Source of the DNA: Pseudomonadota bacterium
GTDB taxonomy: Bacteria; Pseudomonadota; Gammaproteobacteria; CALCKW01
Direction: 5' to 3'
Length of the DNA: 59,059 nt
NCBI GenBank assembly: GCA_039196715.1
Contig: JBCCUP010000026.1
Coordinates: 1-59,059, forward strand
In this document: positions 1-59,059 of the stretch, piece by piece
Layout of the letters: each line of letters starts with the position of its first letter
Numbering within the stretch: the first letter of the stretch is position 1
Notes under the pieces: model-generated
What the model was told of the DNA's origin: nothing
The model's input: only the letters and a program-made list of their open reading frames with translations
The model's database searches: none
Made by a program: the position numbers and the translations under genes

Positions 1-100
1 CCGCCGCCGCCGCCATCGCCGCCGCCGCCATCGCCGCCGCCGCCATCGCCGTCACCATCGCCGCCGCCGCCATCGCCGCCACCGTCACCGCCGCCGTCTG
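1..100. repeat. 15-bp tandem repeat coding a Gly-Asp linker
   Basis: Units of ccgccgccgccatcg, with some shorter or altered copies, repeat from base 1. On the minus strand they encode GDGGG-type units of a flexible linker behind the second PPC domain. Position at the very edge fits an assembly break in a repeat. Confidence 0.85.
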
Positions 101-2507
101 CAGCCAGGCCCAAGCGGTACTGGCCGGCGTTGTACCCGTACACGCCGATCACCACCCCACTGCCATCGCCGGGCAGGGTGCATTGCTCTGCGCCGGTGCC
201 GCCCTCCCAGGGCCGGCAGTCGTAGGCTTGCAGCGTCGGACGGGCGCCGGCGCGCACGTAGAGGTCGAGGTCTGCACTGAGGTTGTCTAGTGATGCCACG
301 ATGCCGGTCAGCGCGTTCGGGTTTGACGCGGTGTAGAACGCCCACTGACCTGCGTTGAGCGAACCGGCCAGCGCAGTGCCGACCGCGATTGGCTGACTGT
401 CGGGCTCGACACTGGCGGACACTCGCAGGGTGAAATCCGAGGCCGCGTAACCGTACACACCGATGTGCAAGGTGGCGTTGGCGCCCTGGGTCAGCGTGCA
501 CTGCTCCGCCTGGATGCCGGATTGCCAGGATCGGCACGCGTAGTCCGTCAGGCTCGGTGCCTGGCCGAACCGGGCGTAGAGGTCGGCGTCGCTCGACAGG
601 TTCGTGAGGTCCACCGTGAGGGTGCGTGCGCTGCCAGAGGGTGCCACGGTGTAACGGCGCCACACGCCCTGGGCCACCGCGGCGCTGACTGCGTCGCCCG
701 GGTTGAGGTCTGGTCCTTGTGGTGCTGTGCCCACCGACCAGGTGAACGCGACGGTGTCGGTCAGTCGACCGTCGGTCACGGTCACGGTGGTGCGCACGGT
801 TTGCTGCTGTGTCGGTGTGCCGGAGATTACGCCGGTGGTCGCGTTGATCCCGAGGCCGGCCGGCAGCGCGTCCGCGCTGAAGGTCAGGGTGTTGCCGTCA
901 CCGTCGGTGGCTGCGAGCTGCAACGACACGGCCGCACCGAGGGTGACGGATTGTGGCCCGGGTGACGCCAACACCGGCGGCGCGTTGGGCGGTGCAATGC
1001 CAACGTCGATCAGGAGCGGTTCGCCGATGCTCGGTGTGTCGTCGGCGTCGAGCGCGTACAGCCAGTAGTTGCCCGGCAACAACACATTCGGGTTGGTGGG
1101 CAGGGTGATACGGTACCGGTTGCCGGTGACCTGCTGGACATCGGGCTCGATGAAGCGTTGGTCGGTGTTGATCGCGTGGGTCACCGAAGACAGGCGCACC
1201 AGTGTGAAGCGCTGCACCGGGCGGTCCGTCGTGACTTCGAAGGCGCCACCAGCCTGCGCGGACGCGAGGTTGCCCAGCACCGCCGGACGGTCGCGCAGGT
1301 TGCCGTTGGCGTCGTAGAGGAACGGGGGCGTGTAGATCTGGCTGTTCTGGTGGTTTGCCGCGCAGTTGCCGCACAGTCCGCCGCCGCTCGCCAACACGCG
1401 ACCGTCGCGCATCAACAGCGCGACCGAGTGGTAGTTTCGGGGCTCGCTGATCGCGGCGACTTCGCGGAACTGGCCGGTGCTCGGGTTCCAGATCTCTGCC
1501 GGCAGCACCGAGTCGACGTCGCTGAACAGCACGCCACGCGATTCACCGCCGACGATCAGCACGTCGCCGTTCGGCAGCACGATGCTGTTGTGGTTGGTGC
1601 GCGGTGCGAGCATGCTCGCGGTGGGCCGGACCACCGGCGTCGGGCCGTTGATGTCGATGGTCATCGCGGTCGCGGTGGCCGAATCGGTCCGGCTGCGGTC
1701 GGCGCCGCCGGAGACCAGGATGCGGCCGGTGTCGTACATGACCGCGTTGCCGAACTGCCGGTGCCGGGTTTCGCCGTTGCGGCTGCCCGCCGCCTCGACG
1801 CCACCGATGCCGTTCGGGTCGAACCAGTGCATGGTCCGCTGCGGCCCGGAGTGGAAAACCCGGCCGTCCGGGGCCGTGTGCATGAACGCATACCACTGCG
1901 CGGTGGTCGCGCCGGTCACGGCCGCGGCGTTGACGGCGTTCTGTTCATCGCGCAACCGGGCCATGTTGGCGCCCGGCAGCTGCGTCCAGCCGGCCCCGTC
2001 CCGCCAGACCTCGGGCACGGTTTGCGCCCCGCGTGCAAAGGTCGACATGACGTCGCCGTTGGCGAGTGTCAGGTTGGTGCCGTACCAACGCGGTTGCTGC
2101 ATCGGCGTGGAGAGGTCCCACTCGTGTGTGTCGGTCGTGAACAGGCTGCTCGTGCGGATCGACGAGTTGCCGCCTGACGCGAACACGTTGCCGTCCGACA
2201 GTTGCGAGATGCCGGCGCAAAACATGTCGTGGTCGGCGTGGTTGGTGCTGTCGAATGTGCCGGTCTCAGGGTCGTAGACGCTCGAGAACGTGAACAGGCC
2301 GTTGTTGTTCGGGAAGGCGTTCACGCGGTTCGAGGACCAGGTCACGATGCCCCCGTCTGGCAGTGCTGCCGCCGAGACGGCGATGTGCGGCCAATCGATC
2401 ACGCCACTCCAGGCGCCGTCGACATTGTTGGCAAACGCCGTCGGCGCTGCCACGCCGAGGGCGAGGGAACACAGAAGCGGGAGGAGGGGACGGCGGGGCT
2501 CTGACAT
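1..2507 (-). CDS. Secreted galactose/glyoxal oxidase-like copper-radical oxidase, C-terminus cut by window edge
   Basis: The ATG at 2507 opens a frame that is still open at base 1, so at least 835 residues are present and the C-terminus is missing. A signal peptide (about residues 1-26, ending TAFA) is followed by a kelch-type beta-propeller and a DUF1929-like domain. The radical-copper residues of galactose oxidase can be matched: Cys97 in FCAG, Tyr142 in RWYGT, Tyr359-His360 in RNYHS and His444 in VTHAIN, so an active enzyme oxidising alcohols or aldehydes to give H2O2 is likely. A putative Ig (He_PIG-like) domain comes next, then two PPC-type domains with paired Cys, then a Gly-Asp linker. 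The substrate is unknown. It stands alone, divergent from the next gene. Confidence 0.85.
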   Translation of the reverse strand, partial: MSEPRRPLLPLLCSLALGVAAPTAFANNVDGAWSGVIDWPHIAVSAAALPDGGIVTWSSNRVNAFPNNNGLFTFSSVYDPETGTFDSTNHADHDMFCAGISQLSDGNVFASGGNSSIRTSSLFTTDTHEWDLSTPMQQPRWYGTNLTLANGDVMSTFARGAQTVPEVWRDGAGWTQLPGANMARLRDEQNAVNAAAVTGATTAQWYAFMHTAPDGRVFHSGPQRTMHWFDPNGIGGVEAAGSRNGETRHRQFGNAVMYDTGRILVSGGADRSRTDSATATAMTIDINGPTPVVRPTASMLAPRTNHNSIVLPNGDVLIVGGESRGVLFSDVDSVLPAEIWNPSTGQFREVAAISEPRNYHSVALLMRDGRVLASGGGLCGNCAANHQNSQIYTPPFLYDANGNLRDRPAVLGNLASAQAGGAFEVTTDRPVQRFTLVRLSSVTHAINTDQRFIEPDVQQVTGNRYRITLPTNPNVLLPGNYWLYALDADDTPSIGEPLLIDVGIAPPNAPPVLASPGPQSVTLGAAVSLQLAATDGDGNTLTFSADALPAGLGINATTGVISGTPTQQQTVRTTVTVTDGRLTDTVAFTWSVGTAPQGPDLNPGDAVSAAVAQGVWRRYTVAPSGSARTLTVDLTNLSSDADLYARFGQAPSLTDYACRSWQSGIQAEQCTLTQGANATLHIGVYGYAASDFTLRVSASVEPDSQPIAVGTALAGSLNAGQWAFYTASNPNALTGIVASLDNLSADLDLYVRAGARPTLQAYDCRPWEGGTGAEQCTLPGDGSGVVIGVYGYNAGQYRLGLAADGGGDGGGDGGGGDGDGDGGGGDGGGGDGGGG

Positions 2508-2806
2508 CGTGAAATCCTGATCTGCGGCGGAGAGCGGGCAGGCCAGCCGAGCGGGTGTCTACACCGCGCAAGGACCTGCGCAGCCGCATGTTAGAAATCT
2601 GAACCAGGCGCTTTTTCGGGCTGTGTCACAAAGTGGGCACCGCGCGTCGGCGCCCGCCCGGGGACGGCCCGGCTGCCGCGCCAATCTGTGAACCACATCA
2701 CGTAGTGCCACGCGCAACCGCGGGTCGGTGTGCGCGCGGGCTCGCGCGCGTGTGCGGCCCGTAACGCACACGCTACAATGGCGCAGCGCGCAGAGGAGTC
2801 GACGCC

Positions 2807-3859
2807 GTGTCAGACACAACCGCACCGGACGGTGAATCCCTGGACCTCGACGCCCTGTCGGCGTATGTCGCGCGCGAGGTGCCCTCGGTGGGGCGTGTCC
2901 ACGCGATCGAAAAATTCCAGGGCGGACAGTCCAACCCCACCTTTCGACTTGAGACCGACGGTGGTGCGGTGGTGCTTCGGGCCAAGCCGCCCGGTGCTCT
3001 GCTGAAATCGGCTCATCAGGTCGACCGGGAGCACCGCGTGATGTCAGCCCTGCGGGCGACCGAGGTGCCGGTGCCGGAGATGCTGCACCTGTCGGGCGAC
3101 GGTGACGGGTCGCCTATCGGGCGGCAGTTTTTTCTGATGCGCTTCGTCGACGGGGTGATCCACTGGGATCCGTCGCTGGAGACCCTCGATCCAGACGGCC
3201 GTCGGGCCGTCACCGACAGCATGAACCGCACGCTCGCAGCCTTGCACCGTGTCGACCCCGAGGCGGTTGGCCTCGGCGACTTTGGCCGCCCCGGAAACTA
3301 CTTTGCGCGTCAGCTGAGCCGCTGGACCAAACAGTACCGCGCCTCGGAGACCGACCCGATTGCGGCCATGGACCGGCTGATAGGCTGGTTGGAGGCCGGC
3401 CTTCCGGACGACGACGGCAGCGTGTCATTGGTGCACGGCGACTTCCGCCTCGACAACATGATGTTCGACACCAAAACGCATGACGTGGTGGCCGTGCTCG
3501 ACTGGGAACTGTCGACGCTAGGCCACCCGGTTGCCGATCTCGCCTACCAGTGCATGCAGTGGCGGTTGCCGGCGGACAGCGCCTTTCGGGGGCTGGGTGG
3601 CCTCGATCGGGCCGGACTTGGCCTGCCGGTCGAAGCGGACTACGTGGACCGCTACTGTGAACGCACCGGCCGGGAGGCCATTGCGAACTGGAACTACCAC
3701 CTCGCGTTCAATTTCTTCAGACTGGGTGCCATATTGCAGGGCGTGTACAAGCGTGCCCTGGACGGAAACGCGTCGAACCCGGAGCGGGGCAGACGCATGG
3801 GTGAGGCGGTCCCGTTGCTCGCGGCCGTCGCGCTGGACACCATCGAGACACAACCATGA
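2807..3859 (+). CDS. APH-family phosphotransferase (ACAD10/11-type kinase-like)
   Basis: 350 residues from a GTG at 2807, with GAGGAG about ten bases upstream. The protein has the aminoglycoside/choline kinase fold: a GGQSNPTF nucleotide-loop region near residue 40, the catalytic loop HGDFRLDN and the metal-binding segment VLDWELSTLGHP. The spacing and the WELSTLG sequence are typical of the branch that accompanies acyl-CoA dehydrogenases (ACAD10/11-like kinases of hydroxy-acyl compounds) rather than drug-resistance enzymes. Its stop overlaps the ATG of the next gene (ATGA), so the two are translationally coupled. The substrate cannot be told from sequence. Confidence 0.85.
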   Translation: MSDTTAPDGESLDLDALSAYVAREVPSVGRVHAIEKFQGGQSNPTFRLETDGGAVVLRAKPPGALLKSAHQVDREHRVMSALRATEVPVPEMLHLSGDGDGSPIGRQFFLMRFVDGVIHWDPSLETLDPDGRRAVTDSMNRTLAALHRVDPEAVGLGDFGRPGNYFARQLSRWTKQYRASETDPIAAMDRLIGWLEAGLPDDDGSVSLVHGDFRLDNMMFDTKTHDVVAVLDWELSTLGHPVADLAYQCMQWRLPADSAFRGLGGLDRAGLGLPVEADYVDRYCERTGREAIANWNYHLAFNFFRLGAILQGVYKRALDGNASNPERGRRMGEAVPLLAAVALDTIETQP

Positions 3860-4785
3860 CAGAGACCTTTGTACCCCGGACCGAAGAGGGCGCCTTCGTG
3901 CGCGCGGTGTCCGAATTTCGCCACTGGGTCACCGCAGACGGCGCAGCCGGGCCGAGCGGCGAGGGCGGATTCGAGGCGGCATCCGGCCGCTACCACCTGT
4001 ACGTCTCCTACGCGTGCCCCTGGGCCAACCGCACGTTGATCATGCGCACCTTGAAGGGCTTGGAGAGCCACATCGATGTCAGTGTCGTGCACCCGCTGAT
4101 GGGGCCCGAGAGCTGGCATTTCGACGACAGTTACCCGGGGGCGACCGTCGAACCGCTGTTTGGCGCGCACTTGATGGCCGAGGTGTACCGCCGTGCCAAC
4201 GCGCATTTCGACGGTGTGGTCACGGTGCCTGCGCTCTGGGACCGCGAGCGCGCAACCCTGGTGAGCAACGAGTCCTCTGAAATCATCCGGATGTTCAACC
4301 GGGCGTTTGACGGCATCACCGGCAACCGGGACGACTACTATCCCGACGCGCTCCGTGCGGAGATCGACCGGTGGAACGAACGCATCTACCACACGGTGAA
4401 CAACGGCGTGTACCGCGCGGGCTTCGCCACCACGCAGACGGCCTATGCGAACGCCGTTGGCGAGCTGTTTGATACCCTCGATGTCCTCGAAGCCCACCTC
4501 GCCGAGCGCAGCTTTCTGGTGGGCGACTCGCTCACCGAGGCAGACATCCGGCTGTTTCCGACCTTGATCCGCTTCGACGCGGTCTACGTCACGCATTTCA
4601 AGTGCAACGTGCGCCGCCTGGTGGACTTCCCGGCACTGCAGGCCTACACCGAGCGCCTCTACGCGCTGCCCGGCGTGGCCGAGACGGTGCGCTTCGACCA
4701 CATCAAGGACCACTACTTTCAGAGTCACCGGAGCATCAACCCCACCGGCATCGTGCCAGTCGGCCCCGAGTTGGCATTTCGGTGA
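3856..4785 (+). CDS. yqjG: Glutathionyl-hydroquinone reductase (YqjG/ECM4-type GST)
   Basis: 309 residues. The N-terminal thioredoxin-like domain carries the CPWA motif with catalytic Cys54, and the C-terminal helical GST domain contains LTEADIRLFPTLIRFD, a hallmark of the Xi-class GSTs that reduce glutathionyl-hydroquinones with glutathione. Length matches the family (about 310-330). It is cytosolic. It overlaps the APH-like kinase gene by four bases (ATGA), so the two are probably one operon, which would be an unusual pairing. No terminator is obvious behind it; the leucine leader promoter follows about 90 bases on. Confidence 0.9.
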   Translation: MTETFVPRTEEGAFVRAVSEFRHWVTADGAAGPSGEGGFEAASGRYHLYVSYACPWANRTLIMRTLKGLESHIDVSVVHPLMGPESWHFDDSYPGATVEPLFGAHLMAEVYRRANAHFDGVVTVPALWDRERATLVSNESSEIIRMFNRAFDGITGNRDDYYPDALRAEIDRWNERIYHTVNNGVYRAGFATTQTAYANAVGELFDTLDVLEAHLAERSFLVGDSLTEADIRLFPTLIRFDAVYVTHFKCNVRRLVDFPALQAYTERLYALPGVAETVRFDHIKDHYFQSHRSINPTGIVPVGPELAFR

Positions 4786-4877
4786 ACCGGGCTGCGCGCC
4801 GCGGTTTTCTGCGCGTGGCTGCTGATTCACCCCGGTGACAGTGTCCGGGCCGGGGGCGAATTTCCCGGTGCTGCAGG

Positions 4878-4906
4878 TTGCCTTTTGGCCCGACTCTCGC
4901 TACCTT
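4878..4906 (+). promoter_or_regulatory. Sigma-70-like promoter of the leucine leader
   Basis: TTGCCT (4878-4883) and TACCTT (4901-4906) are separated by 17 bases. The predicted start of transcription at about 4912-4914 falls on the ATG of the leader peptide, which implies a leaderless leader mRNA. Confidence 0.5.
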
Positions 4907-4912
4907 GGGGAT

Positions 4913-6881
<1,969 letters not shown>

Positions 6882-6891
6882 GCAACCGCAC

Positions 6892-6918
6892 ACCGGGGCT
6901 GCACGCGGCAGCCCCGGT
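6892..6918 (+). terminator. Hairpin behind leuA
   Basis: An 11-bp perfect stem, ACCGGGGCTGC (6892-6902) with GCAGCCCCGGT (6908-6918), loop of five. It starts 11 bases after the leuA stop. A T-run is absent, so termination may need Rho or the hairpin may protect the 3' end. Confidence 0.55.
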
Positions 6919-7017
6919 CTCGGGCGGGGGCAATCACCGGGGCGCGGCAGGGCGCCCCAGCTCTTTAGGTCTGATTCCTGCAGTACCGGTGGTGATCCCC
7001 CATGTGCGTGAGCCACC

Positions 7018-9954
7018 GTGAAACCTGCCACCCCGTTTTTGCGCCGAACCCTCGGTTCGACTGCCCTTTGTGCCCTGCTGATTGGCTGTGGGGGTGGTGG
7101 CGGAGGCGGTGTGCAGTCCGACAGCGCGGCGCTGCTGAGCGGTGTGTTGCTCGACAGCGCGGTCTCTGGCGTGCATTACGATGGCGCGCTGACCGGCCTC
7201 GACGGGCGCTACTTCTACCTCGCCGGTGATGTGCTGCGGTTTCACCTCGGTGGTGTCGAGCTCGGTTCCGTGACAGGGCGAGCACAGACGACACCGCACG
7301 ACCTCGCGGGCAGTCACGACGATTACAAGCACGACCGCGTGATCCGGACCGCGCGTTTGTTGCAATCGCTCGACAGCAACGGCGTGCTGTCGGACGGCAT
7401 TCAGATCTCCGACAGCGTGCGCAACGCGGCGGCGCGCGCGACACTGGACTGGACCCTGGCCGGTACCGCGTTCGAACGGGCGCTGTCCGACCTCGTCTTT
7501 ACCCTGACCGCCGGGCAGGGCGCCGTGGTTTCGGCCGAAGACGCACAGACCCACCTGCACAACACCCTCGCCAACAGCGTCGAATCGTGCGCGGGTGTGC
7601 CGCGTAACGCGGCACACTTCGCCATCGGCAACCCGCGGTGCCTCGACCTCGCTCGGATGGCGGCCTGGCTCGAGGACGTCAAACCGCGCGAACTCGCGCT
7701 CGACGCGGCGATTGACAGTCTGGCGGGCGGCGGCGTAGCACGCACCGCGCTCGACCAACTCGTGGCCCTGGTGCCGACCGACACCACCGGTGTGTCAGAG
7801 AGCGACCTGCACGCGCTGGCCGACTGGGTCGCCGACCGGGTCGCCGGCAACAACAGCGGCTTGCGCACACAGTTGGCCCGTTTCCTTGCGGTGCGTTACA
7901 CCGCCCGCGTCTTCGGTCCGCAGCCGTGCGACGAGCCCTGTACCGAGCCGACGGCGGACGCCGTCACCGGGGCCTTGATCGGCGCCCAGTCGGCGACCTC
8001 GGCCGCGCAGTGGCAGCGCGCCGTCAACGAAGCCCGGATCGCGCGTGGCGTCGTCGAGTCCTGGTTGTCGTACGGGTTCAATCGGGCCGCATTGCTGGCC
8101 AACGCCGGTGTGGATTCACTGCGCGATCGCACGCCGTTGCTCGACGCGGCGGCGGCGGCGCTCGGGTTTGCACGTGCAGATTACCGGGTCGATGTGGTCG
8201 ACGGTTGGGCGGCGCAGCAACTGGCGTTGAACGACATGGCATTGGCGAGCCGGGGTGCCTTCGATTCCGCGTTGCTGGCCGACCCGACGGTATCGGGTGT
8301 GCGGGTGTCTGACGTGAGCCACGACAACCTGGTCGTCGGCGGCACGGCGCGCTTTCTGGTCCGCGGCCAGCAACTTAGTGACAGCCTGGTGTTGCGCCTC
8401 AGTGGCTGTGCTGCCGCGCTGACACCGGGTGGCACGAGCGAAGCGCGCGCGTTCACCTGCACCGTGGGTGGAACCAGCGGCTGGCGCACGCTCTCAGTCA
8501 GTGATGGGCTGACGCAGACGGAATTGTACAGCCTCGCTGTCTTTGTACCTGCGACGGCGGGAGACAGTGGCTCGGGCGGCGGTGCGCCGCCCAGTGATGA
8601 CGCTGGAACCCCCTCACTACCGAGTGATGATGGCGGCGGGGCCACGACCGACCCTGCAGGTCTGGTGGTCAGCAGCATTGCGCCGGCGCGTGCCCAAATC
8701 GGCGAGCAAACCGCCTTTGTTTTGACTGGGCAGGGCTTCTCACAATCGACCGGTGTGAGCATTGTTGAGTGCAGCGACCTCGTGGTGAACTCGCGCACTG
8801 CGACGCGGGTTGGCTTCCGTTGCACGCCGTCTGGTCAGACCGGAAACCGCGTGGTAACGGTGACAGAAGGCACGCAGACCAATACCCAGTTGCGGGTTCG
8901 GTACGATGCAGCACCTCCAACCGTGTCACAGGTAACGCCCAGCCAAGCCTCGGTCGGTGATGCTGTGGCATTTACCGTAACCGGTACAAACCTCGACGAC
9001 GGCGTGTCTTTCTCAGTAGAAGACTGTGGCTCTGCGACCCCGTTGAGCGGTGGTTCGGCGGTCGAAAGGCGTTATCGCTGCGCGTTTGACCGTGCTGGTG
9101 AAAAAGCGGGCACCATCACACACGGCGGGGAGGTGATTCACCGTTTTGACGTGACGGTCGATGCTGCTAGCGACCCTGTGGTCACTTCCGTGTCTCCGAC
9201 CGATGCGGCGCTTAGTGAGCCGCTCACACTCGTGGTCACAGGTCGCGATTTGCCCGACTCTCTCGCTGTCTCACTGACTGGCTGTTCAAACCTGACCGCG
9301 AGTTCGCGCGGTGCGAGCGAACAGACTTTCACGTGCCAGCCCTCACAATCCGGCAACCTGGTCGGTACGGTCAGCAACGGCAGTGACACGCTGAGCCGCT
9401 TCACCGTGGACGTGGTGGACGACCGGGTCTCGATCAGCAGTGTTCGTCCGGGTGCAACGCGCCTTGGCGCGATCACCACGTTCACTGTGGCTGGAGAGGC
9501 GTTACCGAGCACACTCACGCTCGACATTGCGAACTGCGAAGACATGCAACCGCTCGGTGGTGGCACGACCCGCCGTCAGTTCCGGTGCACCCCAACCGGG
9601 ACGCTCGGCACGCGCGACGTGGGCGTGTTGTTCGACGCGGCCAGCACGACACCGCTCTACACCCACAAGCTCACTGTGGCAGGCGACGGCCCGCTCGTGA
9701 CCAACGTGTCGCCGACCCAAGCGACCGTTGGTCGGCTGACCACCTTCACGGTGGTGGGGCAGTCGTTGACCGGTCCGCTGTCTCTCAGAATGGCAGGCTG
9801 CTCGGTGTCGACCGTAGGCACCTCGAGTGCCTCGGTACACCGCTTTCGGTGCTCGGTGACGGGCGACGCCGGGACACGCGAGGCCACCGTGGTCGACAGC
9901 CGGTCTGGCGCCGTGCTGTACGCCTTCGACGTCAGGATCAACGCCGGGACCTGA
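7018..9954 (+). CDS. Large surface lipoprotein with six Cys-paired IPT-like repeats
   Basis: 978 residues from a GTG at 7018. A lipobox LIGC followed by a run of Gly marks a lipoprotein anchored after the first 20 residues or so. Residues 30-400 form a region I do not recognise (LDGRYFYLAGDVLRFHLGG is a piece common at the start of secreted proteins of this kind). From about residue 424 six repeats of 80-90 residues follow, each with the pattern V..VSPT.A..G...TF.V.G..L...L.L.L.GC and a second Cys about 25 residues later; they resemble IPT/TIG Ig folds with one disulfide each. A Gly/Ser/Asp linker (about 520-545) divides repeat 1 from repeats 2-6. Likely a cell-surface adhesin or binding protein. 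Single gene, no partner. Confidence 0.75.
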   Translation: MKPATPFLRRTLGSTALCALLIGCGGGGGGGVQSDSAALLSGVLLDSAVSGVHYDGALTGLDGRYFYLAGDVLRFHLGGVELGSVTGRAQTTPHDLAGSHDDYKHDRVIRTARLLQSLDSNGVLSDGIQISDSVRNAAARATLDWTLAGTAFERALSDLVFTLTAGQGAVVSAEDAQTHLHNTLANSVESCAGVPRNAAHFAIGNPRCLDLARMAAWLEDVKPRELALDAAIDSLAGGGVARTALDQLVALVPTDTTGVSESDLHALADWVADRVAGNNSGLRTQLARFLAVRYTARVFGPQPCDEPCTEPTADAVTGALIGAQSATSAAQWQRAVNEARIARGVVESWLSYGFNRAALLANAGVDSLRDRTPLLDAAAAALGFARADYRVDVVDGWAAQQLALNDMALASRGAFDSALLADPTVSGVRVSDVSHDNLVVGGTARFLVRGQQLSDSLVLRLSGCAAALTPGGTSEARAFTCTVGGTSGWRTLSVSDGLTQTELYSLAVFVPATAGDSGSGGGAPPSDDAGTPSLPSDDGGGATTDPAGLVVSSIAPARAQIGEQTAFVLTGQGFSQSTGVSIVECSDLVVNSRTATRVGFRCTPSGQTGNRVVTVTEGTQTNTQLRVRYDAAPPTVSQVTPSQASVGDAVAFTVTGTNLDDGVSFSVEDCGSATPLSGGSAVERRYRCAFDRAGEKAGTITHGGEVIHRFDVTVDAASDPVVTSVSPTDAALSEPLTLVVTGRDLPDSLAVSLTGCSNLTASSRGASEQTFTCQPSQSGNLVGTVSNGSDTLSRFTVDVVDDRVSISSVRPGATRLGAITTFTVAGEALPSTLTLDIANCEDMQPLGGGTTRRQFRCTPTGTLGTRDVGVLFDAASTTPLYTHKLTVAGDGPLVTNVSPTQATVGRLTTFTVVGQSLTGPLSLRMAGCSVSTVGTSSASVHRFRCSVTGDAGTREATVVDSRSGAVLYAFDVRINAGT

Positions 9955-10040
9955 TCCCGGCGCACGGCCCGCTTTTGGACTTGCGGTGCCACCACAGGAC
10001 AGGTACGTTGGCGGGCTGACCACCACTCGGGGCCTGGCCA

Positions 10041-10613
10041 ATGGGTAACCGCCTGTCGAAGATCTACACACGCACCGGCGACGCCGGGGAGACCGGCCTG
10101 GGCGACGGGTCACGGGTTGGCAAGGACAGCGCGCGCGTCTGTGCGTACGGCACGGTGGACGAACTCAACAGCGCGATCGGGCTGCTGCGGTGCGAAGCCG
10201 GGCCGCCGGTGTGCACGCAAAGCCTCGCCGAGATCCAGCACCACCTCTTCGACCTTGGCAGCGAGTTGTGTGTGCCGGGTTACAGCGTGCTCGAGGCCGA
10301 GCATGTGACCTGGCTCGAGTCCGTACTCGACCACCTCAACGCGGCGTTGCCGCCGCTGAAGGAATTCATCCTGCCGGGCGGGTCGCGCTCGGCAGCCCTG
10401 TGTCACGTGGCACGTACGCAGTGCCGTCGGGCCGAACGCGAGGTCGTCGCGCTCGGTCGTGCCGAGACCTTGCCGCCGCACGCAGCGCGCTACCTGAACC
10501 GGTTGTCCGACCTCCTGTTCGTGATGGCCCGCCAGTACGTGCGTCACGACGGCGCAAGCGACGTGTTGTGGGAGCGCAGTCGCGCGTTGCCGCGCGTGGA
10601 GGACATGGCATGA
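10041..10613 (+). CDS. pduO: Cob(I)alamin adenosyltransferase, PduO type
   Basis: 190 residues. The N-terminus YTRTGDAGETGLGDGSRVGKDS and the later RVCAYGTVDELNS are the ATP-binding signature of PduO/MMAB enzymes, which make adenosylcobalamin from cob(I)alamin and ATP in the cytosol. Length fits the family. It opens a run of six same-strand genes with overlaps or short gaps (to 14451). The window also carries cobS-cobT at 44420-47216, so the organism probably makes or salvages B12. Confidence 0.95.
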   Translation: MGNRLSKIYTRTGDAGETGLGDGSRVGKDSARVCAYGTVDELNSAIGLLRCEAGPPVCTQSLAEIQHHLFDLGSELCVPGYSVLEAEHVTWLESVLDHLNAALPPLKEFILPGGSRSAALCHVARTQCRRAEREVVALGRAETLPPHAARYLNRLSDLLFVMARQYVRHDGASDVLWERSRALPRVEDMA

Positions 10614-11065
10614 GCGACACGCGTGCCGAGCGCGATTGGACGCGCGACGGGTTTCCGTTTCGGCGCACGCTCGAGACGCGTTGGAGCGACAACGACCGCT
10701 ACGGCCACGTCAACAATGCGGTTTACTACACCTTGTTCGAGCAACTCATGATGGGCTTTCTCGAGCAGACTGCGGCGCTCGATCTCGACGCGCTCGGGCT
10801 GCGGTGTTACACGGTCGAGAACGGCTGCCGCTACCACAACGCGCTGGTCCACCCGTGCACGGTGGAAGCCGGTTTGCGTGTGGCCCGCATCGGCCGCTCG
10901 AGTGTGCGGTACGAACTCGCTCTGTTCGCCGACGGTGATCCGGCCGTGCGCGCCACAGGCCATGTGGTCGATGTGTTTGTCGACAGCCGGACCGAGCGAC
11001 CAACGGCGTTGCCCGGGGCAGTGCACAGTGCCCTGGCACCGCTGACCGAGTACACCGATGCGTGA
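10610..11065 (+). CDS. Acyl-CoA thioesterase, 4HBT hotdog fold
   Basis: 151 residues; ATG overlaps the TGA of the adenosyltransferase gene. The motif RWSDNDRYGHVNNAVYYTLFEQ is the catalytic-Asp helix of the 4-hydroxybenzoyl-CoA thioesterase/FcbC group: the active Asp in DxDxxGHVNN is preserved as SDNDRYGHVNN. Hotdog thioesterases hydrolyse acyl-CoA esters in the cytosol; the acyl chain is unknown. The gene overlaps the next one by eight bases, so it belongs to the same operon. Confidence 0.85.
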   Translation: MSDTRAERDWTRDGFPFRRTLETRWSDNDRYGHVNNAVYYTLFEQLMMGFLEQTAALDLDALGLRCYTVENGCRYHNALVHPCTVEAGLRVARIGRSSVRYELALFADGDPAVRATGHVVDVFVDSRTERPTALPGAVHSALAPLTEYTDA

Positions 11066-11882
11066 ACCGGAGTGGGTCGGCGCGGCCTTCGATGCGGCCA
11101 TGCTCAGCGGCAGCCCGCCAGCCCTGCTGCGGTTTCGCAGTCGTGTGGAGCAGTTCCACGCGGTCGTCTCGGTGCGTGCCGCTCTCGACACGGAGCCGAG
11201 TCCGGGCCGTGCTGCACGCGTGCTGCGTCAGCGCGAGGCACTGCGTGCACTGGCGCGCCGGGGCGAAGCGCTCGCGCATTGGCACCGGCTGACGCGCTGG
11301 CTCGAGCGTGTCGAGCGCGCTGTGGGCGCGGACAAACACGCGGCTGCAGCGGTGCGTCGGTTGCGCAAGCGCGCCGTGCACCGGTGCACGAAAGCGGCCG
11401 ACCGCTATCGCCTCTGGCTCTCGCAGCCGGCCTGCCGTCGCCACCGCAACACGGTGGTGCGTGCGCTCGCGCGCACACCGTCCTGGGCCCTCGAACCCGG
11501 CGTCGGTGCCACCGCCTTTGCGCAATTTGTGGCGTCCGTGTCGACGGTAGACCACGACGACTGGGACGCCGTCGATGCCGCCTGGCGAGCGAGCGCCGGC
11601 TGGCTGGCGGTCGGGGCTCCGCTCGACGCGGTGAAGCGAGTCGCGTTGGTCCGCGTGCACCGTGGGCTGCAGCGCCAGCGCATCGCGCGGCGGCTCGCCG
11701 AGCGCTTGCACGCGTTGGCTGAACGTGAGCCGGCGCTGGCTGACACCGTAGAGCGCATTCAACCCCTCCTCGCCGGGCGCACGACAGACGTGCGCGGCGT
11801 GACCCTGGACGCGACGCTGATGCTTCAGCTGCCCTTGCGCGCGCGGTTTGTGCCGGGGCCCGCCGTCGGCCTCGCCGCCTGA
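11058..11882 (+). CDS. Unknown all-helical Arg-rich protein, possibly CHAD-like
   Basis: 274 residues. I do not recognise this protein with confidence. It is rich in Ala, Arg and Leu, has no signal peptide or membrane segment, and reads as long amphipathic helices with many Arg and scattered His (FRSRVEQFHAVV near residue 27, RRLRKRAVHRCTKAADRY near 100). That make-up recalls CHAD domains, which bind polyphosphate, but the conserved CHAD signature is not clear. It overlaps the thioesterase gene by eight bases and sits 28 bases before the ABC ATPase gene, so it is probably co-expressed with both. Confidence 0.6.
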   Translation: MREPEWVGAAFDAAMLSGSPPALLRFRSRVEQFHAVVSVRAALDTEPSPGRAARVLRQREALRALARRGEALAHWHRLTRWLERVERAVGADKHAAAAVRRLRKRAVHRCTKAADRYRLWLSQPACRRHRNTVVRALARTPSWALEPGVGATAFAQFVASVSTVDHDDWDAVDAAWRASAGWLAVGAPLDAVKRVALVRVHRGLQRQRIARRLAERLHALAEREPALADTVERIQPLLAGRTTDVRGVTLDATLMLQLPLRARFVPGPAVGLAA

Positions 11883-11910
11883 GACGGGCAGTCGATCGAA
11901 TGATGACGCC

Positions 11911-12843
11911 ATGACAGCCGCGCTGAGGGTGCGTGGACTCGAAAAGCACTGGCCCGGCGGGCAGCGCGCGCTCGACGGCATCGACCTGCAGATCGAGGCC
12001 GGCGACTTCTATGCCCTGCTTGGACCGAACGGCGCCGGCAAGTCCACGGCCATCGGCATCGTGTCCTCGTTGGTGTCGAAGACGGCCGGGCGGGTCTCGG
12101 TGTTCGGCCACGACCTCGACACCGACCCGTACGCCGTGCGGCAGGCGATCGGGCTCGTGCCCCAGGAGTTCAACATGAACACCTGGGAGGTCATCCGCGA
12201 GGTGTTGATCAACCAGGCCGGGTTTTACGGTGTGCCGCGCCGCACGGCGGTGGGGCGCGCGGACGAGAGCCTGGCGGCGTTGGGCCTCCACGAGCGGCGA
12301 TTCGACCACGTGCGGCAGTTGTCGGGCGGCATGCGGCGTCGGCTGATGATCGCGCGCGCGCTCGTGCACCGCCCGCAACTCCTGATACTCGACGAACCCA
12401 CGGCCGGTGTCGACATCGAGATTCGCCGGGCAACCTGGGAACTGCTTCGAGCGCTGAACGCCGAAGGCACCACCGTTCTGCTCACCACCCACTACCTCGA
12501 GGAGGCCGAGGCGATGTGCCGCACCGTGGGCATCATCGATCAGGGTCGGATCATCGAGCAGGGTCCGGTGGCCGAGCTGCTGAGCCAGGCCGCCGTCCAG
12601 ACCTTCATTCTCGACCTGGCCGAACCGATCGAACGGGCGCCGCAGTTCGAGGGCATGGCCTGCGCGCTCGAAGGCGACAGCGGACAACGCCTGCGGGTGA
12701 GTGTGGCGCGGGACGTGGCGCTCAACAGCGTGTTCAGTGCCTTGAGCCAGGTCGGCATCGCCGTGTTGTCGATGCGCAACCAACAGAACCGTCTGGAGGA
12801 ATTCTTCCTCCGGCGCATCGGACAGGTGGCGCCCCATGACTGA
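11911..12843 (+). CDS. ABC-2 transporter ATP-binding protein (YadG-like)
   Basis: 310 residues from the ATG at 11911, where the domain begins (ALRVRGLEKHWPGG). Walker A GPNGAGKST, Q-loop in VPQEFNMN, signature LSGGMRRRLMIARAL, Walker B LLILDEPTAGVD and H-loop TTHYLEEAE are all intact, followed by a C-terminal extension typical of drug/polysaccharide exporter ATPases. The sequence NMNTWEVIREVLINQAGFYGV is characteristic of the YadG subgroup. Its stop overlaps the permease start by eight bases. Together they form a YadGH-type exporter; the cargo is unknown. Confidence 0.93.
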   Translation: MTAALRVRGLEKHWPGGQRALDGIDLQIEAGDFYALLGPNGAGKSTAIGIVSSLVSKTAGRVSVFGHDLDTDPYAVRQAIGLVPQEFNMNTWEVIREVLINQAGFYGVPRRTAVGRADESLAALGLHERRFDHVRQLSGGMRRRLMIARALVHRPQLLILDEPTAGVDIEIRRATWELLRALNAEGTTVLLTTHYLEEAEAMCRTVGIIDQGRIIEQGPVAELLSQAAVQTFILDLAEPIERAPQFEGMACALEGDSGQRLRVSVARDVALNSVFSALSQVGIAVLSMRNQQNRLEEFFLRRIGQVAPHD

Positions 12844-13618
12844 ACGGGCCGACGCCGACCACTGGGTGGCCTACACCACACTGGTGACCCGCGAAGTGCG
12901 GCGATTCATGCGGATCTGGGTGCAGACGCTGGTGCCTGCCGGCGTCAATGCACTGCTGTATTTCGTCATTTTCGGCAGCTTGATCGGCGCGCGCGTCGGC
13001 GAGTTGCAGGGTGTGCGCTACATCGATTACCTGGTACCCGGTATCGTGCTGATGTCGGTGATCCTCAACAGTTACAACAACGTGGTCAGCTCGTTCTTCA
13101 GTGCCAAGCAACAGCGTTACCTCGAGGAGATCCTCGTCTCGCCGATGGGCAGTGTCGCGGTGCTGGCCGGCTACGTGAGCGGCGGGGTGGTGCGCGGGCT
13201 GTGCGTGGGGGTGATCGTGCTGGCGGTGGCGTCGGGGTTCAGCGATATCCCCATCCACAACGTGGCCGGGGTGTTCGCCTACACGGTGCTCACGGCGACC
13301 CTGTTCGCGACGCTCGGTCTGATGAACGCAGTGTTTGCGCGCAACTTCGACGACATCAGCATCGTGCCCAATTTCGTGCTCACCCCGCTGACGTATTTCG
13401 GCGGGGTGTTCTACTCGATTTCCCTGTTGCCCCCGTTTTGGCAGGTGCTCTCCGAACTCAATCCCTTGTTCTACATCATCAACGGCTTCCGCCACAGCAT
13501 GCTCGGTGTCGCCGACATCACCTCCGGCGTGGCGCTGGCGGTCACGTCGTTGCTGGTGTGTGCGGCGCTCGGCCTCGCGTGGTGGATGATCGACCGCGGT
13601 ATCCGCATCAAGTCCTGA
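12836..13618 (+). CDS. ABC-2 type permease (YadH-like)
   Basis: 260 residues with six predicted membrane segments. The ABC-2 signature region PLTYFGGVFYSISLLPPFWQ, the following Pro/Phe segment and the closing LNPLFYIINGFRHSMLG match the YadH/NodJ group. It acts in the inner membrane with the ATPase encoded just before it. The gene overlaps its partner by eight bases and is followed after 14 bases by a methyltransferase gene. Confidence 0.93.
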   Translation: MTERADADHWVAYTTLVTREVRRFMRIWVQTLVPAGVNALLYFVIFGSLIGARVGELQGVRYIDYLVPGIVLMSVILNSYNNVVSSFFSAKQQRYLEEILVSPMGSVAVLAGYVSGGVVRGLCVGVIVLAVASGFSDIPIHNVAGVFAYTVLTATLFATLGLMNAVFARNFDDISIVPNFVLTPLTYFGGVFYSISLLPPFWQVLSELNPLFYIINGFRHSMLGVADITSGVALAVTSLLVCAALGLAWWMIDRGIRIKS

Positions 13619-13632
13619 GAGGAACCCAGCCC

Positions 13633-14451
13633 ATGCCAGCCAAACGCAAACGCATGCCCACAGCGGACACCGTCGACCGCCATGTGCTGTACCAGCAATC
13701 CGTGCAGGCGCCGTCGTTCGAACTCGACTTCATGCACACGGTGTTCAAGGCCTGCCGCAAACGGGCACCGCGCAGCATGCGCGAGGACTTCTGTGGCACC
13801 GCGCTGGCGTGCGCTCAGTGGGTCGAACGGCACCGCGAAAACACGGCGGTCGGTGTCGACCTCGATCGCGAGGTGCTCGCCTGGGGCGAGCTGCACAACC
13901 TCGGCGGCCTGAAACGATCGCAGCGCGAACGCGTGTCGCTGCAGGTGAAAGACGTTCTGCGCGTCGGCACGCGCGTGCAATACGATTTCATCCAGGCGCT
14001 GAACTTCAGCTATTGGATTCTGATGGAACGCGCCCAGCTCCTGGCCTACTTCAAACGCGTGCGCAAGGCGCTCAAGCCCGACGGGATACTCTTTCTGGAC
14101 GCGTTCGGCGGCTATGCGGCACACAAGACCGGCATCGAGCGCCGTGAGGTCGACGGCTTCGTCTACGAGTGGGAGCAGGCGACGTTCAACCCGGTGACGA
14201 ACCGGATGCAGTGCTACATCCATTTCGCGTTCAAAGACAAGAGTCGGTTGGACCGGGCCTACAGCTACCGCTGGCGTCTCTGGGGGGCGGCTGAGATACG
14301 CGATCTCTTGCAGGAAGCCGGGTTTGCGACCAGCCTGATGTACCTGCAGGCGTTCGACCCGGAGACCGATGAACCGATCGACGAGTATGTGTGCACGGAC
14401 GAGTGCGAGGACCATGCGTGTTGGCTCGGTTACATCGTCGCGTTGCGCTGA
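13633..14451 (+). CDS. Class I SAM-dependent methyltransferase
   Basis: 272 residues from the ATG at 13633 (the frame is open further upstream but that part overlaps the permease gene). MREDFCGTALACAQWV is the glycine-poor motif I of a subgroup of class I methyltransferases, GVDLDREVLAWG contains the acidic residue that holds the SAM ribose, and LKPDGILFLDAFGG is the post-III strand. The substrate is unknown; the closing residues are Cys-rich (CTDECEDHACW), which may bind metal. Last gene of the 10041-14451 run. Confidence 0.85.
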   Translation: MPAKRKRMPTADTVDRHVLYQQSVQAPSFELDFMHTVFKACRKRAPRSMREDFCGTALACAQWVERHRENTAVGVDLDREVLAWGELHNLGGLKRSQRERVSLQVKDVLRVGTRVQYDFIQALNFSYWILMERAQLLAYFKRVRKALKPDGILFLDAFGGYAAHKTGIERREVDGFVYEWEQATFNPVTNRMQCYIHFAFKDKSRLDRAYSYRWRLWGAAEIRDLLQEAGFATSLMYLQAFDPETDEPIDEYVCTDECEDHACWLGYIVALR

Positions 14452-14496
14452 CAGGACTTCCATTTGGTTGTCAAGACGTGGTCGTGTGATTTTGTG

Positions 14497-14531
14497 AAAA
14501 AAAAAGCGCCTCAAAGGCTTGCAATGGCGCT
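14497..14531 (-). terminator. Leftward rho-independent terminator-like element
   Basis: Read on the minus strand, AGCGCC (14531-14526) pairs with GGCGCT (14510-14505) and nine T follow (14505-14497). It would stop transcription coming from the right, yet both flanking genes run rightward. The loop is 15 bases, so efficiency is uncertain. Confidence 0.45.
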
Positions 14532-14577
14532 GGAACGGTGGCAGACGGTTAAAAAACAACCACTTGGAAGCGACGCC

Positions 14578-14612
14578 TTGTCCACAGAAGTTGGGGATAA
14601 CTCTGTTGATAA
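14578..14612. other. Cluster of three DnaA-box-like 9-mers (possible origin element)
   Basis: TTGTCCACA at 14578-14586 (plus), TGGGGATAA at 14592-14600 and TGTTGATAA at 14604-14612 (both read as TTATCCCCA and TTATCAACA on the minus strand) each differ by one base from the DnaA box TTATCCACA. They lie in a 250-base non-coding gap with A/T-rich patches at 14489-14505 and 14549-14560. The arrangement resembles parts of gammaproteobacterial oriC, but the usual neighbours (dnaA, mnmG) are not here. Confidence 0.45.
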
Positions 14613-14702
14613 GCCGCCAAAGGCGCCGTTTTTCCGGGCCTCTGCTGGCGCTGGTTAAAACGTGACCAGCTGAGCAGCCCGGCCCCTGTCGAGGAGGCTG
14701 TT

Positions 14703-15350
14703 GTGTCGCAGTTGTATTTCTATTTTTCGTCGATGAACGCGGGCAAATCGACCGCTCTGCTGCAGTCCGCACACAACTACCGTGAGCAGGGCATGCAGGT
14801 GCGTCTGTTCACCGCCGCCCTCGACGACCGTTTTGGCGTGGGCCGGATTCGATCGCGGATCGGCATCGAAGCCGACGCCGACGTGTTCGACGCTGACACC
14901 GACCTGTTTGCGCTGATCGACGCGCTGCGGACACCGCACGGCCTCGCCTGTGTGCTCATTGACGAAGCGCAGTTCCTCAGTCGGCAGCAGGTCGATCAGC
15001 TGACCGCCGTGGTAGACCTGCTCGGAATCCCGGTGCTCTGTTACGGCATTCGCACGGACTTCCGCGGCGAGCTCTTCTCCGGGTCGCAGCGCCTGTTGGC
15101 GGTTGCAGACAAGCTCTACGAACTCAAGACGGTGTGCCATTGCGGGCGCAAGGCGACCATGGTGGTCCGCAAGGACGACGTCGGCCAGCCGGTCTTTGCC
15201 GGTGGCCAGGTCGAGATCGGCGGCAACGACCGCTACGAGCCGGTCTGCAGGCGCCATTTCCGCGAGGCCATGCAGCAGTGGCTGCGCCTGCACGGCAGCG
15301 CCAGGGGGACGGCCGTCGCGCCCGCAACCGCGCTCAGCGTCGACCTCTAG
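14703..15350 (+). CDS. tdk: Thymidine kinase
   Basis: 215 residues from the GTG at 14703, with GAGGAG seven bases upstream. The P-loop [10 protein letters not shown], the Asp-Glu metal motif VLIDEAQFL, the lasso region and the zinc Cys set (CHCG near residue 141 and CRRH near residue 183) are all present, as in bacterial type II thymidine kinases. It phosphorylates thymidine for nucleotide salvage in the cytosol. The AlkA-like gene follows after three bases. Confidence 0.96.
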
Positions 15351-15353
15351 CTG

Positions 15354-15980
15354 ATGGGACTCAGCGAATCGACGCTGCACGCGCACCTCGACACGCTCGC
15401 GCACAGCGACCCCGATGTCGCGCGCGCGCTGGAAGCCGTCGGCTACCCGGCGCCGCGCCACCGCGATCCGGGTTTTGCCACGTTGTTTCAGGTGATCGTC
15501 TCGCAGCAGGTGTCGACCCGGGCGGCGAGCGCCATTTGGCAGCAGTGTCAGGCGAGCTTCGGCAACGAGCCGACTGCAGACGCCGTTCGCGCGGCGACGC
15601 CAGCGCACTTGCGTGCCTGCGGTTTGAGTGCGCGCAAGTGCGAATACGCGAGCGACCTGGCTGACCGCTTCGTGTCGGGTGAACTTTCGGCTGCACAGAT
15701 TGCGGCCCTCGATGACGAAGCGGCGATTACCGCACTGACGGCCGTGCGGGGCATCGGCCGGTGGACCGCCGAGATCTACCTGCTGTTCGCCGAAGGTCGG
15801 CACGACGTCTGGCCGGCGGACGACCTCGCGATTCAGGTGGCGTTTCAGCGGCTCAAGGGGCTTGACGAGCGGCCGCGGGGGCGGGCGTTCTATGACCTCA
15901 GCGCACCCTGGTCGCCGCGGCGCGGTGCGGCGGCACTGCTGATGTGGGCGGTGTACGGCAGCGGCACGCTCGATCCCTGA
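15354..15980 (+). CDS. DNA-3-methyladenine glycosylase II-like (AlkA/HhH-GPD)
   Basis: 208 residues, the short AlkA form without the N-terminal extra domain. FQVIVSQQVSTRAA opens the HhH-GPD fold, LTAVRGIGRWTAEIYLL is the helix-hairpin-helix that holds DNA, and the catalytic Asp lies in WPADDLAIQ. It removes alkylated purines in base excision repair. Directly behind tdk and probably co-transcribed. Confidence 0.92.
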   Translation: MGLSESTLHAHLDTLAHSDPDVARALEAVGYPAPRHRDPGFATLFQVIVSQQVSTRAASAIWQQCQASFGNEPTADAVRAATPAHLRACGLSARKCEYASDLADRFVSGELSAAQIAALDDEAAITALTAVRGIGRWTAEIYLLFAEGRHDVWPADDLAIQVAFQRLKGLDERPRGRAFYDLSAPWSPRRGAAALLMWAVYGSGTLDP

Positions 15981-16062
15981 GCTCGACCCGGCACGTGGCA
16001 ACCCGTATGGCGCTGTCGGACTACGGCGGCGACACTGCTCTGAGCTAAACTCCGCGCACAAC

Positions 16063-16785
16063 GTGAAAGTTGGACATTTCGTGAAAACACTCTCTGCGAT
16101 GCTGGCAACCGTGTTCCTTGCCGTGACGCTGTTTGCCGTCGCGACGCCTTCGGCTCACGCCAGTGACGACGTCTACGACCCGTTCGAAACCTTCAACCGC
16201 AAGGTGCAGAAATTCAACGACGCCGGTGACAAGTACGTGATCAGTCCGGCTGCGCGTGCCTACCGCAAGGTCACGCCCAGCCTGTTCCGCGCCGGTGTGC
16301 GCAACTTCCTGTCCAATCTCGCGTACCCGGTCACGATCGTGAACCAGTTTCTGCAGGGCAAGGTTCGCCTCGGCATGCAGGACACGGGGCGGTTTCTGCT
16401 CAACACCACGGCCGGCATCGGCGGCTTGGTCGACGTCGCGTCCACGGTGGGCCTGGAGCACCACGACGAGGATTTCGGTCAGACGTTCGCGACCTGGGGT
16501 GTCCCGCGCGGGCCGTACATCGTGTTGCCGATCTGGGGCGGCGTGTCGTTGCGAGAGGGCATTGGCGACATCCCGGACACGCTCGTCTACCCGCCGACCC
16601 ATTTTGCCACGCAAACCGAAAGCGTCGTGCTCGGGGTCCTTTGGGCGCTCAGCCGGCGCGACGAACTGACCGGCGCGGAGCAACTGGTCACTGGCGACCG
16701 GTATCTTTTTATCCGCGATGCCTACCTGCAGCAGCGCGACTACCTGATCGCCGACGGCGAAATCGACGACCCGTTCCTCGACTGA
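16063..16785 (+). CDS. mlaA: MlaA/VacJ family outer-membrane protein without lipobox
   Basis: 240 residues from the GTG at 16063; a second GTG at 16081 gives a tidier signal peptide (MKTLSAMLATVFLAVTLF). The family signatures DPFETFNRKVQKFND, FLSNLAYPVTIVNQFLQGK, RFLLNTTAGIGGLVDVA and GQTFATWGVPRGPYIVLP are all there. MlaA sits with porins in the outer membrane and removes misplaced phospholipids. Unlike most members there is no Cys: cleavage after AHA by signal peptidase I looks more likely than lipidation. First gene of a three-gene cluster with an RND transporter and MlaC. Confidence 0.92.
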   Translation: MKVGHFVKTLSAMLATVFLAVTLFAVATPSAHASDDVYDPFETFNRKVQKFNDAGDKYVISPAARAYRKVTPSLFRAGVRNFLSNLAYPVTIVNQFLQGKVRLGMQDTGRFLLNTTAGIGGLVDVASTVGLEHHDEDFGQTFATWGVPRGPYIVLPIWGGVSLREGIGDIPDTLVYPPTHFATQTESVVLGVLWALSRRDELTGAEQLVTGDRYLFIRDAYLQQRDYLIADGEIDDPFLD

Positions 16786-16795
16786 TCTGACCGCG

Positions 16796-19312
16796 ATGTC
16801 ACAGCCCCAACCCAGCGCACCGACTTCACGCGTTCAGCGCGCTGCCGATGCCATCGTGGCACTGCGCTGGCCCGTGCTCTGCGTGACGGTTCTCGCGCTG
16901 CTTGCCGCGTCGGTGTTGGCGCCACGCTTTCGTTTTGACGCCTCGGCCGACACGCTTGTGGCGCGGTCTGATCCGGACTTGCGGTACTACCAGGCGCTCA
17001 CGGAGCGCTTCGGCGACGAGGAGTTCATCTTCCTGATTTACGCGCCGCACGACGGGGTGCTGTTGTCTGAGACGTCGATCGCGCGACTGCGTGTGCTGCA
17101 GGATGAAATCAGCGCCACACCCGGCGTGCGCAGCGTTTTCAGTGTGCTCGATGCGCCGTTGTTGAAGAGCCCGCCGGTGTCGTTGCTCGATCTGCTCAAC
17201 GGGTTTCGCACGCTGACAAGCGGGGATGTCGACCTCGAACTCGCGGCCGAAGAGCTGCGCACCAGCCCCTTGTTCAGCGATCTGCTGGTGTCTTCGGACG
17301 GGCGCAGTACGGCGTTGCGCATCGACCTCGAGACGGACGCGGAGCTCGCGGCCCTGCACGACGAGCGTGAACGGCTGCGCGACGACCGCGATGCCGGTCG
17401 GCCGGTAGACGCCCAGGCCCTGGGCGCGGCGGAGGCCGCCTACGACGATGCGCGCGCGGCCTTCCTGGTCAAGCGCGACACGCTGCTGCGGCAATTGCGC
17501 GACTTGCGGGACCGGTACCGCGAGGACGCCACGGTGCACCTCGGTGGGGTGCCCATGGTGGCGGCTGACATGATCGACTACGTCAAACGCGACATCGCCG
17601 TCTTTGGCCTCGCAGTGCTGCTGCTGGTCATGGCGATGCTCTTTCTGTTCTTTCGGCAGTGGGTCTGGGTGTGGGTGCCGTTGTCGGTTGCGGCGGCAGC
17701 CATCCTCTCGACCGTGGGCGTGTTGGCGCTGATCCGCCAGCCCGCGACGGTCGTCTCGAGCAATTTCATGGCGTTGCTCGCGATCCTCGCGATTTCGTTC
17801 TCGATCCATCTGATTGTCCGCTACCGGGAGTTGGCGGCGCTCAACGCTGACAGCAGCCACGCCCAGCTCGTGTCCCGGGCGCTGTCGAGCAAGGTGGCAC
17901 CGCTCTTCTACACCGCACTGACCACGATCGTGGCCTTTGCGTCGCTCGGCAGCAGTGACATTCTGCCGGTGATCCACTTCGGCTGGATCATGGTGCTCGG
18001 CGTGGCTCTGGCCTTTGTAATGAGCTGCACCCTGTTCCCGGCGGTGGTTGCCCTTGCCGGCGGGGGCGCGCGCTCGGCACCGCGTCAGGATGCGTCCCCG
18101 CGTCTGACCACCTGGCTCGCGGGTCTCGCCACAGGTCACACCGGCACGGTACTCGGCGCGGCGCTGGTGGTGGCGGTGGTGACCGCAGTCGGCGTCAGCC
18201 GGCTCTCGCTCGACAACCGGTTCATCGATTATTTCCGCGCCGACAGCGAAGTGCGGCAGGGACTGGTCTACATCGACCAATACCTCGGCGGCACCGTGCC
18301 TTTCGATGTGGTGGTCCGGTTTGCGCCGTTCGAGGGTGCACTCGATGAGGACGACGACTTCGCCGAGGACACTGGCGAGGGCGACGATTTCGCCGACGAC
18401 GATTTTGCCGAAGACGGCGACTCGGGCGATGCCTTCCCGGAGCGGTACTGGTTCACCCCGGACAAACTGGCACGGCTCGACGCGTTGCACGGCCGTCTCG
18501 AGGCGATCCCGCAGGTTGGGAAGGTGTTGTCGCTTGCCAGTCTCGAGCGGGTTGGACGCGAATTTAACGACGGCGAACCGCTGAGTTCGCTGCTGATTGT
18601 CGGTGTGCTCGGTGCGTTGCCGGCCGATATCCGATCGCTGCTGATCGACCCGTATGCCAACCCGACAACGGGTGAAATGCGCCTCTCTGCTCGCATGGTG
18701 GAGAGCGGCCCACCGTTTTCCAAGGACGCGCTCATCGCGCAGATTGCCGCAGAGGCGAAGGCGGCGGGTTTCGATGTCGACGAGGTGCGCACCAGCGGCT
18801 TCATGGTGTTGTTCAACAACATGCTCAAGCAACTGTTCGAGTCGCAGACGTCGACCATCGGCTACGTGGTCGGGCTGACGTTCTGCATGTTCGCGCTCCT
18901 GCTGTGGTCGCTGCGGCTCGCCGTGCTCGGCCTGGTGCCCAACGTGCTCGCCGCGGCGGTGGTGCTGGGCGTAATGGGCCTGGCCGGCATTCCGCTCGAC
19001 ATGATGACCATCACGATTGCCGCGATCAGCGTCGGCATTGGCGTCGACAATGCGATCCACTACCTGCACCGGTTCCGCAGTGAACTCGCGGTCGATGGCG
19101 ACGTCAGAGCCGCTGTGCATCGAAGTCACGACAGCATCGGGCGGGCGCTGTACTTCGCGTCGTTCACGATCATCGCCGGCTTTTCGGTGCTTGCTTTCTC
19201 GAGCTTCGTCCCAACGATCTATTTCGGGCTCCTGACAGCCTTGGCGATGGCGCTCGCCACGCTCGCCAACCTGCTGGTTTTGCCAAGCTTGTTGGTTCGT
19301 TTCGTGCGCTGA
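16796..19312 (+). CDS. RND-superfamily lipid exporter (HpnN/MMPL-like) with acidic insert
   Basis: 838 residues built as two halves, each with one TM, a large periplasmic loop and about five TMs. The N-terminal TM is near residues 22-42, and sterol-sensing-like TM bundles lie near 265-420 and 690-835. It belongs to the single-protein RND group (COG1033 type) seen with hopanoid HpnN and mycobacterial MMPL, not to the drug pumps. Residues 517-548 in the second periplasmic loop are nearly all Asp/Glu with repeated DDFAED, which is unusual. It starts 10 bases after mlaA and precedes mlaC by 61 bases. Probable role: moving a lipid between inner membrane and the MlaC carrier. Confidence 0.85.
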   Translation: MSQPQPSAPTSRVQRAADAIVALRWPVLCVTVLALLAASVLAPRFRFDASADTLVARSDPDLRYYQALTERFGDEEFIFLIYAPHDGVLLSETSIARLRVLQDEISATPGVRSVFSVLDAPLLKSPPVSLLDLLNGFRTLTSGDVDLELAAEELRTSPLFSDLLVSSDGRSTALRIDLETDAELAALHDERERLRDDRDAGRPVDAQALGAAEAAYDDARAAFLVKRDTLLRQLRDLRDRYREDATVHLGGVPMVAADMIDYVKRDIAVFGLAVLLLVMAMLFLFFRQWVWVWVPLSVAAAAILSTVGVLALIRQPATVVSSNFMALLAILAISFSIHLIVRYRELAALNADSSHAQLVSRALSSKVAPLFYTALTTIVAFASLGSSDILPVIHFGWIMVLGVALAFVMSCTLFPAVVALAGGGARSAPRQDASPRLTTWLAGLATGHTGTVLGAALVVAVVTAVGVSRLSLDNRFIDYFRADSEVRQGLVYIDQYLGGTVPFDVVVRFAPFEGALDEDDDFAEDTGEGDDFADDDFAEDGDSGDAFPERYWFTPDKLARLDALHGRLEAIPQVGKVLSLASLERVGREFNDGEPLSSLLIVGVLGALPADIRSLLIDPYANPTTGEMRLSARMVESGPPFSKDALIAQIAAEAKAAGFDVDEVRTSGFMVLFNNMLKQLFESQTSTIGYVVGLTFCMFALLLWSLRLAVLGLVPNVLAAAVVLGVMGLAGIPLDMMTITIAAISVGIGVDNAIHYLHRFRSELAVDGDVRAAVHRSHDSIGRALYFASFTIIAGFSVLAFSSFVPTIYFGLLTALAMALATLANLLVLPSLLVRFVR

Positions 19313-19373
19313 CGCGGTAGACCGACGGACAGCGCCACGGGGTATGGGAACCGTGTCACACGGGGGAGACAAG

Positions 19374-19967
19374 ATGACTTTTGCAAACGCCATCAAGGCG
19401 TGGGTGCTCAGCGCAGTGCTGGTTGCTCCCGCGTTCGCCAACGACGCAACGGCGCTGGTCGAGCGCACCGCACAGCAACTGATCGCATCGGTGCAAGCCC
19501 ACAGCGACGCGCCCGCGTCGTTGGCCGAGGAGGTTGGCGCGGTACTCGACCCGGTGGTCGATTTCGCCCGTATTTCGCGTGGTGTCATGGGAAAAACCCA
19601 CTACGCGGCCGCCAGTGAGGCACAGCGCACGCGCTTTGCCAGCGTGTTCCGCGACAGCCTGGTTGACACCCTGTCACAGGCCCTGACGAGCTACGGCGAC
19701 GTGTCGATTTCGGTCGAGACGGGCAAGGGTGACGGGGTCAAGAAACAGAGCGTGTTAGTCCAGGCGCGTCGACCCGACGGCAACACCGTCAACATCGTTT
19801 TTGCCATGGGCGCGTCGGACGGTAACTGGAAGGTGCGCAACCTGACCTTCGACGGGGTCAACATGGGGTTGTCGTTTCGCAGCCAGTTCGCCGGCGCCAT
19901 GAGCGCCAAGAACAACGACATGGATGCCGTGATCGACGAATGGGCTGTGCTCGACACCGCGTCCTGA
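19374..19967 (+). CDS. MlaC/Ttg2D-family periplasmic lipid-binding protein
   Basis: 197 residues from the ATG at 19374, with GGGGGAG upstream. A signal peptide ends at PAFA. The MlaC fold is recognisable in LDPVVDFARISRGVMGK, the following RFASVFRDSLVDTLSQAL and the central VNIVFAMGASDGNWKVRNLTFDGVNMG. MlaC proteins shuttle phospholipid across the periplasm; HpnM, the partner of HpnN, is of the same family. Placed after mlaA and the RND gene and closed by a strong terminator, so the three form one unit. Confidence 0.9.
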   Translation: MTFANAIKAWVLSAVLVAPAFANDATALVERTAQQLIASVQAHSDAPASLAEEVGAVLDPVVDFARISRGVMGKTHYAAASEAQRTRFASVFRDSLVDTLSQALTSYGDVSISVETGKGDGVKKQSVLVQARRPDGNTVNIVFAMGASDGNWKVRNLTFDGVNMGLSFRSQFAGAMSAKNNDMDAVIDEWAVLDTAS

Positions 19968-19989
19968 GCGCGAAGCGTCACGATTCCAG

Positions 19990-20015
19990 GGCGGCCAGCG
20001 GGTCGCCTTTTTTTT
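19990..20015 (+). terminator. Rho-independent terminator of the MlaA-RND-MlaC operon
   Basis: Stem GGCGGCC (19990-19996) with GGTCGCC (20001-20007), seven pairs including one G-T, loop AGCG, followed by eight T (20008-20015). Begins 22 bases after the mlaC stop. Confidence 0.85.
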
Positions 20016-20150
20016 GTTCTTACGCACACAGTCAGTAGCCAGAGGCGGCCGTGTGTGTCAAATTTGACACGGTGCGCCAGAATGCCATTTCACCTTGCCA
20101 GAACGATAGCGCTGGTCTAGATACTGTGGGTCTGGTTCGAGGCGTTGACG

Positions 20151-20456
20151 ATGATTGATCTGGCAATCGTGTTGATCGGGTGTGTGTGTTTTGCAACGAT
20201 ATCCGTGTCGCGCAAAGTGATGCTGGTGGAGCGCGGTGGCGCGGTCAGCCGACACAACGGGTCCAAGCAATTCATTCAGGAACGCCGCTTTACTCGGTTC
20301 ATGCACCTGAACCTGGCCGCCGCGGGCGTTGCGATTGCCGTACTGCTTTTCGTGCAGTCACAGAACGCCGTATCGTTGCCGCGCCTGCTCCAGGCCGATG
20401 TCGGCGCCGCCGATGCGGTCGCCGCCCAACTGCGCGGCGACGACGTCACTCATTGA
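20151..20456 (+). CDS. Small membrane protein of unknown function
   Basis: 101 residues from the ATG at 20151 (a TTG two codons earlier is possible). Two hydrophobic segments, about residues 1-20 and 52-70, flank a basic cytoplasmic stretch (ERRFTRF). No family recognised. It is preceded by the mlaC terminator, so it needs its own promoter, and its stop overlaps the 3' end of hexR by seven bases in convergent orientation. Codon use is similar to its neighbours, which supports a real gene, but I have no functional clue. Confidence 0.55.
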   Translation: MIDLAIVLIGCVCFATISVSRKVMLVERGGAVSRHNGSKQFIQERRFTRFMHLNLAAAGVAIAVLLFVQSQNAVSLPRLLQADVGAADAVAAQLRGDDVTH

Positions 20457-21280
20457 AGGTATTTGTCGTCCAGAGCGGCGTTCGCGCGGCCGAGCTGGGT
20501 GCGCTGCGAGGTGTCGCGCATCGCGAGGCCGACTGCGAGCGTGTCGACCACCGCGAGTTGGGCCACGCGCGACGACACCGGCATCAGCAGCTCCTTGCCG
20601 TCGCTCGGTGACACGTTGCACAGCGCGCACGCGAGCGCGGCGAGTGGTGTGTCTGCCGGGGTGATCGCGACGACGCGCGCGCCGCAGCCGCGCGCCAGCT
20701 CAACCGTGGCAATCAGGTCTCGGTTGCGGCCACTGTTCGAAATGGCGAGCACCGTGGTGTCGGGCGTCAGCAACGCCGCCGCGGCTGCGTGAACGTGGGG
20801 GTCGGTGTGACAGACCACCGGTTTGCCAAGGCGCAGCAGCCGCAGTTGCGCCTCCCGTGCGACGTTACCGGAACCCCCCATGCCGTACACTTCGATGCGG
20901 TTGGCCGCGTCGAGCAGGCCCATGGCGCGGTCGAGGTCCGCCTCGTGCAGCTCCTGCAACAAGGTGTGCAGCCGTGCGTGGACACTGCGCACCACCGAGT
21001 GTGCGATCGCACTCGATGAGTCCCCCGGCACCACCTTTGCCCGGACGGGTACCCGGGTTGCAATGTCCTGGGCAACGCGCATCTTGAAGGCGAGGTAGCC
21101 GTCGCACTGCATCGATCGACAGAAACGCACCACCGTGGGTTCACTCACCCGCGCGGCGGCGGCGAGTTCGGCGATCGTGAGGTTGGGACAGGCTTCGGGG
21201 TCGGACAACACGTGCTCGGCCACCTGACGCTCGGCACGGCTCAAGTGCGGCAAGTGTTCGGCGACCCGTTGGAGGATCAT
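20450..21280 (-). CDS. hexR: HexR, RpiR-family regulator of sugar catabolism
   Basis: 276 residues. The N-terminal RpiR HTH (LTIAELAAAARVSEPTVVRFCRSM) is followed by a SIS domain with IEVYGMGGSGNVAREAQLRL and TVLAISNSGRNRDLIA, which binds 2-keto-3-deoxy-6-phosphogluconate in HexR. Its ATG overlaps the glk stop (ATGA), so it is the last gene of zwf-glk-hexR. Expected to repress this operon and edd-eda through the operators at 23779 and 23851 until KDPG accumulates. Confidence 0.9.
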   Translation of the reverse strand: MILQRVAEHLPHLSRAERQVAEHVLSDPEACPNLTIAELAAAARVSEPTVVRFCRSMQCDGYLAFKMRVAQDIATRVPVRAKVVPGDSSSAIAHSVVRSVHARLHTLLQELHEADLDRAMGLLDAANRIEVYGMGGSGNVAREAQLRLLRLGKPVVCHTDPHVHAAAAALLTPDTTVLAISNSGRNRDLIATVELARGCGARVVAITPADTPLAALACALCNVSPSDGKELLMPVSSRVAQLAVVDTLAVGLAMRDTSQRTQLGRANAALDDKYLQ

Positions 21281-22239
21281 GCGCCGCGCGACCGCTGTGG
21301 CAATGACATCGCCGCGCCGAGCAGGCCCGGGTGCGGGTGTTGGATCACGAAGAGCGGAATGGGCGCCACCACGCGTGCCATGCGGCCCTTGTTTTCAAAG
21401 GCCTGTCTGAGGCCCCAGTGGTCGAGCGCGTCGACGATCGCGGCGGCGATCCCGCCGCCGATGTAGACGCCGCCAGTGGCGCCGAGAATCAACGCGAGGT
21501 CACCGGCGTAGCTGCCAAGCATGCGGGTGAACACCCGCAGGGTCTGCTCGGCGCGCGGGTCATCGGCGTGCTGAGCGCGCCAGCTGATGTCAGCGGCCCG
21601 GGGTTGCGTGTCGAGCGTTTCGGCCTCGTCGTGTGACAGTGCCCAGTGGACGTTGCGAAGGCCATCGCCGGAGAGGATGCGCTCGAGTGACACCCGCCCG
21701 AACACGCCCTCAAGGCGTGAGACCACGTGCTGATCGACGGCGTCCCCTTGGGGCACGCTGACGTGGCCGCCCTCGCCTGCGAGGGCGACTGTCTCGCCGG
21801 ACGGCGTGGTGATCAAGCCTGACACCCCGAGACCCGTGCCGGCGCCGAGCAGCGCGCGCGGGCCGCGCGGGTCGATGTCACCGCCACCGAACTGGCGGAG
21901 GTCCGCTGACGTCAGGTGCGGCAGGGCGTTGGCAAGCGCCGTGAAGTCGTTGACCAGATCGACTGAATCAAAGCCGAAGTGCTTCACCAACCGGTCGCGC
22001 GACAGGGTCCAGTCGCTGTTGGTCAATGCGACGGTGTCGCCGGTGATCGGCGTCGCCAACGCCAGGCAGGCCCGCCGTGGGGAGACCTTCCGGGTCGCAA
22101 TGTACTGCTTCAACGCGTCGTCGAAGGACCCGACATCGCGGTGCGTGATGACCTCCACGTCGCGCAGGCTCGCCCCTTCGGCGAGGGCAAAGCGAGCGTG
22201 CGTACCGCCGATGTCGGCGACCAGGTCGGGTTCGGTCAA
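21277..22239 (-). CDS. glk: Glucokinase
   Basis: 320 residues from a TTG at 22239, chosen because GAGGAA lies 5-10 bases upstream and the protein then matches the length of E. coli Glk (321). The frame is open further upstream but that part lies inside zwf. ATP-binding DIGGTHARFAL is at the N-terminus, the sugar-site ALTNSDWTLS and LVNDFTALANALP follow, and GAGTGLGVSGL and GGVYIGGGIA complete the ROK-independent glucokinase signature. It makes glucose-6-phosphate for zwf. The TTG overlaps the zwf TGA, so the two are coupled. Confidence 0.94.
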   Translation of the reverse strand: MTEPDLVADIGGTHARFALAEGASLRDVEVITHRDVGSFDDALKQYIATRKVSPRRACLALATPITGDTVALTNSDWTLSRDRLVKHFGFDSVDLVNDFTALANALPHLTSADLRQFGGGDIDPRGPRALLGAGTGLGVSGLITTPSGETVALAGEGGHVSVPQGDAVDQHVVSRLEGVFGRVSLERILSGDGLRNVHWALSHDEAETLDTQPRAADISWRAQHADDPRAEQTLRVFTRMLGSYAGDLALILGATGGVYIGGGIAAAIVDALDHWGLRQAFENKGRMARVVAPIPLFVIQHPHPGLLGAAMSLPQRSRGA

Positions 22240-23711
22240 AGGGATTCCTCGTGCCAACTCAGCCCACGGCGGCCGAGCAGGCCGCCCGACGCAGCGGGGC
22301 CCCAGCTGCCGATTCGGTACGGTTTGGGTGTGATGCCGTGCGACTGCCACGTGTCGATGATCGGGTCGATCCACGCCCACGCTGCGTCCTGCTCGTCACG
22401 GCGCATGAACAACGCCTGCTTGCCGGCGATCAGGTCGACCAGCAACCGCTGGTAGGCGTTGATGTAGTTGGCGTTGTAGGTCTGAGACAAGTCGAGGTCC
22501 AGCATCACCGGTTTGAGTTGCAGAGCGTCCCCCGGTTTTTTTGACAGGATGTGCAGCCGGATGCTCTCCACAGGCTGCAATTGTATGACAAGTCGATTGA
22601 CGGAATTGGCCGAGACCTGGTCACTGAAGATCGAGTGCGGCAGCGCATCGAAGGTGATGACAATCTCACTGACCTTGGTTTGCATGCGCTTGCCAGTGCG
22701 GAGATAGAACGGCACGCCGGACCAGCGCCAGTTGTCGATGGTGGTTTTCAGCGCGACGAAGGTCTCGGTCTGGCTGTCCGCCGCGACGCCGTTCTCCTCG
22801 AGGTAGCCAGGCAGGGCCTGGTCACCGAGTTGGGCACCGACGTACTGGCCTCGCACGGTGTTGCGCAACACGCGTTCAGCGGTCATCGGGCGCAGCGAGC
22901 GCAGCACCTTGAGTTTCTCGTCGCGGATGCTGTCACCTTCCACCGACAGCGGCGGTTCCATGGCGATGATGCAGAGCAGCTGCAGCAGGTGGTTCTGCAC
23001 CATGTCACGCAGCGCGCCGGTGCGGTCGTAGAAATCCCCGCGTCGACCGATGCCGAGTTCTTCGGCCACGGTGATTTGCACATCCCGGATGCGGCCGCGT
23101 CGCCAGAGTGGTTCGAACAGCGAGTTGCCAAAGCGCAACGCGATCAGGTTCTGCACCGGTTCCTTGCCGAGGTAGTGGTCGATCCGGAAGATCTGGGACT
23201 CCTCGAAGGCGTCGGCGATCAGGTCGTTTATCTCGTTGGCCGAGGCGCGATCGTGGCCGAGTGGCTTCTCCACCGCCACGCGCGAGCTCGGCAGGATCAG
23301 CCCGTTGCCGTGCAGATGTTGGCAGATCGGCCCGAACAACCCGGGGCCGGTGGAGAGGTAGTAGAGCCGCGTGTTGTCGGGTTTTGCGTCCAGCCGAGCG
23401 CCCAGCGCGCGGTAGCTGTCGGCGTCGGTGAGATCCAGGCGCACGAACTCGACATGCTGGAGGAAGGTCGCCCAGGTGTCTTCGTCGAACAGATCCGGGT
23501 GCACGTGCGGCTGCGCATCGGAGGCCAGGAGGGCATGGAAGGCGTCGAGGTCCAGCGCGGTGCGCGCAACAGCGATCAACCGGCTGCCCTCGGGCATACC
23601 GCCGTTCTTGTAGATGTTGTAGACCGCTGGCACCAGCTTGCGCATGGCGAGGTCGCCGGTGCCGCCAAAAATGACAAGGTCAAACTGCTGCGCGTTGGCC
23701 GATGTGCTCAT
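22236..23711 (-). CDS. zwf: Glucose-6-phosphate 1-dehydrogenase
   Basis: 491 residues. The Rossmann motif FGGTGDLAMRKL binds NAD(P), and the active site RIDHYLGKEPVQNL contains the catalytic His and substrate Lys. Length and both motifs match the family. It oxidises glucose-6-phosphate to 6-phosphogluconolactone, feeding Edd and Eda encoded divergently. No pgl gene lies next to it, so lactone hydrolysis must be encoded elsewhere or be spontaneous. First gene of the leftward zwf-glk-hexR operon. Confidence 0.97.
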   Translation of the reverse strand: MSTSANAQQFDLVIFGGTGDLAMRKLVPAVYNIYKNGGMPEGSRLIAVARTALDLDAFHALLASDAQPHVHPDLFDEDTWATFLQHVEFVRLDLTDADSYRALGARLDAKPDNTRLYYLSTGPGLFGPICQHLHGNGLILPSSRVAVEKPLGHDRASANEINDLIADAFEESQIFRIDHYLGKEPVQNLIALRFGNSLFEPLWRRGRIRDVQITVAEELGIGRRGDFYDRTGALRDMVQNHLLQLLCIIAMEPPLSVEGDSIRDEKLKVLRSLRPMTAERVLRNTVRGQYVGAQLGDQALPGYLEENGVAADSQTETFVALKTTIDNWRWSGVPFYLRTGKRMQTKVSEIVITFDALPHSIFSDQVSANSVNRLVIQLQPVESIRLHILSKKPGDALQLKPVMLDLDLSQTYNANYINAYQRLLVDLIAGKQALFMRRDEQDAAWAWIDPIIDTWQSHGITPKPYRIGSWGPAASGGLLGRRGLSWHEESL

Positions 23712-23778
23712 GCGAACTCCCTGCGTCGCGTGACGGAAACACTGAGGAACGGGACACGCGGGTCGCCGGCGCCCAGCC

Positions 23779-23793
23779 TGAAATTATATTTCA
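23779..23793. promoter_or_regulatory. HexR-like operator, zwf side
   Basis: TGAAATTATATTTCA: perfect 6-bp arms around TAT. It has the same 15-bp architecture as the HexR site TGTAAT-www-ATTACA (recalled from the literature). It lies 68 bases from the zwf start. Confidence 0.55.
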
Positions 23794-23850
23794 ATAAAAA
23801 GGCCAGTTGGGGTGATAGGGCGGTGATCCACCCGAATAATCGTTACAATA

Positions 23851-23865
23851 TGTAGCTAAGCTACA
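23851..23865. promoter_or_regulatory. HexR-like operator, edd side
   Basis: TGTAGCTAAGCTACA, part of a 17-bp perfect palindrome at 23850-23866 with a single central A. It ends 13 bases before the edd ATG, so a bound repressor would block transcription or its start. The TGTA/TACA ends and 15-bp length fit HexR sites. Confidence 0.65.
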
Positions 23866-23878
23866 TTTTTTCGTCGAC

Positions 23879-25729
23879 ATGAGTGCCCTGAACCCGATAC
23901 TTCGAGACGTCACCGACCGCATCCGTGAGCGCAGCGCCGCCAGTCGGGCTGCCTACCTCGCCGCCGCCGAGCAAGCGGCCCGAACGTGGCCAGCGCGTCA
24001 GGCACTGTCGTGCACCAACATCGCCCACGGCCTTGCAGCGGCGCCAGCGAGCGACAAGCTGAGGCTGCGTGAAATCAAGCCGGCCAACCTCGCCATTGTC
24101 ACGTCGTACAACGACATGTTGTCGGCCCACCAGCCTTATGGGCGCTACCCGGAGATCCTCAAGCAGGCTGCGCGTGAGGCCGGTGCGGTCGCCCAGGTGG
24201 CGTCGGGCGTGCCGGCGATGTGCGACGGCATCACCCAGGGCCAACCCGGCATGGAACTGAGCCTGTTCAGCCGCGACGTGATCGCACTCTCCAGCGCGGT
24301 GGGGCTGTCGCACAACACCTTCGACGGGGCGCTTTGGTTGGGCGTGTGCGACAAGATCGTGCCCGGTCTGCTGATTGCGGCCTTGCGCTTCGGGCACCTG
24401 CCTTCGGTGTTCGTGCCGGCCGGCCCGATGGGCAGTGGCATCAGCAACAGCGAGAAAAGCCGGGTACGGCAACGCTTCTACGCCGGTGAGGCGACCCGCG
24501 AAGAACTGCTTTCCTCGGAGCTTGCGGCGTACCACAGCGCCGGTACGTGCACTTTCTACGGCACGGCCAACAGCAACCAGCTGCTCATGGAGTTCATGGG
24601 TCTGCACGTGCCGGGCGCGGCGTTCGTGCCGCACGACAGTGGGCTCCGGGACGCACTCAGCGCGAAGGCGGCCACCCGGTTGGTGTCGCTGACAGCGACC
24701 GCCGGCACCTACCGCCCTATCTCCAAGATCGTCGACGAGTGCGCCCTGGTCAATGCGATTGTCGGCTTGCTCGCGACGGGTGGCTCGTCCAACCACACCA
24801 TTCACCTGGTGGCGATTGCACGGGCAGCCGGTCTGGTGGTCGACTGGGATGACTTTGACGCCTTGTCGCGTGCCGTGCCGCTGCTGGCCCGCGTGTACCC
24901 GAACGGCAAAGCCGACATCAACCAGTTTCATGCCGCCGGCGGCGTCGGCACGATCCTCAACGAGCTGTTGCAACGGGGGTTGTTGCACCCGGATGTCAAA
25001 ACCGTCGTCGGCGACACGATCGCAGACTACGCCCAGGAGCCGCTCAGCGAGGGCGGTCGCCTGGTCCTGAAACCCTCACCAGCGCCTGGTCAGGCGCCAG
25101 ACATCATCGCGTCAGCCGACGCGCCGTTTGCTGCTGAAGGGGGCCTGCGGCTGGTGGCTGGAAACCTGGGCCGCGCCGTTGTGAAGGTGTCTGCGGTCGA
25201 CCCGGCACGCCACGTGATTGAGGCTCCGGCGCGGGTCTTCGACTCGCAGGCGGCAGTGCACGAGGCGTTCGCAGCCGGTGAGTTGGACCGGGACGTTGTT
25301 GTTGTGGTGCGCGGCCAGGGTCCTCGGGCGAATGGCATGCCGGAGTTGCACAAGCTCATGCCGCCGCTCACGATTCTGCAGGACAGGGGCTTCCGCGTTG
25401 CGCTGGTCACGGACGGTCGGTTATCCGGCGCCTCGGGCGTCGTGCCTGCGGCCCTGCACGTGTCGCCCGAGGCCGCTGCAGGCGGCACAATAGCGCGGGT
25501 ATACGACGGCGATACTGTGCGGGTGGATTGCGATGCGGGCACGCTGTCCGTGTGTGTGTCGGACGACATCCTGATCCAGCGCGACCCCTGCACCGTGGCC
25601 GCCTCGGAGGCGGGGCTCGGTCGCGAGATGCTCGCGGTCTTCCGCGACACCGTGAGCAGCGCCGAACAGGGTGCGTCGGTGATTCGAACAGAGTGCGACA
25701 GTGAGGAGACCGCGCATGTCGGTGTTTGA
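23879..25729 (+). CDS. edd: 6-phosphogluconate dehydratase
   Basis: 616 residues, as expected for Edd. [50 protein letters not shown] and the closing [11 protein letters not shown] are diagnostic of the IlvD/Edd family and contain the Cys ligands of the iron-sulfur cluster. It dehydrates 6-phosphogluconate to KDPG, the committed Entner-Doudoroff step and the likely effector source for HexR. The eda gene overlaps its 3' end by 14 bases. Confidence 0.97.
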
Positions 25730-26351
25730 GCAGCTCGGGCCGTGCCCGATCATTCCCGTGATTGTCATCGAGACACGCTCTCAGGCCGTGCCGATGGCCG
25801 AGGCGCTGATCGCCGGTGGTCTCGACGCGCTCGAGGTGACGTTGCGCACGCCCGAGGCGCTCGGGGCGATTGAGGACATTGCCAAGGCGCTGCCGGACGC
25901 GGTGGTCGGCGCAGGCACCGTGACGTCACCCGCGCAATTCGATGCGGTTCGGGATGCCGGTGGTCGATTCGCCGTCAGCCCCTGCCTGACGCCAACGCTG
26001 GCGGCGGCGAGTCAGCGCACGGCCATGCCCTGGTTGCCCGGTGCCGTCACCGCCACGGAAGTCCAGTTGGCGCGGGAGGCCGGTTTTGTCGACCTGAAGT
26101 TCTTTCCCGCCGGCACCAGCGGTGGACCCGGGCAGCTCAAGTCGCTGTCGGCTGTGTACCCCGATGTGCGCTTTTGTCCCACCGGTGGCGTCAACGTCGA
26201 CAACCTCGCCGACTACCTCCGCGTGCCCGCCGTCTGCGCGGTGGGGGGGTCCTGGTTGACACCGGCTGCCGCGGTGGCCAGCGGCGACTGGGGCACCGTC
26301 ACCGAGACGGCCAGGGCGGCGTGCCGCGCTGCGGCCGCCGTGTCGGGCTGA
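25716..26351 (+). CDS. eda: KDPG aldolase
   Basis: 211 residues from the ATG at 25716, with GAGGAG at 25703-25708. Active-site Glu40 (ALEVTLRT) and Schiff-base Lys128 (VDLKFFPA) are present, as is FCPTGGVN for phosphate binding. It splits KDPG into pyruvate and glyceraldehyde-3-phosphate. Overlaps edd by 14 bases, so both are translated together. Confidence 0.97.
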
Positions 26352-26373
26352 TCGGCCCCGCTGCGCTGCGGCG

Positions 26374-27360
26374 TCAGACGAAATAGACGGGCTTGGGCGG
26401 CTCGCTGGTGCGGTCGACGTAGAGCGGTGTGACCGTCCCGGATGCAGTCACCCTGTCTATGGCCTCAGCCGCAGCGCGCCGTGTGCGTCGGCAAATGGCG
26501 AGACTCCGGAGGTCGACGCAGCGGATGACCGAGCCGCGCACGCGCATGAGCCGGTGAGCGACCCAGGGTGCGGTCGCCTGGTCCGAGAGCTTCTTCAACA
26601 GGCCGAGCACCACCGGGGTGGGAATCTCGGTGCGTTTGAGCAGTGACTCGATCGCCATGATGTGGGCCAGGCTCATCTGCTGGGCCGTGCGGAGGTTGTC
26701 GCGCGGCAAGGTGACGGCGGGCAACAACGCGCCCGAGGCCGCATAGACCAGCACGGCGCAGAAGGCGATCACGGCGAGGTGTAACACGTCGACTGCCGTG
26801 GTGCTCGGGGTCTCCTGCACCATCATGACGACCAGCACGATCACCATGACGTGTGTCGGCACGGCCGCGACAGCGAAGGCGCGCCACTCGACGCACCGCT
26901 GTGGCTCATCGTGCTGGCCCCAGCGCCAGAGCCCGAGGGCGATCTGCCCGAGCACCCCGGACAGCATGGCCAGCAGGTAGAGGCTGTACAACGGCCCCGG
27001 TGACCGGGTCAGGCGGGCGCCGTTGTGGATCACACCGTCGATGATGAGGTCGGAGGCCAGCGTCAGCCCGGCCAGAACGCCGGCACCGAGAAACAGCACG
27101 GCGATCAGCCGGGGGTTGACCAGAAACACCGAGACCATGCCCGCCATGAAGAAACACGACGCCGCGTAGAACAGCCGCACCGTGGTCTCCGAGCCCAGCG
27201 GGGTGTCGATGTGGACCAGGGTCGCAGTGATGACCGTGTAGGCCACCAACACGATCAGGGTCGGGTAGCGAGCCCGCCACCGCGCCGCCGATCGGGTGAT
27301 GTAGAAGCAAAGTGTTGCAACCATGCAGCACAAGGCTGCGAGGTTGAGCGTGGCCGTCAT
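26374..27360 (-). CDS. Multi-TM protein resembling a histidine-kinase 7TM sensor region
   Basis: 328 residues. About seven hydrophobic segments fill residues 1-225, in the loose style of the 7TM region that precedes some histidine kinases and cyclases. The remaining 100 residues are cytoplasmic and basic (KRTEIPTPVVLGLLKKLSDQATAPW) and show no kinase, GGDEF or HTH motif. It starts one base beyond the stop of the KAS-III-like gene, so the two are surely co-transcribed. Function unknown; a receptor or membrane partner for the product of that enzyme is a guess. Confidence 0.7.
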   Translation of the reverse strand: MTATLNLAALCCMVATLCFYITRSAARWRARYPTLIVLVAYTVITATLVHIDTPLGSETTVRLFYAASCFFMAGMVSVFLVNPRLIAVLFLGAGVLAGLTLASDLIIDGVIHNGARLTRSPGPLYSLYLLAMLSGVLGQIALGLWRWGQHDEPQRCVEWRAFAVAAVPTHVMVIVLVVMMVQETPSTTAVDVLHLAVIAFCAVLVYAASGALLPAVTLPRDNLRTAQQMSLAHIMAIESLLKRTEIPTPVVLGLLKKLSDQATAPWVAHRLMRVRGSVIRCVDLRSLAICRRTRRAAAEAIDRVTASGTVTPLYVDRTSEPPKPVYFV

Positions 27361-27361
27361 A

Positions 27362-28405
27362 TCAAACGCACCGTAGTAAAAGCGAACCTGAGGAGATACC
27401 CGAACCGACGATGTTGGCTCCCACCAGATCCCCTGACCTCAATCCCTGAGAAACACAGTCCCAGCCTAGCAAAGTACTACACGTAATGACATTCCCGAAC
27501 CGGGTCACTGTCTCTACGATTTTCTCGATAGGGTAGCCCAAACCGGCGGAATAGTCTGCAATCGTGGATTTGGACGGCTGGTGAACAAAAAGGTGTTCCA
27601 GTGATTCAATGGAATTGTTCCGCTCGCGCATGAATGCCTTGAACGACGCAATGGCGAACGGCGCGGCCACCTCGAGCAACATTGGCGGATCGACCACGAG
27701 CGGGTGCTCCTGCGAGGCCAATATGCAAAGCTCGGCACTGTTCGAGTCTGCGGCCATCTTGATGCCCATCAGTTCGAGACTGTGGTCAGTCGGTTGCGCG
27801 CTGACCACGGTGGCGGCACCGATGCTGCCGAGTGTGTAACACGCAGCGTAATGACGCACGTGGTTGCTGATGTCCGGCCCCAGGCCATGAGGGTCGTCGC
27901 CGGTTTCGGCGAAGGCCGTGATCGCCTCGGTGGCGGCGCGGGTGGCGGCGTCGCCGGTTTCTCCCGAGACAATCAGCACGTGGTTGTACGCCCCGGTGCG
28001 CACAAGCCCGTCGGCAATCTGAATGGCGGAGAACACGCCGTTGCAGGCGTTCTGGACATCGAAAAACGCCGGCCCGACAGGCAAATCGTAGTGCTCGGCG
28101 AACTGCTTCGAGACGCGAGCAGAGGTCGCGGGCTCGGCCATGTCCTTGTACACGCTGCCCATGATGATCAGGTCGATGTCGGCGGCGTTCAGCGACGACT
28201 GATCGATGCAGGTGATTGCAGCTGACAACGCCAGCTCGGACGGTGGCGTGTTCTCGGCGAGGTGGAGCGAGCGAATCTGGCTCAGCCGTTCGATGTACTG
28301 CGGTGCGAGGCCTGCGAGCCGTGCAACCGGCGCGAACATGTCGCGGGGTCGTGTGGTTTGCTCAGGTGAGTGGATACCGGGCGGCAGAAGGTAGGTGGAT
28401 TGCAT
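27362..28405 (-). CDS. 3-oxoacyl-ACP synthase III-like ketosynthase
   Basis: 347 residues from the ATG at 28405. The thiolase-fold catalytic triad of KAS III can be placed: Cys121 (DVQNACNGVFSAIQ), His275 (LFVHQPSKSTI) and Asn305 (FGNVITCSTLLG). The GNVITCS motif departs from the GNTSAAS of housekeeping FabH, and no other fatty-acid gene is near, so a role in a special metabolite or signal lipid is more likely than bulk fatty-acid initiation. It forms a two-gene operon with the multi-TM protein that follows. Confidence 0.85.
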   Translation of the reverse strand: MQSTYLLPPGIHSPEQTTRPRDMFAPVARLAGLAPQYIERLSQIRSLHLAENTPPSELALSAAITCIDQSSLNAADIDLIIMGSVYKDMAEPATSARVSKQFAEHYDLPVGPAFFDVQNACNGVFSAIQIADGLVRTGAYNHVLIVSGETGDAATRAATEAITAFAETGDDPHGLGPDISNHVRHYAACYTLGSIGAATVVSAQPTDHSLELMGIKMAADSNSAELCILASQEHPLVVDPPMLLEVAAPFAIASFKAFMRERNNSIESLEHLFVHQPSKSTIADYSAGLGYPIEKIVETVTRFGNVITCSTLLGWDCVSQGLRSGDLVGANIVGSGISSGSLLLRCV

Positions 28406-28604
28406 GGGTCGTCCTTGAGTGCGGTCGTCAAGAACGGGTCGAGCTCGCCTGCAGTGGCCGGTCCGAGCACGAGCGTGTCCCTTGACGGTGGTCGCGCGGA
28501 AAATAGGGTGAAGCGACGAAACTGCATATTCCGAACCAGCCCGAGACACACGAACTGTCAATAACCCAAATTAATTAGTTATTAAAAATCGGTTTTAATG
28601 TGAT

Positions 28605-28620
28605 GTGATTTTTGAATCAC
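28605..28620. promoter_or_regulatory. Inverted repeat in AT-rich gap upstream of the KAS-III-like gene
   Basis: GTGATT-TTTG-AATCAC, perfect 6-bp arms, inside a very AT-rich patch (28561-28635) that contrasts with its GC-rich surroundings. Likely promoter/operator of the leftward operon starting at 28405. The rest of 28406-28699 shows nothing else. Confidence 0.35.
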
Positions 28621-28699
28621 CGTTTTAAATAACCGGCGCCGTGCACGGCAACCCGGTTGGTGTCTGCACCCGCTGGTCGCCTCGGCGGTGCGCGGCTGC

Positions 28700-28945
28700 T
28701 CAGCTGTCGGTGGGGCCGTCGTCGTTTGCGGCGTCCCCCACGATCACGCCGTGGGTACACATCGGCGATCCGACCGGGGGGCTTGCCTTGACCACCAGCC
28801 AGACTTCCACCAGCACACCGTCAGCGCGTCGGCGGTCGCCGAGTCTGAGATCCTGGTGCTCGCCTGGCCGCACACCGTGCAGCATGTGCGGCAGCACCTC
28901 GCCGATGCGCCCGAGCCAGGCGACCTGTTTGGGATGGAGAAACAT
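28700..28945 (-). CDS. Small ORF under a LexA box, unknown function
   Basis: 81 residues from the ATG at 28945, the first possible start in this frame. No TM, no recognised domain; high third-position GC fits real coding. A near-consensus LexA box abuts the start codon, so an mRNA from it would be leaderless. Alternatively Met21 at 28885 has GAGGTG nine bases upstream and gives a 61-residue protein. A small SOS-induced regulator (such as a division or protease inhibitor) is possible but unproven; I do not recognise a homologue. Confidence 0.5.
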   Translation of the reverse strand: MFLHPKQVAWLGRIGEVLPHMLHGVRPGEHQDLRLGDRRRADGVLVEVWLVVKASPPVGSPMCTHGVIVGDAANDDGPTDS

Positions 28946-28964
28946 ACTGTAAGGATATACAGTT
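28945..28964. promoter_or_regulatory. LexA (SOS) box
   Basis: TACTGTAAGGATATACAGTT contains CTGT-N8-ACAG with AT-rich flanks, matching the gammaproteobacterial LexA site (taCTGTatatatatACAGta). It overlaps the start codon of the small leftward ORF; no rightward gene follows for 2.6 kb. Confidence 0.75.
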
Positions 28965-29096
28965 TTTTGCTGGCCGAGTAGCGGTGTGTGGTCGGCGAGG
29001 CGGTGGCACCGACGCAGAGCTCACGCGCGTGTCGGGCCGGGCCTCGAGCGGATGCCGGACACTGCGGTGGGTGTGACGCGGATGGCTCCGGTGTCG

Positions 29097-31169
29097 TCAG
29101 GCGGCTTCCTGGAACTCGGCGAAGCTCAGCACCAGCGGTCGCTTGGCCAACTCGACCGGTTTGTGGAGGTGGTAGCCCTGAGCGAAGTCGACGCCAATCT
29201 GCTCGAGCAACTCCAGCGACGCCTGGTTCTCGACAAACTCGGCGACGGTCAGTTTGCCCATCGCCTTGCCAACGCGGTTGATGGCGGTGATGAATTCGCG
29301 GTGGGTGGTGTTGGTGTCCAGGTCCTGCACGAACATACCGTCGATCTTGATGTAGTCGACAGGCAGGCTTTCGAGGTAACCGAAGGACGAGAACCCACTG
29401 CCGAAGTCGTCCAGCGCGAGCTTGAAGCCGAGCTCGTGCAATTGCACGAGGAAATCCCGTGCGTTCTTGCCCACTGCGGCGGTCTCTGTGATCTCGAAGC
29501 ACACCCGATCGCTTGGTGTGTTCAGCTTGCCACAGAGCTCCTCGATGTACCGCAGGACCTCGTTGTCACCGATCGAGCGGCCGGACAGGTTGATGTTGAT
29601 CAGGCTGTTCTGGCTGGTGTTGAGGTTACCGGCCCGCAGCCACTCGAAGGTCTCGTTGATCACGAACTTGTCGATGCGGGTCGCCAGCGAGAACCGTTCG
29701 GCAATGTCGAGGAACGAACCCGGGCTGACCACATTGCCGCCGTCGTCCAGCATCCGCACGAGAATCTCCATCGAGTGCACTTTCGGCTCGATCGACGTGG
29801 TCTCGACGATGTTCTGGTAGTGCAGCTGCATGCGCCGGTTCTCGAGCGACTCCCGGATCTTGGCGACCCACTGCATCTCGCTCTGCCGCGATTCGACAAC
29901 GCCCTCTTTGCCGGAGTGGAAGTAGACGCGGCCACCGCCGGCGTTCTTGGCCTCGTAGCAGGCCGTGTCGACAATCGACAGGACCGTGTCGACCGTGTGC
30001 TCTTCGGCGTTGAAGAACGTCGCGCCGAAACTCGCGGTCACTTCGAAATGCTGGCCGTCGTACTCGATCCGCAGCGGATTGAGCTCATCAACACAGCTTT
30101 GCACCGTCTCACGGAATTTGACCTCGGTGGTGAACGGCGCAAACAACAGGAACTCGTCGCCGCCGAGCCGGATGGCGTAGCCGCGCTTGGGCAGGTGGCT
30201 GCTCAGCACGCTGGCCACGCGCTGCAGCAGGTGGTCACCGGCAGCATGCCCGCTGGTGTCGTTGACGATCTTGAACAGGTCCAGGTCGATGAAACAGAGA
30301 CCGTGTCGGCCCTTGCCGTCGGACAGCACACCGTCGAGTACGCCATTGAAGCCGGTGCGGTTCAACAAGCCGGTCAGCTCGTCGTGGCGGGCGTGGTGGC
30401 CCAGGGTCGAGGCGAGGTGTTCGGTCTCTTCGACCTTGCGCAGCAGGCGCGCATTCGACTGGCGCAGCAGCCTCGCCATGCGACGGCTCTGTTGGACGTA
30501 AACGGTGAAGAGCGCGCCGGCGGCAATCAGGCCCAACACCAACACGAAGCACGCGAGGAAGAAGCGGGTGCTCATGCGATCGGCTGCGATCGGGAAGACG
30601 TTTTGCACGTGCAGGTTGCGCTTGAACAGAAGCACCTGAAAGGTGTTCACTTGGCGGTCGAGCGCCGCACTGCGTTCGATCGCGCGCGTGGCCTGGGACA
30701 CCGAGCCCACTGTCAGGCCATTGATGGTTCGCAAGGCCTCGGGCATCACCGAGGCGCTGGTTTCGTAGATCGTGTGCAGCAGCTCGACGAGTTGGCGCGT
30801 GTGGTCCGAACCCGCGGCAGCCGACGCTGTGCGTTCGGCCGTGCGCAGCAGGCTCTGGGTCTCGCCTGAGGTCAGCAAGGACAGTTGCAGCCCGAGTGCC
30901 TCAAGTGCCTCGCGCAGATCGTCGCGTTTTATCGCGGCGTCCCCGTGACCAAACCCGCGCACCGCCTCGCGGTAGCTCTGGAAGGCTTGAACGGTGAGCG
31001 CGGCGCGCTGCAGCAGCGTCGCCTGGGCGGCTGCAAGCTGGGTTTGCGTGGCGTTGATCGACGAGAAGGAACTGGCGGACACGTACACGGTGATCAGCGC
31101 CAACAGTCCGGCCGCGGCGAGAGCCGCTCGAACAGCCAGTTGCTTCTTCTTGTACGTGCTTGCCAGCAT
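29097..31169 (-). CDS. Membrane-bound GGDEF-EAL cyclic-di-GMP protein
   Basis: 690 residues: TM at about 12-34, a periplasmic helical sensor (35-198), TM at about 200-222, then GGDEF (about 250-410) and EAL (about 425-685). RLGGDEFLLF is an intact cyclase active site. The EAL domain reads EILVR in place of EALLR but keeps the catalytic Glu, FEITET, LALDDFGSGFSS and YIKIDG, so phosphodiesterase activity is plausible. VAEFVEN replaces the usual VAEGVE. Single leftward gene; ligand of the periplasmic part unknown. Confidence 0.95.
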   Translation of the reverse strand: MLASTYKKKQLAVRAALAAAGLLALITVYVSASSFSSINATQTQLAAAQATLLQRAALTVQAFQSYREAVRGFGHGDAAIKRDDLREALEALGLQLSLLTSGETQSLLRTAERTASAAAGSDHTRQLVELLHTIYETSASVMPEALRTINGLTVGSVSQATRAIERSAALDRQVNTFQVLLFKRNLHVQNVFPIAADRMSTRFFLACFVLVLGLIAAGALFTVYVQQSRRMARLLRQSNARLLRKVEETEHLASTLGHHARHDELTGLLNRTGFNGVLDGVLSDGKGRHGLCFIDLDLFKIVNDTSGHAAGDHLLQRVASVLSSHLPKRGYAIRLGGDEFLLFAPFTTEVKFRETVQSCVDELNPLRIEYDGQHFEVTASFGATFFNAEEHTVDTVLSIVDTACYEAKNAGGGRVYFHSGKEGVVESRQSEMQWVAKIRESLENRRMQLHYQNIVETTSIEPKVHSMEILVRMLDDGGNVVSPGSFLDIAERFSLATRIDKFVINETFEWLRAGNLNTSQNSLININLSGRSIGDNEVLRYIEELCGKLNTPSDRVCFEITETAAVGKNARDFLVQLHELGFKLALDDFGSGFSSFGYLESLPVDYIKIDGMFVQDLDTNTTHREFITAINRVGKAMGKLTVAEFVENQASLELLEQIGVDFAQGYHLHKPVELAKRPLVLSFAEFQEAA

Positions 31170-31458
31170 AGTGTCGCTGTCGTCACCTGTTGGTTATCGG
31201 CCATCCGACGGTGTGGTAGCAGCTCCCTCTGCACGGTGCCCAATACACCCCCGCGGACTCGAGGCGCGATCGGCGCTGCGCTACAACTCGCAAACCGGCT
31301 CTGCGCTGGCACGTGTATCGGCAGCGGTGTCAGTGAGCTGAAGCGGCGTCGGCCAAGGGGGCGGTCCGACTGGCACTGCGGGACGGTGGGGCTCGACGGG
31401 CGCGGTTGTCAGTGGCCTAAAGCCGGACGTGGTCGCGGCGGACGAACGCTCGTTTGTG

Positions 31459-31545
31459 TGGTACCGGGGGGGGGACTTGAACCCCCACAGCCTTGCGGCC
31501 GGCGGATTTTGAATCCGCTGCGTCTACCAATTCCGCCACCCCGGC
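31459..31545 (-). tRNA. tRNA-Leu (CAA)
   Basis: Folding by eye on the minus strand gives a seven-base acceptor stem (GCCGGGG with CCCCGGT), D-arm GGCGGAATTGGTAGACGC, anticodon stem GCGGA/TCCGC with loop TTCAAAA (anticodon CAA at 31511-31509, reading UUG), a long variable arm as in tRNA-Leu, T-arm with GTTCAAGTC, and an encoded CCA (31461-31459). Confidence 0.95.
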
Positions 31546-31568
31546 ATCTGAGCGTCGGCAAGCGGGGG

Positions 31569-31597
31569 AGCATAGGTGAGATTGACGGGCCGGTCAA
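31569..31597 (-). promoter_or_regulatory. Promoter of tRNA-Leu
   Basis: On the minus strand TTGACC (31597-31592), a 17-base spacer and TATGCT (31574-31569). The bases after the -10 are GC-rich (CCCCCGC), as in stringently controlled tRNA promoters. Confidence 0.75.
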
Positions 31598-31641
31598 AGG
31601 CGCGCACCGGCGTCGCTGTCCCCAACTGATACCATGCGCGG

Positions 31642-32679
31642 ATGAAGCTGTCCGACTTCCAGTTCGACTTGCCCGCCCACTTGATCGCGCAAACGCCACC
31701 GGCCGAACGGAGCGGCGCACGCCTGCTGGCATTCGGTGGGGGCGTGGCGCCGAGCGACCGGCACATCACCGATCTGCCGGCGTTGTTGCAACCTGGCGAC
31801 CTGATGGTGTTCAACAACACCGCGGTCATCAAGGCGCGGGTGCGTGGACACAAGGCGGACTCGGGTGGACGCGTGGAAGTGCTGGTCGAACGCATTCTGC
31901 CGTCAGAGGCGCAGGTGCTCTGTCAGATCGGCGCGAGCAAGCCCGTTCGGGCGGGCGCTCGCTTGCGTCTCGAGGGGGCGGTCGAGGCCACCGTGGAGGA
32001 CCGCGAGGGCGCGTTCTTTCGGTTGTCGGTCGATGCCCCGGATGTGTTCGCCTGGCTCGATGCGCACGGTGAGATTCCCTTGCCACCCTACATCGCACGA
32101 CCGCCTGACCGCGTCGACGCCGCGCGCTACCAGACTGTCTTCGCCTCGCAGCCTGGCGCGGTCGCAGCGCCGACCGCCGGATTGCATTTTGACGATGCAC
32201 TGCTGAGCGCACTCGATGCGCGTGGTGTGTCGCGCGCGGAGATCACCCTGCACGTCGGTGCCGGCACCTTTCAGCCGGTGCGCGTCGAGCACATCGCCGA
32301 GCACCGTATGCACCCCGAATGGCTGAGCGTCGACAACACGGTCGTCGCCGCGGTCGAGGCGTGTCGCGCGCGGGGAGGGCGCGTGATTGCCGTCGGCACC
32401 ACCACCGTTCGGGCGCTGGAGACCGCCGCCCGCGCCAACGCCGGGACACTCGCGCGCTACCACGGCGACAGCCACCTGTTCCTCACGCCGGGCGAACCGT
32501 TCCACGTGATCGACGGTCTGATTACCAACTTTCACCTGCCGGGGTCGACTCTGCTGATGCTGATCAGCGCCTTCACGGGCCTCGATACGGTCCGCGCCGC
32601 CTACGCGCACGCGGTCGCGGGCGAGTACCGATTCTTCAGCTACGGGGATGCCTGTCTGATCTGGCCAAGCCGGGCCTGA
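31642..32679 (+). CDS. queA: S-adenosylmethionine:tRNA ribosyltransferase-isomerase
   Basis: 345 residues, normal for QueA. MKLSDFQFDLPAHLIAQTP, the central PAPTAGLHF-like segment (here AAPTAGLHFDDALL), ITLHVGAGTFQPV and NFHLPGSTLLMLISAF are diagnostic. It adds the ribosyl part of SAM to preQ1 in tRNAs with GUN anticodons. No clear Shine-Dalgarno is visible at the ATG. In many gammaproteobacteria tgt follows directly; here four genes lie between. Confidence 0.97.
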   Translation: MKLSDFQFDLPAHLIAQTPPAERSGARLLAFGGGVAPSDRHITDLPALLQPGDLMVFNNTAVIKARVRGHKADSGGRVEVLVERILPSEAQVLCQIGASKPVRAGARLRLEGAVEATVEDREGAFFRLSVDAPDVFAWLDAHGEIPLPPYIARPPDRVDAARYQTVFASQPGAVAAPTAGLHFDDALLSALDARGVSRAEITLHVGAGTFQPVRVEHIAEHRMHPEWLSVDNTVVAAVEACRARGGRVIAVGTTTVRALETAARANAGTLARYHGDSHLFLTPGEPFHVIDGLITNFHLPGSTLLMLISAFTGLDTVRAAYAHAVAGEYRFFSYGDACLIWPSRA

Positions 32680-32685
32680 CAGGAT

Positions 32686-32705
32686 ATATTCATAAAAAAT
32701 AATAT
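32686..32705. promoter_or_regulatory. AT-rich inverted repeat ahead of the sulfur module
   Basis: ATATT, ten AT-rich bases, AATAT, between the queA stop and the first YeeE/YedE gene. A candidate operator for an ArsR-type sulfide sensor (BigR/SqrR regulate such modules), but no such gene is in the window. Confidence 0.35.
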
Positions 32706-32723
32706 GTACGCAGCGGTGTCCAC

Positions 32724-33161
32724 ATGACGGAATTCACCCCGACAGCGTCGCTGGCCGGCGGCGTCCTGATCGGCCTTGCGGCGTTGTGGATGATGGCCGC
32801 GCTGGGCCGCATTGCGGGCGTCAGCGGTCTGCTGGGCCGCCTGATGCCGCCCGGTGCCGCAACCGGCGAGGCGCGTGGCATCAGCGTCGGTTTCGTGCTC
32901 GGTATGCTGGCGGCCCCGTTGCTGCTGGTGCTGCTGAATCAGCCCGTGGAGCACACCGTTTCGGGCGCCGGGCCGGTGCTGGGCGTCGCCGGCCTGTTGG
33001 TCGGTGTTGGCACCACGATCGGCAACGGCTGCACGAGCGGCCACGGTGTCTGTGGTCTGTCACGCCTGTCGGTTCGGTCGGCGGTCGCCACTGCGGTGTT
33101 CATGCTCTTTGCCGGCCTCACCGTATACGTCGTGCGCCACGGTCTGGGGCCTGCCCAGTGA
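32724..33161 (+). CDS. YeeE/YedE sulfur-compound transporter, first half (PmpA-like)
   Basis: 145 residues with about four TMs. GNGCTSGHGVCGLSRLS carries the two conserved Cys of the YeeE/YedE channel, which relay thiosulfate or sulfane sulfur across the inner membrane. The second half is encoded by the next gene, which overlaps by four bases; the pair equals one full-length YeeE. Confidence 0.9.
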   Translation: MTEFTPTASLAGGVLIGLAALWMMAALGRIAGVSGLLGRLMPPGAATGEARGISVGFVLGMLAAPLLLVLLNQPVEHTVSGAGPVLGVAGLLVGVGTTIGNGCTSGHGVCGLSRLSVRSAVATAVFMLFAGLTVYVVRHGLGPAQ

Positions 33162-33562
33162 CGGCAGTCGCCGCTGCATTCGCCGGGCTGGTGTTCGGCT
33201 TCGGGCTGCTGCTCTCGGGTATGGCCAACCCCGCCAAGGTGCTCAACTTTCTCGACATCGCGGGCCCGTGGGACCCGAGCCTGCTGTTCGTGATGGGCGG
33301 CGCGATTGCCGTGGTGCTGCCGGGCTACCGTCTGTTGCGCCGCCGCGAGGCACCGCTGTTCTCGGCTGCGTTTCAGTGGCCGACCGCCTCGGCGATCGAT
33401 CGCCGGCTGCTCGGTGGCGCTGCGCTCTTCGGGATCGGCTGGGGGCTTGGTGGCTTCTGCCCAGGGCCGGCGCTGGTCGCCGTCCCGCTCGCGTCGCCCG
33501 GCGCGTGGGTGTTTTTTCTGTGTATGCTGATGGGTATCGGCGTGGCGCGGCGCCTCGTGTGA
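33158..33562 (+). CDS. YeeE/YedE sulfur-compound transporter, second half
   Basis: 134 residues from a GTG at 33158 that overlaps the previous stop (GTGA). About four TMs; LLLSGMANPAKVLNFLDI and WGLGGFCPGPAL, with its conserved Cys, are the marks of the DUF6691 half. Works with the product of the preceding gene. An MBL-fold gene follows after 32 bases. Confidence 0.9.
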   Translation: MTAVAAAFAGLVFGFGLLLSGMANPAKVLNFLDIAGPWDPSLLFVMGGAIAVVLPGYRLLRRREAPLFSAAFQWPTASAIDRRLLGGAALFGIGWGLGGFCPGPALVAVPLASPGAWVFFLCMLMGIGVARRLV

Positions 33563-33594
33563 TGCGCCAACCCTGGTTGAATGAGGTCTAGGTC

Positions 33595-34473
33595 ATGATC
33601 AAGCCCGATGTCGAGTCGTTCTTCGACACTGACACCAACACCTTCACGTACATCGTTGCGTGCCCGCAAACCCAGCGCTGTGCCGTGATCGACTCGGTCG
33701 CCGACTTCGACCAGCCAGACGGGCGGGTGCGCTACGACTCTGCCGACCGCGTGATTGCACGTGTCGCCGAGCGGGGACTCACGGTCGATTGGGTGCTCGA
33801 ATCCCACGTGCATGCTGACCACCTCTCAGCCGCGCCCTACCTGCGGCGCGAGATCGGCGGGCGCATGGGCATCGGCAGCGAGATCATCTCGGTGCAGGAG
33901 ATCTTCGGCAAGGTGTTCAACGCCGGGCCGGATTTTCCGCGCGATGGCCGGCAATTCGATCAGCTGTTCGAAGACGGCGACACGTTCACGATCGGTGAGT
34001 TGCAGTGCCGTGCGATCCACACACCGGGCCACACGCCCGCGTGCATGAGCTACGTCATCGGTGATGCGGTGTTTGTCGGCGACACCCTGTTCATGCCGGA
34101 CTTTGGCACCGCGCGTTGCGATTTTCCGGGTGGCAGTGCCGAGACGCTGTACGACTCGGTGCAAAAACTCTTCGCCTTGCCACCCGAGACGCGCATGTTC
34201 ATGTGCCACGACTACCTGCCGGACGGCGGCACACGGGACACTTTCTGCTACCAGACCACGGTCGGTGAGCAGCGCGAGAAGAACTACCAGCTCAATGCGC
34301 AGACCAGTCGCGACGAGTTTGTCGCCATGCGCAACAAGCGCGACGAGGGCAACTCGGCACCGCGGCTGCTCTACCCCTCGGTGCAGGTCAACATGCGTGC
34401 TGGCCACATGCCGGAGGCTGAAGAAAACGGCACCGCGTACCTCAAGATTCCGCTGAGCGGACAGCAGCGCTAA
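33595..34473 (+). CDS. blh: MBL-fold persulfide-dioxygenase-like protein (Blh type)
   Basis: 292 residues. The metal motif is HVHADH (His71, His73, Asp75, His76), preceded by Ser rather than Thr; TPGHTPACMSYVIGDAVFVGDTLFMPDFGTARCDFPGGS gives the remaining ligands and the typical lid of Blh/ETHE1-like enzymes that oxidise glutathione persulfide. Family members sit with BigR and PmpA in sulfide detoxification operons, and here the YeeE halves precede it directly. Converges with the TAXI gene, overlapping it by four bases. Confidence 0.9.
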   Translation: MIKPDVESFFDTDTNTFTYIVACPQTQRCAVIDSVADFDQPDGRVRYDSADRVIARVAERGLTVDWVLESHVHADHLSAAPYLRREIGGRMGIGSEIISVQEIFGKVFNAGPDFPRDGRQFDQLFEDGDTFTIGELQCRAIHTPGHTPACMSYVIGDAVFVGDTLFMPDFGTARCDFPGGSAETLYDSVQKLFALPPETRMFMCHDYLPDGGTRDTFCYQTTVGEQREKNYQLNAQTSRDEFVAMRNKRDEGNSAPRLLYPSVQVNMRAGHMPEAEENGTAYLKIPLSGQQR

Positions 34474-35834
34474 TCAGACGGGCGGGTCACCGGTGCACTG
34501 TGCGCGCGGGCCCGAAGCTGGTTGCGCAGCAGGTCGATGTGCTGCCGCAGGGTGTAGAGCTCGTGGTAGAACGAAAGCGGCACGTCGACCCGTCGGATTT
34601 CGTTTTCGATCTCGTCGATCGCCTGGTGACACTGGGCGAATGACCAGGGGCGAGCCGGGTCCTCTGCCGCGGTGTCGATCAGTTGCACCTCGTCGTACCA
34701 TTGGTATATCCGGCGCCGCATCCGCCAGCGGTAGGTCGGCGGCAACAAGCGACTCATCGGAATCATCAGCGCAATCAACGGCACGAGCATGATCTTCATA
34801 CGGTCGAGCAGGTTTGCAACCCAGAACGGCAAGTAGCGCTGCAGAAACGGCGGTCCGTTTTGCAAGTACCGCTCGGCGTCGGGCTGCACCGGAAAATCCA
34901 GCCACCGCGTCGACGGGAAGGTGTCGCTGTCCGCGAGCAGGCTGCCCTGACCGTGCTCGGAAACCACCACGTGCATCAGCAGTTGAATCAGAGCCGGGTG
35001 CAGGCTGTCGCGTGCGACCAACGTGGCAGCCGGGGCCACCAGCGGGATGTTTTCGCGCGGCAGGTTGCCCTCAAACGACAGGCTGCCGGCGTAGAGGGTC
35101 AGGGCTTCCAGAAACGGAAAATGCCGCGCGTAGGCGGGCGCCCGACGTAACGGGGTGGTGCGCACTGCCGGGTTGCGCAACAGGGATTGCAGCGCTGGCG
35201 CCTCGGCCGACCCGACGCGGAACGCGCCGTCGAGTTGCCCGGCCGCGAGCGCCGTCTCCAACGGCTGATCGATGGTCACTGGCGTGATGTCGTCGAGTCC
35301 GACGCCGTTCTTGGCCAGCAACTGCAACGCGACGGCGCGCGTGCCACTGCCCTCGGCGCCGATGTCCAGCCGAGTGCCGTGCAACGCGTGCAGGAAATTG
35401 ACGGGCCGGGCGTCGGGCGTGAACAGCCACACAGGCTCGAAATACACGCTGGCGAGGCCCACCAGCGTGTCGCTCTCGCGTTCGGTGGCAGTGCCGCCTT
35501 GCACGAACGCCACGTCGACGTCGCTGTCCGGGTCGCGCAGGCGCCGCAGGTTTTCGATGGACCCTGGCGAGGTCTCGATGTGCAGGGTCACGCCCTCGCG
35601 TGCGAGGGCGCGCTGGTAGGCGAGGGCAGTCTGGTAGTAGGCACCGGACTCGCTGCCGGTGGTGATTGTCATGGCCCGCGGCGGTGCAGGTTCGACGAAC
35701 TGGTAAGTCAGGTAGAACGCGAGGGCGACGACCGCCAGCGCGACCGTGAGCCACGCCCCTTGCAGCCGCCACGCACGCGAGCGCGCGCGCGATGCCCGGA
35801 TGGCCTGGAGCATGGGTTGGTCGACGTCTGTCAC
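34470..35834 (-). CDS. TAXI-family solute-binding protein with two membrane anchors
   Basis: 454 residues. An N-terminal TM (about 28-48) replaces a cleavable signal; the binding domain begins with TITTGSESGAYYQTALAYQRAL and contains VDVAFVQGGTA, DIGAEGSGTRAVALQLL and the later GQLDGAFRVG, typical of TRAP-associated extracytoplasmic immunogenic (TAXI) proteins. A second TM (near 340-362) is followed by about 90 cytoplasmic residues with a coiled-coil look. No TRAP permease is adjacent, so it may act as a membrane-tethered sensor rather than a transporter part. Confidence 0.85.
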   Translation of the reverse strand: MTDVDQPMLQAIRASRARSRAWRLQGAWLTVALAVVALAFYLTYQFVEPAPPRAMTITTGSESGAYYQTALAYQRALAREGVTLHIETSPGSIENLRRLRDPDSDVDVAFVQGGTATERESDTLVGLASVYFEPVWLFTPDARPVNFLHALHGTRLDIGAEGSGTRAVALQLLAKNGVGLDDITPVTIDQPLETALAAGQLDGAFRVGSAEAPALQSLLRNPAVRTTPLRRAPAYARHFPFLEALTLYAGSLSFEGNLPRENIPLVAPAATLVARDSLHPALIQLLMHVVVSEHGQGSLLADSDTFPSTRWLDFPVQPDAERYLQNGPPFLQRYLPFWVANLLDRMKIMLVPLIALMIPMSRLLPPTYRWRMRRRIYQWYDEVQLIDTAAEDPARPWSFAQCHQAIDEIENEIRRVDVPLSFYHELYTLRQHIDLLRNQLRARAHSAPVTRPSD

Positions 35835-35873
35835 GGTGCGGGCGTCCGGGTGGCGGGGCAGGCGGCTGGTTGA

Positions 35874-37561
<1,688 letters not shown>

Positions 37562-37571
37562 CGCGGCCGCC

Positions 37572-39746
37572 TCATCGCGCGATCAGGCGCGGCAGGGGCG
37601 CAAGGCTGCAGCGGCCGCAGCGTTTGTGGTAGTGCGCCACGACCTCGTCGGCTTCGGCTTGCCGGCGTGCAGTGTTGATCGGGTCATCGAGACCGAGTCG
37701 ATGCCGAAGCACGCGGCGAAACAGGTAGCTGTCGCGGTAGCCTAGAAAGGTGCTCTCGTTGCGGCCGCGATCGGGGCAACTGTCGCGGCTGAACAGGGTC
37801 ACGTGGCCAAAACTCGGCACCTCACCGCGCGCGACGCGCTCGCCGAGCTTGCTGTCGTCCAGCAAGGTGTCCAGCACGCGGGCCTTCAGCGCATCCTGGC
37901 CGAGTTCGGGGTCGGTGAAGCAGGCGATGAGTTCGCTTTCCGCTTCGGGTGTGAGCCCGTACTCGCTCGCGAGAATCGCAAGGTTCTGCGCCATGTACCG
38001 ATCGGCGGCGTCAAGTGTCTCGTCCACCAGCGCAACCATTCCTTCCATCATGCTCTGCGGCAGGCCGAGTTGATCGCGGTACCCGGGCTCGTGCCGGTGT
38101 TGCACGATTTCGCCGGTGAGTTTTTCGATCAACGGTCGGATGATCGGACCGCGTACACGCTCCGCCCAGTAGATTCGGATGCCGCTGTGGCGCCACCAGC
38201 CCTCGAGGCTGTCGGGGTCGCGAACGCTCTCGTTGAAAGTGGTCATGGTGTCGACCAACTTGGTGATGATGCCGGCCACCGTGTACGGCGTGCGCGCGTC
38301 CGTCGGCCGGATGCGCATGGTGGTGTAGCGTCCGACATCGTAGGCTGCGCGCACCGTGCGCAGACCGGGTGATTCGAGCGTCTGGTGGGCCTTGAGCGTG
38401 CCCTGGGTTGCATTGCGCGCGTCGGTGACTTCGCCGACCATGGCGGCAATCGGTGCGCCGAAGCGCTTGCGCAACAAACGCAGCGAGTGGTAGTACCCGG
38501 CCACGGCGCTCGAGCCGTCCTCGACCACGTCGTGCATCATGGCCGCCGCGGCGGTGCTGACGTCCAGGTTTTCACCAAACTCGCGCCAGGCCGCGTCGGC
38601 GAGGCAGAAGGCGTGCGAGACCATGGTCACGCGCGACTTGCGCCGGCACTTGTCGAGGTGACGCGTCACCTCGAGTGCGGCAAGGTGCAGCGTGTTGATG
38701 TCGTTGGGCCACGCCGCGGCATCGAAGTACTCCATCAGCGGCAGGTTGTTGTGGACTTCGTGCACCGCACGGCCGCGTCGGCCAACCAGCCGGTGCCGCT
38801 TACGCGCGTCGCGCAGCACGTCGTGCACGGCCTGCAGCAGCGTGTGTTCGAGCGGCTCGCGCAGCGCGTGGTGGTCGACGCCCGGCAGGTCAAAGGCCGC
38901 GCGCGCCATGTTGTAGTCGATCTCGAGCTGGGTGCGCTCGGGGAACGCGCCCCGTGTGTCGATCCCGGCCTCCTGCAGTTCACGCCGTTTGTCGGCGCAG
39001 AGGGTGGCGATGATCTCCTCGCCCGCGGCCCGTGCAGAGAGGCGCAGGCGCGCTGCGACCACCGCCGCGATCACGTTGGCATAGCGTGGCGACACCGACA
39101 GATGCGAGGTTTCGCCGAGCTTCCAGGCGTCGAGAAAATCCGCGTAGTGTTGGCGAATGTTGCGCACGTGTACCGCCACCTGACGGCCGAATTCCCGCTC
39201 GATGTAGGCGTTGTCGACGACCGGCGCGAGGTCGCGGTCGAGGGTGAGCAGGCGGTCGCGCTTGTCCAGGCAGCGGTGAATCAGGGTGGCGACCACGAGG
39301 TTGGCGCTGATGCGGCGATCGCCGCCCCCCTGTCGGCCGAACCGGCGAACGCCCTGCATGATCACGCCGGCGAGGACCACGGCATTGATACTGGGTTCGA
39401 GCTTCGGCAGCCGGTTGGTGTTGATCAGCTGCTCCCAGCCGGGGTGGGCTGGATCGATGTGGTCAAGGCGCCGGTCGAAGGGGTCCAGCGGCGTCCCCGG
39501 GTAGAACACGCTCGCGAGAATCTCGCGGCCGCGCACGGTGTCCCGCGTCGCTGCTGCGATCTCCCTCACGGGGATGGCGGTTTCGATTTCGGCGTTGCGC
39601 CAGGCGGCCGAGACCGGCCCGATCAGTGCCCGTTCGTCGTCGAGGGTGCTCGCGATCAGGCGGTAGGCCTTGATGGTCTTGCCGAGTTTCCCGGGCTCGG
39701 GCCGCGGTGTCGCGGAAACAGCGGTGTGGCCGTTTCGCGCGACCAC
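37572..39746 (-). CDS. 724-residue protein with RelA/SpoT-type HD hydrolase core, otherwise unknown
   Basis: From a GTG at 39746. Residues 371-505 read like the HD hydrolase of RelA/SpoT proteins: His378 (VSHAF), His405-Asp406 with Glu409-Asp410 (MMHDVVEDG), RFGAPIAAMVGEVTDA, and Asp499 in ITKLVDT. The usual Asn four residues after that Asp is missing; Asn505 is six away. No synthetase, TGS or ACT domain exists. The 370-residue N-terminal part and 220-residue C-terminal part are mostly helical, Arg-rich, and unfamiliar; the C-terminus ends with CGRC. No TM. It follows the XRE-shikimate kinase regulator by 72 bases on the same strand. A nucleotide (alarmone) hydrolase is inferred from the core only. 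Confidence 0.75.
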   Translation of the reverse strand: MVARNGHTAVSATPRPEPGKLGKTIKAYRLIASTLDDERALIGPVSAAWRNAEIETAIPVREIAAATRDTVRGREILASVFYPGTPLDPFDRRLDHIDPAHPGWEQLINTNRLPKLEPSINAVVLAGVIMQGVRRFGRQGGGDRRISANLVVATLIHRCLDKRDRLLTLDRDLAPVVDNAYIEREFGRQVAVHVRNIRQHYADFLDAWKLGETSHLSVSPRYANVIAAVVAARLRLSARAAGEEIIATLCADKRRELQEAGIDTRGAFPERTQLEIDYNMARAAFDLPGVDHHALREPLEHTLLQAVHDVLRDARKRHRLVGRRGRAVHEVHNNLPLMEYFDAAAWPNDINTLHLAALEVTRHLDKCRRKSRVTMVSHAFCLADAAWREFGENLDVSTAAAAMMHDVVEDGSSAVAGYYHSLRLLRKRFGAPIAAMVGEVTDARNATQGTLKAHQTLESPGLRTVRAAYDVGRYTTMRIRPTDARTPYTVAGIITKLVDTMTTFNESVRDPDSLEGWWRHSGIRIYWAERVRGPIIRPLIEKLTGEIVQHRHEPGYRDQLGLPQSMMEGMVALVDETLDAADRYMAQNLAILASEYGLTPEAESELIACFTDPELGQDALKARVLDTLLDDSKLGERVARGEVPSFGHVTLFSRDSCPDRGRNESTFLGYRDSYLFRRVLRHRLGLDDPINTARRQAEADEVVAHYHKRCGRCSLAPLPRLIAR

Positions 39747-39818
39747 GTCAGGCCCGCCGCAGTCCGGCCGGGGAGACGCTGTTGATCGGCACCGGGTGCG
39801 TGGGCGACAGCACGGTGG

Positions 39819-40673
39819 TCAGCCGGACTTGCCGTCAATGATGGCGCACAGCCGTTCCACCGCAGTCTCGGCGGTGATCGTGCTGGTGTCGATCTGGTGG
39901 TCGGCCTGGCTGTAGAAGGTTTCGCGTTCCTGCAACATGAGTTTGAGGTCATCCAGCGACTGCTGGTGGCGATCAAACGGGCGCATGTCGCCCTGCTGCA
40001 TGACGCGGTTCATGTGCTGCTCGGGCTGAGCCTGTACCCACACCAGCGTGCAGCGTTCGCGCAACAGGTTGTAGGTCGGGGCTTCGGCGACGAGGCTGCC
40101 GCCGGTCTCGATGATGCAGCGGGTCGTGCCTTCGACGATGTCGGTCAGCGCCGCGCCCTCCCAGCGGCGGTAGGCGTTCTGGCCGCCGAGGTCCATGATC
40201 TCCGCCAGCGACATCCCGGCGAGTTCGACAATGCGATCGCTGATGCGGATGAAGGGCATGTCCAGCGACTCGGCCGCACCGCGGCCAATGGTCGACTTGC
40301 CTGCGCCGCGCATGCCGAGCAGGGCAAAGCGGTTGGCGGTTTCGCGGCGGGCGGTGCCGACCACCGTTTGCACATGCGCGAGCAGCTTGTGCTTCTGATC
40401 GTCGTCCATACGGTTGATCAGAGCGTGCAGCTCGGCGTCTTCCGGGCCGTGTCGGTCGAGGTCGATGAGGTCCAGCAGGTTCACGTCCAGCGCTCGGGAG
40501 ATCTTGTAGAGCATCGCGAACGACAGGTTTGCCTGGCCGCTCTCGACCTGGGCGAGGTAGCGCTCGGATATCTCGGAATGGTTGGACAGGTGTTTGCGAG
40601 ACACGCCGCGCTGGGCGCGGAGTGATCGGACGCGGCGGCCGATTTCGGCCAGCCAGTTGTTCATTGCTTCCAT
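39819..40673 (-). CDS. XRE regulator fused to a shikimate kinase-like domain (BzdR/BoxR type)
   Basis: 284 residues from ATG 40673 (ATG 40664 is also possible). Residues 11-65 are an XRE HTH (GVSRKHLSNHSEISERYLAQVESG). From residue 113 a shikimate kinase-like domain starts, with P-loop GMRGAGKST (120-128), ISDRIVELAGMSLAEI and IETGGSLV. BzdR and BoxR share this architecture and bind benzoyl-CoA with the kinase-like part. Here no benzoate gene is near; the only downstream partner is the HD protein, so the ligand may differ. Confidence 0.9.
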   Translation of the reverse strand: MEAMNNWLAEIGRRVRSLRAQRGVSRKHLSNHSEISERYLAQVESGQANLSFAMLYKISRALDVNLLDLIDLDRHGPEDAELHALINRMDDDQKHKLLAHVQTVVGTARRETANRFALLGMRGAGKSTIGRGAAESLDMPFIRISDRIVELAGMSLAEIMDLGGQNAYRRWEGAALTDIVEGTTRCIIETGGSLVAEAPTYNLLRERCTLVWVQAQPEQHMNRVMQQGDMRPFDRHQQSLDDLKLMLQERETFYSQADHQIDTSTITAETAVERLCAIIDGKSG

Positions 40674-40690
40674 AGTGTGCCTGCTGCTTG

Positions 40691-40743
40691 CCGGCCAGTC
40701 GGAGCATGGCCGGGCATCGTCGGGGCGTTGAACCGTGCCGGTT
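40691..40743. promoter_or_regulatory. Two inverted repeats upstream of the XRE-shikimate kinase gene
   Basis: CCGGCCA-N9-TGGCCGG (40691-40713) and AACCG-TGC-CGGTT (40731-40743) lie 18 to 70 bases from the start codon at 40673, where autoregulatory operators would sit. Confidence 0.35.
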
Positions 40744-40923
40744 GGGGCTCAGTGACGCGCACAAATCGCGCCACCGGCGGTCCGGACGCCAAAGGGAGAT
40801 GATAGCCCGTTACACCCCGCTTGTCGGGGCAAACGGGCGTGAATCGGACCCCGATTTGGTAGAATTCGCGGCTTGCATCGGACACCGCGCCCGGTGCCGC
40901 TGAAAAACCACCGGAGCCACAAC

Positions 40924-42108
40924 GTGTTTGAGCAATTTCCCGCGCCGAAAGCGGACGCGATCCTCGCCTTGATGGCGGCCTACCGAAACGACCCGCGAGC
41001 GGAAAAAATCGACCTCGGTGTCGGTGTCTACCGCGATGCCAACGGCGACACACCGGTGCTCGACGCAGTGCGAGAGGCGGAGCAGCGTGTGTTTCAGTCA
41101 CAGCAGACCAAGGCCTACGTCGGCATTTCCGGCGACCTCGAATTCTGCGAGCAGATGGTCGGCATGACCCTCGGTGACGCGGTCGACGCCGAGCGTGTGC
41201 GCTGCCTGCAGGCGCCGGGCGGTTCGGGTGCCTTGCGCCTGCTCGGGGAGTTGATCAATCAGGCCAAACCGGGCGCACGCGTGTTCGTCAGCGATCCGAG
41301 TTGGCCCAACCACATCCCGCTGTTCGAGGCGAGCGGCCTGCAGATCGCCGCGTACCGCTACTTTGACCCCGCCTCGCGCGACGTCGATTTCGACGCCATG
41401 CTCGAGAGCCTGTCCGACGCCGGCGCGGGTGACATCGTGTTGCTGCACGGCTGCTGCCACAACCCGACCGGCGCCAGCCTGCGCGCCGAACACTGGTCCG
41501 TCATCGCCGAGCGCGCCAACGCCCAGGGCTTCCTGCCCTTTGTCGATTTCGCCTACCAAGGGTTCGGCGAGGGCCTCGAGGCCGACGCGGCCGGTGTGCG
41601 CGTGCTCGCGAACGCGGTGCCCGAGATGCTGATCGCGTCGTCCTGTTCGAAGAATTTCGGCCTCTACCGCGAACGCGTCGGCGCCGCCATGCTGATCGCC
41701 GAGAACAACACGCTGGCCGACCTCGCCCAGAAGAACGCGCAAACGGTTGCGCGTGGCAACTACTCGATGCCCCCGGACCACGGTGCCAACGTGGTCAAGA
41801 CCATCCTGACCGATGACAGCCTGCGCGCCCGCTGGGTTGCCGAGCTCGACGGCATGCGCGACCGCATGATCGACACGCGTCAGAGCCTCGTGGCCGCGCT
41901 TCGCGACGCCACCGGCAGCGAGCGCTTTGATTTCATCGCGCGCCACACCGGCATGTTTTCGCGCCTGGGTATCCCGCCAGAGCAGGTCAACCGCCTGCGC
42001 GACGAACACGGCGTCTACATGGTCGGCGACAGCCGTATCAACGTCGCCGGCTTTCGCGCCGGACAGGCCGAGACTTTCGCCCGCGCCCTGGTGGCCACCG
42101 AAACCTGA
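40924..42108 (+). CDS. tyrB: Aromatic/aspartate aminotransferase, class I
   Basis: 394 residues from the GTG at 40924, with GGAG upstream and TAGAAT at 40860 as a possible -10. FEQFPAPKADAILAL, GVGVYRDANGDTPVL and HGCCHNPTGASL match the AspC/TyrB branch, and PLP Lys243 is in SSCSKNFGLYRERVG. It interconverts aromatic amino acids or aspartate and their keto acids. Telling TyrB from AspC by eye is uncertain. The amidotransferase gene begins at its last base. Confidence 0.88.
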   Translation: MFEQFPAPKADAILALMAAYRNDPRAEKIDLGVGVYRDANGDTPVLDAVREAEQRVFQSQQTKAYVGISGDLEFCEQMVGMTLGDAVDAERVRCLQAPGGSGALRLLGELINQAKPGARVFVSDPSWPNHIPLFEASGLQIAAYRYFDPASRDVDFDAMLESLSDAGAGDIVLLHGCCHNPTGASLRAEHWSVIAERANAQGFLPFVDFAYQGFGEGLEADAAGVRVLANAVPEMLIASSCSKNFGLYRERVGAAMLIAENNTLADLAQKNAQTVARGNYSMPPDHGANVVKTILTDDSLRARWVAELDGMRDRMIDTRQSLVAALRDATGSERFDFIARHTGMFSRLGIPPEQVNRLRDEHGVYMVGDSRINVAGFRAGQAETFARALVATET

Positions 42109-42824
42109 TGAGCGACCCCCTCCGCGTCGGCATCCTCGAGACCGGTCGGCCCCCGCCACACCTTCAGGGGGCGTACGACAGTTACCCGGACATGATGGTG
42201 CAGATGCTCGGCCCGCACGACCGTGAACTGGTCTTCACGCAGTACGCCGCGCTCGACGGGGAACTGCCGGCCTCGGTCGAGGTGTGTGACGCCTGGTTGA
42301 TCACCGGCTCCAAGTTCGCCGCCTACGACCCCGACCCCTGGGTGGCGGCGCTCAAGGGGTTTGTGCGGCAGGCGTTTGAGCGCGGCCGACCGATGCTCGG
42401 CATCTGTTTCGGCCACCAGATCATGGCGGCGGCGCTCGGCGGTGAGGTCAAACTGGCCGATGCCGGGTGGGGCGTCGGCGTGCACAGGTACACGCTGGAC
42501 GCGGCGCCTGCGTGGTTGGGTGAAACCCCGGCCACGCTCGCGATCCAGGCGTTCCACCAGGACCAGGTCGTCACCGTGCCGCCCGGTGCAACCGTGCTGG
42601 CGCACTCCGACTTCTGCCCGGTGGCGGCGCTGGGCTACGGCACGCAGGCACTGTCGGTGCAAGCCCACCCCGAGTTCACGGCCGACTACGTGAGCGAACT
42701 GCTGCGCTTTCGCCGGGAACTGATCGGCGCGGAGCGCGTCGATGCGGCACTCGACGGCATCGGCGCGCCGCTCGACAGCGACCTGATTGCCCGCTGGTTT
42801 GCCGGCGTCGCCCGCGGCCGCTGA
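42108..42824 (+). CDS. Class I glutamine amidotransferase (GMP-synthase-like)
   Basis: 238 residues. The triad is complete: Cys100 (LGICFGHQI), His187 and Glu189 (VQAHPEF). Stand-alone enzymes of this type hydrolyse gamma-glutamyl compounds or feed ammonia to a partner; the substrate is unknown. Its start codon overlaps the aminotransferase stop (TGATG). It converges with the decarboxylase gene, with only two bases between the stop codons. Confidence 0.88.
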   Translation: MSDPLRVGILETGRPPPHLQGAYDSYPDMMVQMLGPHDRELVFTQYAALDGELPASVEVCDAWLITGSKFAAYDPDPWVAALKGFVRQAFERGRPMLGICFGHQIMAAALGGEVKLADAGWGVGVHRYTLDAAPAWLGETPATLAIQAFHQDQVVTVPPGATVLAHSDFCPVAALGYGTQALSVQAHPEFTADYVSELLRFRRELIGAERVDAALDGIGAPLDSDLIARWFAGVARGR

Positions 42825-42831
42825 GCTCAGC
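42820..42831. other. Palindrome carrying both convergent stop codons
   Basis: GCTGAGCTCAGC is a perfect 12-bp palindrome: the TGA of the rightward amidotransferase and the TGA of the leftward decarboxylase are its two halves. It may act as a weak bidirectional hairpin. Confidence 0.5.
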
Positions 42832-44248
42832 CGGCGGCGCTGCGCCTGAGCAGCGCCCAGAGCGCCTCGACGTGCTCGCGTTCGGTGCTCTCGACGCCGA
42901 CCGACACGCGCACAAACCAGCGCCCGTCGAGCGTGGCCGGCGACAGGAAAGCCTCGCCAGAGGCGTTGATGCGTTCGACCCAATCGAGCGTGTGAGCGTC
43001 CAACGCCGCGTCGCTGAGCGCGAGCTCGGGTGGGTTGTGTCGCACGCTCACGGTCTGCAGCGTCAGCGGGGCGACCAGCTCCCAGTCGGGGTCTGCGTCC
43101 ACCGCCTCGGCCAACCACGCGGCGTTGGCCAGGTCGCGGCGCAGGCGCGCCTGGATGGCGGCAACGCCGTCGAGCGCCAGGTGGAACCACAGTTTCAGTG
43201 CCCGAAAGCGCCGCCCCAGTGGAATGCCCCAGTCGCGAAACTGGGTCACCTGGCCGTCGGCCTGGCTCTGCAGGTAGCTCGGGTTGGTCGACAGCACGCG
43301 GACCAGGGTGTCGGTGTCACGCACATACAACAGCGAACAGTCGAGCACGGTGCCGAGCCACTTGTGCGGGTTCCAGCTCAGCGAATCGGCCCGTTCGACG
43401 CCGTGGAACAGCGCCCGGCACTCCGGCAACAGCAGTGCACTGCCGGCCATGGCAGCGTCGACGTGCAACCAGAGACCGTGCGCTTCGGTGACATCGGCAA
43501 CCGCGTCGACCGGGTCGAACGCCGTGACGCCGGTCGAACCGCAGGAGGCCACCACCAGCGCTGGCACCCGACCCGCTTGTGTGTCTTCGGCGATCGCGTC
43601 CGCCAAGGCGTCGGCACGCATGGCGCGGGTGACCGGGTCACAGGCGACAGAGCGGAGATTGTGGTCACCGAAACCGGCCATCTGCACGGCTTTGGCGACC
43701 GACGAGTGCGCCTGGTCGGTCGTGTACACGACCAGCGGCGTGTCCACCGCCTGGAGCCCCCCGTGCAACTTGCTGAATCCGGAGGCACGTTCGCGTGCCA
43801 CCATGGCCGCGACCAGCATCGCGCTCGAGGCGGTGTCGTGGATCGCGCCGCGCCACGCCGGGCTGAGGCCAGTGAGTTGCCGAAGCCACTCGCACACCAC
43901 TTCCTCGACTTCCGTCAGCGCCGGGCAGCTCTCCCACGAGATCCCGAGGCTGCCGATCCCGCTCGTGGCGATGTCGCCCAGTACCGACGACAGCGTGGCG
44001 TTGGACGGGAACCAGCCGTAGTGCATCGGGTGCTGGATCTGGGTCAGCCCCGGCACCACACGCGAGTCGAGCTGCTGCAGCACATCTCCAAAGGGGGCTG
44101 GGTCCAGCGGAGCCTCGTCAGGAAAGCGCGCGCGCACGTCCCCGGGGGCGACCTGCGCCCGGACCGGCGCGTCGGCAACGGCGTTGCGGTAGTCGGCTAT
44201 CCAGTCGATGAGCTGGTGGCCGGCGTCACGGAATTCTTCGGGGGTCAT
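42827..44248 (-). CDS. Aromatic-L-amino-acid decarboxylase (PLP group II)
   Basis: 473 residues from the ATG at 44248, the natural N-terminus of the family (MTPEEFRDAGHQLIDWIADY); the frame stays open far upstream but that part is antisense to cobS. QHPMHYGWFPSNATLSSVLGD, the DTASSAMLVAAM segment and SLSWNPHKWLG, with the PLP Lys, are diagnostic of the tryptophan/phenylalanine/DOPA decarboxylases. Its neighbours on the left, an aromatic aminotransferase and an amidotransferase, fit aromatic amino acid metabolism, but they are convergent. Confidence 0.93.
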   Translation of the reverse strand: MTPEEFRDAGHQLIDWIADYRNAVADAPVRAQVAPGDVRARFPDEAPLDPAPFGDVLQQLDSRVVPGLTQIQHPMHYGWFPSNATLSSVLGDIATSGIGSLGISWESCPALTEVEEVVCEWLRQLTGLSPAWRGAIHDTASSAMLVAAMVARERASGFSKLHGGLQAVDTPLVVYTTDQAHSSVAKAVQMAGFGDHNLRSVACDPVTRAMRADALADAIAEDTQAGRVPALVVASCGSTGVTAFDPVDAVADVTEAHGLWLHVDAAMAGSALLLPECRALFHGVERADSLSWNPHKWLGTVLDCSLLYVRDTDTLVRVLSTNPSYLQSQADGQVTQFRDWGIPLGRRFRALKLWFHLALDGVAAIQARLRRDLANAAWLAEAVDADPDWELVAPLTLQTVSVRHNPPELALSDAALDAHTLDWVERINASGEAFLSPATLDGRWFVRVSVGVESTEREHVEALWALLRRSAAG

Positions 44249-44320
44249 GGTGTCAGTGGGACTCTGGCTTGCTTGTGAGTATATCGAGCGGAACCAACGG
44301 CGTGACAGGCATCCGCAGGC

Positions 44321-44340
44321 GTCCACTGGACCCAGTGGAC
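44321..44340. promoter_or_regulatory. Near-perfect 20-bp inverted repeat between divergent genes
   Basis: GTCCACTGG-AC-CCAGTGGAC, two perfect 9-bp arms, placed 73 bases from the decarboxylase start and 80 from cobS. A dyad of this quality in a divergent promoter is a likely operator. Confidence 0.5.
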
Positions 44341-44419
44341 AGCACGGCGTGGCAGGCAAAACACGGGTAACATGGCCGGTTACGTGCGCCCGCCTCCCAA
44401 CACAGACAGTGAAGAGAAC

Positions 44420-45385
44420 ATGATCAATCAAACGCAGTCGACCTCCGGTTTGCCCGACACCACGGTGGCGGTTCAGGACGTCTTCGGCTTCGAGAGCAGC
44501 GTCTCGGTACCGGCGTACAGCGCGGCAGGCGAACACGTGCCCGAAGTCGACCCGGACTACCTGTTTGACCCCACCACGACGCGCGCGATTCTCGCGGGGT
44601 TCTCGCACAACCGCCGGGTGCTGGTGTCGGGCTTGCATGGTACGGGCAAGTCGACGCACATCGAGCAGGTCGCAGCGCGGCTGAATTGGCCCTGTTTGCG
44701 GATCAACCTCGACAGCCACGTCAGCCGACTGGACCTGATCGGCAAGGATGCCATCGTCCTGCGCGACGGCGTCCAGGTCACGGAATTCCAGGACGGTATC
44801 CTGCCCTGGGCCATCCAGAACAACGTGGCGCTGGTGTTCGACGAGTACGACGCCGGCCGACCCGACGTCATGTTCGTGATTCAACGGGTCCTTGAGACCG
44901 CGGGTCGACTGACCCTGCTCGACCAGAGCCGTGTGCTGCACCCGCACCCGGGGTTCCGATTGTTTGCCACCGCCAACACCGTCGGCCTCGGCGACGCGAC
45001 CGGCCTCTACCACGGCACGCAGCCGCTCAACCAGGCGCAACTCGACCGTTGGTCGATCGCAACCACCCTGAACTACCTGCCGCACGACCAGGAATGCGGC
45101 ATCGTGCTGGCGAAGGCCCAGGCCTTGCGCGACGACGAGGGCCAGGCGACCGTCGACCGCATGGTGCGCCTCGCAGACCTCTCGCGCGGTGCGTTCCGGG
45201 CTGGCGACCTCTCGACCGTCATGTCGCCCCGCACGGTCATCACCTGGACCGAGAACCTCGCGATCTTCCAGGACGTGGCAGAGGCGTTCCGCTTCACCTT
45301 TCTCAACAAGTGCGACCCGCTCGAGCGGCCGCTGGTTGCCGAGCTCTACCAGCGCGCGTTCGGTGTCGAGCTGAACATCGGCTAG
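44420..45385 (+). CDS. cobS: CobS-like AAA+ ATPase subunit of aerobic cobaltochelatase
   Basis: 321 residues from the ATG at 44420. The N-terminal [15 protein letters not shown] and [19 protein letters not shown] are typical of CobS; Walker A is GLHGTGKST (71-79), Walker [12 protein letters not shown] (about 136-146), and [21 protein letters not shown] is a signature of the MoxR-like chelatase ATPases. It powers cobalt insertion into hydrogenobyrinate a,c-diamide with CobN and CobT. cobT follows after four bases; cobN is not in the window. Confidence 0.93.
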
Positions 45386-45389
45386 GCGG

Positions 45390-47216
45390 ATGGCGGTCCC
45401 ACCGAGAGCCCGCGGCCACAACCGGCGACGCGCACAGGCCATCGGGCCGCGCGAGGCGGCCCAGCAGGCGCAGGCCGGTTGCGTTCGCGCGCTCGCCGAC
45501 GCCGAGTGCCTTTCGGTGCAGTTCGGCAACAACACGCCGTCCATCGATGGCGACACGGTCACGCTGCCGTCGGCTGGCGCCGACATGAGCAGCGAACAAC
45601 GCACGCTGTGGCGCGGTCAGGCCGACGCGCTGGCACTCGAGCGTCGCTACCACGACGCTGTTCAGCACCGCCAGCTGGCGCCCGCGAGCGGCGCTGCGCG
45701 GGCGGTGTTCGATCGCCTGGAGGCGGTGCGCCTCGAGGCGCGGGGCTGCCGCGAGTTTGCCGGTGTGGGTGACAACCTCGACGCCGCGCTGTCAGATCGG
45801 TTTCGCTACCTGCTCGACAACCCCGACAGCGAATACTCCCCGCTGGCCGAGGCGCTGGCCCTGCACACGCGCGAGCAGCTCACCGGCCGGCCGACACCGG
45901 ACACGGCCGACACCGTCATATCGAAGTACCGCAGCTGGCTGGATCAGCACATCGACCTCGACTACAACCGCCTGGGTCAGTGCCTCGACGACCAGGCCCG
46001 GTTCGCCGCCGTGGTGTCCGACATGCTCGCCGGATTGAACCTCGGGGACGGGGAAGCCGAAGCGACCGGGTCGGCTTCGGCCGAACCGCCACCTGACGAG
46101 GACGCGAGTGAGGACGGGCCGCAGGACGGTGCCGACGACGCACCTGACGACGACAGCGGCGGCGATACCGACGACGCCGAGAGCGACGCGGATGCCGACA
46201 GCTCGGACGAGTTGGCGGACCCCGGCGACGAAGACGCGGACGGCGAAGCGATAAACGCACCCGAAAAAGCCGGCAAGGCGCGCAAACCGGACGCTTACAG
46301 CGTCTACGCCACCGAGTTCGACGAGGTCATTGCTGCGGAAAAGCTCGCGCTTGGCTATGAACTGGACGAGCTGCGTTCGCAACTCGACCGGCTGATCGGA
46401 GACCAACAAGTGGCAATCGGCCGCGTGGCAAACCGGCTGCAGCGGCGTTTGCTGGCGCAGCAGGAACACGCCTGGCAGGTCGACCTCGAGGAGGGCGTGC
46501 TCAACACGGCGCGGCTCACTCGGGTGATCACGCGGCCGGAACGGCCGCTTGCGTTCAAACAGGCGCACGTGGTGCCGTACCGCGACACGGTCGTTACACT
46601 GCTGCTCGACAACTCCGGGTCGATGCGCGGTCGGCCGATCGCGATGGCAGCCTCGTGCGCGGACATCCTCGCGCGCACCCTGGAGCGTTGCGGCGTGCGC
46701 ACCGAGGTGCTCGGGTTCACCACCCGCGCCTGGAAGGGCGGGCAGAGCCGCGAACGCTGGCAGAAAGACGGCTCGCCGCGCAACCCCGGTCGCCTGAACG
46801 ACCTGCGACACATCATCTACAAGACGGCCGACGCGCCGTGGCGGCGCTCGCGCCGCAACCTCGGCCTGATGCTGCAAAAGGGGCTGCTCAAGGAGAACAT
46901 CGACGGCGAGGCGCTGACCTGGGCGCACAACCGGCTTCTGGCCCGGCCCGAACGCCGGCGGATTCTCATGATGATCTCGGACGGTGCACCGATTGACGAC
47001 AGCACGCTCTCGGTCAACGCGGGCAAATACCTCGATCAGCACCTGCGCGAAGTCATCGGCCGGATCGAGCAGCAGTCACCGATCGAGTTGGTGGCGATCG
47101 GCATCGGCCACGATGTGACGCAGTACTACCAACGCGCCGTGACCATCGTCAATGTCGACGAGCTGGCGGATGTCATGACCCAGGAACTGGCCTCGCTGTT
47201 CGACGCGCCCATGTGA
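45390..47216 (+). CDS. cobT: CobT-like VWA subunit of aerobic cobaltochelatase
   Basis: 608 residues. An N-terminal helical part (1-215) leads into an acidic linker (about 216-290, almost all Asp/Glu/Ser/Gly), then a conserved CobT region and a VWA domain with [13 protein letters not shown] near residue 405 and [14 protein letters not shown] further on. The layout is that of CobT, the partner of CobS in the chelatase motor. Coupled to cobS (four-base gap). With the adenosyltransferase at 10041 it supports aerobic B12 synthesis, unless the pair serves another chelatase-like machine. Confidence 0.93.
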
Positions 47217-47298
47217 CTCCGTCGCCGGCGTCGCGCGGTCAAGACTGGAGCGGGACGGACGCTACGACAGGTATCCGTTTCGCCAAAGGCATGCCGTC

Positions 47299-47391
47299 GT
47301 GACCGATTCCGCTGTTGCTTCCTTCTGGTTGTTGCTCGCAGGCCTGTGCGTCCTGGGCGCCTGGGCGCTCGAATTCGCACCCCACGTCTGA
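47299..47391 (+). CDS. Possible 30-residue single-TM peptide
   Basis: GTG at 47299; the peptide is MTDSAVASFWLLLAGLCVLG followed by AWALEFAPHV. A hydrophobic helix of about 20 residues with a short polar N-terminus looks like a genuine membrane microprotein, but no strong Shine-Dalgarno is seen and no homologue is known to me. It sits between cobT and the HAMP gene. Confidence 0.3.
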   Translation: MTDSAVASFWLLLAGLCVLGAWALEFAPHV

Positions 47392-47409
47392 CGCCGGCCA
47401 CACGCCGAG

Positions 47410-47435
47410 CGGGCATTGCGTCGCTGCAATGCCCG
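47410..47435 (+). terminator. Hairpin between cobT and the HAMP gene
   Basis: A 10-bp perfect stem, CGGGCATTGC with GCAATGCCCG, loop GTCGCT. No T-run follows, so it may be a Rho-assisted terminator or a 3'-end stabiliser of the cobST mRNA. Confidence 0.5.
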
Positions 47436-47492
47436 TCAAGAAGCGTCGGCCGCCGCCGATTCAGAGTGCAACCCCTCGCCGTGCAGTAGACG

Positions 47493-48146
47493 ATGGCCCA
47501 AAACCGATCGAAAGACGCGTTTTTCGTCAAGGCCCTGTTCACCGACAAGACCTTCCGCGCGCAGGAAATCCGGCGCGTGTTGGTGGTGGCGTTGGCCTAC
47601 GCGCTGTTCACCACGGCGCTGCTGGGCGTCTTCTACCACGCCCTGATCGGCGGCTTGGTGGCGGGCGTGTCTCCGCTCTTGTTCGCCTCCGAGGACATGG
47701 GCCAACTCGACAGCCAACTGCCCGGCATGGCCGAGACGCTCGGCCGCTGGCTCGTGATCATGCTCGCGGTGAACCTCGCGATGACAGCGGCCATCGGCGT
47801 CTACATCGTGCGGCGGCTGGGTGAGCCACTGCTGGCGATCAAGCGGGTGTTGCGCCAGGTCGGGCAGGGCGACCTCACGGCTAAACTGCGGCGTGGCAAC
47901 GACGAGAAATTCGGTGACCTGTTCGACGCCTTGACGGACGCCGTGGAGGGCATCCACGGCCGTGTGCAGGCGGTCGGGCACCGGGTCGACGCGCTGCGCG
48001 AGACGCCCTTGTCGGACGACGCCAGCGCGCGTCTGGGCGAGCTCGAGCAGGCGCTGGCGGCGTTTCAGACTGATACGCCCGCAGTCGGCACACCCGCAGC
48101 CGGTACGCCCGCAGCCGGTGCGCCTGACGACAGCACGCAGGGCTAG
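47493..48146 (+). CDS. HAMP-domain membrane protein without output domain
   Basis: 217 residues. TM1 at about 27-58, a short periplasmic loop, TM2 at about 85-108, then a HAMP domain (VRRLGEPLLAIKRVLRQVGQGDLTAKLRRGNDEKFGD split over residues 110-146) and a short coiled coil. There is no methyl-accepting, kinase or cyclase domain; the protein ends in Thr-Pro-Ala-Gly repeats. Such HAMP stubs may scaffold or sense, and its target is unknown. It precedes the zinc metalloprotease gene by three bases, so they are one operon. Confidence 0.8.
   Translation: MAQNRSKDAFFVKALFTDKTFRAQEIRRVLVVALAYALFTTALLGVFYHALIGGLVAGVSPLLFASEDMGQLDSQLPGMAETLGRWLVIMLAVNLAMTAAIGVYIVRRLGEPLLAIKRVLRQVGQGDLTAKLRRGNDEKFGDLFDALTDAVEGIHGRVQAVGHRVDALRETPLSDDASARLGELEQALAAFQTDTPAVGTPAAGTPAAGAPDDSTQG
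48075..48119 (+). repeat. Three 15-bp tandem repeats
   Basis: Copies of acgcccgcagccggt (the first two with one or two changes) encode TPAVG/TPAAG/TPAAG near the C-terminus of the HAMP protein. Their number could vary between strains. Confidence 0.8.
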
Positions 48147-48149
48147 GGG

Positions 48150-50324
48150 ATGATGCTCGCCGCGCGCCGTGCCTGCCTTGCGTTGCTTGTGTGTCTGGTC
48201 TCCTGGAGCGGGGTCGTGCACGCCGACGTCTCGCTCTACCAACAGGCGAGGGCACTCGAGGCGCTCGGTGACTTCGAGGGCGCGCTTGCACGCTACGACG
48301 CCTTCCTGAAGACCACGCAGGCGGGTGACGACGTGCTGCAGGCGCGCGTGAAGATGCCGGTGCTGCGCGAAGCGATCGACCTTGGCGCCGACGCCTCCGT
48401 GCAGCTCTATCTCGATGCACTCGATGCGCGCTACCAGAGCGACACCGGGGACGCGTTGCTCGCACTCGCCCAGTTGCGTGCCGCGTTCCCGGACAGCCAC
48501 CTCGCCGACGATGCGCTCTACCTCAGCGGCTACATCTTGTTGATGGACCGCTTCGACTACGCCGCCGCTCGGCAGCACATGGTCGAGCTCCGCCGTGCGC
48601 ACCCGGACAGCAGCTACCTCGACGCCTCGATGTACGTCGAAGCCATCGCGCTCGAGCAGGCCGGCGACACGGACGCCGCCAGGCTGATGTTCCAACAGTT
48701 GCGCGACCGCCATGCCTTGATTGCCATCGACCGCCTCAACCTCGTGCTGCCACGCACGTCGTTGCAATCCCGCCTGTGGTTCGACCGTGCCGCCAGCCGC
48801 TTGGCGAACCTCGACCAACACGCACTCGAGGCAACGCGGATCGTCGAGCAGGGCTACCTCGACACCGGTCACTACGAACGCCGGGTGGTGTTGCGGGTGG
48901 CCGGCCGCGACGTGCCGCTGCTGCTCAATCCGAGCCGGGTGTTCCGCTCGACTCGGTTCGTCGATGAGTTCGACCGGCCGATCGACCTGGGCAACCTGCG
49001 GGCCTTTGACGGGGTGATCGAGGGGCGGCCGCATTCCTGGGCGCGCGTGGTGTTCAACGGCAGTGACGTGCAGGGGCTCATCCGTGACGGTGACGCTCGC
49101 TACGACCTGAAAACCGACACCGCGACCGGTACCCTCGTCGACTACAACACACGGCTCGCCGACAGCGACAAGATCGCAACGCACACCGGAGGCGCCCAGC
49201 CCGTCGAAGCGCCACACGCCACGCCGGACGCCAACCCGCGCCGGGCGCCCGCGTCCGATCTCGGGGTGTCCAAGTACGTCAACCGCGTGGTGCGGATGTC
49301 AGTGGTGATCGACAGCCAGTACAACGACTACACCAACAACAGCGGACTGTTCGAAGCGATGACCGTGACGTCGATTGCCGATGGCATCTACCGTGACGAG
49401 CTCGGGCTGGCATTGCAGGCGGAGTCGGTGGTGCTCGTCACTGACCGCGATCGGGATCCGATGCGGATCGGCAACGCGAGCATGGACGACATCCTGAACA
49501 ACTTTCGTGCGTTCCGACTCACCAGCCGGGCGATCGCATCGGAGTCGAGCCTGGTTTACCTGCTCTCGGGCAACCGCAGCAACGACAACCAGGTCGGTCT
49601 GGCCTTCATCGACGTGGCCTGCCGCAGCGACGGCTACGACGTGAGCGCGGCGACGCCTTACCGGCAGAATTTCCTGCTCGCGGCACACGAGATGGCGCAC
49701 AACCTCGGTGCGGAACACGATACCGACACGCAGTGCGCGAGCGACGCGTCGAAGATCATGTCGCCGTATTTCAGTTCCGACACCCAACAGGAGTTTTCCT
49801 CCTGCTCGAAGGTGTCGATCAACCACAGCCTCCAGGGCAGCTGCCACGCGCCCGCTGTGGATCTGCAAGCCACCATTGGTCATGCGAGCGATTCGCGCCT
49901 GACGGCCTGGGTCAGCAACAACGACCCGACTCGGCCAGCCAGCGCGGCCCTGAGTGTGTCGGTGCCTGACACCACGGTTGCCGCGCTGCCCGAGGGGTGC
50001 ACGCAATCCACCAACGGCGACGTGGTGTGTGACCTCGCGAGCCTTGCGGCCGGCGACACACGTCGACTGGATTTCGCGCTGCAATACGTGGGCGATCCCG
50101 CGAGTGATCGCCGCGTGGGTTTGAACGTTCAGCCGACCGTGGTCGAGGATGCGTTGTTGCACAACAACGCGGCACTGCTCAAGCGCTCGGCTGGCAGCGA
50201 GTACAGCAACACCGGGCCGGTGGCATCGGCGCCGAGCGCCGGCGGCGGCGGCAGCCTGTCGCCGATCGACATCGCCCTGCTGCTGGTGCTGCCACCGGCC
50301 GTCTGGCTGCGCTGGCGCAGTTGA
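48150..50324 (+). CDS. Reprolysin-like zinc metalloprotease with GlyGly-CTERM-type anchor
   Basis: 724 residues. A signal peptide ends at VVHA; residues 25-220 look like TPR-type helices (LYQQARALEALGDFEGALARYDAFL). The protease domain starts near residue 375, and the zinc motif HEMAHNLGAEHD gives His513, Glu514, His517 and His523, the HExxHxxxxxH pattern of reprolysin/metzincins. A DUF11-like beta domain follows. The last 27 residues, GGGGSLSPID then a hydrophobic helix and WLRWRS, match a GlyGly-CTERM sorting signal that rhombosortase would cleave for surface release. Expected at the cell surface or secreted. Confidence 0.85.
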   Translation: MMLAARRACLALLVCLVSWSGVVHADVSLYQQARALEALGDFEGALARYDAFLKTTQAGDDVLQARVKMPVLREAIDLGADASVQLYLDALDARYQSDTGDALLALAQLRAAFPDSHLADDALYLSGYILLMDRFDYAAARQHMVELRRAHPDSSYLDASMYVEAIALEQAGDTDAARLMFQQLRDRHALIAIDRLNLVLPRTSLQSRLWFDRAASRLANLDQHALEATRIVEQGYLDTGHYERRVVLRVAGRDVPLLLNPSRVFRSTRFVDEFDRPIDLGNLRAFDGVIEGRPHSWARVVFNGSDVQGLIRDGDARYDLKTDTATGTLVDYNTRLADSDKIATHTGGAQPVEAPHATPDANPRRAPASDLGVSKYVNRVVRMSVVIDSQYNDYTNNSGLFEAMTVTSIADGIYRDELGLALQAESVVLVTDRDRDPMRIGNASMDDILNNFRAFRLTSRAIASESSLVYLLSGNRSNDNQVGLAFIDVACRSDGYDVSAATPYRQNFLLAAHEMAHNLGAEHDTDTQCASDASKIMSPYFSSDTQQEFSSCSKVSINHSLQGSCHAPAVDLQATIGHASDSRLTAWVSNNDPTRPASAALSVSVPDTTVAALPEGCTQSTNGDVVCDLASLAAGDTRRLDFALQYVGDPASDRRVGLNVQPTVVEDALLHNNAALLKRSAGSEYSNTGPVASAPSAGGGGSLSPIDIALLLVLPPAVWLRWRS

Positions 50325-50402
50325 CCGGCCAGGGCCAGGGCGAAGCCTGCGCAGTGGTGTAGGCTCTTGGGACCACACACCCTCAGCACCTGTCCACGCC
50401 GC

Positions 50403-51764
50403 ATGCCCACCGACCTCGAGCCCACGTTGCGGGCCTTCCGCGACGCGCACCCGTCCATCCAATCCGTCGACACGCTGCTGGTCGATCTGAACGGTATTTT
50501 GCGAGGCAAGCGCATGCCGATCGCAGGTTTGCACAAGCTTGGCACGGAGGAGCTGTGTTTCCCGCGGGGCTCGACCCTGCTCGACACGCTCGGCCGGGCC
50601 GCGGACAGCTTGCCCTGGGGTGTACTTGACGGCGATCCGGACCGGCCGGTGTTGCCCGTGTTGTCGAGCCTGAGTCCCGACGCCGTGCGCCATACGACCG
50701 ACGCACAGATCCTCGTCTACCCCGTGGAACTCGATGGCACAGCGTGGTTCGCGTGCCCCAGAGCCGTGTTGCAGCATCAGATCGACGCACTCGCAGCGCA
50801 GGGGTGGGTTGCGACAGTGGCGATCGAGCTGGAATTCCACGTGTTCGAGCGTGCAGTGGAGGACGCACTTCGACCGGCGCAAGCGGACCGCACGGCACTG
50901 CCGTTCACCGGTCCGCAAACCTACAACCTCACGCAACTCGACGACCATCGAACGTTGGTGGAAGCCATCCAGGGCGCCTGCGCGCGCGCGCACATCCCGG
51001 CAACGAGTGTGTTGTCGGAATACGGCAGCGGGCAGTTCGAGATCAATCTCAAGCACCAGCCTGACCCGATGCTGGCCTGCGACCACGCTGTGTTGCTGCG
51101 CCGCGCGGTGAAGGCGGTCACCGACGACTACGGGATGCTCGGCACCTTCATGGCCAAACCCCGGGCAGACGATTCGGGCAACGGCCTGCACGTGCACGTG
51201 AGCCTGCACCGCGACGATGGCAGCCCGCTGTTCGACGGCACGGCAACCGCACCGGGTCCCTGCCTGCGCCATGCCGTGCGCGGTCTGCTCGACACCTTGC
51301 CCGAGTCGATGGCGTTGCTGGCCCCGAATGCGAACTCCTGGCGCCGCTACAGCGCGGACTTCTACGCACCGACCACCGCCAACTGGGGGCTCAACCACCG
51401 CCAGGTCGCGCTGCGCATCCCGATGTCCTCGCCGGCCAACCTGCGCGTCGAACACCGTGTCGCCGGCGCCGATGCCAACCCGTACCTGGTGGTCGCTGCG
51501 GTCCTGGCCGGCATGTTGCACGGGTTGGAACAAGAGTTAGAACCTATGCCGCCGGTCGAAGAGGGGGCAGCAGCCCAACCCGGCACCGACCTCCCACTGC
51601 GCTGGCGTGAGGGTTTGCAGTCGCTGAAGAAGGGCCCCGTGCTGGGAGACCGGCTTGGAAACGCGTTTGTAGACGCGTACTGCGATATGAAGCTTGTCGA
51701 GGAAGAGCAGTATCACATGATCGTCGGCGACAGTGATTTACAACACTATGCACGGACTGTGTAG
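50403..51764 (+). CDS. puuA: Glutamine synthetase-family ligase (PuuA-like gamma-glutamylpolyamine synthetase)
   Basis: 453 residues from the ATG at 50403. SVDTLLVDLNGILRGKRMP opens the family, IELEFHVF and SEYGSGQFEINLKHQPDP give the metal site, and FMAKPRADDSGNGLHVHVSL with NWGLNHRQVALRIP the ATP and glutamate sites. Such enzymes attach glutamate to putrescine or other amines rather than assimilate ammonia. No other polyamine gene is adjacent. A true glutamine synthetase is less likely given the short C-terminus and the LRGKRMP start. Confidence 0.88.
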   Translation: MPTDLEPTLRAFRDAHPSIQSVDTLLVDLNGILRGKRMPIAGLHKLGTEELCFPRGSTLLDTLGRAADSLPWGVLDGDPDRPVLPVLSSLSPDAVRHTTDAQILVYPVELDGTAWFACPRAVLQHQIDALAAQGWVATVAIELEFHVFERAVEDALRPAQADRTALPFTGPQTYNLTQLDDHRTLVEAIQGACARAHIPATSVLSEYGSGQFEINLKHQPDPMLACDHAVLLRRAVKAVTDDYGMLGTFMAKPRADDSGNGLHVHVSLHRDDGSPLFDGTATAPGPCLRHAVRGLLDTLPESMALLAPNANSWRRYSADFYAPTTANWGLNHRQVALRIPMSSPANLRVEHRVAGADANPYLVVAAVLAGMLHGLEQELEPMPPVEEGAAAQPGTDLPLRWREGLQSLKKGPVLGDRLGNAFVDAYCDMKLVEEEQYHMIVGDSDLQHYARTV

Positions 51765-51926
51765 CCCATCAGCACACAGAGTTGAAATCTCTCTATTTGT
51801 GAGCCCTCAATCAAATCTAATCCATTTGGGCATTTAAAGTAGAAATCGCGTGACTTGCGCATTACGGCCGGTGATATTCCTTGATAATGGGCATTCGACA
51901 CGGGTTGATTGCAGGAGCAAAGTGAG

Positions 51927-53594
51927 GTGTTTGCGGTGCGACCAGTTCCAGGCGGCGCTCTAGAATGGTCTAGCAACACGCCCGGTCACGCCGTGACAAC
52001 CGGGTTACTGGCCTGCACGTTTGCATTGGTGTACGCGCTGACACGGGGGCACGCCCCTGCAGATTACGACGCCGTGAATTTTCTGCTTGGGGTGCGCGAT
52101 TTCGATCTTGGGCGGCACCAGCCGCACCCCCCCGGTGCACCGGCTTTTATCGCTGCAGGCAAAGCCCTGGTGTGGCTCGGGCTGTCACCGCTTGCTGCGC
52201 TGATTGCGTTGTCGATAACGGGCGCCATGCTGTTTGTTGCGGTGTGGCACCGTATGCTGTTGTTGGTGCTTGCGCCCGGACAGGCGCTAGCCGCTGTGGT
52301 GTTGCTCGGGCTGACACCGGCTATCTGGCTCAGTGCGACCCAACCTATGTCTGACACGCTTGCCGTATCGGCCGTCGCCGCGGTGCAGTGGCAGGTGCTC
52401 TGGTACGACCGGACCCGGCAACCTCGGCACGTCTGGTTGGCGGTGCTGTTTGCTGTCCTCGCACTCGGCGTACGGCCGCAATTCGGTGTGTTTATTATCG
52501 CCATGTTTTGCGTTTCGGCTTGTTACTTGCGCTTGCCGATCCCGTTGCTCGTCCGCGCGGTGGGCTGGTTTTTCGTCCTCAACTTGTTGTGGTTGCTGCC
52601 TGTTGTGGTCGCACAGGCTCAACAAGATGGAGGAAACTGGTTCGCGTACTTCAAGCACATCGTGTTGTTCTACGGGGAATTCAGTGAAGCGTCGGGGTCG
52701 CCTGTGTTGGCGAGCAGTGTCGATGTCTTGCACGTTGGTGAACGCGTGGTCGCGCACGTCGGGTCGATGGGCTACTTTGGTGCTGGGCTCAATCTCTGGT
52801 ATCCAGAATCCGTCGCTGAGCGGCTCGCGTCATTCGGGTCTCAACGAACACCGATTCATGCAGATTTGCAAGAGTGGAGCTTTGCAGGCAGCGTCTTCTT
52901 GGTTTTTTACCTCATTGGTGCAGTGTGCGTCCTGCCGCGGCTGCGAAGCGCACTCCAGCGCAGAGAGGCACAGCTCCTGGCTCTGGCCGCCACGTGTTAC
53001 GCGGTGACCGTGTTGCTGCTCGTCCCGCCACACACGCGATTTTACCTGCCTCTGTTGCCGCTTTTGGTGTTGGTGCCCGTCGCCGGGTTGGGTCGCTCCC
53101 AGGTCGCCACAGTGTGGAGGGGTGCCGTCTGCGTGGTGGCGATCGCAGCACTGGTCAGCGTAGTACAGGATGCTCGACAGCAGGTGCCGCCGCCGCTGGC
53201 GTTAGCCTATGACGTGGTCGCGTTGAGCGAGGCGTCGTCGGTACCGATTCACGCCGTGCTCGATTCCAACGGGCGTCGCCATGTGCAGTTGCTGGCGCCA
53301 GCCGTGCCCCAAGCACGCCGAACGGAAGACACACGAGACCGTATCGAGTCTTGGATCGACCAGGGTGTCCGTGTGGTGGTCAGCTCACCGGCGAGTGTCG
53401 CGCACCTCGGTGACCGCGTGCGAGTGGAATTGGTCGGAGAGTACCGCAGTGCGTTGCGCGTGTGGATGCGGCACACTGGCGCGCAGCTCTACGAGGTTAT
53501 ACCGGTTGAACACACGGCAACGACTGACGGTGGATCGACTGACGGCGGGGCGAATGCGCCCCCGCGTGCGAGAGCCGTACTCGGCGACGGTTGA
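51927..53594 (+). CDS. Membrane glycosyltransferase-like protein (PMT/ArnT fold)
   Basis: 555 residues from the GTG at 51927, chosen for AGGAG nine bases upstream (TTG at 51909 is an alternative). About ten TMs. DYDAVNFLLGVRDFDLGRHQPHPPGAP in the first periplasmic loop carries the Asp and His pattern of GT-C glycosyltransferases of the PMT/DUF2723 group, which use lipid-linked sugars. The last 150 residues are soluble, with a Gly-Gly-Ser tail. Base composition is somewhat lower in GC than its neighbours, a hint of transfer. Isolated gene; converges with the sulfatase. Confidence 0.75.
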   Translation: MFAVRPVPGGALEWSSNTPGHAVTTGLLACTFALVYALTRGHAPADYDAVNFLLGVRDFDLGRHQPHPPGAPAFIAAGKALVWLGLSPLAALIALSITGAMLFVAVWHRMLLLVLAPGQALAAVVLLGLTPAIWLSATQPMSDTLAVSAVAAVQWQVLWYDRTRQPRHVWLAVLFAVLALGVRPQFGVFIIAMFCVSACYLRLPIPLLVRAVGWFFVLNLLWLLPVVVAQAQQDGGNWFAYFKHIVLFYGEFSEASGSPVLASSVDVLHVGERVVAHVGSMGYFGAGLNLWYPESVAERLASFGSQRTPIHADLQEWSFAGSVFLVFYLIGAVCVLPRLRSALQRREAQLLALAATCYAVTVLLLVPPHTRFYLPLLPLLVLVPVAGLGRSQVATVWRGAVCVVAIAALVSVVQDARQQVPPPLALAYDVVALSEASSVPIHAVLDSNGRRHVQLLAPAVPQARRTEDTRDRIESWIDQGVRVVVSSPASVAHLGDRVRVELVGEYRSALRVWMRHTGAQLYEVIPVEHTATTDGGSTDGGANAPPRARAVLGDG

Positions 53595-53613
53595 AGCTGA
53601 GCGCGCTGGCGCC

Positions 53614-55182
53614 TCAAGCTGCGAGCGCCCGCTCGAGTTTGTACATCAGCAGCCGTTCCTCCCGTGGCCAGCGCGCGGTGGAGTCGACCAGCTTGTGTTC
53701 CATCTCGGATTCCGGGTGCACAGCGCGTCGCGCCGCGCGTTCTTCGGCCATGTGTTCGAGAACCCGACATTGCAAGTCCGTCAACGTGTCATGCAAGAGG
53801 GGGTCGTCGACCCGGTTGTGGAGTTCGTAGGGGTCTGCTGCGAGGTCGTAGAGCTCGTCGTCGTCACCCCACACAGCCACGTATTTGAACTGGCCGCGGT
53901 ACACGATGCGCTGATAGCTGACGTCGCCGCTGTGTCCGTAGTGTTCGACAACGAGGTGCTCTCTCCACGGAGCGTCAGACTCGGACAACAGCGGCACGAC
54001 GCTGCTGCCATCGAGTTCGAGGGCACCGACGTCGACACCCGCGGCATCGAGCACGGTTGCGGGGATGTCCAGTCCACTGACCAGTTCGTCTCGGCGCTGT
54101 GCCGGTGCGACCCGGTCGGGCCAGCGCACCACCAGCGGCACGCGACCGACTTCCTCGGTGTACGTCGAGTACTTGTCCCAGCCGGCACCGTGGCTCGCGA
54201 TGGCATCACCGTGGTCTGAGGTGACAATGAACAGCGTGTCGTCCACCCACCCGCGCCGGGCGAGGGCATCGTCGAGCAGCCCGATGGCGGCGTCGGTCTG
54301 GAGACCCTGCGCGTAGGCCCGCGCCAACAGCGTTTGCCAGATCGACCAGTCCGGCCAACGCTCGTGCGCGCGAAAGTCACATCGCAGGTCCCGGTGCACG
54401 CCGAAGCGCATCGGTTTGCCGTCGAGGTCCTCCGCGAAACTCGGGTACGGGGCAATGCGCGACGGATCGACCAGCGCGGCAAAGTCCGCACTCGGCAGGT
54501 AGGGGTGATGTGGCCCCCAGAGACTGACCACCAGACACCACGGCGATGCGGTGTCGAGGGTATCGAGTTCGTCAATGGCGCGGTTGACCACAAAAAACTG
54601 CTCCTGCGCGCGCGGGTCGCCCTGCAGCACACCGCAGCCGTCCATGTACGTCCAGGGCTCTGCCGGGTCGAGCACGACCTCGGTGCCGTCGAGTTCGGGG
54701 TTGAACAGGTTGTGGTCCAGCGTGCAACGCGGCTGCTCGAGGCCGATCCGGTCGAGGTAGCGTTTGTACTCGGCGCTCGCGTACACGTTGCCGTAGTCGG
54801 GCAGGCTCCAGCCCGCCATGCCGTAATCGGACGGCAAGCGGTTCTGCCCGCAGTGCCACTTGCCGACAAAGCGCGTGTCGTAGCCTGCCGTGGCCAGTCC
54901 GTGATTGAACAGCCATTGGTCGGGCAGGAACTCCCGCCGGTTCTGCGGGATGTCGTATTCCGGGTTCCAGCGCAAGCCGTGGCGACCGGCGCGTTGCCCG
55001 CTCATCAGGCTCGCGCGCGCCGGGGTGCACACCGGCACCGTCGTGTAGGCACGCTCGAACCAGGCGCCGTCGCGCGCAATGGACTCCAGCCGGGGCCAGT
55101 GGTAGTCGAGTGCGTTCGCCCGGTAGTGGCCGTGGAAGGCCATGTGGTCGACCACCACCCAGACGATGTTCGGCCTGCTCAT
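53614..55182 (-). CDS. Sulfatase (alkaline phosphatase superfamily)
   Basis: 522 residues. The sulfatase signature is VCTPARASLMSGQRAGRHG with formylglycine precursor Cys52 in C-T-P-A-R; FVGKWHCG and TSDHGDAIASHGAGWDKYSTYTEEVGRVPLV give the other metal and substrate residues. No signal peptide is present, so it would act in the cytosol and need a formylglycine-generating enzyme encoded elsewhere. Substrate unknown; C-terminal RALAA. It ends 19 bases from the glycosyltransferase stop. Confidence 0.93.
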   Translation of the reverse strand: MSRPNIVWVVVDHMAFHGHYRANALDYHWPRLESIARDGAWFERAYTTVPVCTPARASLMSGQRAGRHGLRWNPEYDIPQNRREFLPDQWLFNHGLATAGYDTRFVGKWHCGQNRLPSDYGMAGWSLPDYGNVYASAEYKRYLDRIGLEQPRCTLDHNLFNPELDGTEVVLDPAEPWTYMDGCGVLQGDPRAQEQFFVVNRAIDELDTLDTASPWCLVVSLWGPHHPYLPSADFAALVDPSRIAPYPSFAEDLDGKPMRFGVHRDLRCDFRAHERWPDWSIWQTLLARAYAQGLQTDAAIGLLDDALARRGWVDDTLFIVTSDHGDAIASHGAGWDKYSTYTEEVGRVPLVVRWPDRVAPAQRRDELVSGLDIPATVLDAAGVDVGALELDGSSVVPLLSESDAPWREHLVVEHYGHSGDVSYQRIVYRGQFKYVAVWGDDDELYDLAADPYELHNRVDDPLLHDTLTDLQCRVLEHMAEERAARRAVHPESEMEHKLVDSTARWPREERLLMYKLERALAA

Positions 55183-55213
55183 GTTAGCGCATCGCGCCGG
55201 GCGCCACGTCGCG

Positions 55214-55569
55214 TCACACCCGGTCGGTCAGGTGGGTGGACCAGCTCTCGGCGTCGAAGCCGACGGTGGTGTGGCGGCCCCATTCGACCACCGGCCGCTT
55301 GACCAGGCTCGGATTGCGCGCGCACAGCGCCGGCGCGGAGTCGACGGAGAGCGCCTCGCGCTCGGCGTTGTTCAGCGCGCGCCAGGTGGTGCCACGTCGG
55401 TTCACAAGCCGATCGAGCGGCACCTCGGTGAGCCAGCGCTCGACGACGTCGGCGGTCAGACCGGCTTTCTTGAAATCGTGAAAGGCGTAGTTGACACCCG
55501 CGGCGTCGAGAAACGCGCGGGCTTTCTTCACCGTGTCACAGTTGCGGATACCGTAGAGCGTGACAGTCA

Positions 55570-55570
<1 letters not shown>
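55214..55570 (-). CDS. ArsC/Spx-family protein (YffB-like)
   Basis: 118 residues from the ATG at 55570, one base inside the dapD stop. LYGIRNCDTVKKARAFLDAAGVNYAFHDFKKAGL is the thioredoxin-fold N-terminus with a single Cys, and PSLVKRPVVEWGRHTTVGFDAE the usual C-terminal motif of YffB. YffB commonly follows dapD or dapE in gammaproteobacteria. Probably a glutathione-dependent reductase of unknown target, in one operon with dapD. Confidence 0.9.
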
Positions 55571-56400
<830 letters not shown>

Positions 56401-56478
56401 GGGGGGCTTCCGGCAAAACCGCTAGTGTATCGCGATCCCTCGCGGGGCGGGTTGCCACGCTAATCGGGCCGAATGGAT

Positions 56479-56498
56479 TTACGTTTACGTAAACGTAA
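56479..56498. promoter_or_regulatory. Perfect 20-bp palindrome, probable LiuR/MerR-type operator
   Basis: TTACGTTTACGTAAACGTAA reads the same on both strands. It ends 29 bases before the thiolase ATG. ACGT-rich dyads of this form are recalled for LiuR, the MerR-family regulator of leucine and acyl-CoA catabolism, which fits the genes that follow. Confidence 0.6.
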
Positions 56499-56527
56499 TT
56501 TAGACTCCGAGGCACGGGAGGGCGGCT

Positions 56528-57715
56528 ATGAGTCAAACGGATCCGGTCGTGATTGTCGGTGCAGCGCGCACGCCGATGGGGGCCTTTCAAGGTGCGTTGG
56601 CGCCGCTGACGGCGTCGGCACTGGGGGGTGTGGCCATCCGTGCGGCGCTCGAACGCTCGGGGCTGCCGGCCAGCGAGGTCGACGAACTGATCATGGGCTG
56701 TGTATTGTCCGCCGGGCAGGGCCAGGCACCGGCGCGCCAGGCCGGTTTCGCCGCCGGGCTCGGTGAGGCGGTGCCGGCGACCACGGTCAACAAGATGTGT
56801 GGTTCCGGCATGAAAGCCACACTCCAAGGCGTCGATCAACTGTTGTGCGGGGACGCGCGGGCCGTCGTGGCGGGTGGCATGGAGAGCATGAGCAACGCCC
56901 CGTACCTGTTGCCTGCCATGCGCGGCGGCGCGCGCATCGGACACGCCGTGTCGCAGGACCACATGTTCCTCGACGGCCTCGAAGACGCCTATGAACCCGG
57001 TCGCCTGATGGGCAGTTTTGCCGAAGACTGTGCGGCGCACTATCAGTTCAGTCGGGCCGACCAGGACGCCTACGCCCTGACGTCGCTCGACAACGCCCTG
57101 CGCGCCCAGGGTGACGGCGACTTCGACACCGAAATCGCCGCGGTCGATGTCACCTCGCGGCGCGAATCGCGGCGTGTCACCGCCGACGAGCAGCCTGGCC
57201 GGGCACGGCCGGAGAAGATCCCGACACTCAAGCCCGCGTTCAAGGCAGACGGCACGGTGACGGCGGCCAACGCGTCGTCGATCTCGGACGGCGCGGCCGC
57301 GCTGGTGCTCATGCGCGAGAGCGACGCGCGGACCGCCGGTCTGCCGATCCGAGCCCGGTTGCGTGGCCGCGCGAGTCACGCGCAGGCGCCGGGCTGGTTT
57401 ACCACCGCCCCGGTGCCGGCAACCCAGCGTGCGCTCAGCAGGGCCGGGCTCACGGTGGCGGACATCGACGTGTTCGAAGTCAACGAAGCCTTCGCGGTCG
57501 TGCCCATGGCATTCATGCAGGAGCTCGGTGTCGGCCGCGATCGCGTGAACGTCAACGGCGGCGCCTGTGCCCTCGGTCACCCGATCGGCGCCAGCGGTGC
57601 ACGCATCCTGGTCACCCTGCTGCACGCGATGGAAGCGCGTGATGTCGAGCACGGGCTCGCCGCCATATGCATCGGCGGTGGCGAGGGGGCGGCCGTTGTG
57701 CTGGAGCGCGCATGA
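56528..57715 (+). CDS. atoB: Acetyl-CoA C-acetyltransferase (thiolase)
   Basis: 395 residues. Nucleophile Cys91 is in VNKMCGSGMKA, the VNEAFAVVPMAF His/Asn region is close to the family form, and the closing NVNGGACALGHPIGASGARI contains the second active Cys. Biosynthetic (AtoB/PhaA) type length. It joins or splits acetoacetyl-CoA. The acyl-CoA dehydrogenase gene overlaps its stop by four bases. Probably regulated through the palindrome just upstream. Confidence 0.95.
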   Translation: MSQTDPVVIVGAARTPMGAFQGALAPLTASALGGVAIRAALERSGLPASEVDELIMGCVLSAGQGQAPARQAGFAAGLGEAVPATTVNKMCGSGMKATLQGVDQLLCGDARAVVAGGMESMSNAPYLLPAMRGGARIGHAVSQDHMFLDGLEDAYEPGRLMGSFAEDCAAHYQFSRADQDAYALTSLDNALRAQGDGDFDTEIAAVDVTSRRESRRVTADEQPGRARPEKIPTLKPAFKADGTVTAANASSISDGAAALVLMRESDARTAGLPIRARLRGRASHAQAPGWFTTAPVPATQRALSRAGLTVADIDVFEVNEAFAVVPMAFMQELGVGRDRVNVNGGACALGHPIGASGARILVTLLHAMEARDVEHGLAAICIGGGEGAAVVLERA

Positions 57716-58857
57716 GCCTGTTCAGTGAAGAGAACACCCTCATCCGTGACACCGCACGGCAGGTCGCTCGCGAACTGCTCGCGCCCGGCGCGCGGGCGCG
57801 CGAGGCCGCTGGGCGCATTGAAGCCGAGGTGATCGAGCAGCTCGCTGCGCTCGGATTTCTCGGCATGACCGTCGACCCGGACTGGGGCGGGGCGGGGGCC
57901 GATTACCTGAGCTACGCGCTTGCCCTGGAAGAGATCGCCTGGGGCGACGGTGCCGTCTCCACGCTGGTCTCGGTGCACAATGCGCCGTTTCTCGCCATCC
58001 TCGAGCGTTTCGCCGACGCGCGGCAGAAGGCCGACTGGTTGCCGGCGGCCGCGAGCGGGTCGTTGGTCGGCTGCTTTGCCCTCACCGAGCCCCAGGCGGG
58101 TTCCGACGCGTCGCAGCTCAGGACCACAGCGCGACTCGACGGCGATGCCTATGTGCTCAACGGGCACAAACAGTACATCTCGTCTGCCGCGCTTGGCGGA
58201 GCGACCATCGTGTTCGCCCTGACTGACCCGGCGGCCGGAAAACGCGGCATCAGCGCCTTCTACGTCGACAACGGCAGCGACGGTTTCACGGTCGAGCGGA
58301 CCGAGAGCAAACTCGGCCAACACGCCTCGGACACCTGTGCACTGCGTTTCGAGAACCTGCGCGTGCCAGTCGAAAACCGCATCGGGGCGCCGGGCGAAGG
58401 GTACAAGATCGCGTTGTCCAGCCTGGAGACGGGCCGGATCGGCATCGCCGCGCAATCGGTCGGCATGGCTCAGGCCGCGTTCGATTGCGCCCACCGCTAC
58501 GCCACCGAGCGCGAGGCATTCGGTCAGCCCGTGATCGCGCACCAGGCCGTGCAATTTCGCCTGGCAGAGATGGACACCGACATCGAGGCGGCACGGCAGT
58601 TGGTGCACCATGCCGCGCGGCTCAGGACCGCCGAACAACCGTGCCTGCGCGAGGCGGCCATGGCCAAGCTCTTCGCGTCCGAAATGGCCGAGCGCGTGTG
58701 TTCTGCTGCCATTCAGACACTGGGTGGCGCCGGGTACACGGCCGACTACCCGGTGGAGAAGTTCTACCGCGACGTGCGGGTATGCCAGATTTACGAGGGT
58801 ACCTCGGACATACAGAAGATGCTGATCGCCCGGCAGTTCTCGACGCCCGCCGCCTGA
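57712..58857 (+). CDS. Acyl-CoA dehydrogenase
   Basis: 381 residues from the ATG at 57712 (ATGA overlap with the thiolase gene). CFALTEPQAGSDASQLRTTA is the FAD-binding signature, GHKQYISSAALGGATIVFAL follows, and the catalytic Glu is in QIYEGTSDIQKMLIAR. It desaturates an acyl-CoA in the cytosol, passing electrons to ETF. With thiolase and a downstream short-chain dehydrogenase this reads as a short- or branched-chain acyl-CoA degradation operon. Confidence 0.95.
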   Translation: MSLFSEENTLIRDTARQVARELLAPGARAREAAGRIEAEVIEQLAALGFLGMTVDPDWGGAGADYLSYALALEEIAWGDGAVSTLVSVHNAPFLAILERFADARQKADWLPAAASGSLVGCFALTEPQAGSDASQLRTTARLDGDAYVLNGHKQYISSAALGGATIVFALTDPAAGKRGISAFYVDNGSDGFTVERTESKLGQHASDTCALRFENLRVPVENRIGAPGEGYKIALSSLETGRIGIAAQSVGMAQAAFDCAHRYATEREAFGQPVIAHQAVQFRLAEMDTDIEAARQLVHHAARLRTAEQPCLREAAMAKLFASEMAERVCSAAIQTLGGAGYTADYPVEKFYRDVRVCQIYEGTSDIQKMLIARQFSTPAA

Positions 58858-58900
58858 GACGGGCCACACAGCGCAACGCCCCAGTACAGGAGCAGACCTC

Positions 58901-59059
58901 ATGCGTTCAGACGACATTCGCGCCGCCGTGGTCACCGGTGCGGCCTCCGGGCTCGGCGAGGCGAGTGCGCGCCCACACGCCGAGGCGGGGGCCCAGGTTT
59001 GCGGGTGTTAACGCGACACTGATCGTGGCCCACAGGTCGCCGCGGACAACGGCGGGGCC
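58901..59059 (+). pseudogene. Short-chain dehydrogenase, 5' part, interrupted near window end
   Basis: From the ATG at 58901 the frame gives the Rossmann start VVTGAASGLGEASA and AEAGAQV, then a TAA at 59009-59011. Beyond it the same frame continues as RDTDRGPQVAADNGG, which is what a 3-hydroxyacyl-CoA dehydrogenase (HSD10 type) should read. The seven codons between look like compensating insertion/deletion errors rather than a real stop. Either sequence error at a contig edge or a young pseudogene. AGGAG (58888-58892) lies upstream of the ATG. Confidence 0.65.

What the first reader, a model, noticed from the sequence alone, without database searches (positions are those of the whole stretch)
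37572..40673. RelA/SpoT-like HD core in a 724-residue unknown protein paired with an XRE-shikimate kinase regulator
The sequence shows His378, His405-Asp406, Glu409-Asp410 and Asp499 in the order and spacing context of the alarmone-hydrolase HD domain, without any synthetase, TGS or ACT domain and with about 370 unknown residues in front. The gene before it encodes a DNA-binding domain fused to a nucleotide-binding kinase-like sensor of the BzdR/BoxR type, away from any benzoate genes. A ligand sensor that controls a nucleotide or alarmone hydrolase is an arrangement I do not know to be described.
Basis: partly seen in the sequence, partly recalled or inferred. Interest (0 to 1): 0.75.

Follow-up and report, generated by a model that had tools for sequence, protein, structure and literature searches.

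The report
Twin-HD protein related to alarmone hydrolases
One bacterial order carries, besides the usual RelA and SpoT, a third protein made of a dead and an apparently live copy of the domain that normally breaks down the starvation signal (p)ppGpp; in the window's genus it lies beside a regulator derived from a benzoate sensor.

Summary
In detail: GTG 39746-37572 (-) encodes 724 aa with R369-K370, H378, H405-D406, E409-D410, K496 and D499, invariant in 31/31 relatives; Pfam calls it HD_4, the RSH hydrolase domain. An XRE-shikimate-kinase gene lies 72 nt upstream on the same strand. The interpretation needs three corrections. (1) The "unknown" front is a second RSH-type HD fold without its metal ligands (profile E 3.5e-6, beyond 200 permutations; folded alone it matches small alarmone hydrolases at Z 13): a tandem pseudo-HD + HD. 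(2) The catalytic half is small-hydrolase-like, but two residues needed in SpoT are replaced in every member (Y51 to M375, N147 to T/S503), so (p)ppGpp hydrolysis is possible, not shown. (3) The regulator pairing is confined to the window's genus (4 of 4); the HD gene itself is near-universal (46/48 genomes) in a second order, in other contexts (nth, two-component genes, leuS), and RelA and SpoT are kept beside it. The regulator is a BoxR-clade paralogue away from box genes; a true boxR sits beside boxBC elsewhere in the same genome. Verdict: a new architectural variant of RSH-type HD hydrolases.

The parts
37572..39746 (-). 724-aa tandem-HD protein (pseudo-HD + conserved linker + SAH-like HD + helical tail)
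   Evidence: ORF; Pfam HD_4; 31 full-length homologues; AlphaFold model pLDDT 87.2, pTM 0.89
38757..39707 (-). residues 14-330: degenerate RSH-type HD domain (pseudo-HD); aligned metal-ligand positions are A122, H/Q157, variable 158, mostly G161, K162, A238
   Evidence: hhalign to RSH HD E 3.5e-6, none of 200 column permutations close; folded alone (residues 14-342) pLDDT 87.9; VIA Z 13.2, rmsd 3.2, 170 of 175 residues of P. aeruginosa SAH 6yvc
38700..38921 (-). residues 276-349: linker between the two HD folds, the most conserved part between the two orders (62% identity; motif GRRG(R/K)AVHEVHxNLPxMEY)
   Evidence: region identities; invariant columns
37977..38714 (-). residues 345-590: SAH-like HD domain with complete metal and catalytic set
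   Evidence: VIA: 3nr1 MESH1 Z 12.6, rmsd 2.2, 169 of 178 residues; hhalign to RSH HD E 8.4e-12 and to SAHs E 3.4e-9
38613..38615 (-). H378 (metal ligand position, RSH H53)
   Evidence: 31/31 invariant
38517..38534 (-). H405-D406-V-V-E409-D410 (HDxxED)
   Evidence: 31/31 invariant for H, D, E, D
38250..38252 (-). D499 (RSH D144); T503 lies at the position of RSH N148
   Evidence: D499 31/31 invariant; position 503 is T or S in 31/31
37575..37976 (-). residues 591-724: helical C-terminal tail, least conserved, no assignment
39747..39818 (.). 72-nt spacer between the XRE-SK stop codon and the HD start codon; no terminator-like site found on that strand
39819..40673 (-). 284-aa XRE DNA-binding domain + shikimate-kinase-like domain, BoxR-clade paralogue
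   Evidence: NF006015 315 bits; 91% and 69% orthologues next to HD in two sister species; 40-44% to BoxR-type proteins elsewhere, most of them beside boxBC
37100..37561 (+). convergent flavodoxin/FMN-reductase-like protein (weak PF03358), kept beside HD in all four genus members

Best explanation
The 724-aa protein is a tandem-HD member of the RSH/HD_4 hydrolase superfamily. Its C-terminal HD, closest in fold to small alarmone hydrolases (SAH/MESH1), most likely removes phosphate or pyrophosphate from a 3'- or 2'-phosphorylated purine nucleotide, with Mn2+ held by H378, H405, D406 and D499 and water activation by E409-D410. The N-terminal HD has lost its metal ligands. It most likely acts as a non-catalytic regulatory or nucleotide-sensing module, by analogy with the pseudo-hydrolase domain of RelA, coupled to the active half through the very conserved GRRGxAVHEVHxNLPxMEY linker. 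It works alongside RelA and SpoT as a third, separately controlled enzyme. In the window's genus it is probably co-transcribed with an upstream BoxR-derived regulator, which would tie its expression to an unknown CoA-thioester- or nucleotide-like ligand. Shown: architecture (by profile and predicted fold), motif conservation, distribution, genus-level linkage. Inferred: catalysis, substrate class, sensing by the pseudo-HD, co-transcription.
For: HD_4 match and R, K, H, HD, ED, K, D invariant in 31/31. C-half profile to RSH HD E 8.4e-12. Model pLDDT 87 with MESH1/SAH as top VIA rows, Z 12.6, rmsd 2.2 over 169 residues. SAH-like EVTD and W..Y.WA..V motifs. N-half profile to RSH HD E 3.5e-6 against at best 0.0096 in 200 permutations. 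N-half folded alone has SAH and RSH HD domains in the top 18 rows, Z 13.2, rmsd 3.2, 170-177 residues; PDE rows follow only at Z 7.5. Metal positions lost in the N-half. Purifying selection on both halves. RelA and SpoT HD domains in all seven genomes tested. The RelA pseudo-HD acts as a regulatory switch (PMC8012599).
Against: SpoT Y51 and N147, whose substitution makes A. baumannii SpoT hydrolase-inactive (PMC9974481), are M and T/S here in 31/31. K158 and R161 of SpoT's basic half have no counterpart at the simple offset (read by eye). About 27 extra residues lie before D499, and model confidence is low at 411-416 and in parts of 440-490. Direct N-half to C-half comparison is not significant (E 0.12). 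Plain Foldseek gives no significant hit for either model. No ligand or activity data exist.
Confidence: 0.62

Rival explanations
1. It is a true (p)ppGpp or (p)ppApp hydrolase, a third alarmone enzyme that resets the stringent response beside SpoT.
For: All metal and catalytic residues plus the R44/K45 equivalents are kept. The closest folds are MESH1, SAHs and SpoT. In g272/g275 genomes the gene lies directly upstream of leuS-lptE-holA, a translation-linked context.
Against: Y51 to M and N147 to T/S in all members; SpoT mutants at those sites are inactive (PMC9974481). SpoT is already present. No small alarmone synthetase was found in G000.
Confidence: 0.3
2. It acts on another 2'/3'-phosphorylated nucleotide such as NADP(H), PAPS/PAP or a CoA-type 3'-phosphate; the altered substrate-side residues reflect that.
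For: SAH relatives are promiscuous: the Xanthomonas SAH hydrolyses NADPH (PMC9765508), and MESH1 is crystallised with NADPH and PAPS (entries 5vxa and 9chy). The two substrate-side residues are uniformly changed while the metal site is intact.
Against: No direct evidence for any of these substrates. MESH1 itself keeps the Tyr (alignment) and the Asn (own knowledge), so their loss does not point to these substrates in particular.
Confidence: 0.3
3. Both halves are non-catalytic; the protein is a scaffold or nucleotide-binding regulator of RelA/SpoT or other partners.
For: Two residues essential in SpoT are missing and the front half has already lost its metal site.
Against: Six metal/catalytic residues remain invariant in 31/31 across two orders; in RelA and in the front half the same positions decay.
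Confidence: 0.15
4. One reading: a dedicated two-gene system in which a BoxR-type ligand sensor controls an alarmone hydrolase.
For: Same order, strand and short spacer in the genus, kept although other neighbours change in G002. XRE-SK is under strong purifying selection (dN/dS 0.05; first 80 codons without an amino-acid change against G003).
Against: Pair absent in the second order, where the HD gene has at least three other contexts. A convergent flavodoxin-like gene is kept just as well, so synteny alone could explain it. No shared operator was recognised upstream.
Confidence: 0.3

Closest known systems
Small alarmone hydrolases (SAH: MESH1, Mesh1-L, PaSAH, RelH)
   Same: C-half fold (MESH1 Z 12.6, rmsd 2.2, 169 residues), HDxxED and D, EVTD motif, W..Y.WA..V helix; N-half fold also matches
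   Different: SAHs are single ~180-200 aa domains; here two HD folds in 724 aa, Y to M, N to T/S, ~27-residue insertion, extra linker and tail
Long RSH enzymes (Rel, RelA, SpoT)
   Same: RSH-type HD domain; RelA is the precedent for a degenerate HD kept for regulation
   Different: No SYNTH, TGS or ACT domain; the degenerate HD is paired with an active-looking HD, not with a synthetase
divSpo (unplaced hydrolase-only RSHs of Atkinson et al. 2011, PMC3153485)
   Same: Hydrolase-only and divergent; listed for gamma-proteobacteria among others
   Different: A word search of that paper found no tandem or two-HD architecture
BoxR/BzdR regulators (NF006015), for the neighbour gene
   Same: XRE + shikimate-kinase-like domain, Walker A kept; 40-44% to BoxR-type proteins that mostly sit beside boxBC
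   Different: No box genes nearby; only 35% to the genome's own boxR; ligand unknown

Membership tests
RSH-type HD hydrolase domain (HD_4 / RSH superfamily) | Profile match above curated cut-off | tested here: met
   PF13328 37.5 bits against 27.2; hhalign E 8.4e-12
RSH-type HD hydrolase domain (HD_4 / RSH superfamily) | Metal ligands H, HD, D and catalytic ED | tested here: met
   H378, H405, D406, E409, D410, D499 in 31/31
RSH-type HD hydrolase domain (HD_4 / RSH superfamily) | R44/K45 of the substrate loop | tested here: met
   R369, K370 in 31/31
(p)ppGpp hydrolase (active RSH/SAH) | Tyr of the PYxxH motif (SpoT Y51) | tested here: not met
   M375 in 31/31; Tyr in all 25 ungapped rows of the RSH set
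(p)ppGpp hydrolase (active RSH/SAH) | Asn four residues after the metal Asp (Rel N148 / SpoT N147) | tested here: not met
   T or S in 31/31; N in 24 of 29 rows of the RSH set, the same number that keep H77/D78
(p)ppGpp hydrolase (active RSH/SAH) | Mn2+-dependent hydrolysis of (p)ppGpp | not testable with these tools
   needs purified protein
Long RSH (Rel/RelA/SpoT) | SYNTH, TGS and ACT domains | tested here: not met
   no such Pfam match in any of 31 members; only a weak HD-region match to TIGR00691
Small alarmone hydrolase (SAH) | HD domain only, ~180-200 aa | tested here: not met
   724 aa with a second HD fold, linker and tail
Small alarmone hydrolase (SAH) | SAH/MESH1 fold | tested here: met
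   C-half: 3nr1 Z 12.6, rmsd 2.2, 169 aligned
BoxR/BzdR regulator (neighbour gene) | XRE + shikimate-kinase-like domain over curated cut-off | tested here: met
   NF006015 315 bits against 204
BoxR/BzdR regulator (neighbour gene) | Located with benzoyl-CoA pathway genes | tested here: not met
   no BoxB/BoxC/ligase in the window by tblastn; own boxR with boxBC lies at G000:C32
BoxR/BzdR regulator (neighbour gene) | Benzoyl-CoA as effector | not testable with these tools
   needs a binding assay

The most novel reading that the evidence does not exclude
A new type of RSH-superfamily enzyme in which a metal-free HD domain senses one nucleotide and gates a neighbouring HD hydrolase with shifted specificity, giving a whole bacterial order a third nucleotide-signal enzyme beside RelA and SpoT; in one genus its expression has been put under a repurposed benzoyl-CoA-type sensor.
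Probability: 0.25. Interest if true: 0.75.

Novelty: new variant of a known kind. Interest (0 to 1): 0.55.

Why it matters
A tandem HD architecture was not found in the RSH literature searched here. A near-universal, usually single-copy, strongly conserved protein with an intact metal site and consistently altered substrate residues, next to canonical RelA and SpoT, points to a nucleotide-signal branch that has not been assayed. It is directly testable with purified protein, and the dead front half would be a second example, after RelA, of a pseudo-HD kept for regulation.

Tried and rejected
Plain Foldseek against PDB and viral models gave nothing with E below 0.001 for the full model or the N-half; only the VIA second look and profile-profile comparison were informative. 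Direct N-half to C-half profile comparison is not significant (E 0.12), so origin by internal duplication is not claimed. Plasmids and viral contigs: no relatives. The genome-contig scan used genus-specific peptides (GRAVHEVH) and found only the three sister MAGs, so it is not a survey; distribution rests on sampled genomes. A shared operator upstream of XRE-SK was not recognisable by alignment of three species. Promoter/terminator scan uninformative. Defence role: PADLOC gives no match for the HD protein; its matches for the neighbour are generic helix-turn-helix hits. HD_4 multidomain proteins with another C-terminal part (L019-L021, L023, L035) were considered as relatives and set aside: different tail, and they keep the Tyr. 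The C-tail (591-712) has no profile similarity to RSH HD.

Full report
OBSERVATION. The HD protein matches Pfam HD_4 (PF13328, the RSH hydrolase domain) at residues 362-450, 37.5 bits over a cut-off of 27.2; the only other hit is a weak spoT_relA match. In 31 full-length homologues (39-79% identity to the window protein) R369, K370, H378, H405, D406, E409, D410, K496 and D499 are invariant.

DISTRIBUTION. Full-length homologues occur in all four genomes of the window's genus and in 46 of 48 genomes of a second gamma-proteobacterial order. The genus MAGs carry the title "uncultured Granulosicoccaceae bacterium". One member of the second order is a 7.78-Mb single contig that I take, from memory of its size, to be Granulosicoccus antarcticus (inference). 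A class sample (369 genomes) and a phylum sample (398 genomes), both drawn evenly, gave full-length matches only in these two groups. Plasmids and viral contigs have none. The protein looks like an order-level core gene, not a mobile one. RelA and SpoT HD domains are present beside it in six of the seven genomes with three HD_4 hits and in the seventh as two strong hits, and 12 of 12 genomes have at least two synthetase-domain proteins; G000 has exactly two, so no small alarmone synthetase was found there.

THE C-TERMINAL HD. A profile of residues 335-600 matches an RSH HD profile built from fetched loci at E 8.4e-12, with H, HDxxED and KLxD in register. AlphaFold2 on the 31-row alignment gives pLDDT 87.2 and pTM 0.89. 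The VIA second look puts small alarmone hydrolases on top: human MESH1 3nr1 Z 12.6, rmsd 2.2, 169 of 178 residues; other MESH1/SAH rows Z 11.3-12.5; SpoT 7qpr Z 10.3, rmsd 3.6, 183 residues. The sequence has the SAH-like EVTD where long RSHs read GVTK or GVSK, and a W..Y.WA..V helix. Against this, two substrate-side residues are changed in every member: SpoT Y51 is M375, and SpoT N147 (Rel N148) is T or S at 503. Substitution of either residue inactivates A. baumannii SpoT (PMC9974481), and both are kept in the active long RSHs and SAHs examined. I therefore place the domain in the RSH-type HD superfamily, but do not file the protein as a (p)ppGpp hydrolase, a SAH or a long RSH.

THE FRONT HALF. 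It is not unknown. The profile of residues 14-330 matches the RSH HD profile at E 3.5e-6 (score 47.2), while 200 column permutations reach at most 25.1 (E 0.0096) and the reversed profile 15.3. The register puts VATLIHRCLDK on AALxHDVxED, IEREFGRQVAVHV on xxxFGxxVxxxV, and RLRLSARAAG on IKLADRIHN. Predicted alone (pLDDT 87.9), it has SAH and RSH HD domains in the top 18 rows: PaSAH 6yvc Z 13.2, rmsd 3.2, 170 of 175 residues; C. glutamicum RelH 7qod Z 13.2, rmsd 3.2, 176 of 192. PDEs, which also belong to the HD superfamily, follow at Z 7.5. Helical folds can give middling Z by chance, but here rows, register and profile agree. The metal positions are gone: A122 for the first His (my reading of the alignment), H or Q or R at 157, variable at 158, mostly G at 161, K at 162, A238 for the Asp; R235, L236 and R239 are invariant. 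Direct comparison of the two halves is not significant (E 0.12), so I do not claim an internal duplication.

LINKER AND CONSTRAINT. Residues 276-349 are the most conserved stretch between the two orders (62% identity against 46% for the HD and 38% for the pseudo-HD), with the motif GRRG(R/K)AVHEVHxNLPxMEY. dN/dS against two sister species is 0.06-0.08 for the HD, 0.12-0.20 for the pseudo-HD, 0.09-0.11 for the linker and 0.23-0.27 for the tail (pairwise NG86, synonymous sites partly saturated). Both halves are therefore maintained.

THE REGULATOR. XRE-SK passes the curated BoxR/BzdR-type model. Its nearest sampled relatives outside the genus (40-44%) mostly lie next to boxB and boxC, and the window's own genome has a separate boxR beside boxBC and a benzoate-CoA ligase (35% identical to the window protein). 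The window protein is thus a BoxR-clade paralogue detached from box genes. Next to the HD gene it is found only in the window's genus: G000, G002, G003, and a fragment at the contig edge in G001. In the second order the HD gene lies by nth with or without a sigma54-type two-component pair, or directly upstream of leuS-lptE-holA (gene names by eye). The pairing is a real genus-level arrangement, not a defining part of the HD family.

MECHANISM. Shown: architecture by profile and predicted fold, motif, distribution, genus linkage. Inferred: the C-half is a Mn2+-dependent nucleotide phosphohydrolase; the front half is a non-catalytic regulatory module, for which the RelA pseudo-hydrolase switch is the known parallel (PMC8012599); the substrate is open among alarmones and other 2'/3'-phosphorylated purine nucleotides, since SAHs are promiscuous (PMC9765508); in this genus expression is tied to a BoxR-like sensor (BzdR binds benzoyl-CoA through its kinase-like domain without kinase activity, PMC3602430).

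VERDICT. New architectural variant of RSH-type HD hydrolases, interest 0.55.

Noticed in passing
window 38700-38921 (residues 276-349 of the HD protein): The linker between the HD folds is more conserved between orders than either HD domain; it carries an invariant basic and His-rich motif and may contribute to the active site.
   Followed up: partly
L130-L133, L137, L139: In genera g272/g275 the HD gene lies directly upstream of leuS-lptE-holA on the same strand (about 36 nt gap in L130).
   Followed up: partly
G388:C1:7034316-7034636: A third synthetase-domain protein (379-aa frame) in the 7.78-Mb Granulosicoccus-like genome, a candidate small alarmone synthetase.
   Followed up: no
L142 (G000:C32) 2984-9808: A genuine boxR beside boxB, boxC, a putative alpha/beta hydrolase and benzoate-CoA ligase in the window's own genome.
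   Followed up: yes
L019, L020, L021, L023, L035: Another multidomain HD_4 family with a C-terminal part that looks CBS-like by eye, in several gamma-proteobacterial families; not the family studied here.
   Followed up: no
window 44372-47216: CobS- and CobT-like cobaltochelatase genes side by side, next to a pyridoxal-dependent decarboxylase; not examined further.
   Followed up: no
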